52,841 nucleotides of DNA from Thermoplasmata archaeon (GTDB taxonomy: Archaea > Thermoplasmatota > Thermoplasmata > Thermoplasmatales > Thermoplasmataceae), in assembly GCA_021797555.1 (NCBI GenBank), contig JAJZZM010000009.1:1-52841 (forward strand). Direction: 5' to 3'. Below, piece by piece: positions 1 to 52,841 of the stretch; within the stretch, counting starts at the first letter, position 1, and each line of letters starts with the position of its first letter. The position numbers and the translations under genes are program-made. The notes under the pieces are model-generated. The model was not told the origin of the DNA. It saw nothing but the letters and a program-made list of their open reading frames with translations, and ran no database searches.

Positions 1-79
1 TCTCAAGGCTTCTTATCAGCCTGTTCAGGTCATCCTCACCCATCTTTCTCTCAATTGGATACATCTCTTTTTTTGCCAT
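1..79 (-). CDS. 5' end of an unrecognised gene (truncated by window edge)
   Basis: The reverse strand opens with an ATG at 77-79 and stays open for 26 codons to the window edge. It begins MAKKEMYPIERKMGEDDLNR and is rich in charged residues. I do not recognise the family from so short a piece. It is divergent from the permease gene at 145, and the 65 bases between them must hold both promoters. It is a likely real gene because the start lies just behind an AT-rich promoter-like stretch. Confidence 0.55.
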   Translation of the reverse strand, partial: MAKKEMYPIERKMGEDDLNRLIRSLE

Positions 80-144
80 GAAAATGTAATACTTATAAGT
101 ATAATAATGTTAGTAATTAACTATAAAATTATATATCGATAAAT
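80..144. promoter_or_regulatory. Divergent promoter region
   Basis: This 65-base gap separates two divergent starts. On the + strand an AT-rich ATTATATATCGATAA block lies immediately upstream of the ATG at 145, as expected for a leaderless archaeal transcript, although the exact TATA position is ambiguous. No operator repeat was noticed. Confidence 0.4.
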
Positions 145-723
145 ATGTACGCAGCTTTGCCTCCACTGGCGGTTGGATTTTTTGGTCTCGGAATAGGTTA
201 TTTTGTTTTCGGTGGTGCCGGCCTGTTTAAATATCCGAAAGAAATGAATGAAAAGGTTAACCATTCTATGGGCCTATGGGGAATAATGATGCCCGGGCTC
301 ATGCAATTTCTGGCTGGAACCTATCTCTGGCTCGGATTAACAATATTCCATGCCTTCAGGTCATCACCTATACTGTATATGGCTGCTTTGGCCTTTACGG
401 CATACGGTGTTCACTGGTTTGCCCTTGGCTATAACAAATATAAGGATGCTGACACAACGGTAGATGGTTTCATGGCCATTGGTTTTCTGTGGATCTCAAT
501 AACAGGTGCCGTTATATTCTTTTTAGGCAAGGATATACCTGTTGGAATACTGTTTGTACTGCTGGCATTTGTATATATAAATGATATACCTGCAAGCCTT
601 GCGCATTCAAAAACATGGGCAAGGTCAAAGGCATTTTTCCAGCTTATAACAGGTGTATGGTTAATGTATCTGATGTTTGCAGCAGCAATGAATTTTGCAC
701 TGGGATATCATTTATTCCTGTAA
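145..723 (+). CDS. GPR1/FUN34/YaaH (AceTr) family acetate permease
   Basis: This is a 192-residue polytopic membrane protein, probably with six helices. The N-terminus has PPLAVGFFGLGIGYFVFGGA, which corresponds to the family's N-P-x-P-L-G-x-x-x-F-G signature. It is followed by GIMMPGLMQFLAGTY and FTAYGVHWFALG, which match the G-x-x-Q-x-x-A-G and S-Y-G-x-F-W-x-x-G blocks. Family members (SatP, Ady2) move acetate or other short monocarboxylates across the cytoplasmic membrane. At an extremely acidic external pH such a protein could also export or recapture acetic acid; that is inference. An acetyl-CoA synthetase gene lies at the far end of the window. The start is the first ATG and follows the promoter closely. 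Confidence 0.8.
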   Translation: MYAALPPLAVGFFGLGIGYFVFGGAGLFKYPKEMNEKVNHSMGLWGIMMPGLMQFLAGTYLWLGLTIFHAFRSSPILYMAALAFTAYGVHWFALGYNKYKDADTTVDGFMAIGFLWISITGAVIFFLGKDIPVGILFVLLAFVYINDIPASLAHSKTWARSKAFFQLITGVWLMYLMFAAAMNFALGYHLFL

Positions 724-756
724 ATAAATTTTAATATTTTTTTTTAATATGCCTTT

Positions 757-1215
757 ATGAAAATCCTATCATTTTTTGGATCCTCCTCATCCGGGAAAAC
801 AACCATAATTGAAAATATAATAAAAACGTTAAGCCCGGAATATAAAATAATGTATATAAAGGGAATACCACATGATAATATATCGCTGGATACAGAAAAT
901 AAGGATACATGGAAAATGGAAAATGCCGGTGCTTACATTACTTATGGCCTAACCCCTACAAAAACGTATAAGATGGCAAGAAAAAAATCATATATTGACG
1001 ATATTATAAGCGGGGATGCAGATATTGCAATAATAGAAAGCTTTAAAAATTATAAAAATGCAATAAAATTTCTTGTCCTCGGCGATGAGGAATACATTAA
1101 AAAATATGAATATGATTATATAATAAAGGCAAATAATGGAACTTATAATAATAAATGCATAAAATACCCGGATGAATTAAATAAAATAATTAAAATAATA
1201 TTAGATGCAGTTTAA
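757..1215 (+). CDS. mobB: Molybdopterin-guanine dinucleotide biosynthesis protein MobB-like GTPase
   Basis: This 152-residue protein begins with a beta strand and a P-loop, GSSSSGKTT at residues 8-16, typical of MobB. MobB proteins bind GTP and assist MobA in attaching GMP to molybdopterin. A later DADIAIIESFKNYK segment fits the family pattern of an acidic residue next to a conserved E-S/G-F-K block. The 3' end overlaps the 3' end of mobA on the other strand by 15 bases, so the two genes converge although they serve the same pathway. It lies 33 bases after the permease gene, preceded by a T-rich stretch and an AATAT motif, so it may have its own start. Confidence 0.85.
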   Translation: MKILSFFGSSSSGKTTIIENIIKTLSPEYKIMYIKGIPHDNISLDTENKDTWKMENAGAYITYGLTPTKTYKMARKKSYIDDIISGDADIAIIESFKNYKNAIKFLVLGDEEYIKKYEYDYIIKANNGTYNNKCIKYPDELNKIIKIILDAV

Positions 1216-1746
1216 ATATTTTCTTACTATCAATAAATCATTATAATAATTAACGCTTTTTAATTTTAATGTATTTATTTCAACATAATTAATACTATAC
1301 ATTGACATAAACTTGCTTATGCTTCCATTTCCAGAATCCCTGTATTTTTTTAAATTATTGTATATGGACATATTATATATTGAAAATAAAGGCTCATAGT
1401 AATTGCTGTTCCTATATGCAATTGCTTTTCCATTATATGATTTAATTAATTTATTTATAATATCATAATCAATTAAGGGCATATCACCGCCCACTGCAAG
1501 GAATTTATTATATGTTTTTATGCAGTATAATATGGAATCTATTAATATTCCATTAGTATAATCACATACAGTATTGCAGTTATTGCATTCCAGTGAATAA
1601 TTTTTTGTAAATAATATTATGCTATCAAAAATCTTTGTTTCATATAAAATTCGGGATATGCGGTTTATCATGGTTTCACCGCATACCTCCATATTATGCT
1701 TATTTTTTAATCTTTCACTATTCTTAGCGAATATTACTGCCATCAT
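1201..1746 (-). CDS. mobA: MobA-like molybdopterin nucleotidyltransferase
   Basis: This 181-residue protein has a nucleotidyltransferase fold pattern. The clearest motif is GGDMPLID near residue 86, the metal-binding D-M-P of MobA enzymes. The N-terminal loop, normally L-x-G-G-x-S-x-R-M-G-x-D-K, is much altered here (FAKNSERLKNKH), keeping only an S-x-R and a lysine. It is the last gene of the moaA-moaD-moeA-moeA-mobA operon and overlaps the preceding moeA stop region by 23 bases. The reverse strand has GATGATATAAATG before the start, a reasonable ribosome site. The operon context makes transfer of GMP or CMP to molybdopterin the likely role; the unusual loop leaves the nucleotide uncertain. 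Confidence 0.75.
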   Translation of the reverse strand: MMAVIFAKNSERLKNKHNMEVCGETMINRISRILYETKIFDSIILFTKNYSLECNNCNTVCDYTNGILIDSILYCIKTYNKFLAVGGDMPLIDYDIINKLIKSYNGKAIAYRNSNYYEPLFSIYNMSIYNNLKKYRDSGNGSISKFMSMYSINYVEINTLKLKSVNYYNDLLIVRKYLNCI

Positions 1747-3475
1747 TTATATCATCAAAAAATGATTTAATTTCATTATAATACCTGCTTTTCTTATATA
1801 AATAATAATAAAATGGTATATTGCCGATATTATCATAATCCATGGAATATTTTAATGCATCACTCAAATATACTATGCCAGCATCGCATCTATTATTTTT
1901 AACATAATCGCATATCACATCTGTATTGTCAAGATATGTTATATTATTATTTTTTATATTTTTTATGGAATAATCATATAACCCGGATCCTTTATATAAA
2001 ACTGCAATTGATTTATAATTTCTGTCATTATATATTAATGCAACCGGAATATTAAATTTAAATTCAGTGTAATTGGCATTTTTAACATCATTATTTGATA
2101 TATATAAATCTGCCTCGTTTTTTTCCATAGACCTTAATATATTATTGTAATTTGATTCAACAGATATGGTTTTATTCATTATATTATATGGCATTTTTTC
2201 CATTAATGGTGAATATTCTCCATAAATTAAAATTTCAGGCATATTATATGAAAATAAATTAACATTTATTTTTTCATTTTCCCTTAAATAATCTGATTTT
2301 GATTCCACTATAGAAAATCCTGTGGCCCTCATTATCCTTGATATGGAACCGGAATTGCCACGGACCTGATATGCATAATAATCATTATTTCTCTTTAAAA
2401 GCTTTATTAACAATAAATCCGTATTCCCACTGTGCAGTTCAAATATTTCCTTTGTTGTCGCATTTACTCCAGGATTATTATAGTTACAATTTAGCATATT
2501 AAATAAATTTGGTATAACCAGCGAATAAAGAATCATCATAGATGATACCGGGAATCCTGGCACACCAAAAAGCATGTTATTATCATTTTTTGCAAAAACA
2601 AATGGCTTTCCTGGTTTTACCCTTACGCCATGAAATATTATTCCAGGATTATAATTGCCAAAAATTTTATAGACCATATCCTTATCACCTGCAGATGTGC
2701 TTCCTATTGTTACCGTTACGTCATTTTCATTTACCGATCTATCTATAATATTTTTTATTTCACCATAATCATCCTTTATAATGCCATAATTTTTAACACT
2801 GAATGCACTGTACTTTGAAAGTTCAGCTCTTATGGCTATGCTGTTTGATTCGTATATCTTTCCATCTATGTATGGATCGCCGGGATTTAATAATTCATTT
2901 CCTGTTGATATTATTCCTATTTTTATTTTTTTAAAAACCCTTATTTTTTTTATGCCTATGGAGGATAAAACGGATATATGGCCTGTGTTTAATATTGTGT
3001 ATTTATTTATTATCTTTTCACCCTTTATTACATCTATTCCGGAATTAGATATTTCATTGAATTTAGGAACGGATTTAAAAAATGTGATTTCATTTCCATC
3101 TTCCTTTGTATCCTCAAATGGAACCATTGCATCGGCACCTACAGGTATAACGCCACCTGTTGGAACTTTAATGCATTTTCCCTTGCCAGGATGCATTATG
3201 CCCTTTTCACCTATGTATGTTTCTCCTGACATAATAAGCTTTACCGGATTATTATAATCGGCATTCTTAATGTCTTCAAGAATTACTGCATAACCATCAA
3301 CCTGCGACCTTGAGAACAGCGGCAGATTATTATTGCTGTATATATCATCGGCAGCAATTCTCCCTGCAGAATCAACCACACATACATCCTCATGCCCATC
3401 AATTTTTTTTATATTGTTTTTAATTATATTAAATGCATCATTAAAACTTATTAAATCATGAAATATCAATCCCAT
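1724..3475 (-). CDS. moeA: MoeA fused to a periplasmic-binding-protein-like domain
   Basis: This 583-residue protein has two parts. Residues 1 to about 405 are MoeA, which inserts molybdate into adenylylated molybdopterin. Visible motifs are SRSQVDGYA, STGNELLNPGD, the G-S-T-S-A-G-D-K-D block, GVRVKPGKP and GVPGFPVSSM. Residues from about 410 form a domain resembling the LysR-type or ModA-like substrate-binding fold (EADLYISNNDV, CDAGIVYLSD), an arrangement known from other archaeal MoeA proteins. The domain probably senses or binds an oxyanion or cofactor; that is inference. The reverse-strand sequence GGGTGATATAAAATG is a strong Shine-Dalgarno sequence, and the start overlaps the end of the upstream moeA by 10 bases. 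Confidence 0.88.
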   Translation of the reverse strand: MGLIFHDLISFNDAFNIIKNNIKKIDGHEDVCVVDSAGRIAADDIYSNNNLPLFSRSQVDGYAVILEDIKNADYNNPVKLIMSGETYIGEKGIMHPGKGKCIKVPTGGVIPVGADAMVPFEDTKEDGNEITFFKSVPKFNEISNSGIDVIKGEKIINKYTILNTGHISVLSSIGIKKIRVFKKIKIGIISTGNELLNPGDPYIDGKIYESNSIAIRAELSKYSAFSVKNYGIIKDDYGEIKNIIDRSVNENDVTVTIGSTSAGDKDMVYKIFGNYNPGIIFHGVRVKPGKPFVFAKNDNNMLFGVPGFPVSSMMILYSLVIPNLFNMLNCNYNNPGVNATTKEIFELHSGNTDLLLIKLLKRNNDYYAYQVRGNSGSISRIMRATGFSIVESKSDYLRENEKINVNLFSYNMPEILIYGEYSPLMEKMPYNIMNKTISVESNYNNILRSMEKNEADLYISNNDVKNANYTEFKFNIPVALIYNDRNYKSIAVLYKGSGLYDYSIKNIKNNNITYLDNTDVICDYVKNNRCDAGIVYLSDALKYSMDYDNIGNIPFYYYLYKKSRYYNEIKSFFDDINDGSNIR

Positions 3476-4707
3476 TTTATATCACCCAACATATAAACAG
3501 TTACATATTTATTATTTTCAATACTCTCAAGGTTTTCCGGAACCATTGCAATAGAGTTGCCATATATTATTGTTGATAATATTCCGGAACCTGTTGTTTT
3601 TAATGGAAGTATATGGATTTTATTATTAGTTTCGTATGCCCTGCATATCTGGAATAATGTAAACCCTATTTTATTGTGTATGTTTTCATCGAGTATGCCT
3701 GTAATTTTTTTGTAATAATCAAAATTATAAATATTTTTTATATACCTGTTTATAAAAATTAGAGATGAAAGTAATGCGGCTACCGGAAGTCCTGAAACAG
3801 AGATAACAGGTTTATTATTTACATTGAATATGGCCATTGTCCTTCCTGGTTTTATCGCTATTCCTGAAAATAACAATTTACCTAATGATGATACTGCATC
3901 TGTTGTCATATCCTTTCTGCCAAGGCTTGTGCCTCCAGTTACTATTATTATATCACATGCATTAATTATATTATTTATTCCTTTTACTATATCATGTGCA
4001 TTATCACTGTATATTCCACCATCCAGTGTTTCAATAAAATTGTTATTATTATAATAATTTTTTAACAATATCCCTGTTGAATTAACTATTTTTTTATTTG
4101 CAATTTCATTGCCTGTTGATATTATTCCAATTTTTATTTTTTTATATACAGTTATGTTATCTATTCTTACAGATGCCATTGCTGCAATATGCTGCGGCAA
4201 TATTCTCTCATTTTTTTCTAAAATTTTGTAGCCTTTTGCTATATCCTCGCCCTTTTTAAAAATATTGTCATGTTTTAATGATGAATAAACATAGATATAA
4301 TCACCATGCTTTTCCGTGTCCTCTACCTTAACAACTGCATCGGCGCCATCCGGTATTTCTGATCCAGTGTATACTTCAATACACTGATTTTCCTTTATTT
4401 TTTCTGAAAATTTTTCTCCCGCTTCCGATGAGCCTATGACCTTTAGCATTGCAGGATTGTTTATTGCTGCATTTATTATATCGGATGATTTTAGGGCGTA
4501 GCCATCAACGGCACTTTTATTGAACTCAGGTATATCCTGATCTGAATATACATTGTCATATGATATCATGTTTAACGATGAATTTATATTAATATTTTCT
4601 TTACCAGGGTATTTCCAGTTCATGGAATCAAAAATATTCATTGCATCATCATATGATATAAATTTATCAAAGCCTTCCATTATATGTTTTGACGTATTAT
4701 TCACCAT
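3466..4707 (-). CDS. moeA: Molybdopterin molybdenumtransferase MoeA (single domain)
   Basis: This 413-residue protein is a standard-length MoeA. It shows NKSAVDGYALKSSDI near residue 63, IISTGNEIANKK, the TGGTSLGRKDMTTDAV active-site block, GIAIKPGRTM and SVSGLPVAALLS. It would act with the fused paralogue next to it; archaea often carry two MoeA copies, possibly for molybdenum versus tungsten or for the adenylylation and insertion steps. It starts 9 bases after moaD stops, with a GGTGG ribosome site inside the moaD tail, and overlaps the next gene by 10 bases, so it is translationally coupled on both sides. Confidence 0.88.
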   Translation of the reverse strand: MVNNTSKHIMEGFDKFISYDDAMNIFDSMNWKYPGKENININSSLNMISYDNVYSDQDIPEFNKSAVDGYALKSSDIINAAINNPAMLKVIGSSEAGEKFSEKIKENQCIEVYTGSEIPDGADAVVKVEDTEKHGDYIYVYSSLKHDNIFKKGEDIAKGYKILEKNERILPQHIAAMASVRIDNITVYKKIKIGIISTGNEIANKKIVNSTGILLKNYYNNNNFIETLDGGIYSDNAHDIVKGINNIINACDIIIVTGGTSLGRKDMTTDAVSSLGKLLFSGIAIKPGRTMAIFNVNNKPVISVSGLPVAALLSSLIFINRYIKNIYNFDYYKKITGILDENIHNKIGFTLFQICRAYETNNKIHILPLKTTGSGILSTIIYGNSIAMVPENLESIENNKYVTVYMLGDIKWD

Positions 4708-4716
4708 TTATAGGTA

Positions 4717-4953
4717 TTATCCACCGCTTACCGGGGGGAAAAATGCTATAGCATCATTTTCCTTTATTTTTTGATTATTATAATATTCGTCGTTTACCGC
4801 TATAAGCAGATTGTTTTCATATTTTATTTCCGGATATTTATTGAATATAATTTTTTTTATTTCATCCATATTGCCGGAATTTATATCTATAATTTCGTAT
4901 TCCTTTTTCGTGATATCCCTCACATGTGCAAAATACAGTATTTTTATTTTCAT
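4717..4953 (-). CDS. moaD: Molybdopterin synthase sulfur carrier subunit MoaD
   Basis: This 78-residue ubiquitin-fold protein ends in the required di-glycine (FFPPVSGG), the tail that is adenylylated and thiocarboxylated to deliver sulfur to precursor Z. The N-terminal KIKILYFAHVRDITKKE strand pattern is typical. The gene starts 2 bases beyond the moaA stop codon, and GGAGGTAATTATG on the reverse strand supplies a strong ribosome site. The partner MoaE and the cyclase partner MoaC are not in this window. Confidence 0.9.
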   Translation of the reverse strand: MKIKILYFAHVRDITKKEYEIIDINSGNMDEIKKIIFNKYPEIKYENNLLIAVNDEYYNNQKIKENDAIAFFPPVSGG

Positions 4954-4955
4954 AA

Positions 4956-5906
4956 TTACCTCCAGTACGGTATCCTAGATTTTACAGCTTTAATATATTC
5001 ATCATTTAATAATTTTTCATCATTTAACTTATCCTTTATATTAAAATAATCATTTTCACGCAATAAGCAGGTTTTTAAATTGCCATCCGCAGTTACCCTT
5101 AGCCTTGTACAATGTTTGCAGAAATCTGTATTGTGCATTGGCTTAACAAATTCTATTTTTACATTTCCATAATCCGTGTTTATTAAATAACGCTCACGGT
5201 TATGCAGGTCATTATGCTCAACATATAATGCTTTCTTTTTTATTTTATTTTCTATAGGCCTTATATCAACATGGTATTTTAAATACTCATAACTTTTTTC
5301 CTTTTCTTTATTTGCCTCAAATTCTATTAACTGCAAAATGCAGTTGTTTTCAGCACAGAAATCTATCATATTGTCTATTTCATTTTCATTAATATTCTTC
5401 ATGACAACAAAGTTTATTTTTATTGGTCCAAGGCCTGCATCCTGTGCAGCCTTTATGCCTTCCTTAACTACTGGCAAAAAATCTTTCTTTTCAGTATTTG
5501 TTATAAATTTAAAGTTATATTCATCTATTGCGTGCATGGATATATTTACTCTGTCCAATCCAGCTTCCTTTAATTTATGTGCCAGTTTTGGCAGCATAAC
5601 ACCATTTGTTGTTAATGATATACTGCCATCAATATGCTTTCTTGTCCTTTTTACTATATCTACTATGTCTTCCCTCAATAATGGCTCCCCGCCAGTGAAT
5701 TTTATTCTATTTACGCCATGATTTGCCGATATACTGACAATATTTTCTATCTCTTCAGGGGTCATATATGCTATGTTTCTCTCTGTGCCCTCCATGTGGC
5801 AGAATATGCAGTTGAAGTTGCATATTGCATTTAACTGGATCCTTAAGCTTTTTACAGGTCTTCCAAAATTATCGTAAATATATTTAGTGACAGCACCATT
5901 TATCAT
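4956..5906 (-). CDS. moaA: GTP 3',8-cyclase MoaA (radical SAM)
   Basis: This 316-residue protein carries the radical SAM cluster motif C-x3-C-x2-C at Cys29, Cys33 and Cys36 (CNFNCIFC), the SAM-binding FTGGEPLLR, and the C-terminal second cluster motif CKHCTRLRVTADGNLKTCLL. It catalyses the first step of molybdenum cofactor synthesis from GTP. The extreme C-terminus is SRIPYWR and not the usual Gly-Gly, which in many MoaA proteins reaches into the active site; this is a departure worth noting. It is the promoter-proximal gene of the operon, and the region upstream (5907-5960) is AT-rich and noncoding. Confidence 0.92.
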   Translation of the reverse strand: MINGAVTKYIYDNFGRPVKSLRIQLNAICNFNCIFCHMEGTERNIAYMTPEEIENIVSISANHGVNRIKFTGGEPLLREDIVDIVKRTRKHIDGSISLTTNGVMLPKLAHKLKEAGLDRVNISMHAIDEYNFKFITNTEKKDFLPVVKEGIKAAQDAGLGPIKINFVVMKNINENEIDNMIDFCAENNCILQLIEFEANKEKEKSYEYLKYHVDIRPIENKIKKKALYVEHNDLHNRERYLINTDYGNVKIEFVKPMHNTDFCKHCTRLRVTADGNLKTCLLRENDYFNIKDKLNDEKLLNDEYIKAVKSRIPYWR

Positions 5907-6039
5907 TAATATGATATTACAGTAAAGATATTTAACTGTTTTTAATAAAATAGTTTTATATCATATACAATATAAAAAAGAAAATTTAATATAAATTAAT
6001 AAATACATTATATTATAAATAATTTTTTGCTCTGAGTTA

Positions 6040-6717
6040 ATTTCCGGCCATCTAAAAATAACATAAAAATGTGGAAAAACTGGGATGAAAAAGGTATAGA
6101 AGGTTATATAAACAAAGTCAAAAATCTGGGCATAAATTTTTTGCGTGTTTTTATATTGGATGAGGATTTTATAGATGTATATGGTAACGGTCTGAATTGC
6201 GTAAGGAGGCTTTATTGCTTGAATATGCATTTTATAACACGGTTAAATCTATAGACAATAAACATATTGCATCATCCGGTGATATTATGTCATATCTCCA
6301 GGAACCGGTAAATATTAACGGATATTCGGATTATTCTGGGCTTCATATTTATACATATGATAATGATATAATAAAGCATAGGTATTTATATGGTTCTCTT
6401 TTAAATATTTACATCAATAATAATGATATAAAAATTATGCTGGAGGAATTTGGATTCAGCAGTGACCAGTTTTATGAGGAAAGCATATCAAGATTTACAT
6501 GGCACGTGCAAATGGAGCCATTGGGGCCTTTGAATAGTGCTTTTCTGATTTTAAAAATAAGAATAACCCACCATACGATTGGCGCCCTTTGGAGTTGCAT
6601 TTTGGATTAATTGATGATAAGAGCGATGCAAAATTAACAGGAAAATATTTTAAAAAGTTTTCAGATGAATTGGATATTAATGATAAAATAATTTATAATT
6701 TTAATAATATATTATAA
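6040..6717 (+). pseudogene. Decayed GH5-type glycoside hydrolase (mannanase-like)
   Basis: Pieces of one protein appear in three reading frames. First frame: NFRPSKNNIKMWKNWDEKGI and KNLGINFLRVFILDEDF, typical of the N-terminal half of GH5 beta-mannanase-like enzymes. Second frame, from about 6200: SIDNKHIASSGDI and KIMLEEFGFSS, where the E in E-E-F-G fits the GH5 nucleophile. Third frame, from about 6498: MARANGAIGAFE, then a TAG at 6535-6537 where family members have Trp, then CFSDFKNKNNPPYDWRPLEL to a TAA at 6715-6717. The middle that should hold the acid/base N-E-P motif is missing. Internal deletion, two frame changes and a nonsense codon make this a clear pseudogene. It is flanked by moaA and an MFS gene. 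Confidence 0.75.
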
Positions 6718-6768
6718 TAATATTATATAAATAAAAAAAGGCAACTATAAATAATAGATAATAATAAA

Positions 6769-7968
6769 GTGTATTTATTCAGGCATTATATTATGATAAA
6801 ATCATATTTTTCTGATCCGGTTTTATATTATATGTCATATGGTTTATTTTCATTCTCAAATGGCCTTTTTAATATTTTTGTTAATATAATGTTTTTTTCA
6901 GATCATAACATAATAAATGTAATAGAATTCCAGATTTCAATGCAATTTACACAGTTATTATTATTTATAATAAGTACATACTTTATTAAATATATAAGTG
7001 CAAAATTTTTATATTCTTCAGGGGCAATACTGCGTTCACTGGTAATTGCAAGCCTGTTTCTAAATAATTTTTTATCCAGCAATGCAATTCTTTTTGGTTT
7101 TTTATACGGCATACCCTCGGGAATATTCTGGGCGGGCAATGCAACGTTCACTCTGCAAATATCCAGAAAAACAAAAAGATTTAAATTTTTATCTGTAAAC
7201 TCTGCATTATCAGGAATAACATCACTTATTGCGCCACTTGCCGGAGGTTTTTTGATTGCATACTCATCATATGCCGGCATATACAAATATTTTAATGATT
7301 TTATATTATCATCCATTTTATTAATTTTTACGGGCATTTCAGCATTATTTATAAATTCAAGCGGCGAGAAAGGAGGCATATTCAAAATATCTGAAACAGA
7401 AATAAGTGAAAATAATTACAATGTTTTCAGATTATTTTTCTTTTCATCCTATATAATGAGTATAATAATGTCCACTGTATTGCCAGTTTATATATTTCTT
7501 ATCTCAAACAGTTATATAATTGCAGGTTTATATGGAACAATTATAGCAGTAACATCATTAATATCTAATTCTATGGCACCTTTTCTTTATTACAGAATAA
7601 AAAAATTTGTACTAATAGCATTTTCAGTAATTATATTTGCATCATTTACATTTATTTTTAAGAATATAGATAATATTTTTATTATTTTTATTGCATCTTC
7701 TTCAATAATGTTTTTTTTAACGCCACTTTCTAACCTTGGCATGACAGAATTTATGCATTACCTTGACCAGTTTAATGTAACAAGGCAATACTGGATTAAC
7801 CGGGAATACTATATTGTTGCAGGAAGGCTCATTTCTCTTTCATCACTTATATTCATAGCAGATATTTATTCTGTATATGAAACTGTTTTGTTGATACCGA
7901 TATTTTCCATCTCCATTTTAGGATTTATACCGGTACTGAAAAAACTAAGAAAGGATAATTATACATGA
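6769..7968 (+). CDS. Major facilitator superfamily transporter, substrate unknown
   Basis: This protein of up to 399 residues has about 12 hydrophobic segments. The block FLYGIPSGIFWAGNATFTLQ and the loop SRKTKRFKF are MFS-like. The start is uncertain: a GTG at 6769 lies about 25 bases after CTATAAATAAT, which suits a leaderless transcript, but an ATG at 6793 (MIKSYFSDPVLYY) is also plausible. No substrate motif was recognised. It lies just downstream of the GH5 remnant, so a former sugar-use locus is possible but unproven. Confidence 0.75.
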   Translation: MYLFRHYIMIKSYFSDPVLYYMSYGLFSFSNGLFNIFVNIMFFSDHNIINVIEFQISMQFTQLLLFIISTYFIKYISAKFLYSSGAILRSLVIASLFLNNFLSSNAILFGFLYGIPSGIFWAGNATFTLQISRKTKRFKFLSVNSALSGITSLIAPLAGGFLIAYSSYAGIYKYFNDFILSSILLIFTGISALFINSSGEKGGIFKISETEISENNYNVFRLFFFSSYIMSIIMSTVLPVYIFLISNSYIIAGLYGTIIAVTSLISNSMAPFLYYRIKKFVLIAFSVIIFASFTFIFKNIDNIFIIFIASSSIMFFLTPLSNLGMTEFMHYLDQFNVTRQYWINREYYIVAGRLISLSSLIFIADIYSVYETVLLIPIFSISILGFIPVLKKLRKDNYT

Positions 7969-8112
7969 AATTATAAATTCAAAATATTAATAAATAATGC
8001 TGTATTTAACTTTTATGTATAAATTTCCTGAAAAATTTGAATTTGGCTGGTCCCAGGCGGGCTTTCATATTGTATATATGTTTATTCCCTGGAATTAAGC
8101 TACACAGTAAAT

Positions 8113-8150
8113 CCAGTGGCTTTCTTTCCAGTATATTGATTTGTAAACAA
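8113..8150. repeat. Intergenic 37-bp element, copy 1
   Basis: This copy reads CCAGTGGCTTTCTTTCCAGT followed by ATATTGATTTGTAAAC. It shares TATTGATTTGTAAA and the G-G-x-T-T-T-x-T-T-T pattern with copies at 18864-18900 and 23324-23360. It ends 36 bases before the start of the CBS gene, just before that gene's TATA box (TTTATATATAAAT). Read on the reverse strand, it begins a 47-codon open stretch starting LQINILERKPLDLLCSLIPG, which suggests a decayed coding tail such as a transposase end. Confidence 0.6.
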
Positions 8151-8185
8151 CATTTATTTTATATATAAATTAAGGATATATAAGT

Positions 8186-8608
8186 ATGGTACTCTATGCA
8201 GAAGATATAATGAGGAAAAACGGCGAAATGCTTGATGAAAATGTCAGTGCATTAAAAGCTTCAGTTGTAATGTCTGAAAAGCACAATGGCTACGTAATAG
8301 TTGGCAGTAATAATATACCTAAGGGCATAGTGACGGAATGGGACTTTATAAACAAGGTTGTCTCAAAAAACCTTAATCCAGAAAAAGTAAAATTGAAAGA
8401 AATAATGACATCGCCATTAACATATGTAAAACCTGATACTCCAATGGATAGGGTTGCAGATTTAATGGCAAATAAGGGCATAAGGAGGCTCCTTGTAATA
8501 GACAATGATAAACTGACAGGCATAATAACATCCCGGGATGTATTAAAATACTTCAGGGAATATGTTATGGACGTTGTTGAAATAGCATCGAAATTTGGAA
8601 TAAGATGA
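8186..8608 (+). CDS. Two-CBS-domain protein
   Basis: This 140-residue soluble protein consists of two CBS motifs, about residues 5-60 and 70-130. Typical features are GIVTEWDFINKVV in the first and MANKGIRRLLVIDNDKLTGI followed by TSRDVLKYF in the second. CBS pairs bind adenine nucleotides and regulate partner proteins. The gene stands alone, has a TATA box TTTATATATAAAT about 25 bases before ATG, and converges with the PdxA-like gene, with only 2 bases between the two stops. The partner is not evident from context. Confidence 0.88.
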   Translation: MVLYAEDIMRKNGEMLDENVSALKASVVMSEKHNGYVIVGSNNIPKGIVTEWDFINKVVSKNLNPEKVKLKEIMTSPLTYVKPDTPMDRVADLMANKGIRRLLVIDNDKLTGIITSRDVLKYFREYVMDVVEIASKFGIR

Positions 8609-8610
8609 TA

Positions 8611-9564
8611 TTATAAATTTTTATAGTTCTTTTTGTATTCATTTCCATACTTATCTGCTTTTAATATTGCTTCGAGCATGCTTTTATTTTCAGCCATGCC
8701 CTTCCCGGCAATATCAAATGCCGTTCCATGGTCAACGGATGTCCTTAAAAATGGCAATCCAATATTCATACTGACTGTGCTGTCAAAATCATATGTTTTT
8801 GCTGCAATATGGCCCTGGTCATGGTATAATGATAAAACAATGTCATATTTGCCCATGGATGCATAATGGAATACAGAATCAGCCGGTATGGGCCCATAAA
8901 CGTTCATTTTATTTTTTAAAGCTTCTATTGCAGGTTTTATTTCATTAATCTCTTCATTTCCGAATAGGCCATTTTCACCACCATGCGGGTTTAAAGCTGC
9001 AACCGCAATTTTTCCATTTTTTATTCCAAGTAATTTTAAGCTTTTATCAGTTAAAATTATTGCATTGAAAACATTTTCCTTTGTAACATACTTTACCGCA
9101 TCGTATAATGATAAATGCTTTGATAAAAATGTTATCCTTAGATCATTAACTTCAAAAATAGTTGTTGTAAACCTTGATTTTGTTAGTTCCTTTAACATTG
9201 TTGTATGGTCAATATATTTTGATCCTGCGAGTATTATTGCTTCCTTATTTATAGGTGCTGTTGCAATAGAATCTATTTTATTGTTCAATGCGTATTCAAC
9301 AGCTCTTTCTATGCTTTTTATTGCTATTTGCCCTGAATTTTTATTTATTTTTCCATATTCTATTTTATTATCAGATTCTATATCAACAAAACCTATTTTA
9401 TTTAAAATATCATCATTGATATTTAATAGGTTTAGAATCTCAATGAAATTATCTTTATTACCGAATAATGTTAATTTTACATTCATTTTAATTAATTCAG
9501 GCAGTGATTTTGCCGTTATTTCCGGTCCTATGCCCGATGGGTCACCTAATGTTACACCTATCAT
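8611..9564 (-). CDS. PdxA2-like 4-phosphooxy acid dehydrogenase (oxidative decarboxylase)
   Basis: This 317-residue protein has the PdxA signature: VTLGDPSGIGPEI at the N-terminus, metal-binding histidines in DHTTMLKEL and LYHDQGHIAAK, and SVDHGTAFDIAGKG near the C-terminus. In pyridoxal synthesis PdxA oxidises 4-phosphohydroxythreonine, but archaea make PLP by the PdxS/PdxT route. The two genes just upstream encode the halves of a four-carbon sugar acid kinase. That arrangement matches the PdxA2/DtnK type of catabolic pathway, in which a threonate or erythronate 4-phosphate is oxidatively decarboxylated to dihydroxyacetone phosphate. It lies 12 bases from the kinase C-terminal gene and is last in the operon. 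The exact substrate is inference. Confidence 0.82.
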   Translation of the reverse strand: MIGVTLGDPSGIGPEITAKSLPELIKMNVKLTLFGNKDNFIEILNLLNINDDILNKIGFVDIESDNKIEYGKINKNSGQIAIKSIERAVEYALNNKIDSIATAPINKEAIILAGSKYIDHTTMLKELTKSRFTTTIFEVNDLRITFLSKHLSLYDAVKYVTKENVFNAIILTDKSLKLLGIKNGKIAVAALNPHGGENGLFGNEEINEIKPAIEALKNKMNVYGPIPADSVFHYASMGKYDIVLSLYHDQGHIAAKTYDFDSTVSMNIGLPFLRTSVDHGTAFDIAGKGMAENKSMLEAILKADKYGNEYKKNYKNL

Positions 9565-9576
9565 AGCAATGTATTG

Positions 9577-9987
9577 TTAAAGGCTATTTATTTTTATATA
9601 ATCTATTATTTTCAGGTATACATCATCATTACCTATGTTGCCACCCTTTAATATTAATTTTTTATTGTTAAAAAATCCACCTTTTATTATTCCTGTGGAT
9701 ATTAATGGCATAATATCCTTTTTATTTTCTATGTAAACAAAATCTGCCTTATTTAAAATATAAAATGCAGTTTCACCCCCGCTTATAATGATATAATCAT
9801 AATTTAACAGTTTTTTTATAAATTTTTCATCAATTTTCATATAATCATAATCCAATTTAAATGCGTATAAATCAATATCGCTTAATGGTTCATTAAAATT
9901 CCTTAATTTTATTCCATGGCCTATTAAATAATCGATCTGTTTTAATGTTTTATCTCTATAAGTTCCTATCAGGATTGATATCTTCAT
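9577..9987 (-). CDS. Four-carbon acid sugar kinase, C-terminal (nucleotide-binding) half as a separate gene
   Basis: This 136-residue protein corresponds to the nucleotide-binding C-terminal domain of the DUF1537/OtnK-DtnK kinase family. It has YDYIIISGGETAFYIL, matching the family's S-G-G-x-T-A block, and STGIIKGGFFNNKKLILKGG, matching the G-x-x-x-x-K-G-G/S block. In most organisms this domain is fused to the substrate domain, which here is the upstream gene. The two overlap by 4 bases (ATGA), so they should be made together by coupled translation and form a heteromeric enzyme. The combined length, 308 residues, is short for the family (usually about 400 or more). Confidence 0.72.
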   Translation of the reverse strand: MKISILIGTYRDKTLKQIDYLIGHGIKLRNFNEPLSDIDLYAFKLDYDYMKIDEKFIKKLLNYDYIIISGGETAFYILNKADFVYIENKKDIMPLISTGIIKGGFFNNKKLILKGGNIGNDDVYLKIIDYIKINSL

Positions 9988-10502
9988 AATTCCACCGAAT
10001 ACATTGATATTAAAATCCCGGGATCAGCTGGCATATAATTAAATTTTATGCATTCTTCAGCTATACTCTTTAAATCATTTATATTATATGAATCCATAAT
10101 TATTACATTATCTGCATTTAAAATATTTTTTATAACTATACTTTTGTTTTTATATACGGTTTTACCCTTAACTGTATACCTTTTATACCCGGGCATTGTA
10201 TCAGTTAATATAAAATTATAATTGCTTAATGCATTGAAATAGCCATTAATGTTTCCACGGAGTTCACTATCGATCCTTAATGCTATTTTTACATCGTTAA
10301 GATTTTTTAATACATCATTAATTCTATGTTTTATCGTGGCATCATCTGAAAATCTTGTTTCAAGGTCAACTGAAACATAAGTAAAACAATTTAAATTTAG
10401 TTTATTAATATTATAATATGGAACTGTTATGCAACTGTTAATCATTGACGCAACTCCTGACGCACCCGTTAAATCATCAGAGAATATAATTAATTTCAAC
10501 AT
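9984..10502 (-). CDS. Four-carbon acid sugar kinase, N-terminal (substrate-binding) half as a separate gene
   Basis: This 172-residue protein starts MLKLIIFSDDLTGASGVASM, the D-D-L-T-G-A block that opens DUF1537 kinases. It continues with RIDSELRGNINGYFNAL (the K/R-x-D-S-x-x-R-G-N block) and FILTDTMPGYKRYTVKGK. These are substrate-domain motifs. The nucleotide domain is supplied by the next gene, overlapping by ATGA. It is the first gene of the operon; the reverse strand carries a TATA-like ATTATAATATAATT before the ATG. No frameshift mark is seen at the junction, so I read this as a true gene split and not a broken gene. Confidence 0.74.
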   Translation of the reverse strand: MLKLIIFSDDLTGASGVASMINSCITVPYYNINKLNLNCFTYVSVDLETRFSDDATIKHRINDVLKNLNDVKIALRIDSELRGNINGYFNALSNYNFILTDTMPGYKRYTVKGKTVYKNKSIVIKNILNADNVIIMDSYNINDLKSIAEECIKFNYMPADPGILISMYSVEL

Positions 10503-10625
10503 ATATTATTTAATATAATTATATTATAATAATTTTAATATTATGATATATAAAAATTAGATTTTAAAAACTGTTTAGTTTTAATATAAACAAAATCTTT
10601 AAGCTATTTTTTTAATAATCATATT

Positions 10626-11708
10626 ATGCATGATAAAAATTTTGAATATTATAGAAAGGTTAGGAATAATGGCGGCATAGTATATAACAATGACAACCAA
10701 TGCTGGGAGATATACAGTTATGAAGCATGCAAATATGCACTGATGCATGATTATATATTCTCATCAAATCCTGAATACGCCGGTGGGAATGGCGGCCTCA
10801 GCTTCATAAATATGGACAACCCGGAACATAAGGAATACAGGAATATAACAGCACCGTATTTTATGGCAACAAAAATTAACAATATGGAATCAAATATAGC
10901 TGATATATCAAATAAACTTATTAACAATTTAAATGCTAATTCAGACATTGTTAAAGACTATGCAGTGAAACTGCCTGTCAGTGTTATATCGGAATTACTG
11001 GGCATTCCTGAAACTGAGAGGTCAAAATTCAAGGAATGGTCTGATTACATAATAGGCAATAAAAGGGATAAAAATTTTGATAATGTTAATAATTACATGG
11101 TTAATAAATTGTCAGAGCTATTTGCTGGAAATTATAGCAATGGTATTATATCGGTAATAAATAGTGGGTCTGTAAATAATAAAAATCTTGATATAAGGGA
11201 AAAAATAGGATACATAATGCTATTAATAATAGGAGGCAATGAAACCACAACAAATTTAATAACTAATATGCTAAAGGTTTTATCAGATAATAATGATATT
11301 ATGAAAAATTTAAATAATGATAGGGATTTACATAGTTTTATAGAGGAAACATTAAGGTATTATTCACCCATCCAGTTCCTGCCACATAGATTTATTAAAG
11401 AGGATACAGAAATAAATGGCGTAAAAATGAATAAAGGGGAAAGACTATCATTATTCCTTGGTTCTGCCAACAGGGATGAAGATATGTTTGATAACGCAGA
11501 TAAATTTATTTTAAGGGATAAAAATGAACATATTGCATTTGGAAGAGGGTCGCATATGTGCATAGGCGCCCCTTTAGCAAGGTTAGAAGCTAACATTGCA
11601 TTAAATGATTTCCTGGAAAATTATAAAAAGATAAAAATAGATAATAAAAAATCGATGCTTTTAGAAAATCCAATGGTTTATGGTTACCAGAAAATGTTTT
11701 TTGAATAA
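10626..11708 (+). CDS. Cytochrome P450 (CYP231A-like)
   Basis: This 360-residue soluble P450 carries the heme-binding motif FGRGSHMCIGAPLARLE with the thiolate ligand at Cys312, the I-helix IIGGNETTTN oxygen-activation block, and the K-helix E-E-T-L-R-Y (E-x-x-R). It is shorter than most P450s, as in the thermophilic archaeal enzymes, and resembles CYP231A2 of Picrophilus torridus from memory. It has no membrane anchor. The substrate is unknown, and no ferredoxin or reductase gene lies next to it. A TATA-like TATTTTTTTAATAAT sits about 25 bases before the ATG, suggesting a monocistronic leaderless transcript. Confidence 0.93.
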   Translation: MHDKNFEYYRKVRNNGGIVYNNDNQCWEIYSYEACKYALMHDYIFSSNPEYAGGNGGLSFINMDNPEHKEYRNITAPYFMATKINNMESNIADISNKLINNLNANSDIVKDYAVKLPVSVISELLGIPETERSKFKEWSDYIIGNKRDKNFDNVNNYMVNKLSELFAGNYSNGIISVINSGSVNNKNLDIREKIGYIMLLIIGGNETTTNLITNMLKVLSDNNDIMKNLNNDRDLHSFIEETLRYYSPIQFLPHRFIKEDTEINGVKMNKGERLSLFLGSANRDEDMFDNADKFILRDKNEHIAFGRGSHMCIGAPLARLEANIALNDFLENYKKIKIDNKKSMLLENPMVYGYQKMFFE

Positions 11709-12106
11709 TTAATAATATATATTTAGTTTAAGTTTTATGAAAGGCCTGATTGAATACCAGTTAATAGCCATTCCCACAGAGATGCACGTCCTATAATTCC
11801 ATTATCATGGTTTATTATAGATTTATAAGCCCATGTTAATTTCAAATCATATTTCAAACCCTTATAGATGGACTAAATATATATCAATAATTACATGATA
11901 TAATTTTTTTATGATTTTTCATATTTTTGCTGATTATAAAAATATAATTATAACATAATTAAGATTATATCCCGTGTTTTATAGGATAATACTACGATAA
12001 AGGAATTTAATAAATAAAAGAAAAATAACTGGATAACCTAATAACAGATATTAACATTTTATTACCTAATGCCTGTCTAATAATCCGCAATTTATAAATT
12101 TATTTT
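11709..12106. other. Noncoding gap with one protein-like remnant
   Basis: There is no complete gene in these 398 bases. On the reverse strand 11872-11735 stays open for 45 codons without a start codon, is preceded by TAG, and reads KYDLKLTWAYKSIINHDNG and later GRASLWEWLLTGIQSGLS before TAA. The tryptophan-rich content looks like the tail of a lost gene, but I do not recognise the family. The rest is AT-rich. Confidence 0.3.
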
Positions 12107-13024
12107 TCATAGTTCAGGCATTGACATTGTAACAACAAAGTTTGGCACATCTACAATTTCAGATATCTTTAAATTGCCTATGATGCTGCATAATATATAT
12201 GCCTCGTCCTTTTTGAATCCTTTATTTTCTAAATATTTTATCATTTCCTTTACTGCTGTTTTCGCAGCTTCATATATATTGTTATTTATTCCCATTGTGT
12301 TTACAAATCTCCCTGAAATGTTCTCATTTTCATAGCTTATTATTCTTGGATAATCTGTCCTTAAATTTTTTATAACTTCTACTGTAATTTCTGCATCACA
12401 TGATGTTTCCACTGCAGTTCCGGTTACCTCACCATCTCCCTGGAGTGCATGGGGATCTGCAAATGATACTAAAGCTCCTGAAGCATTTACCGGCAAATAC
12501 AGTACAGAACCTTTCTTTAAATGTTTATTATCCATATTGCCGCCAAACCTCTGTGGCGGTATCATCGGGAATTCACCGGATTCAGGTGCAGTGCCTATTA
12601 TGCCTAAAAATGGCTTAACATCAAATGACATATTTTCCAAGAAATTTTTTCTTTTGCTTTTTATTTTATTGTTTTTTATTTCCCATATTATTAATTCATC
12701 AGAAAATTCATCAGCTAAAAGCCCGAAATTATGCAGCGTCTGTGACCATCCAAAACTGCCTGTATCTATATTATTTATGGTTATTTTCAATGTATCCCCA
12801 TGTTCAGCATTATTTACATAAAATGGCCCGACTGCAGCATCCAACATTGAAACATCTATATTTTTTGCATCTTCATCGTTAAAATCCTCTTTTATCTGGT
12901 CTGTTGAAGAATCAGGGATCTTTATTTTAAAGGTTTCATTGCTTTCTATGTATTCTATGGGCTTTAAATTTTTATTCCATTTAAAATGTATATTTTCTTT
13001 TTTATGCCCGTCTATAACTTTCAT
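12107..13024 (-). CDS. Acetamidase/formamidase family protein
   Basis: This 305-residue protein matches the FmdA/AmdA amidase family. Key blocks are VGPFYVNNAEHGDTLKITI, PHALQGDGEVTGTAVETSCD (the D-x-H-x-x-x-G-D-G-E metal-site block) and FLGIIGTAPESGEF. Family enzymes hydrolyse acetamide or formamide to ammonia and the acid. The gene stands alone and is divergent from the S9 peptidase gene; the 83 bases between the starts are AT-rich and should hold both promoters. Confidence 0.88.
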   Translation of the reverse strand: MKVIDGHKKENIHFKWNKNLKPIEYIESNETFKIKIPDSSTDQIKEDFNDEDAKNIDVSMLDAAVGPFYVNNAEHGDTLKITINNIDTGSFGWSQTLHNFGLLADEFSDELIIWEIKNNKIKSKRKNFLENMSFDVKPFLGIIGTAPESGEFPMIPPQRFGGNMDNKHLKKGSVLYLPVNASGALVSFADPHALQGDGEVTGTAVETSCDAEITVEVIKNLRTDYPRIISYENENISGRFVNTMGINNNIYEAAKTAVKEMIKYLENKGFKKDEAYILCSIIGNLKISEIVDVPNFVVTMSMPEL

Positions 13025-13107
13025 TCTGCATAATTAAAAAATAAAATATAATTTTTTGCAATATAATTTATAATTAAAATTTTAATATTAAAATAGAATA
13101 AGCGATA

Positions 13108-14865
13108 ATGAATAGTAATGAAGCCTATAATGTGAGATATGCAAATGAGATAGTTTCATCTGATGATTCAGTGTTTTTTTCAGTAAAATATATCAAGAAT
13201 AATGAATATCATTCTTTAATTTACAGAATAAAGGATAAAAAAATGCTTCAGTTGACGCATAATGAAAATGAAAGGTCGCCCAAGTATATAAACAATAAAT
13301 TATATTATATAAAATATTCAAAGGAAAATGAATCATTAATGGCCTTAAATGAATTATCAGAACCTGAAACCATAGCAACATTCTATAAAATAAAAGATTA
13401 TCAAATTTATAATGATAATATATTTGTTATTGCCTCTGAAAACTCCGATAATACAGAGCCATTTGAGGCAAATCAAATAAAATACAGATTCAATGGAAGG
13501 GGATTAATAAGATCAAGATATTCACTGTATAAAATTAATAATAAAGTAGAAAAGATATATTCAGGAAATTTTGATGTTAATGGAATAGGAATAAATAAAA
13601 GGATTATAATAGAAACAACAGAAAATAATGATGATTATGGCCTGGCAGATTTATATGAAATTGATTTAAATGGCTAGGTAATAAAAAAAATTACCAATAA
13701 TTCATACCATATAAATGGCTTTACAGTATCCGATAATGGAAAAATTGTTTTTTCAGGCCATGAAAATAATACGCCATGGGCACTCAACAAAATAATATAT
13801 CCGGAAGAAAATAAGGAAATTTTAATAGGAAATGATTCAAACAGGTCAATAATATCGGATTCATTCTCATCGGCAAGTTATAAAATGAAGTTTTATGGCA
13901 ATAATTTATATGCAATGGGGCAGAAAAAATCCTCATCATATGTATATAAAATAGATGAAAATTATAAAATAGAAAAATTAACAGATGATCATCAGGATAT
14001 AATAGATTTTGACATTGATAAAAATTTAAGCTATGTATATTCAACAATGAAGTGCCCGTCAGTAATAAAATATGGTGATTCATATAATATAAATGAAAAT
14101 ATAAAAGGTATAAGGGCAGATACAATTGATATTGATGGCGGAGAAGCCTTTATTATGTTTAAATCAAAGGATTCACCATCAATACTGTTTATACATGGCG
14201 GCCCGCAGGCGGCTTATGGCAATTCATATGTTATTGAATTCAATTATTTCTATAATAATGGCTATAACATATTATTCTCAAATCCTCCTGGAAGCACAGG
14301 CTATGGCGAAGATTATGAAAAAGCATGTGTTGGCAACTGGGGAGGGGCTGATTTAGATTTTATAAAAAAATTCATAAAAATAGCCAAGGAAAAATATGGA
14401 ATAAATGATAATATTGGTTTAACAGGTGGTTCATATGGTGGCTTTATGACAAACTGGATTGTTTCACATGAAAATATGTTTAAGGCGGCGATTTCAGAAA
14501 GATCCATATCAAATTTATTCAGCATGGTGGGCACCAGTGATATAGGCTTCTGGTTCAATACAATGCAACTAAATATAGATGATCCATATAAAAAGGAATC
14601 TATGGACAAATTAATGAAATTTTCTCCTATAAGCTATGTTAAAAATGTAAAAACTCCCACATTACTGATAACTGGTGAGGAGGATTACAGATGCCCGATA
14701 GAGCAGGCTGAACAGTTTTTTGTTGCACTGAAATTAAACAATGTTGATACCGGATTAATAAGGTATATAGGGGATAACCATGAACACGCAAGGGCAGGCA
14801 TACCAAAAAATATGATGGATAGATTGAATAGAAAATTAAAATGGTTTGACAGATATTTAAAATAA
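13108..14865 (+). pseudogene. S9 family (acylaminoacyl-) peptidase interrupted by one in-frame TAG
   Basis: One frame runs for 586 codons from ATG at 13108 to TAA at 14863-14865, with a single TAG at 13675-13677 (codon 190). The N-terminal part is a beta-propeller-like region. The C-terminal part is an intact alpha/beta hydrolase: nucleophile GGSYGGFMTNW, acid in TPTLLITGEEDYRCP, histidine in GDNHEHARAG, and oxyanion-type HGGPQAAYGNS. The enzyme would cleave short or acylated peptides in the cytoplasm, downstream of tricorn. No other lesion is visible and codon use is even on both sides of the TAG. It may be a recent nonsense mutation, a strain difference, a sequencing error, or readthrough. 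The 3' part could also start at the ATG at 13885. Confidence 0.85.
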
Positions 14866-14867
14866 AT

Positions 14868-16091
14868 TTAATTTTTCTGCGCCACTGCAGATTTTTTAAT
14901 TGCCCTGTTATCCCTTACATTAAACAATACTGAGGCCATTAATAGCAGTATCATTGGTATTGCAGTTATATAAATAGCCATTCTTATATTGTATAATGTT
15001 GATATTAAGCCGAATGCAAAAGGTATCATAAATGCTATTATATCCATTATAAGTACAAATACGGAATAAACAACATTAAGGTCCTCTATATCAACACTGG
15101 ATGCGATATAATAACTTGCCGTTGGATATATTGCACCGTGTGGGAATCCGAGTATTAACAGTGCACCTATAAACATTACTATTCCTGCATCTATGCCAAG
15201 CAATAAATAACCAATAATTGTTGCAGCAAATGATGCATACATTAAAACTTCGTGGTTTTTTACACTTTTAAATGACAATATTAACCTTGCAGTGAATGAA
15301 ACGCCATAGAATAATGCAAGGAGATAGAAGAATATATCCGGGTTTATACCATTATATTCCTTTCCCATTATTGAACCATATGTTATTAATAAAATAAATG
15401 GAAATGCATATGCTATATTTCCGAATAATGCAAATAAAACCTTTCCCTGTTTTAATGAATATGATGCTTTTTTTATTATTTCCTTAAATGTTAGTCTATC
15501 TCTTTTCTTTAAATTCATTTTTATTTTTGTTGACAGTGAGAACATTAATACTGTTGATGCCAATGATATGAATAAGAATATTAAAAATGCATATCTTATA
15601 TTTATGGAAGATACTATCAGGCCCTCCATAATAACTCCAAATATTAAGCTCAGCGACAATGATGCCGTATATGCTGCTATATACTTATCCCTTTTATCTT
15701 TGGGCGCTATAACATTTGTTACGGTCATTAATAATGGCTGCACAACCCCCATTGACAATCCTGTCACTGTCGATAGAATTAGAACCTCATAAATATTGTT
15801 TGATAATACATAAAAGAATATGCCCACAGTCATTACCAAAAGGAAAAACGCTATAACCCTGGGTGTTTTTTCTATATTTATCCTTCCGTTGATTAAAACG
15901 TTTGAAATCATCGCACCTATGCCATATAAGGTTGCTGTTAATCCCACAAATAAAACATCTGCATCTATAACATATTTTGTAAATACTGGAACAACGGTCA
16001 TAAGCATATTTGTTGATGCCCGCATTGTAAATGTAACCGATAAAAGCATTATTAAATTTATTAAAAGTAGTTTACCATTTGTATTATTCAT
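14868..16091 (-). CDS. MFS transporter, 12 membrane segments
   Basis: This 407-residue protein has about 12 hydrophobic helices and MFS features such as the loop NVLINGRINIEKTPR after the second helix. I choose the ATG at 16091 (MNNTNGKLLLINL) over an upstream ATG at 16148. The first hydrophobic helix follows directly, and a TATA box (TTATATATTATT on the reverse strand) lies about 25-30 bases before it, as for leaderless genes here. The substrate is not evident. Its stop codon is 2 bases from that of the peptidase gene, with which it converges. Confidence 0.82.
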   Translation of the reverse strand: MNNTNGKLLLINLIMLLSVTFTMRASTNMLMTVVPVFTKYVIDADVLFVGLTATLYGIGAMISNVLINGRINIEKTPRVIAFFLLVMTVGIFFYVLSNNIYEVLILSTVTGLSMGVVQPLLMTVTNVIAPKDKRDKYIAAYTASLSLSLIFGVIMEGLIVSSINIRYAFLIFLFISLASTVLMFSLSTKIKMNLKKRDRLTFKEIIKKASYSLKQGKVLFALFGNIAYAFPFILLITYGSIMGKEYNGINPDIFFYLLALFYGVSFTARLILSFKSVKNHEVLMYASFAATIIGYLLLGIDAGIVMFIGALLILGFPHGAIYPTASYYIASSVDIEDLNVVYSVFVLIMDIIAFMIPFAFGLISTLYNIRMAIYITAIPMILLLMASVLFNVRDNRAIKKSAVAQKN

Positions 16092-16534
16092 TAGTAAAGT
16101 AATTGCACAATAATATATAATCTTTTCAAAGGTTATTAAATCAAGCAATTTTAATGTATTATCAATAATTTTTAAAATTATATTATATGATTTATATATA
16201 ATTGTTCCTGTAAATATAAAAATTCAAAAATCATTATGTGATAAAATAAAAATATTAGAGATTATTAATTAATACTGATTTGTCGAATTTATTGAGAAAT
16301 AGCAAATTCCCTCCAATATAATTTATTATATTATAATAGTTATTATCTTTCTGATTTGTAAAATATATTTGGTATTACTTATTAACTTCATTACTCTAGG
16401 ATACTGTATTTATCAGCGCATCCTTGTAATCCTTAACTACCTAAGCAAATCCAGCCAAAGCACCTCATTACCATTGTTTTTTATATATAATAATATTGAA
16501 TATTAATAATATAATTTTTATATTTAATATAGCA
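16092..16534. other. Noncoding gap, about 440 bases
   Basis: The region holds the promoter of the MFS gene near 16100-16135 and is otherwise AT-rich. Around 16380-16470 base composition is less AT-rich and the reverse strand contains short coding-like stretches such as VVKDYKDALINTVS, broken by stops, so an old gene remnant is possible. CTGATTTGTAAA at 16351-16362 shares only its end with the 37-bp repeat. No RNA gene was recognised. Confidence 0.3.
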
Positions 16535-17410
16535 TTATTTTTTTATATCATGCCAGCCGCCCCTGCTGTTCATCTTAATATTTTTATTTCCAGTATATCC
16601 GGAATAAACCATCTCCTTTAATAAATATGATGGCATTAAATTTTCATCCCCCGTTTCTGAGTATAAATAATCGCCAATGTCTTTTATTGTATCCAGTCCG
16701 ATTGTATCCATAAGTTCAAAAGGCCCCATAGGAAATCCAAAACCGAGTTTTGCCATTTTATCTATATCCTCCATTGATGCTATTCCCTTCTCGTATAATT
16801 TTAATGACACATTAATCCATGACTGCACAAAATTTGTTGTAAAGAATCCCGGATAATCTTTAACTACTGCAGGTTCTTTTCCCAATTTTTTTGATAATTC
16901 GATTACTGAATTTAATGTTTCATCGGATGTAAAGGTTGTCCTTACAACTTCTATTAATCTCATAATGGGAGCAGGATTAAACCAGTGCATTCCAATTACC
17001 CTTGATTTATTTTTTACATTTCTTGATATTTCGGAAATCATTATTCCGGATGTATTGCTTGCAATTATTGCACTGTCATTGACATTTTTTTCAATATTTT
17101 CAAATACCTTCATCTTTAAATTTAATATTTCAGGAACCGCCTCTATTACCAAATCACAGTTATTTAATGAAGAATAATCCGTGGACGTTTTTAAATTTTT
17201 CATAAAATTGTTCTTCTGTTCCTCTGTTATAATATTCTTCTTAACCAGGTTAATAAATCCATATTTCCCGGAATCTATGCTTTTTACAGCATTTTTTAAT
17301 ATATCATCATTGATATCTATTATTGTTGTTTTATAATTATTTCTCATAAAAACCTGTGCTATTCCCTGCCCCATTACACCGGATCCAATTATCCCTACTT
17401 TATTTATCAT
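16535..17410 (-). CDS. 3-hydroxybutyryl-CoA / 3-hydroxyacyl-CoA dehydrogenase
   Basis: This 291-residue protein starts with a Rossmann NAD site, VGIIGSGVMGQGIAQVF, and has SNTSGIMISEI, the catalytic histidine in GMHWFNPAPIMRLIEVV, and FGFPMGPFELMD in the C-terminal dimerisation domain. It oxidises 3-hydroxyacyl-CoA with NAD and is usual in length for the short (PaaH/Hbd) form without a hydratase. It is divergent from the FMN oxidase gene. A paralogue lies at 29443-30390; ETF genes in the same window fit a fatty or branched acid oxidation role, which is inference. Confidence 0.9.
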   Translation of the reverse strand: MINKVGIIGSGVMGQGIAQVFMRNNYKTTIIDINDDILKNAVKSIDSGKYGFINLVKKNIITEEQKNNFMKNLKTSTDYSSLNNCDLVIEAVPEILNLKMKVFENIEKNVNDSAIIASNTSGIMISEISRNVKNKSRVIGMHWFNPAPIMRLIEVVRTTFTSDETLNSVIELSKKLGKEPAVVKDYPGFFTTNFVQSWINVSLKLYEKGIASMEDIDKMAKLGFGFPMGPFELMDTIGLDTIKDIGDYLYSETGDENLMPSYLLKEMVYSGYTGNKNIKMNSRGGWHDIKK

Positions 17411-17527
17411 AGTTCTTTATAATTAATAATAATAAAAACTTTGGTCCCATGATATAATTAATAAAAAGTATGCAAATTGTTAAATTCTAATTATAAACAT
17501 TTATATTATGTTTATAACTGCATTATT

Positions 17528-18682
17528 ATGACATATGGATTGGAATCTCAATTAAGGGTATATACAAAAACAGATGAGAATGCTGATCTGCCGGTTTCCA
17601 TAGATGAATGGAGAAAAAAAGCAATGGAAACATTAAAGCCAGGGCCATGGGGATACCTTGAGGGTGCAGCCGGGTCAGAGGATACAATGAATGAGGATAT
17701 AAAATCATTTTTTAGATACAGAATAAGGCCGAGATATCTTAGAAATGTTGATAATAGGGATATATCTATAGAATTATTCAATAAAAAATATGACACGCCA
17801 TTTATACTTGCACCAATAGGAGTCCAGTCAATATTAAATAAGGATGCAGAAATGGCAAGTGCAAAGGCAGCAGCAAACCTAAAAATGCCCTTTGTCCTGA
17901 GCACTGTTTCATCAGTAAGCATAGAAAAAATAGCAAAGGAAAATCCCAATAGTGAGAAATGGTTCCAGATTTATCCTGGAAGGGATAAAAAGGTAATGAA
18001 GAGCATGATAAAACGTGCCGAAAATTCAGGATACGGTGCAATAATAGTAACAGTTGACACAACAATGCTTGGATGGCGTGAAATTGATTTAAAAAATGCA
18101 TATCTTCCATTTCTATACGGTGAGGGAATAGCAAATTATTTAACAGACCCGGAATTTAGATCACGCTTGGATAAAAATCCTGAAGAAAATATTCAAGAAT
18201 CCATTGAAGAATTTTTAAGCATATACGTTAATCCTGCATTCACATGGGATGATTTTAAGGATATAAGGAAATGGACAGATCTGCCATTAATGATTAAGGG
18301 AATATCGTCATATGATGATGTAAAAAAAGCCTTTGAATTAAAGGCAGATGGCGTTGTAATATCAAACCACGGCGGAAGGCAGGTAGACGGTGCTATTTCT
18401 TCCATAGATGCATTAAATGAAATAACAAAAAATAATGAAATAAAGGGAACCATATTATTTGACAGTGGAATAAGGCATGCTGCGGATGCAGTGAAGGCTT
18501 TAGCTTTGGGTGCAGATGCAGTTTTAATAGGGCGGCCATATGCATATGCACTTGCCGTAGCCGGCCAGCGTGGAATTGAACGCTATATGGATCAGCTAAG
18601 GTCTGAAATGGATCTAGAAATGGCACTTGCAGGCTATGGATCAATTAAGGAATTAAACAGGAATTCATTATACATAAAATAA
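17528..18682 (+). CDS. FMN-dependent 2-hydroxyacid oxidase / lactate 2-monooxygenase-like
   Basis: This 384-residue TIM-barrel flavoprotein has FILAPIGVQSIL, the YLEGAAGSEDTMNED N-terminal block, the substrate loop VTVDTTMLGWREIDL and the catalytic base histidine in VSNHGGRQVDG, followed by DSGIRHAADAVKALALGADAV and IGRPYAYAL for FMN phosphate binding. The D-L-x-x-A-Y-L-P-F-L pattern is nearer lactate 2-monooxygenase than glycolate oxidase. The ATG at 17528 is preferred over an in-frame TTG at 17477, because a TATA-like TTTATATTATG lies about 25 bases upstream of it and family homology begins there. Substrate (lactate or related) is inference. Confidence 0.87.
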   Translation: MTYGLESQLRVYTKTDENADLPVSIDEWRKKAMETLKPGPWGYLEGAAGSEDTMNEDIKSFFRYRIRPRYLRNVDNRDISIELFNKKYDTPFILAPIGVQSILNKDAEMASAKAAANLKMPFVLSTVSSVSIEKIAKENPNSEKWFQIYPGRDKKVMKSMIKRAENSGYGAIIVTVDTTMLGWREIDLKNAYLPFLYGEGIANYLTDPEFRSRLDKNPEENIQESIEEFLSIYVNPAFTWDDFKDIRKWTDLPLMIKGISSYDDVKKAFELKADGVVISNHGGRQVDGAISSIDALNEITKNNEIKGTILFDSGIRHAADAVKALALGADAVLIGRPYAYALAVAGQRGIERYMDQLRSEMDLEMALAGYGSIKELNRNSLYIK

Positions 18683-18797
18683 ATTTATTCAGTAAATAAA
18701 TGTATTTTTTTATATATAAACTTTCATATATAAAAGGTAAAATTTTATTAAATTTACCTATAGTAAAAGGTATTTAAATAGTATATATAGATAATAC

Positions 18798-18826
18798 GTA
18801 ATGGCATATGTTAATATGCTTATTAC
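18798..18826. repeat. Imperfect inverted repeat (hairpin or operator)
   Basis: GTAATGGCATAT and ATATGCTTATTAC flank a GTTA loop; the inner arms GCATAT/ATATGC are perfect. A second, weaker inverted repeat (AGGTAAA ... TTTACCT) lies at 18735-18759. Both sit between the oxidase gene and the UPF0173 gene. They could be transcription end signals or a regulator site; neither can be decided from sequence. Confidence 0.4.
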
Positions 18827-18863
18827 ATATTGAAATATTAAAAAGATAAAATGCTTCATTTAA

Positions 18864-18900
18864 TTCAGTGGATTTATTTCCGGCATATTGATTTGTAAAA
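18864..18900. repeat. Intergenic 37-bp element, copy 2
   Basis: This copy reads TTCAGTGGATTTATTTCCGG then CATATTGATTTGTAAAA. It aligns with copies at 8113-8150 and 23324-23360. It ends 80 bases before the UPF0173 gene. On the reverse strand the start reads LQINMPEINPLN before a stop, parallel to copy 1. Confidence 0.6.
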
Positions 18901-18979
18901 ATTAGTGAAGTTCTATAAAATTTATAATTTTTAACCTATTTATTGGATATTTTTTTATAATAGGATAAAATAATGCATT

Positions 18980-19648
18980 ATGGTTAACATAATATGGCAC
19001 GGCCATGCCTGTTTTTCAATAGAGGGGAATGTAAACGTTCTGATAGACCCATTTATAGAACGAAATCCCGCTGCAAAAATTAACGCGGAATCATTAAATC
19101 CAGATATAATAATTCTAACGCACGGTCATTTTGACCATGCCGGAGACGCAATAAAAATATCAAAAAATTCAAAGGCTCCAGTACTTGCGTCCTTTGAATT
19201 ATCCGAGATATTAAAAAATGAAATAGAAACAATGGATATTAATCCGGGAGGAACGGTAAAGTTTAAAGGAATAAAAATAACTGCGGTTAATGCGGTGCAT
19301 TCATCAAGTTATAATGGTTTATATGCCGGTGCTTCAATGGGCTATATAATTGATATGGGCAATATAAAAATATACCATGCAGGTGATACTACATATTTTA
19401 AGGATATGGAATTAATAGGCAATATAAACAGGCCCGACATATCATTATTGCCTATAGGTGGGCATTATACAATGGACATTGACGGATCAATAGAAGCATT
19501 AAAAATGTTAAAATCAGAAAAAGTTATACCAATGCATTACAATACATTTCCGGCCATATCAGCAAATCCTGAGGAATTTAAAAATAAGGTGGAAAAAGCA
19601 GGATTTAAGCCTATTATACCTGAAGTTGAAGAGGTTATAAAGCTATAA
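18980..19648 (+). CDS. UPF0173 family metallo-beta-lactamase-fold hydrolase
   Basis: This 222-residue protein starts NIIWHGHACFSIEG and carries the metal motif THGHFDHAGDAI (H-x-H-x-D-H), then YHAGDTTYF, ISLLPIGGHYTMD and IPMHYNTFP, which together are the UPF0173 pattern. The biochemical role of the family is not settled. It has its own promoter; a TATA-like TTTTTTTATAATAG lies about 25 bases before the ATG. Confidence 0.9.
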   Translation: MVNIIWHGHACFSIEGNVNVLIDPFIERNPAAKINAESLNPDIIILTHGHFDHAGDAIKISKNSKAPVLASFELSEILKNEIETMDINPGGTVKFKGIKITAVNAVHSSSYNGLYAGASMGYIIDMGNIKIYHAGDTTYFKDMELIGNINRPDISLLPIGGHYTMDIDGSIEALKMLKSEKVIPMHYNTFPAISANPEEFKNKVEKAGFKPIIPEVEEVIKL

Positions 19649-19967
19649 ATTTTAACAACTGTAATCATTTTATATTCTTCAATAAAAAATTTATTATAAT
19701 ATAAATACAATGCATTATAATGGATGTACCCGGGTTGCTTATGTTTGAACATTCTAGCATAAGAATAATTGCGGATAATAATATTCTGAAAAAAGTAGTG
19801 CATAGTTAATGGATTTTAACAGTTTCCTTTTGGATATAGATGTTAACAATGAATAAAATATAATGTTTCCGGAATTAATGGAAAATAAGTAAAAACCCCT
19901 TTTTGAGGTGATATTACCATTATTCTATAAAACCCCGGGATATCATAAAAAATGATGAAATATATAT
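19649..19967. other. Noncoding gap with a possible 29-codon ORF
   Basis: No recognised gene lies in these 319 bases. A short + frame at 19720-19809 starts with ATG after an AT-rich TTATTATAATATAAATAC and reads MDVPGLLMFEHSSIRIIADN, then ILKKVVHS. It could be a very small protein or a fragment. The remainder carries no visible structure apart from a C-run/T-run near 19908-19920. Confidence 0.25.
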
Positions 19968-22900
19968 TTATTTAAGTTCTAATTTTTTATAATTTTTTAT
20001 TTCCTCTAAAATATTATTTATTGCAGTATTTAGCTGTTTATCATTATTTTTAAGGAAGTCCTGTGGCATATTTTCGACGTATATATCAGGGTCTGTGCCA
20101 TAGTTTTCTAAACCATATTTAACATCCTTAAACCACGTTGCGAACTGGGGCTGTGTTACAGTTGTATTGTCTATTAATTTTATTTTCGGGTTTATGCCAA
20201 CAACACCTCCCCATGTCCTTGTGCCTATAACTTTGCCAAGCCCCATCAATTTAAATACATGTGTTCCAATATCGCCATCAGACCCTGCATATTCATTTGT
20301 TAATGCTATCATAGGGCCATTTACGGAATCAACAGGATAGGGTGTTATTATGCCTCTACGTGGAACGTCATAGCCTATTCTCTTTCTAGCTAGTTTTTCC
20401 AGCAATAACTGTGATACAAATCCACCACCATTGAATCTTAAATCTACTATTAAGCCATCCCTGTTGGATTCACGGTCATAAATCCTGAAAAATTCATTGA
20501 AACCATTCATTCCCATATCCGGTATGTGTATGTATCCAATTCTATCATTGGTTTTTTCATGTACATATTTCCTATTCTTCTCAACAAATTCACGGTACCT
20601 TAAATATTTTTCATCACTCATTGTTTTAACATAGTATTTTTTAACCTCATTATTTCTTTTTATTTCTATTTTTATTATTTCATTTGCATGGTTTAACAGT
20701 ATTTTATCAGGATTATTTTCTTTATCCAAATCGGTATCATTTATAGATTTTATAATGTCATTTTCTTTTATATCTGTATAAATTAATGGTGATTTTTCAT
20801 TTTCATTGGATAGGTCACCGCTGTAAATCTTTGTTATTATATAATTATTGTCTTTAAATTCATAATCTATGCCTAGTTTGCCTATGCTTATAGAATCGAT
20901 ATATGATAAATCCCCACCTATTTCATATGAATGTGATGTGCTGTATTCTCCCTGCATTTCCCTGAGAATATCTGAAAGTTCAAACCTTGTGCTTATTTTA
21001 TTCAATAATTTTTTATATTTTAAATACGGGGTATCCCCAAGTTTTTCCGCCTTTTCTTTGCTCCAGTAATTCTCCTTTATTAAATTAAATGCATCGTATA
21101 ACATGTTTTTCCACTCATTTACTGGATTAACTGTTATATTTATCCTGTTAATATCTATATCCTCATCCTTTTTTGTTTCAATTTCCTTTTTTATAAATTT
21201 ATTACTAGGTTTCCTTACCATTAAATATTTCTTATTTCCTGAAATAATAAGATATACAACATCGTTTTCATACACTTCACTTTTTTTCCTGCTAAAATCG
21301 AATAATTCTACTGTTCCTGTTTTTTCACCATTATTGAATAAGTAATATCTCATTGATCCCTCAACAGGATAATGGAACAGTAAAATTCCATTATTTACAG
21401 GCACAATGTTTGTATAATCTTCAGAAGAAACCGGAAAAGCCTGGCTTAATTTTATTATATCATCCAATTTATAATTGCCCGGCATATTTTTATTTAGCTC
21501 TTCAGGGATATCCGAAAATAATGGCATTAAGTTCTCCTTTAGTGGTATTGCATATGGCTTTGTTATTGCATTATACCCCAGATTAAATACTAGCTGGTCC
21601 ATAACCGGGTCAAGTGACCTTTTTGATAAATAATATAAATAATTATTATCATTGCTGAAAACAGGCTTAAAATCAACCGAACCGGGAGTTGTTGCATTAT
21701 ATTCTTTGCCATCTGACATATCATATATTTTTATTGATGAACTGCCATTGTAACCATAATATTCTGATTCAGGATATGTATATGCTAATAATCTGGAATC
21801 ATTAGACCATGAGAAATCATCTACTGTTCCTGATCTGCTTTCGTCTATTTTTTTGATATTACCAGTTTCCATATTTAAAATAAATAATTCAAATCTATTG
21901 TTCCCTATTGCAATAAATTTACTGTCAGGTGAAGGTTTCATGGAAAAAATTATACCGTGCGGGAAATCAATCTTTTTCTTTAATGTTTTATCTATGCTGT
22001 ATAATAATATATTATTTTCACTCTCATTATAATTATATATTAAAATATCATCGTTATTCATGAATTCTATTATCCCATTCTTTAATTTATCTACATTCAT
22101 TACCGGCCCATTTTTTATGCCCGTAAACAGTGCCTGCCCTCTTGTTATTAAACCTATTATATTCCCTGAATAATTTATTTTATAATCAGTTAAATAATCT
22201 GTTGCCTTCAGTATTCTATTGTTTAAATTAGCTGATGGTATATCAATGTCTATTTTTAACTCTTCGACAATACCGTCCTTTAGTATAAACAATGAACCTG
22301 CCTTCTGGAAAATCATCTTGCTGCCATCGGAATTTGCATTTCTAACATAATAATCATTGAAATTGGTATGTTTTTTAATATTGTTTCCGTTTAAATCTGT
22401 AGAATAAATATTTGCATTACCCTCATGATCTGAAATAAAATATAGATTATCATTGCATATCATAGGTGAATTTACATTTGATTCTAAATCAACTATTATT
22501 TTAAATTCATTGTTTTTTCCTGACAATATCTTTCCCCTTGTGCCACCTTTATATCCCTTCCAGTGTGGCATATCTATAGTATTCCTTCCAAGAATTTTAT
22601 AATCATTATAATATATAATATTTAATGCAGAGCCTAAATTCAATGGTTCTAAATTTTTATTTACTATTTTATAAAGCATGGGTGTCCCAAATGGATAATA
22701 TGCATCTGTTGAAATTATTAAATTATTGTTATTGTCAAATCCTGCTATAGAAGTATACATCCTTCTGCTTGTGCTTTTGCCGCAGAGGTATGTAATTCTG
22801 TTTAAATTGCCACTATTAAGGTCTATTGAATATATATCAGAAGATTCTCCAGATTTGCCTGTCATTAACCTGAAATACACATGTTTTTTATCTGGGCTTA

Positions 22901-23042
22901 TTTTAGGATTTGTAACTATACCTAAATTATTTGTTAATCTCTCAATATTTTTATTGTTAATGTTATATTTCCATAAATCATTATCATTCACAAAAACAAT
23001 TAAATCATCTTTTATATCTGGATACATAAAATATTTTTCCAT
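19968..23042 (-). CDS. tri: Tricorn protease
   Basis: This 1024-residue cytoplasmic protease degrades peptides released by the proteasome. The N-terminal two thirds form two beta-propellers with WD/PD40-like repeats (NPKISPDKKHVYFRL, MKPSPDSKFIAIGN, NDSRLLAYTYPESEYYG). Then come the C1 helical domain, a PDZ domain near 730-830 and the C2 domain. The nucleophile is Ser921 in EYAGSDGD, with catalytic His at about 702 (TSHSYEIGG) and Glu979 (YGLENYG), a constant offset of 44 from the Thermoplasma acidophilum numbering as I recall it. The gene is alone. Peptidases that finish the job usually follow; the S9 peptidase nearby is interrupted. Confidence 0.95.
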   Translation of the reverse strand: MEKYFMYPDIKDDLIVFVNDNDLWKYNINNKNIERLTNNLGIVTNPKISPDKKHVYFRLMTGKSGESSDIYSIDLNSGNLNRITYLCGKSTSRRMYTSIAGFDNNNNLIISTDAYYPFGTPMLYKIVNKNLEPLNLGSALNIIYYNDYKILGRNTIDMPHWKGYKGGTRGKILSGKNNEFKIIVDLESNVNSPMICNDNLYFISDHEGNANIYSTDLNGNNIKKHTNFNDYYVRNANSDGSKMIFQKAGSLFILKDGIVEELKIDIDIPSANLNNRILKATDYLTDYKINYSGNIIGLITRGQALFTGIKNGPVMNVDKLKNGIIEFMNNDDILIYNYNESENNILLYSIDKTLKKKIDFPHGIIFSMKPSPDSKFIAIGNNRFELFILNMETGNIKKIDESRSGTVDDFSWSNDSRLLAYTYPESEYYGYNGSSSIKIYDMSDGKEYNATTPGSVDFKPVFSNDNNYLYYLSKRSLDPVMDQLVFNLGYNAITKPYAIPLKENLMPLFSDIPEELNKNMPGNYKLDDIIKLSQAFPVSSEDYTNIVPVNNGILLFHYPVEGSMRYYLFNNGEKTGTVELFDFSRKKSEVYENDVVYLIISGNKKYLMVRKPSNKFIKKEIETKKDEDIDINRINITVNPVNEWKNMLYDAFNLIKENYWSKEKAEKLGDTPYLKYKKLLNKISTRFELSDILREMQGEYSTSHSYEIGGDLSYIDSISIGKLGIDYEFKDNNYIITKIYSGDLSNENEKSPLIYTDIKENDIIKSINDTDLDKENNPDKILLNHANEIIKIEIKRNNEVKKYYVKTMSDEKYLRYREFVEKNRKYVHEKTNDRIGYIHIPDMGMNGFNEFFRIYDRESNRDGLIVDLRFNGGGFVSQLLLEKLARKRIGYDVPRRGIITPYPVDSVNGPMIALTNEYAGSDGDIGTHVFKLMGLGKVIGTRTWGGVVGINPKIKLIDNTTVTQPQFATWFKDVKYGLENYGTDPDIYVENMPQDFLKNNDKQLNTAINNILEEIKNYKKLELK

Positions 23043-23396
23043 ATAGCGTTATAATTAATGTATATTTATATATTTTCTCTGTAAAATATATCTATAACAT
23101 ATTGATACACAACATACTAAATCATTGAGGTCTCCTGTTTGATGTACTATGCTTACCCTCACATAAGTGTTTATTTAAATTCTTCTAAGGCATTGCATTT
23201 ATCTTCACAGTTATTATAAAAGTTAAACTTTATTTTTTAAGTGCTTTTTTATTCATCCTATTATAATAGCATTTAAATACGTTATACAATATTTGTATTC
23301 CAGAAATTGATCTATCTTATAAATTCATTGGCTTTCTTTATGCTATATTGATTTGTAAATATAAATAGTTAAATATTAATAATAAATATTATAACC
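23043..23396. other. Noncoding gap, 354 bases
   Basis: The left part should hold the tricorn promoter; the right part holds copy 3 of the 37-bp element and the TATA box (AAATATAAATAG) of the zinc-ribbon gene. Between them, 23100-23300 is slightly richer in G and C than usual gaps. The reverse strand gives short open stretches interrupted by TAA and TAG that resemble, loosely, the reverse-strand reading of repeat copy 1. Confidence 0.35.
23324..23360. repeat. Intergenic 37-bp element, copy 3
   Basis: This copy reads TTCATTGGCTTTCTTTATGC then TATATTGATTTGTAAAT, aligned with copies at 8113 and 18864. It ends 36 bases before the start codon of the zinc-ribbon gene and abuts its TATA box. Homology to copy 1 continues weakly to the left for about 30 bases (TATTCC ... 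AATT), so the ancestral unit was longer than 37 bp. Confidence 0.6.
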
Positions 23397-23564
23397 ATGA
23401 GATGCCCGGTATGCAACGCAGAAATAAATGAAACGCCCTTTAAGGAATGGTTATTTAACGATTATTCAGTTTCACGGTATAAATGCCCTAAATGCGATTA
23501 TTCCTTTAATGCCTATTCAAAGGAAGGAAAAGAAGCGTATACAATTCCAAAAAGAAAATTTTAA
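23397..23564 (+). CDS. Small zinc-ribbon protein, 55 residues
   Basis: The frame opens with ATG at 23397 and reads MRCPVCNAEINETPFKEW, then YKCPKCDYSFNAYSKEG, ending at TAA 23562-23564. Two C-P-x-C pairs about 30 residues apart make a zinc ribbon. It has a TATA box AAATATAAATAG about 30 bases before ATG. Small ribbons of this type may bind nucleic acid or be adaptor proteins; no specific function can be given. A similar small ribbon gene is at 29199. Confidence 0.75.
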   Translation: MRCPVCNAEINETPFKEWLFNDYSVSRYKCPKCDYSFNAYSKEGKEAYTIPKRKF

Positions 23565-23621
23565 TTTTTACATAAAAAACATATTAATAAATATTTAATA
23601 CTAAAATTAAATTTAATTATT

Positions 23622-25661
23622 TTATTCAAGAAGTATTGAGTTATTAAATTCAATAGGTGTTTTCCTTATTCTTATGGCTGTATTAAGTTCTATTGACCTT
23701 ACAAGTGCTACCGGGGTTCCTATTGTTGGTGCTTCTCCAAGTCCCTTAGCACCATTTGGTGCTTCGGATGGGTTTTCAATCCATTTTATATGGTACTCTG
23801 GAATATGATTTGCAGGCAATATCCCCGCATCCGCTATACTCTGTGTCATCAACTGTCCCTCTGAATATCTTAATGATTCAGAAAATACCTGGCCTATACC
23901 CTCTATTGCACCGCCTATTATCTGCGCCCTTACGTTCATCTCGCTTAATACATTGCCAAGGTCATAGTAAGAATACCATTTGTCTACAGTGATTTCTCCG
24001 TTTTTATCCATTGACGATGTTATCATGTTAAAATTAATTGAGTTAACGCTGTAATCTATCTCAATAAACTTATATTTGTCAAAGTTCCCGGATAATAGTT
24101 TTTCAGGTGAATATTCACCGTATTTTTTTATAACCTCGTTTTTTATCTCCCTTGCCACATATAGCAGTGCTGATCCACCTGCAATTGCGGACCTGGAACC
24201 CCATGAACCGACGCCTTTTTCAATCATTGTTGTATCCCCGTTTTCAAGGGTTATAAAGTCCCTTCTTATTTTTAACTCATTTTCAAGTATATTTTTAACA
24301 AATATTTCATGCCCCTGTCCGTGTACATTTCCACCAAGGTATACTTTTATTTTGCCATGATTGATAATTACTCTTGCACTTTCACCGGGCCTCGATGCAG
24401 GAATTAATACAAAGAATGCTATGCCTGCCTTTTCTTTCTTTGAGACCTCCCTGTAATTCACCTCCTTTAAGGCATTTTCCAGGAACGGCCTTGTAGCTTC
24501 CTTTATTTCTAATCCAAGCGGTGATTTAAATGGTTTTTCAGATGCATTTATTAATCTTACATCGGCTATATCCATTTTCAGTTTATCCGCCAGTAAATCA
24601 ATCATTCTTTCCATAAAAAATGCAGCTTCTGGCCTTCCGGCTCCACGGTATGGCCCCATCGGGGCTTTGTTTGTGACCAGTGATATTGCTTTAACATATG
24701 CATTTTCTATATTGTATGGCCCTGTTAACTGGAATGCTATGAACCTTGATGCAAATGATCCGGTACCAGCATCATATGCACCCGCATCAACATATACTTC
24801 CCCCTTTACTCCTGTAATTTTGCCATTGTTCTTTGCATAAATTTTTATTTTAGCCTTTGCTCCACGTCCGGGATAAGCCGCCATTAAATGTTCAGTTCTT
24901 GTTTCTATCCATTTTACAGGTTTTTTATATTTCATCGATGCATATGCTGCCATTACATATTCAGGATAGAATGATCCTTTAACACCAAATGCACCACCTG
25001 TGTCTGCCTGAATTACCACTACACTATCTCCCTTAAGCTTTAATGACTCAATTAATCCGGTTTTTACGGATTGGACCGATTGTGTTGAAACATAGAAATA
25101 TAGCATGTTATCCTTATAATATGCAATGCAACCTCTTGTTTCCATAGGATTGGGCACAATTCTTTCATTAAAAAATTCATCTTCCAGTGCTATATCATAA
25201 TCAATATCATTTTCATTAAAGTCCTTACCGAGTTCATGTGATGCCAGGATATTGTTTTCTGTGCCAGTATGTACAGGTTCACCATTCAATGCTTCATCTA
25301 TGCTGGATATAGCTTTTAATGGGGTATAATCTACCTTAACTTCATTTAATAAATCCTCACTTTCATATCTTGTTTTGCCAAAAACAGCTGCTATGGGCTG
25401 GCCCTGGTAATTTACATAATCTGTAGCAAAAACATGTTCAAGGTATACATTTTTATTATCTTTAGCACCCAGAGATGCCATTTCTCCAGAGGATGATTTA
25501 TAATACGCATTGAAATCATTTGCATTTAAACCACCTGTTACATTGCTTATTTTTGCCCTGCCATACTGGCTTCTGTATACGGACATGTATAACATATTAT
25601 CAAATACTATATCATCAATATATCTACCTTTGCCATTAACATAACGATTTCTGTAGTCCAT
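23622..25661 (-). CDS. Molybdenum hydroxylase large subunit (xanthine/aldehyde oxidase type), orphan
   Basis: This 679-residue protein is the molybdopterin-binding subunit of the xanthine dehydrogenase/aldehyde oxidase/CO dehydrogenase family. Visible blocks are VVIQADTGGAFGVKG, TNKAPMGPYRGAGRPEA, GGNVHGQGHEIF and the catalytic glutamate block GAKGLGEAPTI. The active loop is P-Y-R-G-A-G-R and lacks the A-Y-R-C-S-F-R of form I CO dehydrogenase, so CO oxidation is unlikely. The protein is shorter than usual (about 750-800) because the N-terminus is trimmed. The FAD and 2Fe-2S subunits normally encoded beside it are absent here. It needs the cofactor made by the moa/moe/mob genes. Substrate unknown. 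Confidence 0.88.
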   Translation of the reverse strand: MDYRNRYVNGKGRYIDDIVFDNMLYMSVYRSQYGRAKISNVTGGLNANDFNAYYKSSSGEMASLGAKDNKNVYLEHVFATDYVNYQGQPIAAVFGKTRYESEDLLNEVKVDYTPLKAISSIDEALNGEPVHTGTENNILASHELGKDFNENDIDYDIALEDEFFNERIVPNPMETRGCIAYYKDNMLYFYVSTQSVQSVKTGLIESLKLKGDSVVVIQADTGGAFGVKGSFYPEYVMAAYASMKYKKPVKWIETRTEHLMAAYPGRGAKAKIKIYAKNNGKITGVKGEVYVDAGAYDAGTGSFASRFIAFQLTGPYNIENAYVKAISLVTNKAPMGPYRGAGRPEAAFFMERMIDLLADKLKMDIADVRLINASEKPFKSPLGLEIKEATRPFLENALKEVNYREVSKKEKAGIAFFVLIPASRPGESARVIINHGKIKVYLGGNVHGQGHEIFVKNILENELKIRRDFITLENGDTTMIEKGVGSWGSRSAIAGGSALLYVAREIKNEVIKKYGEYSPEKLLSGNFDKYKFIEIDYSVNSINFNMITSSMDKNGEITVDKWYSYYDLGNVLSEMNVRAQIIGGAIEGIGQVFSESLRYSEGQLMTQSIADAGILPANHIPEYHIKWIENPSEAPNGAKGLGEAPTIGTPVALVRSIELNTAIRIRKTPIEFNNSILLE

Positions 25662-25729
25662 AGTTATGTAAACAAAATAATAATATTAATATTGCGATAA
25701 AAACATTGTAACAAATCACTTTTATTATA

Positions 25730-25942
25730 TTACATTTCACCAGAATCCTGCATAAATTTTATTAATTTAAGGTCGTGGACTATTTCCCTTTTTATTATAT
25801 CAGCTAATCCAATTCCTTCATCTATTGATTTATTGCATAGTTCAATAGTTTTCTCATGATTTATAGTTATATAATGACCTGACCTATCATAAACAATTAA
25901 ATAACCGAGATCATTGCAATCCATATATATGTATATAAACAT
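25730..25942 (-). CDS. Small hypothetical protein, 64-70 residues
   Basis: This small acidic protein is mostly helical at its C-terminus (CNKSIDEGIGLADIIKREIV) and starts with a strand-rich DLGYLIVYDRSGHYITIN segment. I do not recognise a family. An internal ATG at 25924 would give 64 residues (MDCNDLGYLIV) and is as plausible as the first ATG at 25942. It lies between two genes pointing away from it, so it must have its own promoter. Confidence 0.55.
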   Translation of the reverse strand: MFIYIYMDCNDLGYLIVYDRSGHYITINHEKTIELCNKSIDEGIGLADIIKREIVHDLKLIKFMQDSGEM

Positions 25943-26025
25943 TATTAATAAAACTATACAATACTTTGTTTACAACAGAATTTTCCACATAAAAATGGTT
26001 ATTTATAATATAATTATTAGCGTTT

Positions 26026-26952
26026 ATGCAGATAAAAAATCTGGAAGTACCGATTGAAATCAGGGCATTGAGAACGGCAAATGTTTATTTCATAGACAGT
26101 AATGATAAATTTATCTTTGATACAGGCATGTCAGAGAATTCTTATAAATATATAAAATCAAATATGAATATAAATGATATTGACTATATAATAGTGTCAC
26201 ATTTGCATATAGACCATCTTGGCGGTGCAATGTATTTCAATAGGATAAACAATATACCAGTTTATATAAGCAAAAATGATTATAATTACATAAAAAATTT
26301 TATTAAAGACAATGATTTTTATTTTAATTCGTATAAAGAATTGTTAAAAACCGGCGGTGTTCCTGAGATGTTAATAAATGAAATATTAAATTCACATCCA
26401 CTTATAAAATTTATTAATTATTATAATGAATTAAATATAAAAATTCTTGACTTCACCCCTAATAATTTTGAGGTAATAGATGTCCCTGGCCATTCACCTG
26501 GGTCAATAGTACTTTATTCTAAATCAGAAAAATTATTATTTTCTGGAGACCATATATTAAATAGAATAACACCTAATATAAGTGTATATTCAAAGGATAA
26601 GGATTATTTGGGCCTCTATATAAATAGCCTTGAAAAAATAAAAAATCTCGATGTACAGACAGTTTACCCAGGGCATGGGGAGATTTTCCATAATTATCAG
26701 GAAAGAATAAACGAGATATTAAAACACCACAATAACAGGATTGACACCATATTGGAAATACTTAAATCATGGAAAAGCCCATATGAGGTTGCGTCCGAAA
26801 TTGAATGGAGTAAAGGAAGAAAAATGGAAACAATGAATTACATGGAAAAAAATTTTGCAATTATGGAAACAATGGCACATTTAATATATATGCATAATAA
26901 GGATTTAATAAAAATGTCTATTAACAGCGGTGTAAATAAATATATAATTTAA
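26026..26952 (+). CDS. Metallo-beta-lactamase-fold hydrolase (glyoxalase II-like)
   Basis: This 308-residue protein has VSHLHIDHLGGAMYF (H-x-H-x-D-H), VIDVPGHSPGSIVLYS, LLFSGDHIL and YPGHGEIFHNYQERI, the metal ligands of the MBL fold. A C-terminal helical region of about 90 residues (ILEILKSWKSPYEVASEIEW) resembles the winged-helix-like tail of the glyoxalase II/LACTB2-like group. The function may be thioester hydrolysis, which is inference. The start is the first ATG, with promoter-like TTTATAATATAATTA about 25 bases before. Confidence 0.85.
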   Translation: MQIKNLEVPIEIRALRTANVYFIDSNDKFIFDTGMSENSYKYIKSNMNINDIDYIIVSHLHIDHLGGAMYFNRINNIPVYISKNDYNYIKNFIKDNDFYFNSYKELLKTGGVPEMLINEILNSHPLIKFINYYNELNIKILDFTPNNFEVIDVPGHSPGSIVLYSKSEKLLFSGDHILNRITPNISVYSKDKDYLGLYINSLEKIKNLDVQTVYPGHGEIFHNYQERINEILKHHNNRIDTILEILKSWKSPYEVASEIEWSKGRKMETMNYMEKNFAIMETMAHLIYMHNKDLIKMSINSGVNKYII

Positions 26953-27008
26953 TAAAAATTTATATTGTTTAAATAAAATTAATATAATAGTATTCTCTTA
27001 ACAGAGAA

Positions 27009-27731
27009 GTGAAAGCGTTTAGAATAATATCAACAATAGCTATAATAATCATATTAATAGGTGTATCCTATACTGGCATTACTGCATACGATACAATGAC
27101 AACAGCAAAGAGCATATCTGTTTCTGACTATAAATATGGTCTATCAGATAAGGGAATATATGCATCCACATTAATTTCAGGCAAAAATACAGGAATATTT
27201 TCATCAAGGATAATGATAAATAATTATACATTAAATTTTAAACCCGGAATAGAAGTAAATAAAAGAATTTATTTTAATGAGAGTTTCAATGCATTGATGG
27301 ATAACAAATGGCCGCTGAATAATGTAACAATATACAAAAATGTATCAATAAATGTGCCATCATATTTATTCAATGCAACTTCAACTATAAAAGAATATTA
27401 TAATCTGGGTGCACCATTTTACAATTTTAAAATAATAAACTCGTCAGCTATATATTCAAACAGTACTGATAAATTATATAATATAACAGTATCATTCCAT
27501 GATTATTTAAATTATAATATAAACAAAATTAATGGATATAAGCCGTTAATTTATATAATTTATAATAATTCATCTGCAGGGATAATAAAAAACATAACAT
27601 TATCATACAATAAAGGTTATATATATAACGGCACGCTGGAACTACCTAAAAATGTAACCTCTGCAAATCTTACCTTTGTTATTCCTGTTATAAATATAAA
27701 ATGGGAGGAGAAAAATGTCAAAGTTAATTAA
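27009..27731 (+). CDS. Membrane-anchored surface protein rich in N-glycosylation sequons
   Basis: This 240-residue protein starts with GTG (read as Met). Residues 7-27 form a hydrophobic signal anchor (IISTIAIIIILIGVSYTGI), and the rest is extracellular. At least ten N-x-S/T sequons are present (NYT, NES, NVS, NAT, NST, NIT, NGT, NLT and more), unusually dense even for this group. The C-terminal part (LELPKNVTSANLTFVIPV) looks like beta-sandwich. The family is not recognised. It overlaps the next gene by 17 bases, so the two are co-expressed. The surface location and heavy glycosylation would suit survival at very low pH. Confidence 0.65.
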   Translation: MKAFRIISTIAIIIILIGVSYTGITAYDTMTTAKSISVSDYKYGLSDKGIYASTLISGKNTGIFSSRIMINNYTLNFKPGIEVNKRIYFNESFNALMDNKWPLNNVTIYKNVSINVPSYLFNATSTIKEYYNLGAPFYNFKIINSSAIYSNSTDKLYNITVSFHDYLNYNINKINGYKPLIYIIYNNSSAGIIKNITLSYNKGYIYNGTLELPKNVTSANLTFVIPVINIKWEEKNVKVN

Positions 27732-28143
27732 TGGTGTAATAAAATCAATGTTTTCTATGGTTTTTTTATTATTATTCTTCTACGATTTATTGCCTTATAT
27801 ACATTCATATTTAACTTCATATGGATTAAATTTAATGGATTTTGTTGATTCGAAATATTATATTCCAGTTACAGCATTGCTTATAATACTTGTAATGCTA
27901 CGTGAAATTTTTTATTATAAATGGTATACATATTTCTTTACTGCATTTTATATAATTATTGAGGTATCATTACTGTATATACTGTTAAACTCAGGAATAT
28001 TGTTTATAAATAAGGGCAGTTTTGATTTGCCATCATCATTGGTTATAGACTTTAAGTATCTATTATATCTGATAATATTTTCAGAAATATTGATTATAAT
28101 ATCAAAAATATTAAAAGCATTTTACATTAAAAACAGGAATTAA
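27715..28143 (+). CDS. Small polytopic membrane protein
   Basis: This 142-residue protein has about four hydrophobic segments (residues about 10-28, 48-64, 70-90 and 110-132) separated by short loops. It overlaps the surface protein gene by 17 bases and has GGGAGGAGAAAAATG as a ribosome site within that overlap. It is probably the membrane partner of the surface protein. I recognise no family. Confidence 0.65.
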   Translation: MSKLINGVIKSMFSMVFLLLFFYDLLPYIHSYLTSYGLNLMDFVDSKYYIPVTALLIILVMLREIFYYKWYTYFFTAFYIIIEVSLLYILLNSGILFINKGSFDLPSSLVIDFKYLLYLIIFSEILIIISKILKAFYIKNRN

Positions 28144-28157
28144 TATTTTTTTAATAA

Positions 28158-28982
28158 TTAACTGAAAATAAAAATGTTATTTAATGTATTATTGTCTATT
28201 TTTATTCTTTTTATTTCATCTCTGCCTTTTTTAATGATAAAGCTATTATTATCCTTTAAAATATTATAATTTTTATAATCTGTCATTATTTTCCTTGCAA
28301 TCATATTTTCCATTAAACCATTTTTATTTGTGTTATTTCCAAGGTTTGCAAACCCGTTATCTATTGTATATAATATGGCATTACCATTTATATCATTTAT
28401 TTTAAATATTATATTTGCCCTCTCAAGATAATATATATATTTATCTATATTATTTATATTAAACATTTTTTTGATATCGTTAATAGTCATTCCCGGATTT
28501 TTGACTATGTGCAATGATAAATCGAATAATTCCCTAAAATTTTTTATATTATATTTTATGCATATCCTCTGTACTGAATTATATAATATATTATATAATA
28601 CATTTTTATTCTTTGTTTCTATGTATTCTTGAAATCCGCCAGTGTATAAATAATCATTTATATTGCCATATTTATTTATATAATCACTATATGAAATGGG
28701 CATTTTTTCAATATCTACATGCCTTTCATTTAATTTAAAATGAAATTTTTTGCCTATAACTGTACAGCTGGACCCCGTATATAACATACCGTTATCCTTT
28801 GAGGATTTTAATTTAACTTCCCATGTACTGCACTTATTTAATGTTCCCGGTAGAAAATAACTGAAATTACCATATTCCTCAAGATATATATTATTTGCTA
28901 TTGCATTTACCGCTTCAGGTATAATTTTATTATTAAACTTATATATATTATTTATAAACTTTTCAAAGGTGCCTTTTATCAC
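28158..28982 (-). CDS. DUF4143-type AAA ATPase relative without a visible Walker A
   Basis: This 274-residue protein resembles the archaeal AAA/DUF4143 family in its centre and C-terminus: MLYTGSSCTVIGKKFHFKLN matches the sensor block, HVDIEKMPISYSDYI matches the R-x-x-x-x-x-L-x-P-L-S-F-x-E-Y/F block, and YTGGFQEYIETKN matches the G-G-F-P-E block. It is followed by a winged-helix-like segment. The first 70 residues, which should hold G-x-x-x-x-G-K-T, show no P-loop. The frame is clean, so the ATPase core appears shortened, not frameshifted. It may be an inactive relative or a remnant kept as a short protein. Confidence 0.55.
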   Translation of the reverse strand: MIKGTFEKFINNIYKFNNKIIPEAVNAIANNIYLEEYGNFSYFLPGTLNKCSTWEVKLKSSKDNGMLYTGSSCTVIGKKFHFKLNERHVDIEKMPISYSDYINKYGNINDYLYTGGFQEYIETKNKNVLYNILYNSVQRICIKYNIKNFRELFDLSLHIVKNPGMTINDIKKMFNINNIDKYIYYLERANIIFKINDINGNAILYTIDNGFANLGNNTNKNGLMENMIARKIMTDYKNYNILKDNNSFIIKKGRDEIKRIKIDNNTLNNIFIFS

Positions 28983-29198
28983 ACATATGTATATTATAAT
29001 TTATATTTAAAGTTTTTTTCTATTAGAAAATTTTAAATATTAATAAATAAAAAAATTTAAATAATTAAAAATTTATAATGCATTATTATAATATATATAA
29101 AAAATTAATGAATTTTGTATAAATTATTAATATTATTATATGCCGAAACTTAAAAAATTATAAAAAAGTATTAAATACAGGTATAATATAATAAAGCT

Positions 29199-29384
29199 AT
29201 GATAAATAATATAGAGGTATGCCCGCATTGCAATATAAAAATGGAATTAAAAACAGCACCTTATAGCGATAATGGTAAAATTATAGGAGATTTTGAAGCC
29301 TACGTTTGCCCATCATGCAATAGAGTTTTTTATACAGACAACGGTTATAAGGAATTAACAAAATATATAATGAAAAAGAGATAA
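29199..29384 (+). CDS. Small zinc-ribbon protein, 61 residues
   Basis: The protein has CPHCNIKMELKTAPY and YVCPSCNRVFYTDNGYKEL, two C-P-x-C knuckles about 28 residues apart that form a zinc ribbon. The remainder is polar. It could be a nucleic-acid-binding or adaptor protein, but no function is assignable. It has its own AT-rich promoter region (29130-29190) and precedes the hydroxyacyl-CoA dehydrogenase by 58 bases. Confidence 0.7.
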   Translation: MINNIEVCPHCNIKMELKTAPYSDNGKIIGDFEAYVCPSCNRVFYTDNGYKELTKYIMKKR

Positions 29385-29442
29385 TTTAGGTTTTTTAAAT
29401 AAGTTTTATATTCTTTTTATAATACTTTAAGAGGTGTTCTAG

Positions 29443-30390
29443 TTGGAAAAGATAGGAATAATAGGTGCGGGTGCAATGGGTTCTTCAATTGCAGAGGTAT
29501 TTGCATACAATGGCTATGATGTTTATTTAAAGGATCAGAACATGGACCTTGCAAACAAAGGCATAAACAATATCAGAAGAATATTAACAGATTTCAAGTC
29601 ATATGTGAATACCTTGCCTGATAAGGAAATAAAAAGAATAGAAAAACTCGGGATAAAATTAAGCGATGAACAGATAAATACAATAAATAAAAATCTTAAA
29701 AAGGACATTAAAATAGATGAAATAATAAACCATGTAAAACCTGTAGATGATTATAATAAATTAAATGATGTAGATCTAGTAATAGAAGCGGTATTCGAAA
29801 AACAGGAGATAAAAAATGATCTTTTTAAGGAATTATCAAATTATCTAAATGAAAATACAATTTTAGCATCAAATACATCATCCCTAAGCATAACAGAAAT
29901 GGCATCATATTATAAAAAACCCGAAAATACATTGATAATGCATTTCTTTAATCCACCATATACACTGCCATTAGTTGAGATAGTCCCGGCAATACAGTCA
30001 TCTAATGAAACAGTAAATAAAGCATATGATATAATATCAAAAATGAAAAACCACCGGGATAATATGGTTCCTGTTAAGGCAAAGGAAAGAGCGGGCTTTA
30101 TAGTTAACAGAATTTTAATACAGGTTATACATGAAGCAATAAAAATATCAGAGGAAAACATAGCAGATGAGAGAAGTGTAGATATAGCAATGAAAAAAGG
30201 TGCAGGTTTTCCTATGGGCCCATTTGAATTGGGTGATTATGTTGGTTTAGATATAGTATATGATGTATTAAAAACATTTAATAATGTATATGGAGATAGA
30301 TTTTTAATTCCTGAAAGGCTTAAAAACATGGTAATAGCTGGATATCTGGGCAGGAAAGCTGGAAAAGGCTTTTATGAATATAAAAAATAA
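29443..30390 (+). CDS. 3-hydroxyacyl-CoA dehydrogenase (second paralogue)
   Basis: This 315-residue protein has the NAD site IGIIGAGAMGSSIAEVFAYN, ASNTSSLSITEMA, the catalytic histidine in IMHFFNPPYTLPLVEIV and a C-terminal GAGFPMGPFELGDYVGLD block. The start is TTG at 29443, fixed by the AGAGGTG ribosome site about 8 bases upstream, rather than by leaderless initiation. It has an extra charged insertion near residues 45-90 compared with the paralogue at 16535-17410. It converges on cbiD with the stop codons directly adjacent. Confidence 0.9.
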   Translation: MEKIGIIGAGAMGSSIAEVFAYNGYDVYLKDQNMDLANKGINNIRRILTDFKSYVNTLPDKEIKRIEKLGIKLSDEQINTINKNLKKDIKIDEIINHVKPVDDYNKLNDVDLVIEAVFEKQEIKNDLFKELSNYLNENTILASNTSSLSITEMASYYKKPENTLIMHFFNPPYTLPLVEIVPAIQSSNETVNKAYDIISKMKNHRDNMVPVKAKERAGFIVNRILIQVIHEAIKISEENIADERSVDIAMKKGAGFPMGPFELGDYVGLDIVYDVLKTFNNVYGDRFLIPERLKNMVIAGYLGRKAGKGFYEYKK

Positions 30391-31458
30391 TCAGTAATAA
30401 TTTTTAATAATATTTATTTTTATATTTAATTGATTATCAGTATATTTATTTAAATTGTCTATTATTTTTTCTTTTAATTTATCCAAGAACCTATCGTCAT
30501 AATTTATTAAATTCATGATATTTAATACTGTATTTGAATTTTTTATTTTTAATATTAAATCATCATTATAATTTAGTTCTTTGGCTATACATGCAAGAAA
30601 ATCAAAATTTGTATTGCTTCTGGATGAATGCAGGTCCAAATATCCATAGGCAAGTTTTGATAATTTTCCCGGCATTCCGGCTATTATCACATTTTTAATT
30701 TTATTGTCAGTACATCTTTTTAATGAAAAGCCTATAAAATCACCGATCTCTATAAACTGTTCATCCTTAAAATTATTGTATATTTTTTTTACGGCATCAT
30801 CACTTCTGCCACCTGTACTTAAAACCAATGTATCAATATTATCATTCCTTGCAACCCTTATTGCTAAAACAATAGAGGCTTTCCACGACGAATCCGAAAA
30901 TGGTATTACTATGCCCCTTGTACCCAGTATTGATATTCCTCCAATAATCCCTAATTTGGAATTGGATGTTTTTTTTGCTGCCTCCTCACCGTTGGGAACA
31001 AATACTGTTATATTTACTCCATTATTTATATTATATTTACTTAAAACTTCCCTTACCGCATTATTAATCATTTTTAATGGCACAGGGTTTATTGCAGGAT
31101 TTCCTGGCTTTACCGGCAGGCCTTCTTTTGTAACTTTTCCAACGCCAATGCCGCCATTTATTACTATTTTATTATCGTTGTTGAAACAAACCTTTGAATA
31201 TATTAACAATCCTGTTGTGACATCGGGGTCATCGCCACCATCCTTTAATGTTGCCGCAATTGCATAATCATTATGTATTATTAATCTTTTTATTTCAAAG
31301 CTTACAGTTTTTTTAACCGGCAACTCTATTTCTATATTATTTACTTCAGTTTTTGTGATCAATGAAATCAAGGCTGCCTTTGTTGAGGCAGTGGCACATG
31401 ACCCTGTTGTATATCCAAATCGTAGATTAGCCCTATCTGGAATATTTTCAATATACAT
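30391..31458 (-). CDS. cbiD: Cobalt-precorrin-5B C1-methyltransferase CbiD
   Basis: This 355-residue protein starts with the family signature RFGYTTGSCATASTKAAL and has KDGGDDPDVTTGLLIYSKV and the GGIGVGKVTKEGLPVKPGNP block. It methylates C1 of cobalt-precorrin-5B with SAM in anaerobic cobalamin synthesis. It is the last gene of the cbiJ-cbiC-cbiD operon, overlapping cbiC by 11 bases. The other cobalamin genes are not in the window. Confidence 0.93.
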   Translation of the reverse strand: MYIENIPDRANLRFGYTTGSCATASTKAALISLITKTEVNNIEIELPVKKTVSFEIKRLIIHNDYAIAATLKDGGDDPDVTTGLLIYSKVCFNNDNKIVINGGIGVGKVTKEGLPVKPGNPAINPVPLKMINNAVREVLSKYNINNGVNITVFVPNGEEAAKKTSNSKLGIIGGISILGTRGIVIPFSDSSWKASIVLAIRVARNDNIDTLVLSTGGRSDDAVKKIYNNFKDEQFIEIGDFIGFSLKRCTDNKIKNVIIAGMPGKLSKLAYGYLDLHSSRSNTNFDFLACIAKELNYNDDLILKIKNSNTVLNIMNLINYDDRFLDKLKEKIIDNLNKYTDNQLNIKINIIKNYY

Positions 31459-32041
31459 TTTTTATCAGCTCGTTTATTATTGCCACAGCTGTTGGTGTTC
31501 CACCTTTTTTAATCATATTTGTAATAAACGGATAGTTAATCTTTAATAATTTATATTTGCTTTCAATAGTATTTACAAAGCCTACAGGTACACCTATAAC
31601 CAGTGATGGCTTACAGTTATTGTTTTCTATTTCCTCAATCAATGATAACAAGGCTGTAGGTGCATCACCTATTACAAATATGGAATTACCATATAATTTT
31701 ACAGCCTTTTTTATTGCAAGGTATGACCTTGATATTTTGCTATTCCTTGATTCTTCAGCTATATCATTATCATTTATAAAGCATTTTACATTTTTATATT
31801 TTGTTATTCCAGATTTAACCATGTTTATATCCGTAATTACTGTTACATTGTTTTTTAGGGCATTTATAGCATTAAATGGGTCATTTCCGAATATTAATGA
31901 TTTCCCTATATCATAATCTGCAGTTGCATGAATAACCCTAACAATTATATTTGATTTTAATGAATTGTCTAAATTCAACTGCTTTCTAATTGTTTCAAAG
32001 CTTTTTTTATATATCTCTTCAGGGTTTAATATTTTTATCAC
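31448..32041 (-). CDS. cbiC: Cobalt-precorrin-8 methylmutase CbiC
   Basis: This 197-residue protein has the catalytic histidine block VRVIHATADYDIGKSL, then DINMVKSGI and VIGVPVGFVNTIESK (the G-x-P-V-G-F-V block). It moves a methyl group from C11 to C12 to form cobyrinic acid. Overlaps of 23 bases with cbiJ and 11 bases with cbiD suggest coupled translation. The length is near the family usual of about 200-210. Confidence 0.93.
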   Translation of the reverse strand: MIKILNPEEIYKKSFETIRKQLNLDNSLKSNIIVRVIHATADYDIGKSLIFGNDPFNAINALKNNVTVITDINMVKSGITKYKNVKCFINDNDIAEESRNSKISRSYLAIKKAVKLYGNSIFVIGDAPTALLSLIEEIENNNCKPSLVIGVPVGFVNTIESKYKLLKINYPFITNMIKKGGTPTAVAIINELIKNVY

Positions 32042-32780
32042 CTTTTAAAATATTTAATACATCATTATAATTATATGCTATATTTTTATAATTATATCTT
32101 TTCCTTTTTATTATAACTGTTTTAATATTATTTTCTATTGCTGCCTTTATTTTTGATTCTGAGTCAAAACCGCTATCCTTTGTTATTAAGGTATCTATGT
32201 CATAATTTTTATATATAGCATTATTTAATTCTATATTAAAAGGACCTTCCATTGCAATTATGTTTTTCATTTTTACATTCATTTCCGATAATAATTTAAT
32301 ATTATTATATTCAGGCAGTACTCTGAAATAAACATTTTTTATTTTAATTAAACCATTGAAATATTCTATATTTTTAATTCCTGTTGCTATTAATATATTA
32401 TTTGAATTTATTTTTAATGCCTCTTTTGCAGCATCCTCATAATTATCTACATATACAATATTTTTATTTTTATAGTTTATTTCAGGCCTCTCATATCTTA
32501 TATGCAGTATTTTTAATTCCTCAGAAATTTTTAATGCACTTTCATGTATTGAATATGCATAAGGATGTGTTGCATCTATTATTACATTTATATTTAATTT
32601 TTTGCATCTATTTAATAAATCATCATATAACAATTTTTTATTTATAGTTTTTATATTGTTGTCAATTAATTTATTTGCACCCTCATACGTTGTTGCAGTT
32701 GCTATTAAATCATAACCGTTATTTTTTAAATATATAGCCAATTCCCTGGAATCTGATGTACCATCAAGCAATAAAATCAT
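32019..32780 (-). CDS. cbiJ: Cobalt-precorrin-6A reductase CbiJ
   Basis: This 253-residue protein starts LLLDGTSDSRELAIYL (the G-T-x-D-S/A-R-x-L motif) and has INVIIDATHPYAYSIHESAL and LITKDSGFDSESKIKAA, the three blocks of CobK/CbiJ reductases. It reduces precorrin-6A with a nicotinamide nucleotide. It is the first gene of the operon, about 80 bases from the MFS gene; both run on the reverse strand, so cbiJ may have its own promoter in the gap 32781-32860. Confidence 0.9.
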   Translation of the reverse strand: MILLLDGTSDSRELAIYLKNNGYDLIATATTYEGANKLIDNNIKTINKKLLYDDLLNRCKKLNINVIIDATHPYAYSIHESALKISEELKILHIRYERPEINYKNKNIVYVDNYEDAAKEALKINSNNILIATGIKNIEYFNGLIKIKNVYFRVLPEYNNIKLLSEMNVKMKNIIAMEGPFNIELNNAIYKNYDIDTLITKDSGFDSESKIKAAIENNIKTVIIKRKRYNYKNIAYNYNDVLNILKGDKNIKP

Positions 32781-32860
32781 TATGTTATATTTACAATTAT
32801 TTAATAATTTTTTCTAATAGACTCCTTTATTGCAGATATATAAAAAAATATAAATTTATT

Positions 32861-34141
32861 TTATCTTGAATGCTTCACAAAGAGAACAAGTATGCCTGCA
32901 ATAAGAACAAATATGGCCATGGAATAAACACCATCTACAAATGAATGTGTGTAGCTTTCAAGTCCACCAACCAGTATCGGGCCTACTATGCCTCCAAGGT
33001 TTCCAAGGCCATTTATCATTCCTATGGATGCTGCCGAACTCTCCCTTGTTAATGATTCCTGTGGTATATTCCAGAATATAGGCAAAAATGAAAATATTCC
33101 TATTGCTGAAATTGTAAAGAATATAAATGAAACCACAGCGTTGGATATCAGAAATGCGCTTAATGCAAGTCCAGCAAAAGCAACAAAGAATATTATTGCA
33201 GTTAATACTTTTCTGTTTCCCTTTTTATCAGAATATCTTAATATGAATATTAACGCTATGGCTGCTACAATATATGGAATATCACTTAAAAAACTTGATG
33301 TTGCAGCATTAACATGTGCAAATGAACTTATTATTGTTGGTAGCCATATAGTATAACCATATAGCCCGGTAACTCCAAGTAAATAAACTATGGTTAATAT
33401 TAATACATCAGGTTCCTGTAATGCCTTTTTCCAGCCCATTTTTAATGGTTTTTCATTTTCTTCGCTATCCAGTGCTTCCTGTAATGAGTCTTTTTCTTTT
33501 TTTGTTAACCATTTTGCATCTTCAGGGAAATCGGTTAAAACAACCCAGAGTATTACAACTGATATTAAAGCCAATATTCCCTCATATATAAATAAGTATC
33601 TCCATCCGGGATTGTTGCCATAAACAGTAAATATTTCTCCGGCTATTAAACCTCCAAATATACCGGCAACCGGTATTGCTGCATTAAAGAATGAGTTGGC
33701 AACCCCTCTTTCTGATTTAACAAACCATATGCCCATAAAGAACATTGTTCCTGCATAGAATGGTGCCTCAGCAAGGCCCAATACAAATCTCAATGCATAC
33801 ATTTCTGGGATATTCTGAACAAAGCCGGTAACGATTGTTATTACGCCCTATGATCCAAATGCAAGTGCAAATATTTTTCTTACACCAACATTATTTATTC
33901 TTAACGTTGTAAATACCTGCGGTATGGCATACGCAACAAAAAATAATGCCGAAGCTATTCCTGCTATAAGATCCGCATTCGCTGCAGAAGCACCTATATC
34001 CTTAAACATGCCCGCGTCTATACCATATGATAGATTAACTCTATCAAGAAAATTTACAACATAAAGAAAAAATAATATAGGCGCAAGTCTAATATATCTC
34101 TTCTTCAAGGACAACTTAACATTACTATTTATACTTTCCAT
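32861..34141 (-). pseudogene. MFS transporter (anion:cation symporter type) interrupted by one in-frame TAG
   Basis: A single reverse-strand frame runs for 427 codons from ATG at 34139-34141 to TAA at 32861-32863, with one TAG at 33848-33850 (codon 98). Before it: FFLYVVNFLDRVNLSYGIDA (TM1, ACS-family like) and GVRKIFALAFGS; after it: [21 protein letters not shown], where family members usually have Trp at the TAG position (TGG to TAG is one base). The later helices and the [12 protein letters not shown] loop are intact. No other lesion is visible. Substrates of the family are organic anions such as sugar acids. A short protein from the ATG at 33787 or a readthrough protein are both possible. 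Confidence 0.83.
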
Positions 34142-34831
34142 TAAAGATTAATATATGTATATATATAAATGTTATGCATAGCCATATATTTAAATTATAT
34201 AATATTAAAACCATTTGGTTTTAGGTGCATTTTTTAAGTATATCCTATCTAAAGCCTTAATCTGGGGTTTTTTATCAGAATACTATTTTTGCAGTAAAGT
34301 ATTCCACAATGATATTATTGTATGTTTTACCGGTTTTAGCCTATAAATAATAACCTTAACTGGTATACCTTTGTAACTTTGATATCAAAAGAAAACTGAT
34401 AATTATAACATTAGTTTAATGCCATATTTAAATTACAAAAATTTGTTGTATTATACTATTACATTTATTATAAAATGTGACTTGGAAGGTTTTTCTATTA
34501 TGAAGAAACCAGAACAGGACAAATAATTGCAATATTTTTTTGATAAGAAAATTGGTATTTCAACGCTTTTCTCTGATGGGTTTTTAAATTGAAAAATATT
34601 GTTTTAATAATTTTTGTTGAATGGTCAAGTGACGAACTTTTTGTTAATAACGTTGTTGAAAAAACAAAACTTGGTGTATGCATAAAAATATATAAATATG
34701 CAAAGAAGACCAGAGAATCTATAGAAAAATACATAGAAACACTTAATAAAATGTATAATGACCCTACTAATTTACTGGAGAAAACAATGTATTTTTGATA
34801 ATACAATATAATGAAAATTTTATATAAAATA
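34142..34831. other. 690-base gap with a possible gene remnant
   Basis: I see no complete known gene. A + frame at 34589-34798 (TTG start, 69 codons) reads KNIVLIIFVEWSSDELFVNN, then VVEKTKLGVCIKIYKYAKKT and ends in a lysine-rich helix. The V-x-E-K-x-x-L-G-V-C pattern recalls the end of a group 1 glycosyltransferase, but without catalytic parts. The left portion, 34200-34450, is AT-rich with small inverted repeats (AAACCA/TGGTTT at 34209). Confidence 0.35.
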
Positions 34832-35629
34832 TTAATAGTATTTATCTATGTCAATTTTATTAATTAATGGTTTTTCCACAGTGCCATAAACCTCACATAA
34901 AACATTTTCATTATCGTGGTTAAAAATAATTAAAATCTTTTCTTTAATAATTTTATTCAATAATTTCTTTTTCATTTTCAATGAATTTAATGGATATGAA
35001 TCTATTGCAGTCAAATAATAAGGCTTTATATGAAAAGCAGACGGAAATAAATCCCCACCATAAATGTACTTTTTTGAGTTTATCGCAAATATAATAACTT
35101 CATGGCCTTCGGTATGCCCTGAGGTAAATATTACATTTATTTTACTGTTAATTCTTTTTGAGCCATTTAATAAAACCATTTTTTTATTTATCCTGTTTTT
35201 AATATAGCTTCCCCTTGTGAAATCATTTGGTTTTTTAAATGCATTCAATTCCTTTTCCTGCAGTATTATATAAGTATTATTAAAAATTTTATTTTTTGAA
35301 AATATATGCCCGCTATGGTCAAAATGCATATGTGACTGTATTATAAAATCAATATTTTTTATATCATGGTCCTCTAACTGTTTTTCTATATCATTATTTT
35401 TATTTGGTTTAAAATTTTTTATAAATCTTTCAGAAAAATTATTGCCTATTCCTGAATCGATTAAAATATTCTTATTATTAATTTTTATAAATGGTATATT
35501 TGTAGTTATTCTCAATTTATTATCATTATCATTAAAATATTTAGACCATAAAACCTTTGGAACTATGCCACAGTATGCGCCGGAATCTATTTCATATGAA
35601 CCATCGTTCAAAAAATGTAAATCATCCAT
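34832..35629 (-). CDS. Metallo-beta-lactamase-fold protein (AHL-lactonase-like)
   Basis: This 265-residue protein has IQSHMHFDHSGHIFSKN (H-x-H-x-D-H), VIFTSGHTEGHEVIIF, YIYGGDLFPSAFHIKP and NHDNEN near the C-terminus, the metal ligands of the AiiA/lactonase-like MBL group. The N-terminal SYEIDSGAYCGIVPKVLWSK region also fits. The actual substrate is unknown and need not be a homoserine lactone. It lies downstream of the etf-fixCX operon on the same strand with a gap of 43 bases, and may be part of that transcript. Confidence 0.82.
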   Translation of the reverse strand: MDDLHFLNDGSYEIDSGAYCGIVPKVLWSKYFNDNDNKLRITTNIPFIKINNKNILIDSGIGNNFSERFIKNFKPNKNNDIEKQLEDHDIKNIDFIIQSHMHFDHSGHIFSKNKIFNNTYIILQEKELNAFKKPNDFTRGSYIKNRINKKMVLLNGSKRINSKINVIFTSGHTEGHEVIIFAINSKKYIYGGDLFPSAFHIKPYYLTAIDSYPLNSLKMKKKLLNKIIKEKILIIFNHDNENVLCEVYGTVEKPLINKIDIDKYY

Positions 35630-35672
35630 AAAATAAAATAATAAAATAAAATATTAATGTTTTCAATAAAAC

Positions 35673-35960
35673 TTATCCATATCTCAGTGCTATACCCTTG
35701 CCGTATTTAGGATAGTTCCATAAGATGTTTTCAAATGGGCATGCTATCCTGCAGGCACCGCATTCAACACAGTTTTCATAGCCTATTACTATTTTATTAT
35801 TCTGCCATGTATAAACATTGGCAGGGCAAATAGAAATACATGGCTGCGGGTCTCCGTATTCCTTTTCACATTCCAAGCATTTATCTCCATCCAGTATTTT
35901 AAGATGTGATTTATCATCCTTTTTATATCTTAATGTATATAATTTCTCTTCTATTCTCAT
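35673..35960 (-). CDS. fixX: FixX-like ferredoxin of the ETF:quinone reductase complex
   Basis: This 95-residue ferredoxin-like protein has CLECEKEYGDPQPCISICPANVY and CVECGACRIACPFENILWNYP. The second motif, C-x2-C-x2-C-x3-C-P, supplies a 4Fe-4S cluster together with a cysteine of the first region. FixX carries electrons between FixC and the quinone. The start is fixed by GAGGTGAAAAAATG on the reverse strand, 4 bases after the fixC stop. Confidence 0.9.
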   Translation of the reverse strand: MRIEEKLYTLRYKKDDKSHLKILDGDKCLECEKEYGDPQPCISICPANVYTWQNNKIVIGYENCVECGACRIACPFENILWNYPKYGKGIALRYG

Positions 35961-35964
35961 TTTT

Positions 35965-37158
35965 TCACCTCATTTTTATTGCAAATCCCATTAAATCAGG
36001 TATTATATTTCTATAATTATTCACCATGGTATTACGTATTCCGAATAAGTTTCCTGAAGCCCAGTCGCTAAATATTGATGAAACCATTTCTATATACTCT
36101 TTGGCCTTATCACCTGACATAAATTCAGCCTCAAGCTTTCTTTCCTTTGCAATTTTTGATATCTCACTGCTTTTCATCAATTCGTATTTATATGTTGCAG
36201 GATCAATATTACTAACTGCGGCATCGCCCGCTATAGTTCCTGAAGCTATTGCAGGGCTTATCCCATCAAATGTTAATGGATCAACCAGGCCCAAAGCATC
36301 ACCGCACAAATAAACATTGCTTTTTGATACATTTATGTCCGGGAAACCTGCTTCCGGTATAACCTTTGCCGAATATTCCCTTAATGAGTAACCTTTGACC
36401 ATATCTGATATTCCTGTTTTTTCCATGAAGTCATCTAAAAGCTTTTCAGGCCTGATTTTTCTCTCTACCAACTGATTTATCGGAGAACCTATGCCCACGG
36501 ATATACTATCCTTATATGTATATAAAAATCCTGCAACTAATGGGTCTGTCATAATATATCTCCATGCAACTCCGGAACTTTCATTTTTCATATTAAACAT
36601 TGAATTTATATCCTCTTTTTTTACGGAATAAACTTCTTTTACAGTCTGCACTGCATTTTCAGGCTTTAAATCGTATTTAATTTTTGATTCCATGGATAAT
36701 AATGAATTAACGCCTTCCGCAAGAACAAAGGATTTTGCAGATACTTCGCCTCTATCGGTTGTAATGGATTTTGCAATGCCGTTATCCCAGTTTACCTTTA
36801 ATGCTGTTGTTTTTGGTATTACCATTGCACCGGCATTTTCAGAAACAGATGATAACCATTTGTCAAATTTCAACCTTCCAGTTGTAACAAGATTTTCTGG
36901 GCTAAATTCTATATTTACCGGTTTATCCTTATTATATAATGATAATTTTATTCTTTCAACGTTTCTTTCAAAGGGCATTCCCTCCCCGAATACCGATGTT
37001 ACATAGTCTTTTCTAACCATCGCACCGGATACATTTTTTGACCCGGGTTCAGGCCCCCTTTCAAGAACCAAAACCTTTTTCCCGGATGAAGATGCCCTTA
37101 ATGCTGCCGCCGATCCGGCTGGACCTGCCCCCACTATAACAATATCATACTCAAGCAT
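35965..37158 (-). CDS. fixC: FixC-like ETF:quinone oxidoreductase flavoprotein
   Basis: This 397-residue flavoprotein starts with the FAD-binding YDIVIVGAGPAGSAAALRAS, then VLERGPEPGSKNVSGAMV and later NVYLCGDALGLVDPLTFDGI, all typical of FixC/ETF-QO. It accepts electrons from ETF and passes them through FixX to the quinone pool at the membrane. AGGTGATATAAATG before the start lies inside the end of the etf gene (8-base overlap), so translation is coupled. Order etf-fixC-fixX matches fixABCX operons. Confidence 0.9.
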   Translation of the reverse strand: MLEYDIVIVGAGPAGSAAALRASSSGKKVLVLERGPEPGSKNVSGAMVRKDYVTSVFGEGMPFERNVERIKLSLYNKDKPVNIEFSPENLVTTGRLKFDKWLSSVSENAGAMVIPKTTALKVNWDNGIAKSITTDRGEVSAKSFVLAEGVNSLLSMESKIKYDLKPENAVQTVKEVYSVKKEDINSMFNMKNESSGVAWRYIMTDPLVAGFLYTYKDSISVGIGSPINQLVERKIRPEKLLDDFMEKTGISDMVKGYSLREYSAKVIPEAGFPDINVSKSNVYLCGDALGLVDPLTFDGISPAIASGTIAGDAAVSNIDPATYKYELMKSSEISKIAKERKLEAEFMSGDKAKEYIEMVSSIFSDWASGNLFGIRNTMVNNYRNIIPDLMGFAIKMR

Positions 37159-38977
37159 TTATATCACCTATTTTTTTAATTAATTCAGGAACTATTTCAA
37201 ATATGTCACCGACAACGCCATAATCACAGTTTTCAAATATTGCAGCATCAGGATCATTATTTATTGCAATTATTCTTTTAGCTCCCTGTATACCAACCAA
37301 ATGCTGAATTGCACCTGATATACCAAGCGCCATATAAAGATCTGGCCTTATGGTTGTGCCTGTCTGGCCTACCTGGCGGTCCCTTGGATACCACCCTGAA
37401 TCCGCCAGTGGCTTGCTAACTCCAACAATACCATCTATTTTACCTGCAAGTTTTTCTGCCATTCCTATATTATCCTTATTTACTATGCCCCTTCCAACAC
37501 CAACAACAACTTTAGCTGCCGCAAGTGCATTTGTTTTTTCTATGTTTTCATAATCTGTTATTTTAAATCTTGTTTCAGCATCGTTCAATTCTTCCTTTAT
37601 AATTTCTCCCTTAAAATCTCTTTCAGGCAAAGCAGAGAAAACACCTGATCTTGTCGTAACCATTATAGGTCTGTTATTAGGGCATATAATTGTTGAAGTT
37701 TCTTTCCCACCGAAATCAGGCCTTGTTGATAACAATTGCCCTTTTTCATCAACATCAAAAATTATGCAATCCGCGATTAAGCCTGTGTTAACAACTATTG
37801 CAGTTGTTGATGCTAATTCCCTTGCTGTTGCAGTTCCGGGGAAAAATAATGAATTCGGCTTATATTTATTTATCATCAACGATAAAGCCCTTGTATATAT
37901 ATCATTATCATATGTTTTTCCATTTTTTGTTTCACAGTAGTAAACCTTGTCTGCACCATATTTAAAAGCATCGTCTATTAAATTCTCTTCCTTTTCACCT
38001 ATTATAACTGCACCTAATTTTGTATCCATTAAATCTGAAACTCTCCTTGCTGCACCAAGTATTTCTAAGGATGTTTTGTTTAATTCACCATCCATATGAT
38101 CTATATATACCCAGATATCCTCATCTACTTTAGTAACAGGTTTAGGCTTTTCATATGCATTTTCCATGGATTTCATGCCTTTTATGGATTCCTTTATTCT
38201 GGATATTAAAAAATCTACTGTTTTATTCAAATCATCGTTTTTTATTATTTCCGGGTTTCTCATTTTTGGTGGTGGCCTTACCCTGATAACCTTTGTAGGT
38301 GATGCAGCCAGGCCTATTTTCTTTGGATCTGCATTTATATCGGTTTTTGATAATCTCTTAACATTAAATGTTTTTGCCTTTATCATTCCTTCTAAAGTTG
38401 CTTCTCTGGGATCATTTGAATCCTCCAGCATTGTAACAACCAGAGGCATTTTAACCTCTATTGTTTCCTTGTCGAATTCTGTTCTTTTTATAAGTTTAAC
38501 TGTATTAGTTTCAGTGTTTACATCTATTATTTTATCAGTATATGCAACAGCAGGTATTCCAAGCCATCTTGCTATCTGCGGTCCAACCTGCTGCGTTTCA
38601 CCATCAACTGCTCTTCTTCCGGCTATTATTATATCGGCTCCACCGATTTTTTTAATTCCCTGTGATACAGTATATGAAGTTGCCCATGTATCTGATCCTG
38701 CCATTGCTGCATCCGTTACAAGGTATATGTCATCTGCACCCATTGATACCGCCTCCCTTAGTGATAAATCTCCTCTTGGTGGGCCCATGGAAACTATCGT
38801 AACGGTGCCGCCATATTTTTCTTTTAATCTTAGCGCCTCTTCTATGGCGTGTAAATCCGGGGGATTAATTATTGCAGGCACTCCTTCTCTTACCAAATTA
38901 TTTGTTACCGGATCTATTCTTAAATCATCAGCATCCGGAACCTGTTTTACAGAAACCACAATTTTAATGCCTTTCAT
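37151..38977 (-). CDS. Fused electron transfer flavoprotein (beta and alpha in one chain)
   Basis: This 608-residue protein has EtfB (FixA-like) at about residues 1-260 and EtfA (FixB-like) at about 275-608. The beta part has VVSVKQVPDADDLRIDP and RAVDGETQQVGPQIARW, the D-G-x-x-Q-V-G-P pattern of the group that binds a second FAD for bifurcation. The alpha part ends with the FAD site GVSKPLADSGWYPRDRQVGQ, TGTTIRPDLYMALGISGA and INNDPDAAIFENCDYGVVGD. It takes electrons from acyl-CoA or related dehydrogenases, or bifurcates electrons from NADH. It is the first gene of etf-fixC-fixX. Confidence 0.92.
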   Translation of the reverse strand: MKGIKIVVSVKQVPDADDLRIDPVTNNLVREGVPAIINPPDLHAIEEALRLKEKYGGTVTIVSMGPPRGDLSLREAVSMGADDIYLVTDAAMAGSDTWATSYTVSQGIKKIGGADIIIAGRRAVDGETQQVGPQIARWLGIPAVAYTDKIIDVNTETNTVKLIKRTEFDKETIEVKMPLVVTMLEDSNDPREATLEGMIKAKTFNVKRLSKTDINADPKKIGLAASPTKVIRVRPPPKMRNPEIIKNDDLNKTVDFLISRIKESIKGMKSMENAYEKPKPVTKVDEDIWVYIDHMDGELNKTSLEILGAARRVSDLMDTKLGAVIIGEKEENLIDDAFKYGADKVYYCETKNGKTYDNDIYTRALSLMINKYKPNSLFFPGTATARELASTTAIVVNTGLIADCIIFDVDEKGQLLSTRPDFGGKETSTIICPNNRPIMVTTRSGVFSALPERDFKGEIIKEELNDAETRFKITDYENIEKTNALAAAKVVVGVGRGIVNKDNIGMAEKLAGKIDGIVGVSKPLADSGWYPRDRQVGQTGTTIRPDLYMALGISGAIQHLVGIQGAKRIIAINNDPDAAIFENCDYGVVGDIFEIVPELIKKIGDINA

Positions 38978-39246
38978 AGTTCCATATCGTTTGTGCTATT
39001 AAAAAACTTTTTAAAAGGAAATAATATAATAATTCGGATTTTTTTATTTTATATATAAATTAATTTTCAAAAATTAACAATTTCCATAAAATTAAAATAA
39101 TGATATATTTAACAAAGGTTATGGTTTCTGTTAACAATGTTAACATGTGCTTTGGATGTTGCCATCCCTAAAAATTCAGGAATGTTTAAATTTCCTGGTT
39201 CTAACCAAGTTTTTTAACTATAAAAACCAGAATATAATTAATAATA

Positions 39247-39987
39247 TTATTTATAGGTAATAAAGCCAAACCTATACTTTCTTATAAAATAAACAAAAAC
39301 AAGAAATAATATAGCCAGAGATGTTAAACTTAGAATTAATTCATTAAAAGTGCTTCCATATAAATAATTTAAATAAAATGAACTCAAAAATGGGCTTGCA
39401 CCAATTACAAGGCCGAAAAATGTTCCTGCGGCACATGCAGGGCATACACCAATAGCACCTATTAATGATACAGCGGATTTCCTTTTTGATTGCAAATTCA
39501 TAAATGATATTGAAACTATGGAACCTCCAATTACTGAAGCTGCTATAAGCGATAAAATCTGGAAAGGGTAAATATATATTCCTATAATATTTGCGTAATA
39601 AACTAGCAGGTTAGGTGTAAACATGGGCTCTCCATATAAAAATATAACAGTATGAGGATAATAATATGCTGCAGATGGCATTATATGTATTAATCCGCCA
39701 GCTATGGCCAAAATTACTGCATATATAAACGTTATTAAATAAAAATGTTTTAATTTTGGCATATTAAATTTATCCTTTATAATTTTATATATCTGAAACC
39801 CTATCATTACTGAACCTGCAATAAATAAAATGTCTGCTATTGCTGTATATATTTCCGCATAATACAATGTTTTATGATAATTTAAGGCTGTTGGATAAAA
39901 ATAATTTCCATATTTAGAATAAAATTCATATGCATTTATTATAAGCAAAATCCCAACAAACAAAATAATAATATTTTTATTTTTCAT
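39247..39987 (-). CDS. Polytopic membrane protein with a CPACAAG motif
   Basis: This 246-residue protein has about six membrane helices. Between helices five and six is GAIGVCPACAAGTFFGLVIG, a C-P-x-C pair at the membrane face; the cysteines could bind metal or be redox active. The C-terminus is YFIRKYRFGF, positively charged. Some archaeal membrane proteins near oxidases carry this C-P-x-C-A-A/G element, but I cannot name the family. It stands alone between the etf and citrate synthase units, with noncoding gaps on both sides. Confidence 0.7.
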   Translation of the reverse strand: MKNKNIIILFVGILLIINAYEFYSKYGNYFYPTALNYHKTLYYAEIYTAIADILFIAGSVMIGFQIYKIIKDKFNMPKLKHFYLITFIYAVILAIAGGLIHIMPSAAYYYPHTVIFLYGEPMFTPNLLVYYANIIGIYIYPFQILSLIAASVIGGSIVSISFMNLQSKRKSAVSLIGAIGVCPACAAGTFFGLVIGASPFLSSFYLNYLYGSTFNELILSLTSLAILFLVFVYFIRKYRFGFITYK

Positions 39988-40149
39988 GTAATCAAAGTTA
40001 ATAATTAAATAAATATTTAAATGTAGAATAGTATCTATAATTAATTAGCATCTTTATAATTTGACGTAGTTAACTATTTAAATAAAAATTTATAAAAATA
40101 CTTTTTTACCTAACATAATATTTAAATTTCATTTAATAATGTTATAATC

Positions 40150-40572
40150 ATGAGTCTTGAAATAAAAAATATTATGCATAAGCCTCCGGTTTATATAGAC
40201 GAAAATTCGACTATATACGAAGGCACTAAGAAAATGTCAGATGAAAATAAAGGTTCACTGCTAATAGGAAATAATGATAAATTAACCGGCATTGTAACAG
40301 AACGTGATATTATACGGGCAATTGCAAGTGGAAAGGATTTAAATACAAAAATTATTGAAATAGCAACAAGGGAAAATTTGATAACAATAAATGAAGAAGA
40401 CAATATTGTAAAGGCCGCAGTTTTGATGAGCAAACATAATATACGGCACTTAATAGTGAAATCTGGCGATAAAACTTCAGGAATGTTATCTACACGTGAT
40501 TTAATGCGTGAAAAGAACACATTGAAAGAATTGTCAAAGGTTAAGAGTTCAGATTGGTATGGAAGTGATTAA
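40150..40572 (+). CDS. Two-CBS-domain protein linked to citrate synthase
   Basis: This 140-residue protein has two CBS motifs, about residues 1-60 (HKPPVYIDENSTIYEGTKKM, TGIVTERDIIRAIASG) and 68-130 (LMSKHNIRHLIVKSGDKTSG, TRDLMRE). It resembles the CBS protein at 8186. The stop TAA is one base from the citrate synthase start, so the two are one operon. It may sense AMP/ATP and report energy state to central carbon flux; that is inference. Confidence 0.88.
   Translation: MSLEIKNIMHKPPVYIDENSTIYEGTKKMSDENKGSLLIGNNDKLTGIVTERDIIRAIASGKDLNTKIIEIATRENLITINEEDNIVKAAVLMSKHNIRHLIVKSGDKTSGMLSTRDLMREKNTLKELSKVKSSDWYGSD
40560..40568 (+). promoter_or_regulatory. Shine-Dalgarno sequence that decides the citrate synthase start
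   Basis: GGAAGTGAT resembles the anti-Shine-Dalgarno complement GGAGGTGAT and lies 5 bases before the ATG at 40574, inside the end of the CBS gene. An ATG at 40559 just before it is in frame with citrate synthase but would place this site inside the protein, so 40574 is preferred. Confidence 0.6.
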
Positions 40573-40573
40573 A

Positions 40574-41698
40574 ATGGCAGTAAGTCTTGGATTAGAAGAT
40601 GTTTTTATAAAATATACAGGTTTAACATATATAGATGGCAATGCAGGGATATTAAGATATCGTGGTTACGATGTAAATGACCTTGTAAAAAATTGTTCCT
40701 TTGAGGAAGTAGCATATTTAATGACGTATGGAGAATTGCCAAATAAGGCGCAATTATCAAAATTTAAGGATGAATTAAAAAGCAATTATAAATTGCCTGA
40801 CCATGTATTATCGTTAATATCAGAATTGCCTGAAGAATCAGATACATTAACCATGATGGAAACAGCATTTGCATCATTATCATCAGGGGATTATAAATGG
40901 GATAAGGATAATGATAAAAAACAGGTAGCAAAAATAATGGGGGAGGACCTTGGCATAATATCAAATATATACAGGCATAAATCAGGCAAAAAATTACAGA
41001 ACCCCGACCCAAGATATGATTATGCTGAGGCATTTTTAAGAAATTGCTTTGACGATAATATAACCGAGAAGAAAATAAATGCAATGAATTCTGCATTAAT
41101 AATATATATAGACCATGAAGTGCCTGCTTCAACAACAGCGGCCTTGGTTGCATCATCAACCTTATCAGATATGTATTCATGCATAACAGCTGCAATAGCC
41201 GCATTAAAAGGACCACTGCATGGTGGGGCCGCCGAAGCAGCATATAAACAGTTGCTGGCAATAAAAACTACCGATAATGTCGAACCATGGTTCAATGAAA
41301 ATATTATTGATGGCAAAAAGAGATTAATGGGGTTCGGCCACAGAGTTTATAGAACATATGACCCTAGAATGAAAATATTTAAGGGCATAGCTGAAGATAT
41401 GATAGAAGACCGTGAGCAGAAAAAATTGCTTGATATTGCAGAGAAATTAGAGGATTTAGGTGTAAAAAACTTCGGTTCAAAGGGAATATATCCAAATACC
41501 GATTATTACTCCGGTCTGGTATTCAATGAAATTGGATTTCCCATAACAATGTTTACAACATTATTTGGTTTTTCAAGGGTTTTAGGATGGCTGGCACATA
41601 TAACTGAATATGTTGAGGATGAGGAGAGATTAATCAGGCCGAGAGCTGTTTATACTGGACCTGATAGGAGGGATTTTATAAAAATTGAATATAGATAA
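40574..41698 (+). CDS. gltA: Citrate synthase
   Basis: This 374-residue enzyme (start at MAVSLGLEDVF) condenses oxaloacetate and acetyl-CoA. It has IDGNAGILRYRGYDV at the N-terminus and the catalytic residues in GPLHGGAAEAAYKQL, MGFGHRVYRTYDPR and NTDYYSGLVF (His, His, Asp). The length and sequence match the short dimeric archaeal form known from Thermoplasma. It follows the CBS gene by one base. Malate dehydrogenase follows after 295 noncoding bases. Confidence 0.95.
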   Translation: MAVSLGLEDVFIKYTGLTYIDGNAGILRYRGYDVNDLVKNCSFEEVAYLMTYGELPNKAQLSKFKDELKSNYKLPDHVLSLISELPEESDTLTMMETAFASLSSGDYKWDKDNDKKQVAKIMGEDLGIISNIYRHKSGKKLQNPDPRYDYAEAFLRNCFDDNITEKKINAMNSALIIYIDHEVPASTTAALVASSTLSDMYSCITAAIAALKGPLHGGAAEAAYKQLLAIKTTDNVEPWFNENIIDGKKRLMGFGHRVYRTYDPRMKIFKGIAEDMIEDREQKKLLDIAEKLEDLGVKNFGSKGIYPNTDYYSGLVFNEIGFPITMFTTLFGFSRVLGWLAHITEYVEDEERLIRPRAVYTGPDRRDFIKIEYR

Positions 41699-41993
41699 AT
41701 TTTGAATTTATTTTTTTATCTTTACAAAATAAATTTTTAATAAATATTGCAATGTTATTTACAATGTTTTTGCATAGATTTGATAATAAATTAGGCATAA
41801 TAAAAATTTAAATGAATGAAATGAATGTTTTGTTTAATATTGTTTAATTTGACTAACTGTTGTGAGACAGAGGTCCTGTGCATTAGTGAGTAGAATATGC
41901 AACCGTGTCTATTATTCAAACAAATAGTTATATTTTAAAAATTTCTTTTTTAGACAATACAAAAATATTTAATTTTAATGATAATACCATATT

Positions 41994-42962
41994 ATGGATA
42001 AAAAGATCTCTATTATAGGCGCAGGCGCAGTAGGCGCAAGTGTTGCACAGGTTCTTGCAATAAAGGATATAGCTGATATAAATATTTTTGATATTGTTGA
42101 GGGCGTTGCAGAGGGAAAAGCTCTGGATATACAGGAAGGCGCACCGCATTTCGGTTTTGATTGCAAATTGAAGGGTTATTGTACAAAAGACGAGAAAATG
42201 TATGAAAACCTTAAAGGATCGGATGTAATTATTGTTACTGCAGGACTTGCAAGAAAGCCAGGTATGAGTAGGGACGACCTGCTGGTAAAAAATATAGGTA
42301 TAATGAAAGATGTCGGTGAAAAAATAAAAAAATATTCTCCAGATTCCATTATAGTTACAGTTACAAATCCTGCAGACATAATGGCATATGTAATAGAAAA
42401 AGCTTCTGGAATAAGCCCCAAAAGAATAATAGGGCTTGGTGGATCACTTGATAGTTCAAGATTTAGAACATTTTTAGCAGAGGCTTTAGATGTTTCAGTA
42501 GAAGATGTAAATGCATTTGTTATTGGTGGCCATGGTGATGATATGGTTCCATTCATAAGATATTCAAGTGTTTCCGGAATACCAATATCAGATTTATTAA
42601 GCGATGAGAAAATAAATGAAATAATAAAAAGAACAAGATTTGGCGGAGGAGAAATAGTTAATTATTATAAAACTGGAAGTGCCTTTTATGCCCCATCAAT
42701 TTCAATATCAGTAATGGTGGAATCAATAATAAAGGATAAAAAAAGGGTAATACCATGTGCTGCATATTTAACAGATGAACATGCAAAACATTATGGAATA
42801 AATAATATGTTTATTGGAGTTCCAATAAAAATAGGCAAAAACGGTGTTGAGAAAATATACGATTTAAACTTTAATGACGATGAATTAACAGCATGGAATA
42901 AAGGCGTAGAATCTGTTAAGAAGAACTGCAAGATAGCTGATGACTATTTTGCTAAAAACTAA
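41994..42962 (+). CDS. mdh: Malate dehydrogenase (LDH-like type)
   Basis: This 322-residue enzyme has the NAD site SIIGAGAVGASVAQVLAIKD, the substrate loop GLARKPGMSRDDLLVKN with arginine as expected for malate instead of lactate, TVTNPADIMAYV, and the catalytic histidine in IGGHGDDMVPF. It oxidises malate to oxaloacetate for the citrate synthase encoded upstream. The start ATG lies about 25 bases after AATATTTAATTTT, a TATA-like box. Its own promoter fits the 295-base gap before it. Confidence 0.94.
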   Translation: MDKKISIIGAGAVGASVAQVLAIKDIADINIFDIVEGVAEGKALDIQEGAPHFGFDCKLKGYCTKDEKMYENLKGSDVIIVTAGLARKPGMSRDDLLVKNIGIMKDVGEKIKKYSPDSIIVTVTNPADIMAYVIEKASGISPKRIIGLGGSLDSSRFRTFLAEALDVSVEDVNAFVIGGHGDDMVPFIRYSSVSGIPISDLLSDEKINEIIKRTRFGGGEIVNYYKTGSAFYAPSISISVMVESIIKDKKRVIPCAAYLTDEHAKHYGINNMFIGVPIKIGKNGVEKIYDLNFNDDELTAWNKGVESVKKNCKIADDYFAKN

Positions 42963-43169
42963 TTATATTTTAATTTTATATCTATCATTTTCTTTATATA
43001 ATGTTCCTTAATATTTAGTTTATAAACGTTTAACCATAAATTTTTCTATTATTATAATAAACCCTATTAACAGTTACTGTTATTATATGTTATATCTAAT
43101 TTCCAATAATAATATATTCCTTATTTGCAATCTATTTTAATTTATTGTTGCTTAACTTTACGAATGCAG
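42963..43169. other. Noncoding gap between mdh and the insertion element
   Basis: This AT-rich stretch holds the end of the mdh transcript. Its last 38 bases (43132-43169) read on the reverse strand as AFVKLSNNKLK then TAG, the continuation of the DeoR-like remnant on the other side of the insertion element. Confidence 0.4.
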
Positions 43170-43198
43170 TCGTGTACAATTTTTTGTGTAAATATAAA
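43170..43198 (+). repeat. Left terminal inverted repeat of the IS256-type element
   Basis: It begins TCGTGTAC and ends AAATATAAA; the partner is at 44091-44119. Five of 29 positions differ between the two ends. Confidence 0.75.
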
Positions 43199-43200
43199 CC

Positions 43201-43236
43201 CCCTGTTAATAATGAAATGATCATTAAATAACAGGG
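43201..43236. repeat. Strong hairpin in the transposase leader
   Basis: CCCTGTTAATAATGA pairs with TCATTAAATAACAGGG across a short AATGA loop. It is followed by GAGGAATACCTC and then AGGAGGTAATAAAATATG, the ribosome site of the transposase gene. Such leader hairpins can limit transposase translation from outside transcripts; the role here is inference. Confidence 0.5.
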
Positions 43237-43272
43237 AGGAATACCTCTTTTGAAGTCAGGAGGTAATAAAAT

Positions 43273-44097
43273 ATGGAATATGACAATATAAACATATCGA
43301 ATGTAGAAGATATAATAGAACAGACAGTTAAAGAGCAGATTGAAAAGTTAATGAAGATAGAACAGGACCAGTATTTAGAGGAGAATCCAGGAATAAAGAA
43401 CGGCCATTACAAAAGGAATTTAAGGACAAAGTACGGTGAATTGAAGGAGTTAAAGGTACCGAGGAACAGGGATAATAAATTCCACAGTGCTGTAATTGAA
43501 TATAATAAAACAATAGGGTTGGAAGAATTAATAACATCATTATACTCAAATGGTGTATCCACAAGGAAGATATCTGATATATTAAACAATATATTTAAAA
43601 ATAGGTATTCACCATCATCAATATCAAGAATAACCGATATAACACTGGAAGAGGTAAATAAATTTTTAAACAGATTAAAACCCAAAATAAAGGAAAAGAA
43701 TGTAGAAATAGTAGATGATGCAAATAGGATGTTTAAATGCATTAACAAGGAAGAGGCAATAATAAGATCCAATGAGTTTAAGAATAATTATGAAAGGAGG
43801 TATCCCGATGTAATATACAATACTGAGATTAAATTGGGTGAATTATTGAGATTCTATGATTATCCATTAAAAATAAGGAATTCACTTAAATCTACAAATA
43901 TAATAGAAAGGATGAATGAGGAGATAAGAAGAAGAATAAAAACAATATCATCATTCCCTGATGAGGATTCTGCAATGAAGATATTCTATTTGAAATCAAT
44001 AGAGTTCAATTCAAAGCACATATTCAGGAAGATAAACGGATATATTAAATGCAATGATGAAATTAAGGAAATGTTCAACAAGAGGTACCCTTTATAA
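43273..44097 (+). CDS. IS256-family transposase with in-frame loss of the DDE core
   Basis: This 274-residue protein keeps the N-terminal DNA-binding region (GHYKRNLRTKYGELKELKVP, the family's Y-x-R-x-x-x-T-x-x-G block) and SLYSNGVSTRKISDIL. It also keeps the C-terminal block RNSLKSTNIIERMNEEIRRR, the conserved T-x-N-x-x-E-R-x-N-x-E-x-R-R that holds the catalytic glutamate. Between residues about 145 and 160 the segment with both catalytic aspartates, normally about 130 residues, is absent and the frame is kept. It cannot be active alone, but might bind the ends and be mobilised or repress a full copy. AGGAGGT lies 8 bases before the ATG. Confidence 0.8.
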   Translation: MEYDNINISNVEDIIEQTVKEQIEKLMKIEQDQYLEENPGIKNGHYKRNLRTKYGELKELKVPRNRDNKFHSAVIEYNKTIGLEELITSLYSNGVSTRKISDILNNIFKNRYSPSSISRITDITLEEVNKFLNRLKPKIKEKNVEIVDDANRMFKCINKEEAIIRSNEFKNNYERRYPDVIYNTEIKLGELLRFYDYPLKIRNSLKSTNIIERMNEEIRRRIKTISSFPDEDSAMKIFYLKSIEFNSKHIFRKINGYIKCNDEIKEMFNKRYPL

Positions 44098-44119
44098 ATA
44101 CACAGAATATGGTACACGA
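44091..44119 (-). repeat. Right terminal inverted repeat of the IS256-type element
   Basis: It is the partner of 43170-43198 and overlaps the last two codons and the stop codon of the transposase gene, a compact arrangement common in insertion sequences. Confidence 0.75.
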
Positions 44120-44387
44120 TCTTATCATTAATCCCTGATATTATTTTGGAAAAATCTGATAATAGCATTAAATGAGCAGTCTTTTTCATTATTGCCTCAA
44201 GCATATCCAATGCCGGTATATTGCTTGCGCCCCCCATATTGGTGTTATCAATGCCTCTATGTTCCATCTTTTCACAGGAAATTTAAATATCAACCAAATT
44301 TTGGATAATTCAATTTTAGTTTTAAAGCAAAATCTTATATTTTATTTAATTATATCATCTCATAAAATATATATTGGTGGTTATTTA

Positions 44388-46082
44388 ATGGAAAAAAAAG
44401 AATATGATGCAGTTATTTTAGGGGGAGGGCTTGCAGGTTTAATGGCAGCTAATATTACTGCTTCTGCAGGTTTTTCTGTAGCAGTTGTCTCAAAGGTTTT
44501 TCCAACAAGGTCGCATTCATCGGCAGCCGAGGGCGGAATTGCCGCATATATAAAGGATAATTCAGATCCTAATGATGACCCTGATTTCATGTCATATGAT
44601 GAGGTCAAGGGTGGAGATTATTTAGTAGATCAGGATGCTGCAGAATTATTATCTGCAAAGTCTGGAGAAATTGTCCATATTTTAGATTCGTGGGGGGCAC
44701 CTTTTAATAGACAACCAGATGGCAGAATTGCGTTGAGGTATTTTGGAGGGCAAACATACCCAAGAACACGATTTGTTGCAGATAAAACCGGCATGGCATT
44801 GCTGCATACACTGTTTGAGCATGCAACAGGTCTTAAAAATATAGATTTTTATAATGAGTACTATGTTCTGGATATAGTTAAAGAAGGCAAGGATGTAAAC
44901 GGTTTGGTTGCAATGGAAATGAAAACCATGGATCCAATCTATTTAAAATCACGTGCATTATTAATAGCTTCCGGTGGTCTTGGAATGATATACAAACATA
45001 CAACAAACAGTTACATAAACACCGGTGATGGCTATGGCATAGCATTAAGATCCGGTGTTGCCTTAAAAGACCCTGAATTTGTGCAGTTCCATCCTACAGG
45101 TTTATATCCATCAGATATTTTAATAAGTGAGGCTGCAAGGGCAGAAGGTGCAATACTAAAAAACAATAAGGGAGAAAGATTTATGGCAAGATACGCACCA
45201 CATAAATTTGATCTTGCCCCAAGGGATATTGTATCAAGGTCAATGACAATAGAAATACGGGAAGGCCGTGGCTTTGAAGGCGGCTACTTGGGATTAGATT
45301 TAACGCATTTGGGCAGGGAATATATAATGGACAGGTTAAGTTTAGCATATGATGCTGCAAAAACATTTTCTGGTGTTGATGCAACGGAAGAAATGATCCC
45401 TGTAAGGCCTGCACAGCATTACTTCATGGGTGGAATAGATGTTGATATAACAGGAACAAACCATGATTTAAATGGAATTTTTGCTGCAGGAGAAGCTGCA
45501 TGTGTATCTGTACATGGTGCAAACAGGCTGGGTTCCAACTCATTATTAGAAACATTAGTTTATGGAAGAGAAACAGGGAATGCCATGGTAAATTTCCTTA
45601 AATCACATAAGAGTATGGAATCAAACAGCAATGTTGATAGTATTATAAACACTGCATATTCCTACATAAAAAGGGAAACGGGAGAGCATTTTGGAACATT
45701 ATTAAATGAATTAAGGGATATCATGTGGGATAATGTTGGCGTTTTCAGGGACCAAAAGAAATTGGAAGAGGCTGTAAGGAAAATATCTGACTTAAGAAAA
45801 AGGTCATTAAATATGTATGTAACCGATAAAAGCAATAATTACAATACTGAAGCTTTCAATGCATTTGAAACCAGGAATATGTTAGACGTTGCATTTGCCA
45901 TTTCTTCAGCTGCATTGAATAGAAAGGAAACAAGAGGCGCACATTACCGTGATGATTATCCAAACAGGGATGATGACAACTGGATGAAGCATACAATAAC
46001 ATATTTGGGCGACAACGAAATAAAAATAACGTATAAGCCAGTTAATTATACCAGGTGGAAACCTGAACCGAGGGTGTATTAA
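44388..46082 (+). CDS. sdhA: Succinate dehydrogenase flavoprotein subunit
   Basis: This 564-residue protein binds FAD covalently at His43 ([14 protein letters not shown]). It has [20 protein letters not shown] at the N-terminus, the active-site [20 protein letters not shown] and [16 protein letters not shown], and [18 protein letters not shown]. The ATG at 44388 is preferred to any farther start because TTGGTGGTT lies about 7 bases before it and family homology begins there. It oxidises succinate to fumarate and is first in sdhA-B-E-F. The region between the insertion element and this gene (44120-44387) should hold the promoter. Confidence 0.95.
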
Positions 46083-46083
46083 A

Positions 46084-47028
46084 ATGGAAGAGAAGGAAAT
46101 AACTGTTAACATAAAAAAGTATAATGAAAATGATGGGGCTTTCTGGAAATCATATAAGGTAAAAGCAGATAGGTATACACAGATGACCGAGGTATTAAGA
46201 AGAATTAAAACTGAGCAGGACCCGTCATTATCATACAGGGCTTCATGCCATATGGCTGTATGTGGCAGCTGTGCAATGAAAATCAACGGTGTGCCGTCAT
46301 TAGCATGCAAAACCATGGCATTCAAGGCAACTGATGAAAAAAATGAGATAAATCTGGAAAGCATGGATTATTACAAGGAGGTACGTGATTTAATACCTGA
46401 TATTGATACATTCTATGATAGAATGTATAAGGCACTACCGGGATTAGCCGCCGATGAGGAAGTAATAGCGGGCAAAGCGGAACAGAGGATGCTGCCAGAG
46501 GAACAGAAAGAGGTATGGCAATTTCAGGGATGCATATACTGCGGCTTATGTGTTTCGGCATGCCCCTCTGTAAAGGAAGATGAGAAATTTTTAGGACCGG
46601 CAGCACATGCCAAGGGTTATAGATATATTGCAGATGACAGAGATACAAAAAAGGAAGAAAGAATAAATACATTGATGGATAGTGCATGGAGGTGTACATC
46701 ATGTTATATGTGTTATGAGGTGTGCCCGCAGGATGTTCAGCCTGTAATAGCAATAAAGAAAACAAAGTCATACCTTAATGATTACCGTGGCCCTGAAACA
46801 GATGTAATAGCAATGGCAAGAAAACACGACAATGCCATATTAGAATTAATAAATGATACAGGCAAAATAAAGGAATCATCTTTATATTTAAAAACATTTG
46901 GCCTTGGCGAAGCCATAAAAGATTCTGTAAATATGCTAAGATCAGGAAAAATAAAATATGCATTTACAAAGGATAACGATGTTAAAAATATTAACGAAAT
47001 AAAAAAAATAATGGGTGATAAAAAATGA
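46084..47028 (+). CDS. sdhB: Succinate dehydrogenase iron-sulfur subunit
   Basis: This 314-residue protein has the N-terminal 2Fe-2S domain ([20 protein letters not shown] then C at LACKTM) and a C-terminal domain with [15 protein letters not shown] and [18 protein letters not shown]. The C-terminal extension of about 70 residues ([17 protein letters not shown] onward) is longer than in classical SdhB and found with type E complexes. It begins 1 base after the sdhA stop with GAGGGTG as the ribosome site. Confidence 0.94.
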
Positions 47029-47897
47029 AAGTAGCTTATTATCCGGGATGTGCGTCCCACGGAATAGCAAAGGATGTTGATATAGCAACGCAGTTGATAG
47101 CAAAGGATTTGGATCTTGAATTAATGGAAGTAGATGACTGGAACTGCTGTGGTGGAGGCTTCATGGATGACAAAAGTGAGGAAATACATGTAGCATTGAA
47201 TTTAAGAAACCTGGAAAAGGTAAAAGAAATGGGATTCAATAAAATGGCAACACCATGCAGTGTATGTTTAAATTCACACAGAATTGCATCTGATAAATAT
47301 GAAAAAAATCCTGAATTAAAGGAAAATGTAGACAAAAGGTTAAAAAATGCGGATATTGAATATGATAACAGTGTCGATTCAGAGCATTTTATATGGACAT
47401 TAATACGCGATGTTGGTATAGACAATATAAAGAAACACGTAAAAAAACCGTTGAAAGGGATAAAAATTGGCACATATTATGGATGCCAGCTCCTAAGGCC
47501 ATATGAGGTAATGGGATTTGAATCCCCATTTAAGCCTACAAGCGTAATGGATTTAGTTGCAGCAACAGGTGCAACACCGGTGTCATTTCCATTAAAAAGT
47601 GCATGCTGTGGTTTTCCACTGATGGGTTCAAATCCACCTGTTGGATTAAAAATGGCAGATAATATTTTAGGCAATGCAAGAAACAATGGAGCGGAAATGC
47701 TTGTGCACCCATGTTCATTATGCCATCTGCAATTGGATGTGACGCAACTAAAGATAAAGGATCAGTTCAAACAGGACTGGACATTGCCAGTACTTTACAT
47801 AACACAGCTAATAGGATTATCATTCGGATATACGCCCGGGGAGTTAGGTATTGGAAAGATAACAACAGAATACCTTAAGGAAAGGGGGTTCACATGA
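47025..47897 (+). CDS. sdhE: Succinate dehydrogenase SdhE-type subunit with two CCG domains
   Basis: This 290-residue protein resembles HdrB of heterodisulfide reductase. It has two cysteine-rich CCG domains: YYPGCASHG ... [13 protein letters not shown] ... [11 protein letters not shown], and YYGCQLLRP ... [13 protein letters not shown] ... [10 protein letters not shown]. They bind an unusual iron-sulfur cluster. Such a subunit replaces the heme b membrane anchors of classical complex II (SdhC/D). It overlaps sdhB by 4 bases (ATGA) and has GGGTGAT as a ribosome site. Confidence 0.92.
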
Positions 47898-48241
47898 ATT
47901 ATCAGGATCTGTTGAAAGGTTTAGAAATAACGGATGAAAAGGATGTTTCACCGAGGCCGGATGCCGATCCATTTGCCACAGAGGTCTATTATAAAAAAGG
48001 TGATCTATTTTACGGGAAACTGCATATACGAAAATCAAACAATGCAATGTATTTATCAGTAATATCAAAAATACCATTTAACTGGAAATTACTGGTACCG
48101 GACATGAAATTTTCCGGTGAATTAGTTGATTCAGCCGGAGGTCTTCTCTGGTTAAAGGAAAATGAAAAAACAATAAACAATGATATAAATTACATTGAAA
48201 AATATTTAACCGACCTAAAAAATAAAAATAATAAAAATTAA
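47894..48241 (+). CDS. sdhF: Succinate dehydrogenase SdhF-like small subunit
   Basis: This 115-residue protein has no clear membrane helix and contains [20 protein letters not shown] and [20 protein letters not shown]. The position after sdhE, size and 4-base overlap match SdhF of Sulfolobales type E complexes, a peripheral, possibly amphipathic subunit. AAGGGGG lies before the ATG. Sequence identity alone would not name it. It converges with the oxidoreductase beta gene, with stops 1 base apart. Confidence 0.75.
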
Positions 48242-48242
48242 T

Positions 48243-49178
48243 TTATTCTATTTCTTTTTCTATGAATGTTTTTATTGGGTCAACTATTGTATATCCATCT
48301 TTATCAGAAACATCCTGATCTGAAGGAGGGTATTTTAAATAATCCGGGACTATTTTTGACAATCTTTCAGTAAAAGGCGGCACAGTATTGTTTTCATAGA
48401 ATATCCCTATGGGTATTTTATCTCCCCATTTTAATGACATATCATAACCTCTATTGAACTTTTCATCCTCTTCAGATTTATCATTTACAACAGGGTCCCA
48501 TGATTTGTCGTCCTCTAATTTATATACTCTTTTCCTGAACCAGTCCAGTGTATTTACATCATTATATGTCGGGCATGGCTGTAATATCTCTATTACTGAT
48601 GATCCTTTATGCTTCATTGCCCTTTCTATTAGCATTGACAGCTGCTTTATTTCAGATGAGAAACCTCTTGCAACAAAGGAATATCCTGATGCCATTGCCA
48701 GTGCTATAGGATTTATTTTATCAAACATATTTGGTCTGGGTATACTTTTTACCTTCTCACCTAAAGGCATTGTTGGTGCTGCCTGGCCTTTAGTTAAGCC
48801 GTATACTGCATTATTGTACAGTAATACAACTATGCCTGAATTCCTTCTCCCCTCTGCAACCAAATGCCCTGCGCCTATACCTAATAAGTCACCGTCACCG
48901 CCCATTACAAGTACATTTAATTTGGGATTTGCCAGTTTTACTCCAACGGCATATGGTATTGATCTTCCATGCAGTGTATGTGCTCCCGCTATATTTAAAT
49001 AATGAGGTGTTTTGCCTGAACATCCTATACCTGATAATGCCACTACATCTTTAGGGTCCATTTTCATATTTGCCAGTGCCTGTGTTACTGCAGAAACTAT
49101 ACCGAAATCCCCGCATCCGGGGCACCAGTCTATTGTTATATCACTCCTATAATTATATTTTTCTACACTTTTTTCCAT
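48243..49178 (-). CDS. 2-oxoacid:ferredoxin oxidoreductase, beta subunit
   Basis: This 311-residue subunit binds thiamine diphosphate at GGDGDLLGIGAGHLVAEGRRN with the partner N in LLYNNAVYGLTKGQ. It has cluster cysteines in DWCPGCGDFG and SGIGCSGKTPHYL. With the alpha subunit gene just upstream it converts pyruvate or 2-oxoglutarate and CoA to the acyl-CoA with reduced ferredoxin. AAGGTGATATAAATG is the ribosome site, 10 bases after the alpha stop. Confidence 0.93.
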   Translation of the reverse strand: MEKSVEKYNYRSDITIDWCPGCGDFGIVSAVTQALANMKMDPKDVVALSGIGCSGKTPHYLNIAGAHTLHGRSIPYAVGVKLANPKLNVLVMGGDGDLLGIGAGHLVAEGRRNSGIVVLLYNNAVYGLTKGQAAPTMPLGEKVKSIPRPNMFDKINPIALAMASGYSFVARGFSSEIKQLSMLIERAMKHKGSSVIEILQPCPTYNDVNTLDWFRKRVYKLEDDKSWDPVVNDKSEEDEKFNRGYDMSLKWGDKIPIGIFYENNTVPPFTERLSKIVPDYLKYPPSDQDVSDKDGYTIVDPIKTFIEKEIE

Positions 49179-49188
49179 TTATATCACC

Positions 49189-51087
49189 TTATGAACCATT
49201 TTCAAGCACTGCCATCTCAAGCTCTTTGTTCATTATGCGTTTTGTTGATTTTATAACTTCATCCAGTGTCATGTGCCTTCCATTGTATTTTAGAATGAAG
49301 TTGTTTATTCCTATTCCCGTATTCATCCTTATTACTTTTGCAGCCTGCCCTGTCATATTGCTTTCAACATCTATTATTAATTTTGAGTTTTTTAATACCT
49401 TTTCAACATATTCCGATGGGAATGGCTCAAACATTTTCAGATATAATAGGTTTGCTGATATTCCATCCTTATTTAATTCATCTATTACATCAAGCAATAA
49501 GCTTTTCTGGCTTCCCCATGTTACATATGTTATCTCAGCATCCTTATTTCCATATAATATTACTTTGTCTTCCAGAGGTATCTCTCTATCTGCAACTAAA
49601 AGTTTTCTCATTCTCTTTTCCATCATTTTATCTCTCATAGATGTATCTTCTGTCACATGACCTAATTCATTATGTTCATCCCCCGTCATCCAGAATATAT
49701 CCTTGCCAAATACACCATACGGTGAGATACCGTCATCTACTTTTAAATCATATCTTTTATAATTCTCATGATTATTGTTATCCTTGTATTTCTCTATTTT
49801 TACCTTTTTAATATCTATTTCTGGAACTAAATCCATTGTATTTGCCAGTGTTTTATCCACAAGATGTATAACAGGCATCTGATATTTCTGTGCATAATTC
49901 AATGCATTCATTGCATCATATATGCACTCCTCCATATCGCCTGATGAAATTACCATTTTAGGGAATTCTCCATGCCCGGTATTTAATGCAAATAATAAAT
50001 CTGCCTGCCCGTTTCTTGTGGGCAATCCTGTTGATGGACCACCCCTCTGGTAAAACGTTATAACTACCGGTATTTCTGTCATGCCTGCAAATGATATTCC
50101 TTCGGCCATTAATGAAAAACCTGGACCCGATGTTGCAGTTGCACTTCTGGCACCTGTAAGGGCAGCCCCGTTTGCCATGTTTACCGCAGATAATTCATCC
50201 TCACACTGGACAACTACTAACCCAGCTTTTTTTAAATTTTCTGTTTCATTTTCCAGGAATTTTATATCCTCATGGTTTTCAAGCAAAGTGCTCTCATCAC
50301 TTGCCGGTGTTATTGGATAATATGTCTGGAATCTAAGTCCTCCCATTAACTTGCCTATTGAAACTGCATCGTTGCCTGTTAACAGCATTCTTGGTATCAC
50401 CGGATATGTTTTTAGTACTTCCGGTTTTATTTCCGATTTGTCAACATAATCATAGGCCGCTTGTATGACCTTTAAGTTTGAATCTACAACAGATGGTTTT
50501 TTGCTGAATGCATATTTTATTCCCTCATATGCATGCTCTATATCCAGGCCAAGAATTGCAAGGGTTGTTCCAGCTCCAAGTGTGTTATAATATCTTGTTG
50601 CCGGTCCTTCAGGAACACAATTATTTATTAATTTATCAAAAGGCATTGCAATTGGCATTGCACCTACACTCCTGAAATAATCAAGTATACCGTGGATGTC
50701 CAGCGTTAAATTTCTTGACTTTAACTCATTAACTATTCTATCCATAGTATCCGAGGTTATCATTCTTGCATTTTTTAACTCAAATTTGTCAAATGATGTA
50801 TCGTATATTATTTTCCCATTGTGTGATACATCAAACATATGTTCAAATAATGTATCAGGGTCAAGAGCCACCATTATATCTACCGGGTATTTCAAAGATT
50901 TGGGACGCTTATGCATTATCCTGAAATGTATATAACTGTGCCTCCCCTTTATATTTGAATGGTACTCTCTTATACCGTATATATTGTATCCTGCAAGTGA
51001 AAATGCCATACTTATCATATTTGCAGCGCTATCTATTCCTCCACCCTGTGGACCTCCCACAAGAAGATTAATATCTGTTTCCTGCAT
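49189..51087 (-). CDS. 2-oxoacid:ferredoxin oxidoreductase, fused gamma-alpha subunit
   Basis: This 632-residue subunit has a gamma domain at about residues 1-195 (NLLVGGPQGGGIDSAANMIS) followed by the alpha domain with TYYPITPASDESTLLEN. The Y-P-I-T-P motif marks the two-subunit archaeal type that accepts several 2-oxoacids. Also visible are ATATSGPGFSLMAEG and RGGPSTGLPTRNGQADL. I choose the ATG at 51087 (MQETDINLL) over a TTG at 51096: family homology begins there and a TATA-like TTTTTAAAT lies about 30 bases before. It is the first gene of the pair. Confidence 0.93.
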   Translation of the reverse strand: MQETDINLLVGGPQGGGIDSAANMISMAFSLAGYNIYGIREYHSNIKGRHSYIHFRIMHKRPKSLKYPVDIMVALDPDTLFEHMFDVSHNGKIIYDTSFDKFELKNARMITSDTMDRIVNELKSRNLTLDIHGILDYFRSVGAMPIAMPFDKLINNCVPEGPATRYYNTLGAGTTLAILGLDIEHAYEGIKYAFSKKPSVVDSNLKVIQAAYDYVDKSEIKPEVLKTYPVIPRMLLTGNDAVSIGKLMGGLRFQTYYPITPASDESTLLENHEDIKFLENETENLKKAGLVVVQCEDELSAVNMANGAALTGARSATATSGPGFSLMAEGISFAGMTEIPVVITFYQRGGPSTGLPTRNGQADLLFALNTGHGEFPKMVISSGDMEECIYDAMNALNYAQKYQMPVIHLVDKTLANTMDLVPEIDIKKVKIEKYKDNNNHENYKRYDLKVDDGISPYGVFGKDIFWMTGDEHNELGHVTEDTSMRDKMMEKRMRKLLVADREIPLEDKVILYGNKDAEITYVTWGSQKSLLLDVIDELNKDGISANLLYLKMFEPFPSEYVEKVLKNSKLIIDVESNMTGQAAKVIRMNTGIGINNFILKYNGRHMTLDEVIKSTKRIMNKELEMAVLENGS

Positions 51088-51208
51088 TGTTATCAATACT
51101 ATAAGCCTTAATTGATTTAAAAACTTTTTTATCGGTTTATAAGTCTAAAATTATTTATATAATTAAAATAACTATATAATCCAACATAAAAAAACGCATT
51201 ATTATATT

Positions 51209-51493
51209 TTATATATATTTCATCCATTCCATGATTGGATCATCATCCAATAATTCAGTTTCCGTCTTTCCAAAGTTTGTAATAGTTACAAATTTGAAAA
51301 AATATATTTTATCTCCTTTTAAATCACCATACATCACATGCTCTACACTCTCTCCATCTGGGAAATGTGCTTCTGCTTCAGGCGTATTTGGAACAAAATG
51401 CAATTCCATAATGCCGTTTTTTTCGTATAATTTATATGATGAATTCTCAAGCACGTAATTTTCAAGTTTCTTCTTTTCTATATTTGGTCTCAT
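51209..51493 (-). CDS. Hypothetical acidic protein, 94 residues
   Basis: This is a soluble protein with an alternating strand pattern (YKLYEKNGIMELHFVPN, DKIYFFKFVTITNFGKTE) and an acidic end (ELLDDDPIMEWMKYI). I do not recognise a family. It is flanked by AT-rich promoter-like sequence on its own strand (51494-51530), and codon use is like that of neighbours, so it is probably real. Confidence 0.65.
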   Translation of the reverse strand: MRPNIEKKKLENYVLENSSYKLYEKNGIMELHFVPNTPEAEAHFPDGESVEHVMYGDLKGDKIYFFKFVTITNFGKTETELLDDDPIMEWMKYI

Positions 51494-51643
51494 ATTTAAA
51501 TATAATAATATCTTATATAAATTTATTATAAGGGAATAAATGTTATATTGATTATATTTTATATGTTTTATAGGAAATATGAATATTTTATCCTTTTAGA
51601 TTATATTTCATCAGAATTAAATATTATAATACAATGCAAATTA

Positions 51644-51808
51644 ATGGAAAAAACATGTGGCATATGCAATAAAAAATTTCAATGTGGTGGCATATTATGC
51701 TGGTGTAAAAGCATAAAATTAAATAAAAATAATTTAGGTATTTTAAAATTAATGTCAAATGATTGTGTTTGTTATGACTGTTTAAGCAATTTGAAAAACA
51801 ATGAATGA
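51644..51808 (+). CDS. Cysteine-rich CWC-family-like protein, 54 residues
   Basis: The protein reads MEKTCGICNKKFQCGGILCW, then C-K-S-I-K and ends with CVCYDCLSNLKNNE. The spacing C-x2-C-x4-C-x5-C-W-C followed by C-x-C-x2-C-L matches the small CWC zinc-binding family. The ATG at 51644 is chosen because the family begins here and AAATATTATAATAC lies about 25 bases upstream; a longer frame from 51548 would add an unrelated hydrophobic leader. Function unknown. Confidence 0.7.
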   Translation: MEKTCGICNKKFQCGGILCWCKSIKLNKNNLGILKLMSNDCVCYDCLSNLKNNE

Positions 51809-51832
51809 AATATAAGTAAAAAATATGGTAAT

Positions 51833-52234
51833 ATGGACTGCAAATTCTGCAATATAAATGATTATGTATTTATTGACAGATATTCTGTTGCTTTCCTGGA
51901 TAATAAGCCATTATTCAGGGGCCATTTATTATTAATACCATTAGAACATTATAATAACATTTTTGATATACCGTATGGAATATTAAAAAAATTGTCGGAA
52001 AATACAAAATTATTATCAACTGCATTAAAAAACGCATTAAACTGCGATGGAATACTAATAATAAACAATAATATAATAAGCCAGAGCATTAATCATTATC
52101 ATATCCATATAATACCAAGGAATCATAAGGATGGCTTAAGGGGATTTATGTGGCCAAGGATAAAGTATATAAATGATGATGAAAAAAGTTATTACAAAAA
52201 TAAAATAATAGAGGCAATTAATAATATAAAATAA
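51833..52234 (+). CDS. HIT family nucleotide hydrolase/transferase
   Basis: This 133-residue protein has the histidine triad SINHYHIHIIPRNHKDG (H-x-H-x-H) and the N-terminal CKFCNINDYVFIDRYSVAFL followed by GHLLLIPLEHYNN. HIT proteins hydrolyse nucleoside phosphoramidates, Ap4A or similar compounds. The C-x2-C pair near the start is a zinc-binding feature of some HIT proteins. It starts 24 bases after the CWC-like gene and could share its transcript. Confidence 0.9.
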   Translation: MDCKFCNINDYVFIDRYSVAFLDNKPLFRGHLLLIPLEHYNNIFDIPYGILKKLSENTKLLSTALKNALNCDGILIINNNIISQSINHYHIHIIPRNHKDGLRGFMWPRIKYINDDEKSYYKNKIIEAINNIK

Positions 52235-52624
52235 ATATTAATTATTATTTTTATTTTATTCTATTAATCCCCTTATTTTTCATTTTTTCATGGAATTTAT
52301 TATTAAACGATTCTAAAGTTGTTGATTTTCTATTTGTTTCCTAAATATTATATCCATTTTATTCAAAACTTTATTCCCGGCAATTCTGATAACAGGCATG
52401 CAAGATTATATATGTTGTTTCCATGATATTCATGATGTTTAAATTCTATGAAGCATAATTATAAAATTATATAAAACATTATAATATATACGGTATATTT
52501 TTATATCATATAATATCAATAATAAAAATTAATTATTCATATTAATAGTATAATATATTGATATTACAATTATATTATATAAATAAAAAGTAAACTATTA
52601 ATATTATTATATATTATTTATATT
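52235..52624. other. 390-base gap with the acetyl-CoA synthetase promoter
   Basis: No gene is recognised. A TATA-like ATTATATAAATAAAAAG lies at 52572-52588 and ATTATATATTATTTATATT immediately before the start, so a short leader or leaderless transcript is likely. On the reverse strand near 52440-52370 a protein-like piece HHEYHGNNIYNLACLLSELP then GIKF is followed by TGA; it may be a gene remnant. Confidence 0.35.
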
Positions 52625-52841
52625 ATGGAGGAGAATTTACCTTTCAATGAAAATTATAATGTAAACCTTTTAAAATATTATGATGATTATAATAGAGCCA
52701 GAAATGATCCATCTGGTTTCTGGAATGAAAAGGCTAAAATAATAGACTGGTTCAGGCCCTTTGATAGGGTTCTGGATGATTCAAACAAACCATTCTATAA
52801 ATGGTTTGTCAATGGAAAGACAAATATGTCATACAACTGCC
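52625..52841 (+). CDS. Acetyl-CoA synthetase, N-terminal part (truncated by window edge)
   Basis: The ATG at 52625 opens a frame of 72 codons reaching the window end. It reads YDDYNRARNDPSGFWNEKAK, then IIDWFRPFDRVLDDSNKPFY and KWFVNGKTNMSYNC, the conserved N-terminal block of AMP-forming acetyl- or propionyl-CoA synthetases (F-W-x-x-x-A ... L-x-W-x-x-P-F-x-x-V-x-D). The adenylate-forming motifs lie outside the window. It would activate acetate for the citrate synthase pathway. Confidence 0.88.
   Translation, partial: MEENLPFNENYNVNLLKYYDDYNRARNDPSGFWNEKAKIIDWFRPFDRVLDDSNKPFYKWFVNGKTNMSYNC

Follow-up and report, generated by a model that had tools for sequence, protein, structure and literature searches.

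An accessory S9 peptidase gene of a Ferroplasma species with a probable recent nonsense mutation

S9 peptidases of the acylaminoacyl-peptidase/S9C-like type, such as 7ep9, 8wt1, 5yzn and 4hxf, combine a beta-propeller with an alpha/beta-hydrolase. The frame described here shares both parts with them, but with readthrough it would give only 585 residues, fewer than they have, and it is interrupted at codon 190. Single stops of this kind have been described before. According to a passage of Belinky et al. 2021 (PMC7918605), in-frame stops are widespread in bacterial genes and short-lived, and the cases presented there likewise consist of a single in-frame stop in a constrained gene and are evolutionarily young. 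Those cases, however, come from bacteria and concern stops common to at least two species, whereas the present one comes from an archaeon and the stop occurs in one genome. Closer in taxonomy, a passage on the F. acidiphilum Y genome (PMC5473848) counts 19 CDS with pseudogene qualifiers. This is likewise low-level decay in the same genus, but it concerns a different species, and the passage gives no gene names. Our literature searches found no published report of a stop in this S9 gene.

The window, meaning the whole stretch of 52,841 nucleotides analysed, is the entire contig C15 of a source genome of 1,937,194 bases (24 contigs, 99.56% complete), designated G000. On its forward strand, a frame beginning with ATG at 13108 and ending with TAA at 14863-14865 contains no frameshift and a sole inner stop, the TAG at 13675-13677 (codon 190). 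The 5' part (13108-13677, +; 189 codons plus TAG) encodes the first half of the propeller; the 3' part (13678-14865, +, with the terminal TAA) encodes what is left of the propeller together with the alpha/beta-hydrolase domain (PF00326). As ORFs, the frame yields one of 189 aa and one of 326 aa (13885-14865, +), a possible restart product that begins at the first ATG past the TAG. That ATG lies 207 bases (69 codons) downstream, with no in-frame ATG, GTG or TTG in between, and no Shine-Dalgarno-like stretch was seen by eye upstream of 13885. Ser442 in the motif GGSYGG (codon 14431-14433, +), Asp526 (14683-14685, +) and His558 (14779-14781, +), which we take to be the nucleophile and the other members of the catalytic triad of an S9 peptidase, occur in that order, all 3' of the TAG, and are invariant in 13 of 13 homologues compared. 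The stretch from the TAG to 13885 also retains its three of three invariant residues. A preliminary description of this DNA had reported a frame open but for the TAG at codon 190, with the catalytic Ser, Asp and His all behind it; coordinates, translation and the three residues named here agree with that account. Loss of the promoter was considered and rejected, as the upstream region that the frame has in common with a divergent amidase gene (13025-13107, +) is largely conserved with sister species.

The part after the stop scores 144.7 bits against the Peptidase_S9 domain model (PF00326; curated cut-off 22.6), and its best PDB sequence match is the S9 peptidase 8wt1. With the TAG taken as a residue, an AlphaFold2 model of the frame has a mean pLDDT of 80.6 and a pTM of 0.82, and Foldseek finds it to resemble the four S9 peptidases named above, with TMq of 0.84-0.88 among the matches listed. 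Codon 190 falls in a turn between modelled strands 179-185 and 191-194. The region between the TAG and 13885, already thought to be propeller-like, is modelled as beta strands with uneven confidence (block means 41-92). Propeller and hydrolase occur in one chain only if the TAG is read through, because standard translation ends at residue 189. Judged by the model, a chain ending at the TAG comprises roughly one half of the propeller and lacks the catalytic domain, and this 189-residue product should have no peptidase activity.

Comparisons were made with the two nearest sister species (G007 and G002), three further members of the genus (G004, G005 and G008), a member of the same family (G016), and other genomes. 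In both sisters the orthologue is an intact, continuous S9 (acylaminoacyl-peptidase/S9C-like) peptidase of 587 aa. The two halves from G000 match one and the same sister protein, at 73-76% identity on each side of the stop (73-75% for the N-terminal part against the intact sister proteins), and therefore do not represent a chance juxtaposition of two ORFs. The alignment has no gap near the stop. Some match to the part after the stop occurs in 33 of 41 genomes searched, paralogues included. The part before the stop was found in five of ten genus genomes, G000 among them, and in the other four (G007, G002, G004 and G005) the frame is open for 589-605 codons. The residue at codon 190 in close homologues, a comparison that the preliminary description had proposed, is Lys in the two nearest sisters and Lys, Asn, Ile, Glu, Gly, His or Ser in other relatives. 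The site is thus variable, the stop is absent from the relatives, and the TAG is, as far as the genomes examined can tell, private to G000. A protein intron or insertion was considered and rejected, since no extra residues occur near codon 190 relative to the relatives.

In two other genomes the gene is decayed or broken. G008 retains only a scrap of the C-terminal part (L267, 2748-3005), with several stops and 63% identity to G005 over 41 residues, and the S9 copy of G016 (L268, 880-2657) has one frameshift near the catalytic Ser motif. From these remnants, the S9 gene appears to have been lost repeatedly. Absence or decay of the gene in other members of the genus marks it as dispensable, and a nonsense mutation would be an ordinary first step towards the loss of a dispensable gene. 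We consider it probable that the TAG arose recently as a nonsense mutation in an accessory S9 peptidase gene of one Ferroplasma species and marks an early step in gene loss. Translation would then end at codon 190 and leave a 189-residue half-propeller lacking the hydrolase domain. That the cell really carries this base, and makes no full-length protein, is our inference. Among the explanations offered in the preliminary description, a very recent nonsense mutation is the one best supported, a sequencing difference is its main rival, and a split gene and readthrough are both disfavoured. On the favoured account, the locus would show an acidophilic archaeon at the very start of losing a gene.

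G000 retains each of the 105 residues that do not vary among 13 homologues (105 of 105); when seven intact relatives were left out one at a time in a comparable test, they had lost 0 to 3 of 105-108 such residues. On a FastTree tree, the amino-acid branch length of G000 is 0.187, equal to that of G007 (0.166+0.022). Pairwise dN/dS is 0.14 and is similar on the two sides of the stop (0.15-0.16 before it, 0.13-0.14 after it), a value inside the 0.06-0.26 range of 12 other syntenic genes; dN is among the highest of that set. Changes assigned to lineages show no concentration on G000, numbering 24 there versus 16 in the sister (chi2 1.6), or 32 versus 40 by another assignment rule. A two-ratio codon test gave a dN/dS of 0.199 on the G000 branch versus 0.043 (2dlnL 10.5); it used eight of 15 sequences and an assumed tree that joins the outgroups differently from FastTree, and some outgroup branches reached the bound. 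Allowing the sister stem its own ratio removes the excess (0.095 versus 0.104), and the outgroup branches are saturated, so we do not trust the raised value. Branch lengths, codon models and lineage-assigned changes thus give no trusted sign of relaxed selection after the TAG. None is expected if the stop is very young, and the result therefore bounds the age of the stop and does not reject a recent pseudogene. In simulations of neutral decay, 3.75% of 400 runs stayed clean at 0.01 changes per site, with no extra stop and no invariant residue changed, and 0.25% did so at 0.02 per site; the synonymous distance to G007, by comparison, is about 1.0. If the gene is dead, it would have died within about the final few per cent of its independent history. 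The S9 gene was probably under normal purifying selection until very recently, which would place the stop on the time scale of within-species variation.

The window holds a similar second case, about which the preliminary description was silent. An MFS transporter gene on the minus strand (32861-34141) has an in-frame TAG at 33848-33850, where nine of nine genus orthologues have Trp. Close matches to this gene occur in all ten genus genomes, the orthologue is open in the other nine, and the G000 branch length equals that of the sister. In about 1 Mb of G000 sampled elsewhere, one more broken non-mobile gene was recognised, a sugar porter (L200, G000:C10:260001-280000; 15794-17170, +) with TAG at 16034 and TGA at 16400; transposase pieces in G000 are also broken, by TAG or TAA. 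The sister G007 has breaks as well, in a sugar porter piece with TAG (L219 at 15477, minus strand) and in a gene of 239 aa with a single TAA (L232 at 5565). Since the breaks involve TAG, TGA and TAA and occur in G007 too, breakage is special neither to TAG nor to G000.

These counts depend on two procedures. A codon scan over 1,052,841 bases of G000, which make up 54% of that genome and take in the window, gave 39 candidates; over 637,907 bases of G007 it gave 32, one of which (L261 at 7099) was left unsorted. Most of the candidates were judged by eye to be same-frame neighbouring genes, antisense pieces or mobile-element pieces, and reading through the stop followed by a Pfam search was applied to six scan candidates only. 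Stops close to gene ends escape the scan, which requires 40 open codons to either side. The second procedure, a comparison covering 852,841 bases of G000 and part of G007 and G002, yielded 96 places in G000 with three inner stops, one of them set aside, and 92 in G007 with one; the TAA of G007 was found by this comparison only and not by the codon scan. A comparative match with an inner TGA at L210 was taken, on visual inspection, for an upstream mis-start and discarded.

We count the second clean TAG, in the same 52.8 kb and in a genus-wide gene, as evidence against a recent nonsense allele. Two clean TAG cases within 53 kb form a cluster without explanation, one that would fit a contig with base-call errors. 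An error of base calling or assembly, with a sense codon at 13675 in the cell and the gene intact, would also account for an S9 gene free of any trace of decay and for a nonsense codon in a genus-core transporter. We nevertheless consider such an error unlikely. No frameshifts were noticed in window genes matched to the sisters, whose best matches cover 0.92-1.0 of the sister protein; the assembly is nearly complete in few contigs, and the sister assembly G007 has similar breaks. Moreover, as random errors would mostly be missense, two nonsense errors would mean that dozens of bases in these 53 kb are wrong.

Functional readthrough, in which a suppressor or near-cognate tRNA decodes TAG at some level and full-length peptidase (and transporter) results, seems to us more improbable than an error. 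Purifying selection as strong after the stop as before it is what readthrough would produce, and the occurrence of two genes that have a TAG and are otherwise clean, one of them genus-core, speaks for it as well. Pyrrolysine systems are alike in having in-frame TAG codons. In G000, however, the best match to PylS scores 29.6 bits, below the cut-off of 178.15 that one of 14 control genomes passed, and none of the 45 tRNAs found has a CUA anticodon. ARAGORN typed 43 of these tRNAs and two, intron-bearing tRNA-Met and tRNA-Tyr, were read by eye. The list is incomplete, which leaves some room for readthrough: tRNA-Phe and tRNA-Trp are missing from the 45 and neither was evident when the search was loosened to E 10, at which four more weak matches, outside the 45 typed, appeared. 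Perhaps the two missing tRNAs are intron-bearing or lie in gaps.

The use of TAG at gene ends also argues against readthrough. In the sample from G000, TAG is the terminator of 61 among 865 gene calls, and in G007 of 67 among 531. Among 223 orthologous gene ends, nine have TAG in both genomes, nine in G007 only and five in G000 only (totals of 14 in G000 versus 18 in G007); L091, a gene cut by a contig end, was excluded from these conservation counts. A further in-frame stop follows within five codons after 22 of 60 TAG terminators versus 234 of 603 TAA terminators, so there is no excess of backup stops after TAG. By these measures, TAG behaves as an ordinary terminator. Genome-wide reassignment of TAG, or TAG-only decoding as a rule across the organism, was rejected on this use of TAG and on the occurrence of TGA and TAA in other breaks, which also counts against readthrough at this locus. 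A six-pair stem immediately 3' of the TAG was considered as a recoding hairpin and rejected; the RNA structure is weak (z -1.64) and the stem is not kept in the sisters. Low-level UAG decoding without a pyrrolysine system, with the MFS transporter and the S9 peptidase both made full length at reduced level, is a shade more doubtful again. Were both clean TAGs translated, an archaeon that has no pyrrolysine genes would be decoding UAG.

Two observations on tRNA genes stand apart from the question of TAG. G000 has a tRNA-Leu with anticodon AAG, that is, with A at position 34 (L152, G000:C14:140840-141140), which is unusual for an archaeon. Two nearly identical tRNA-Ala(GGC) genes occur in tandem at L114 (1500-1573 and 1685-1756).

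Least probable of all is a split gene, in which the 189-aa product and a second polypeptide restarted at 13885 would combine to form a functional enzyme. In its favour, the sequence of both parts is retained, the 326-aa ATG-started ORF contains the whole hydrolase domain, and among the three segments dN/dS peaks in the 69-codon gap (0.24-0.28 versus 0.11-0.17), as expected for a gap that had ceased to be translated. Against it, the restart is distant, with no nearer start codon; none of the intact relatives examined has a split gene (in G016 the break is a frameshift elsewhere in the gene); the changes in the gap are not concentrated on the G000 lineage (six here and seven in the sister, with 11 ambiguous); and a difference as large as that of the gap is seen in 19% of all 69-codon windows. 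The last two results indicate that the gap was probably translated until recently, and without an excess of gap changes on the G000 lineage a long-standing split is disfavoured. If the stop is a recent nonsense allele, as we think probable, annotation should not record the two fragments as separate genes.

Two further segments distinguish the window from both sisters. Positions 5993-8149, which contain an MFS gene (6769-7968), are missing from the syntenic place in each sister genome, and the same is true of positions 10543-12112, which contain a cytochrome P450 gene (10626-11708).
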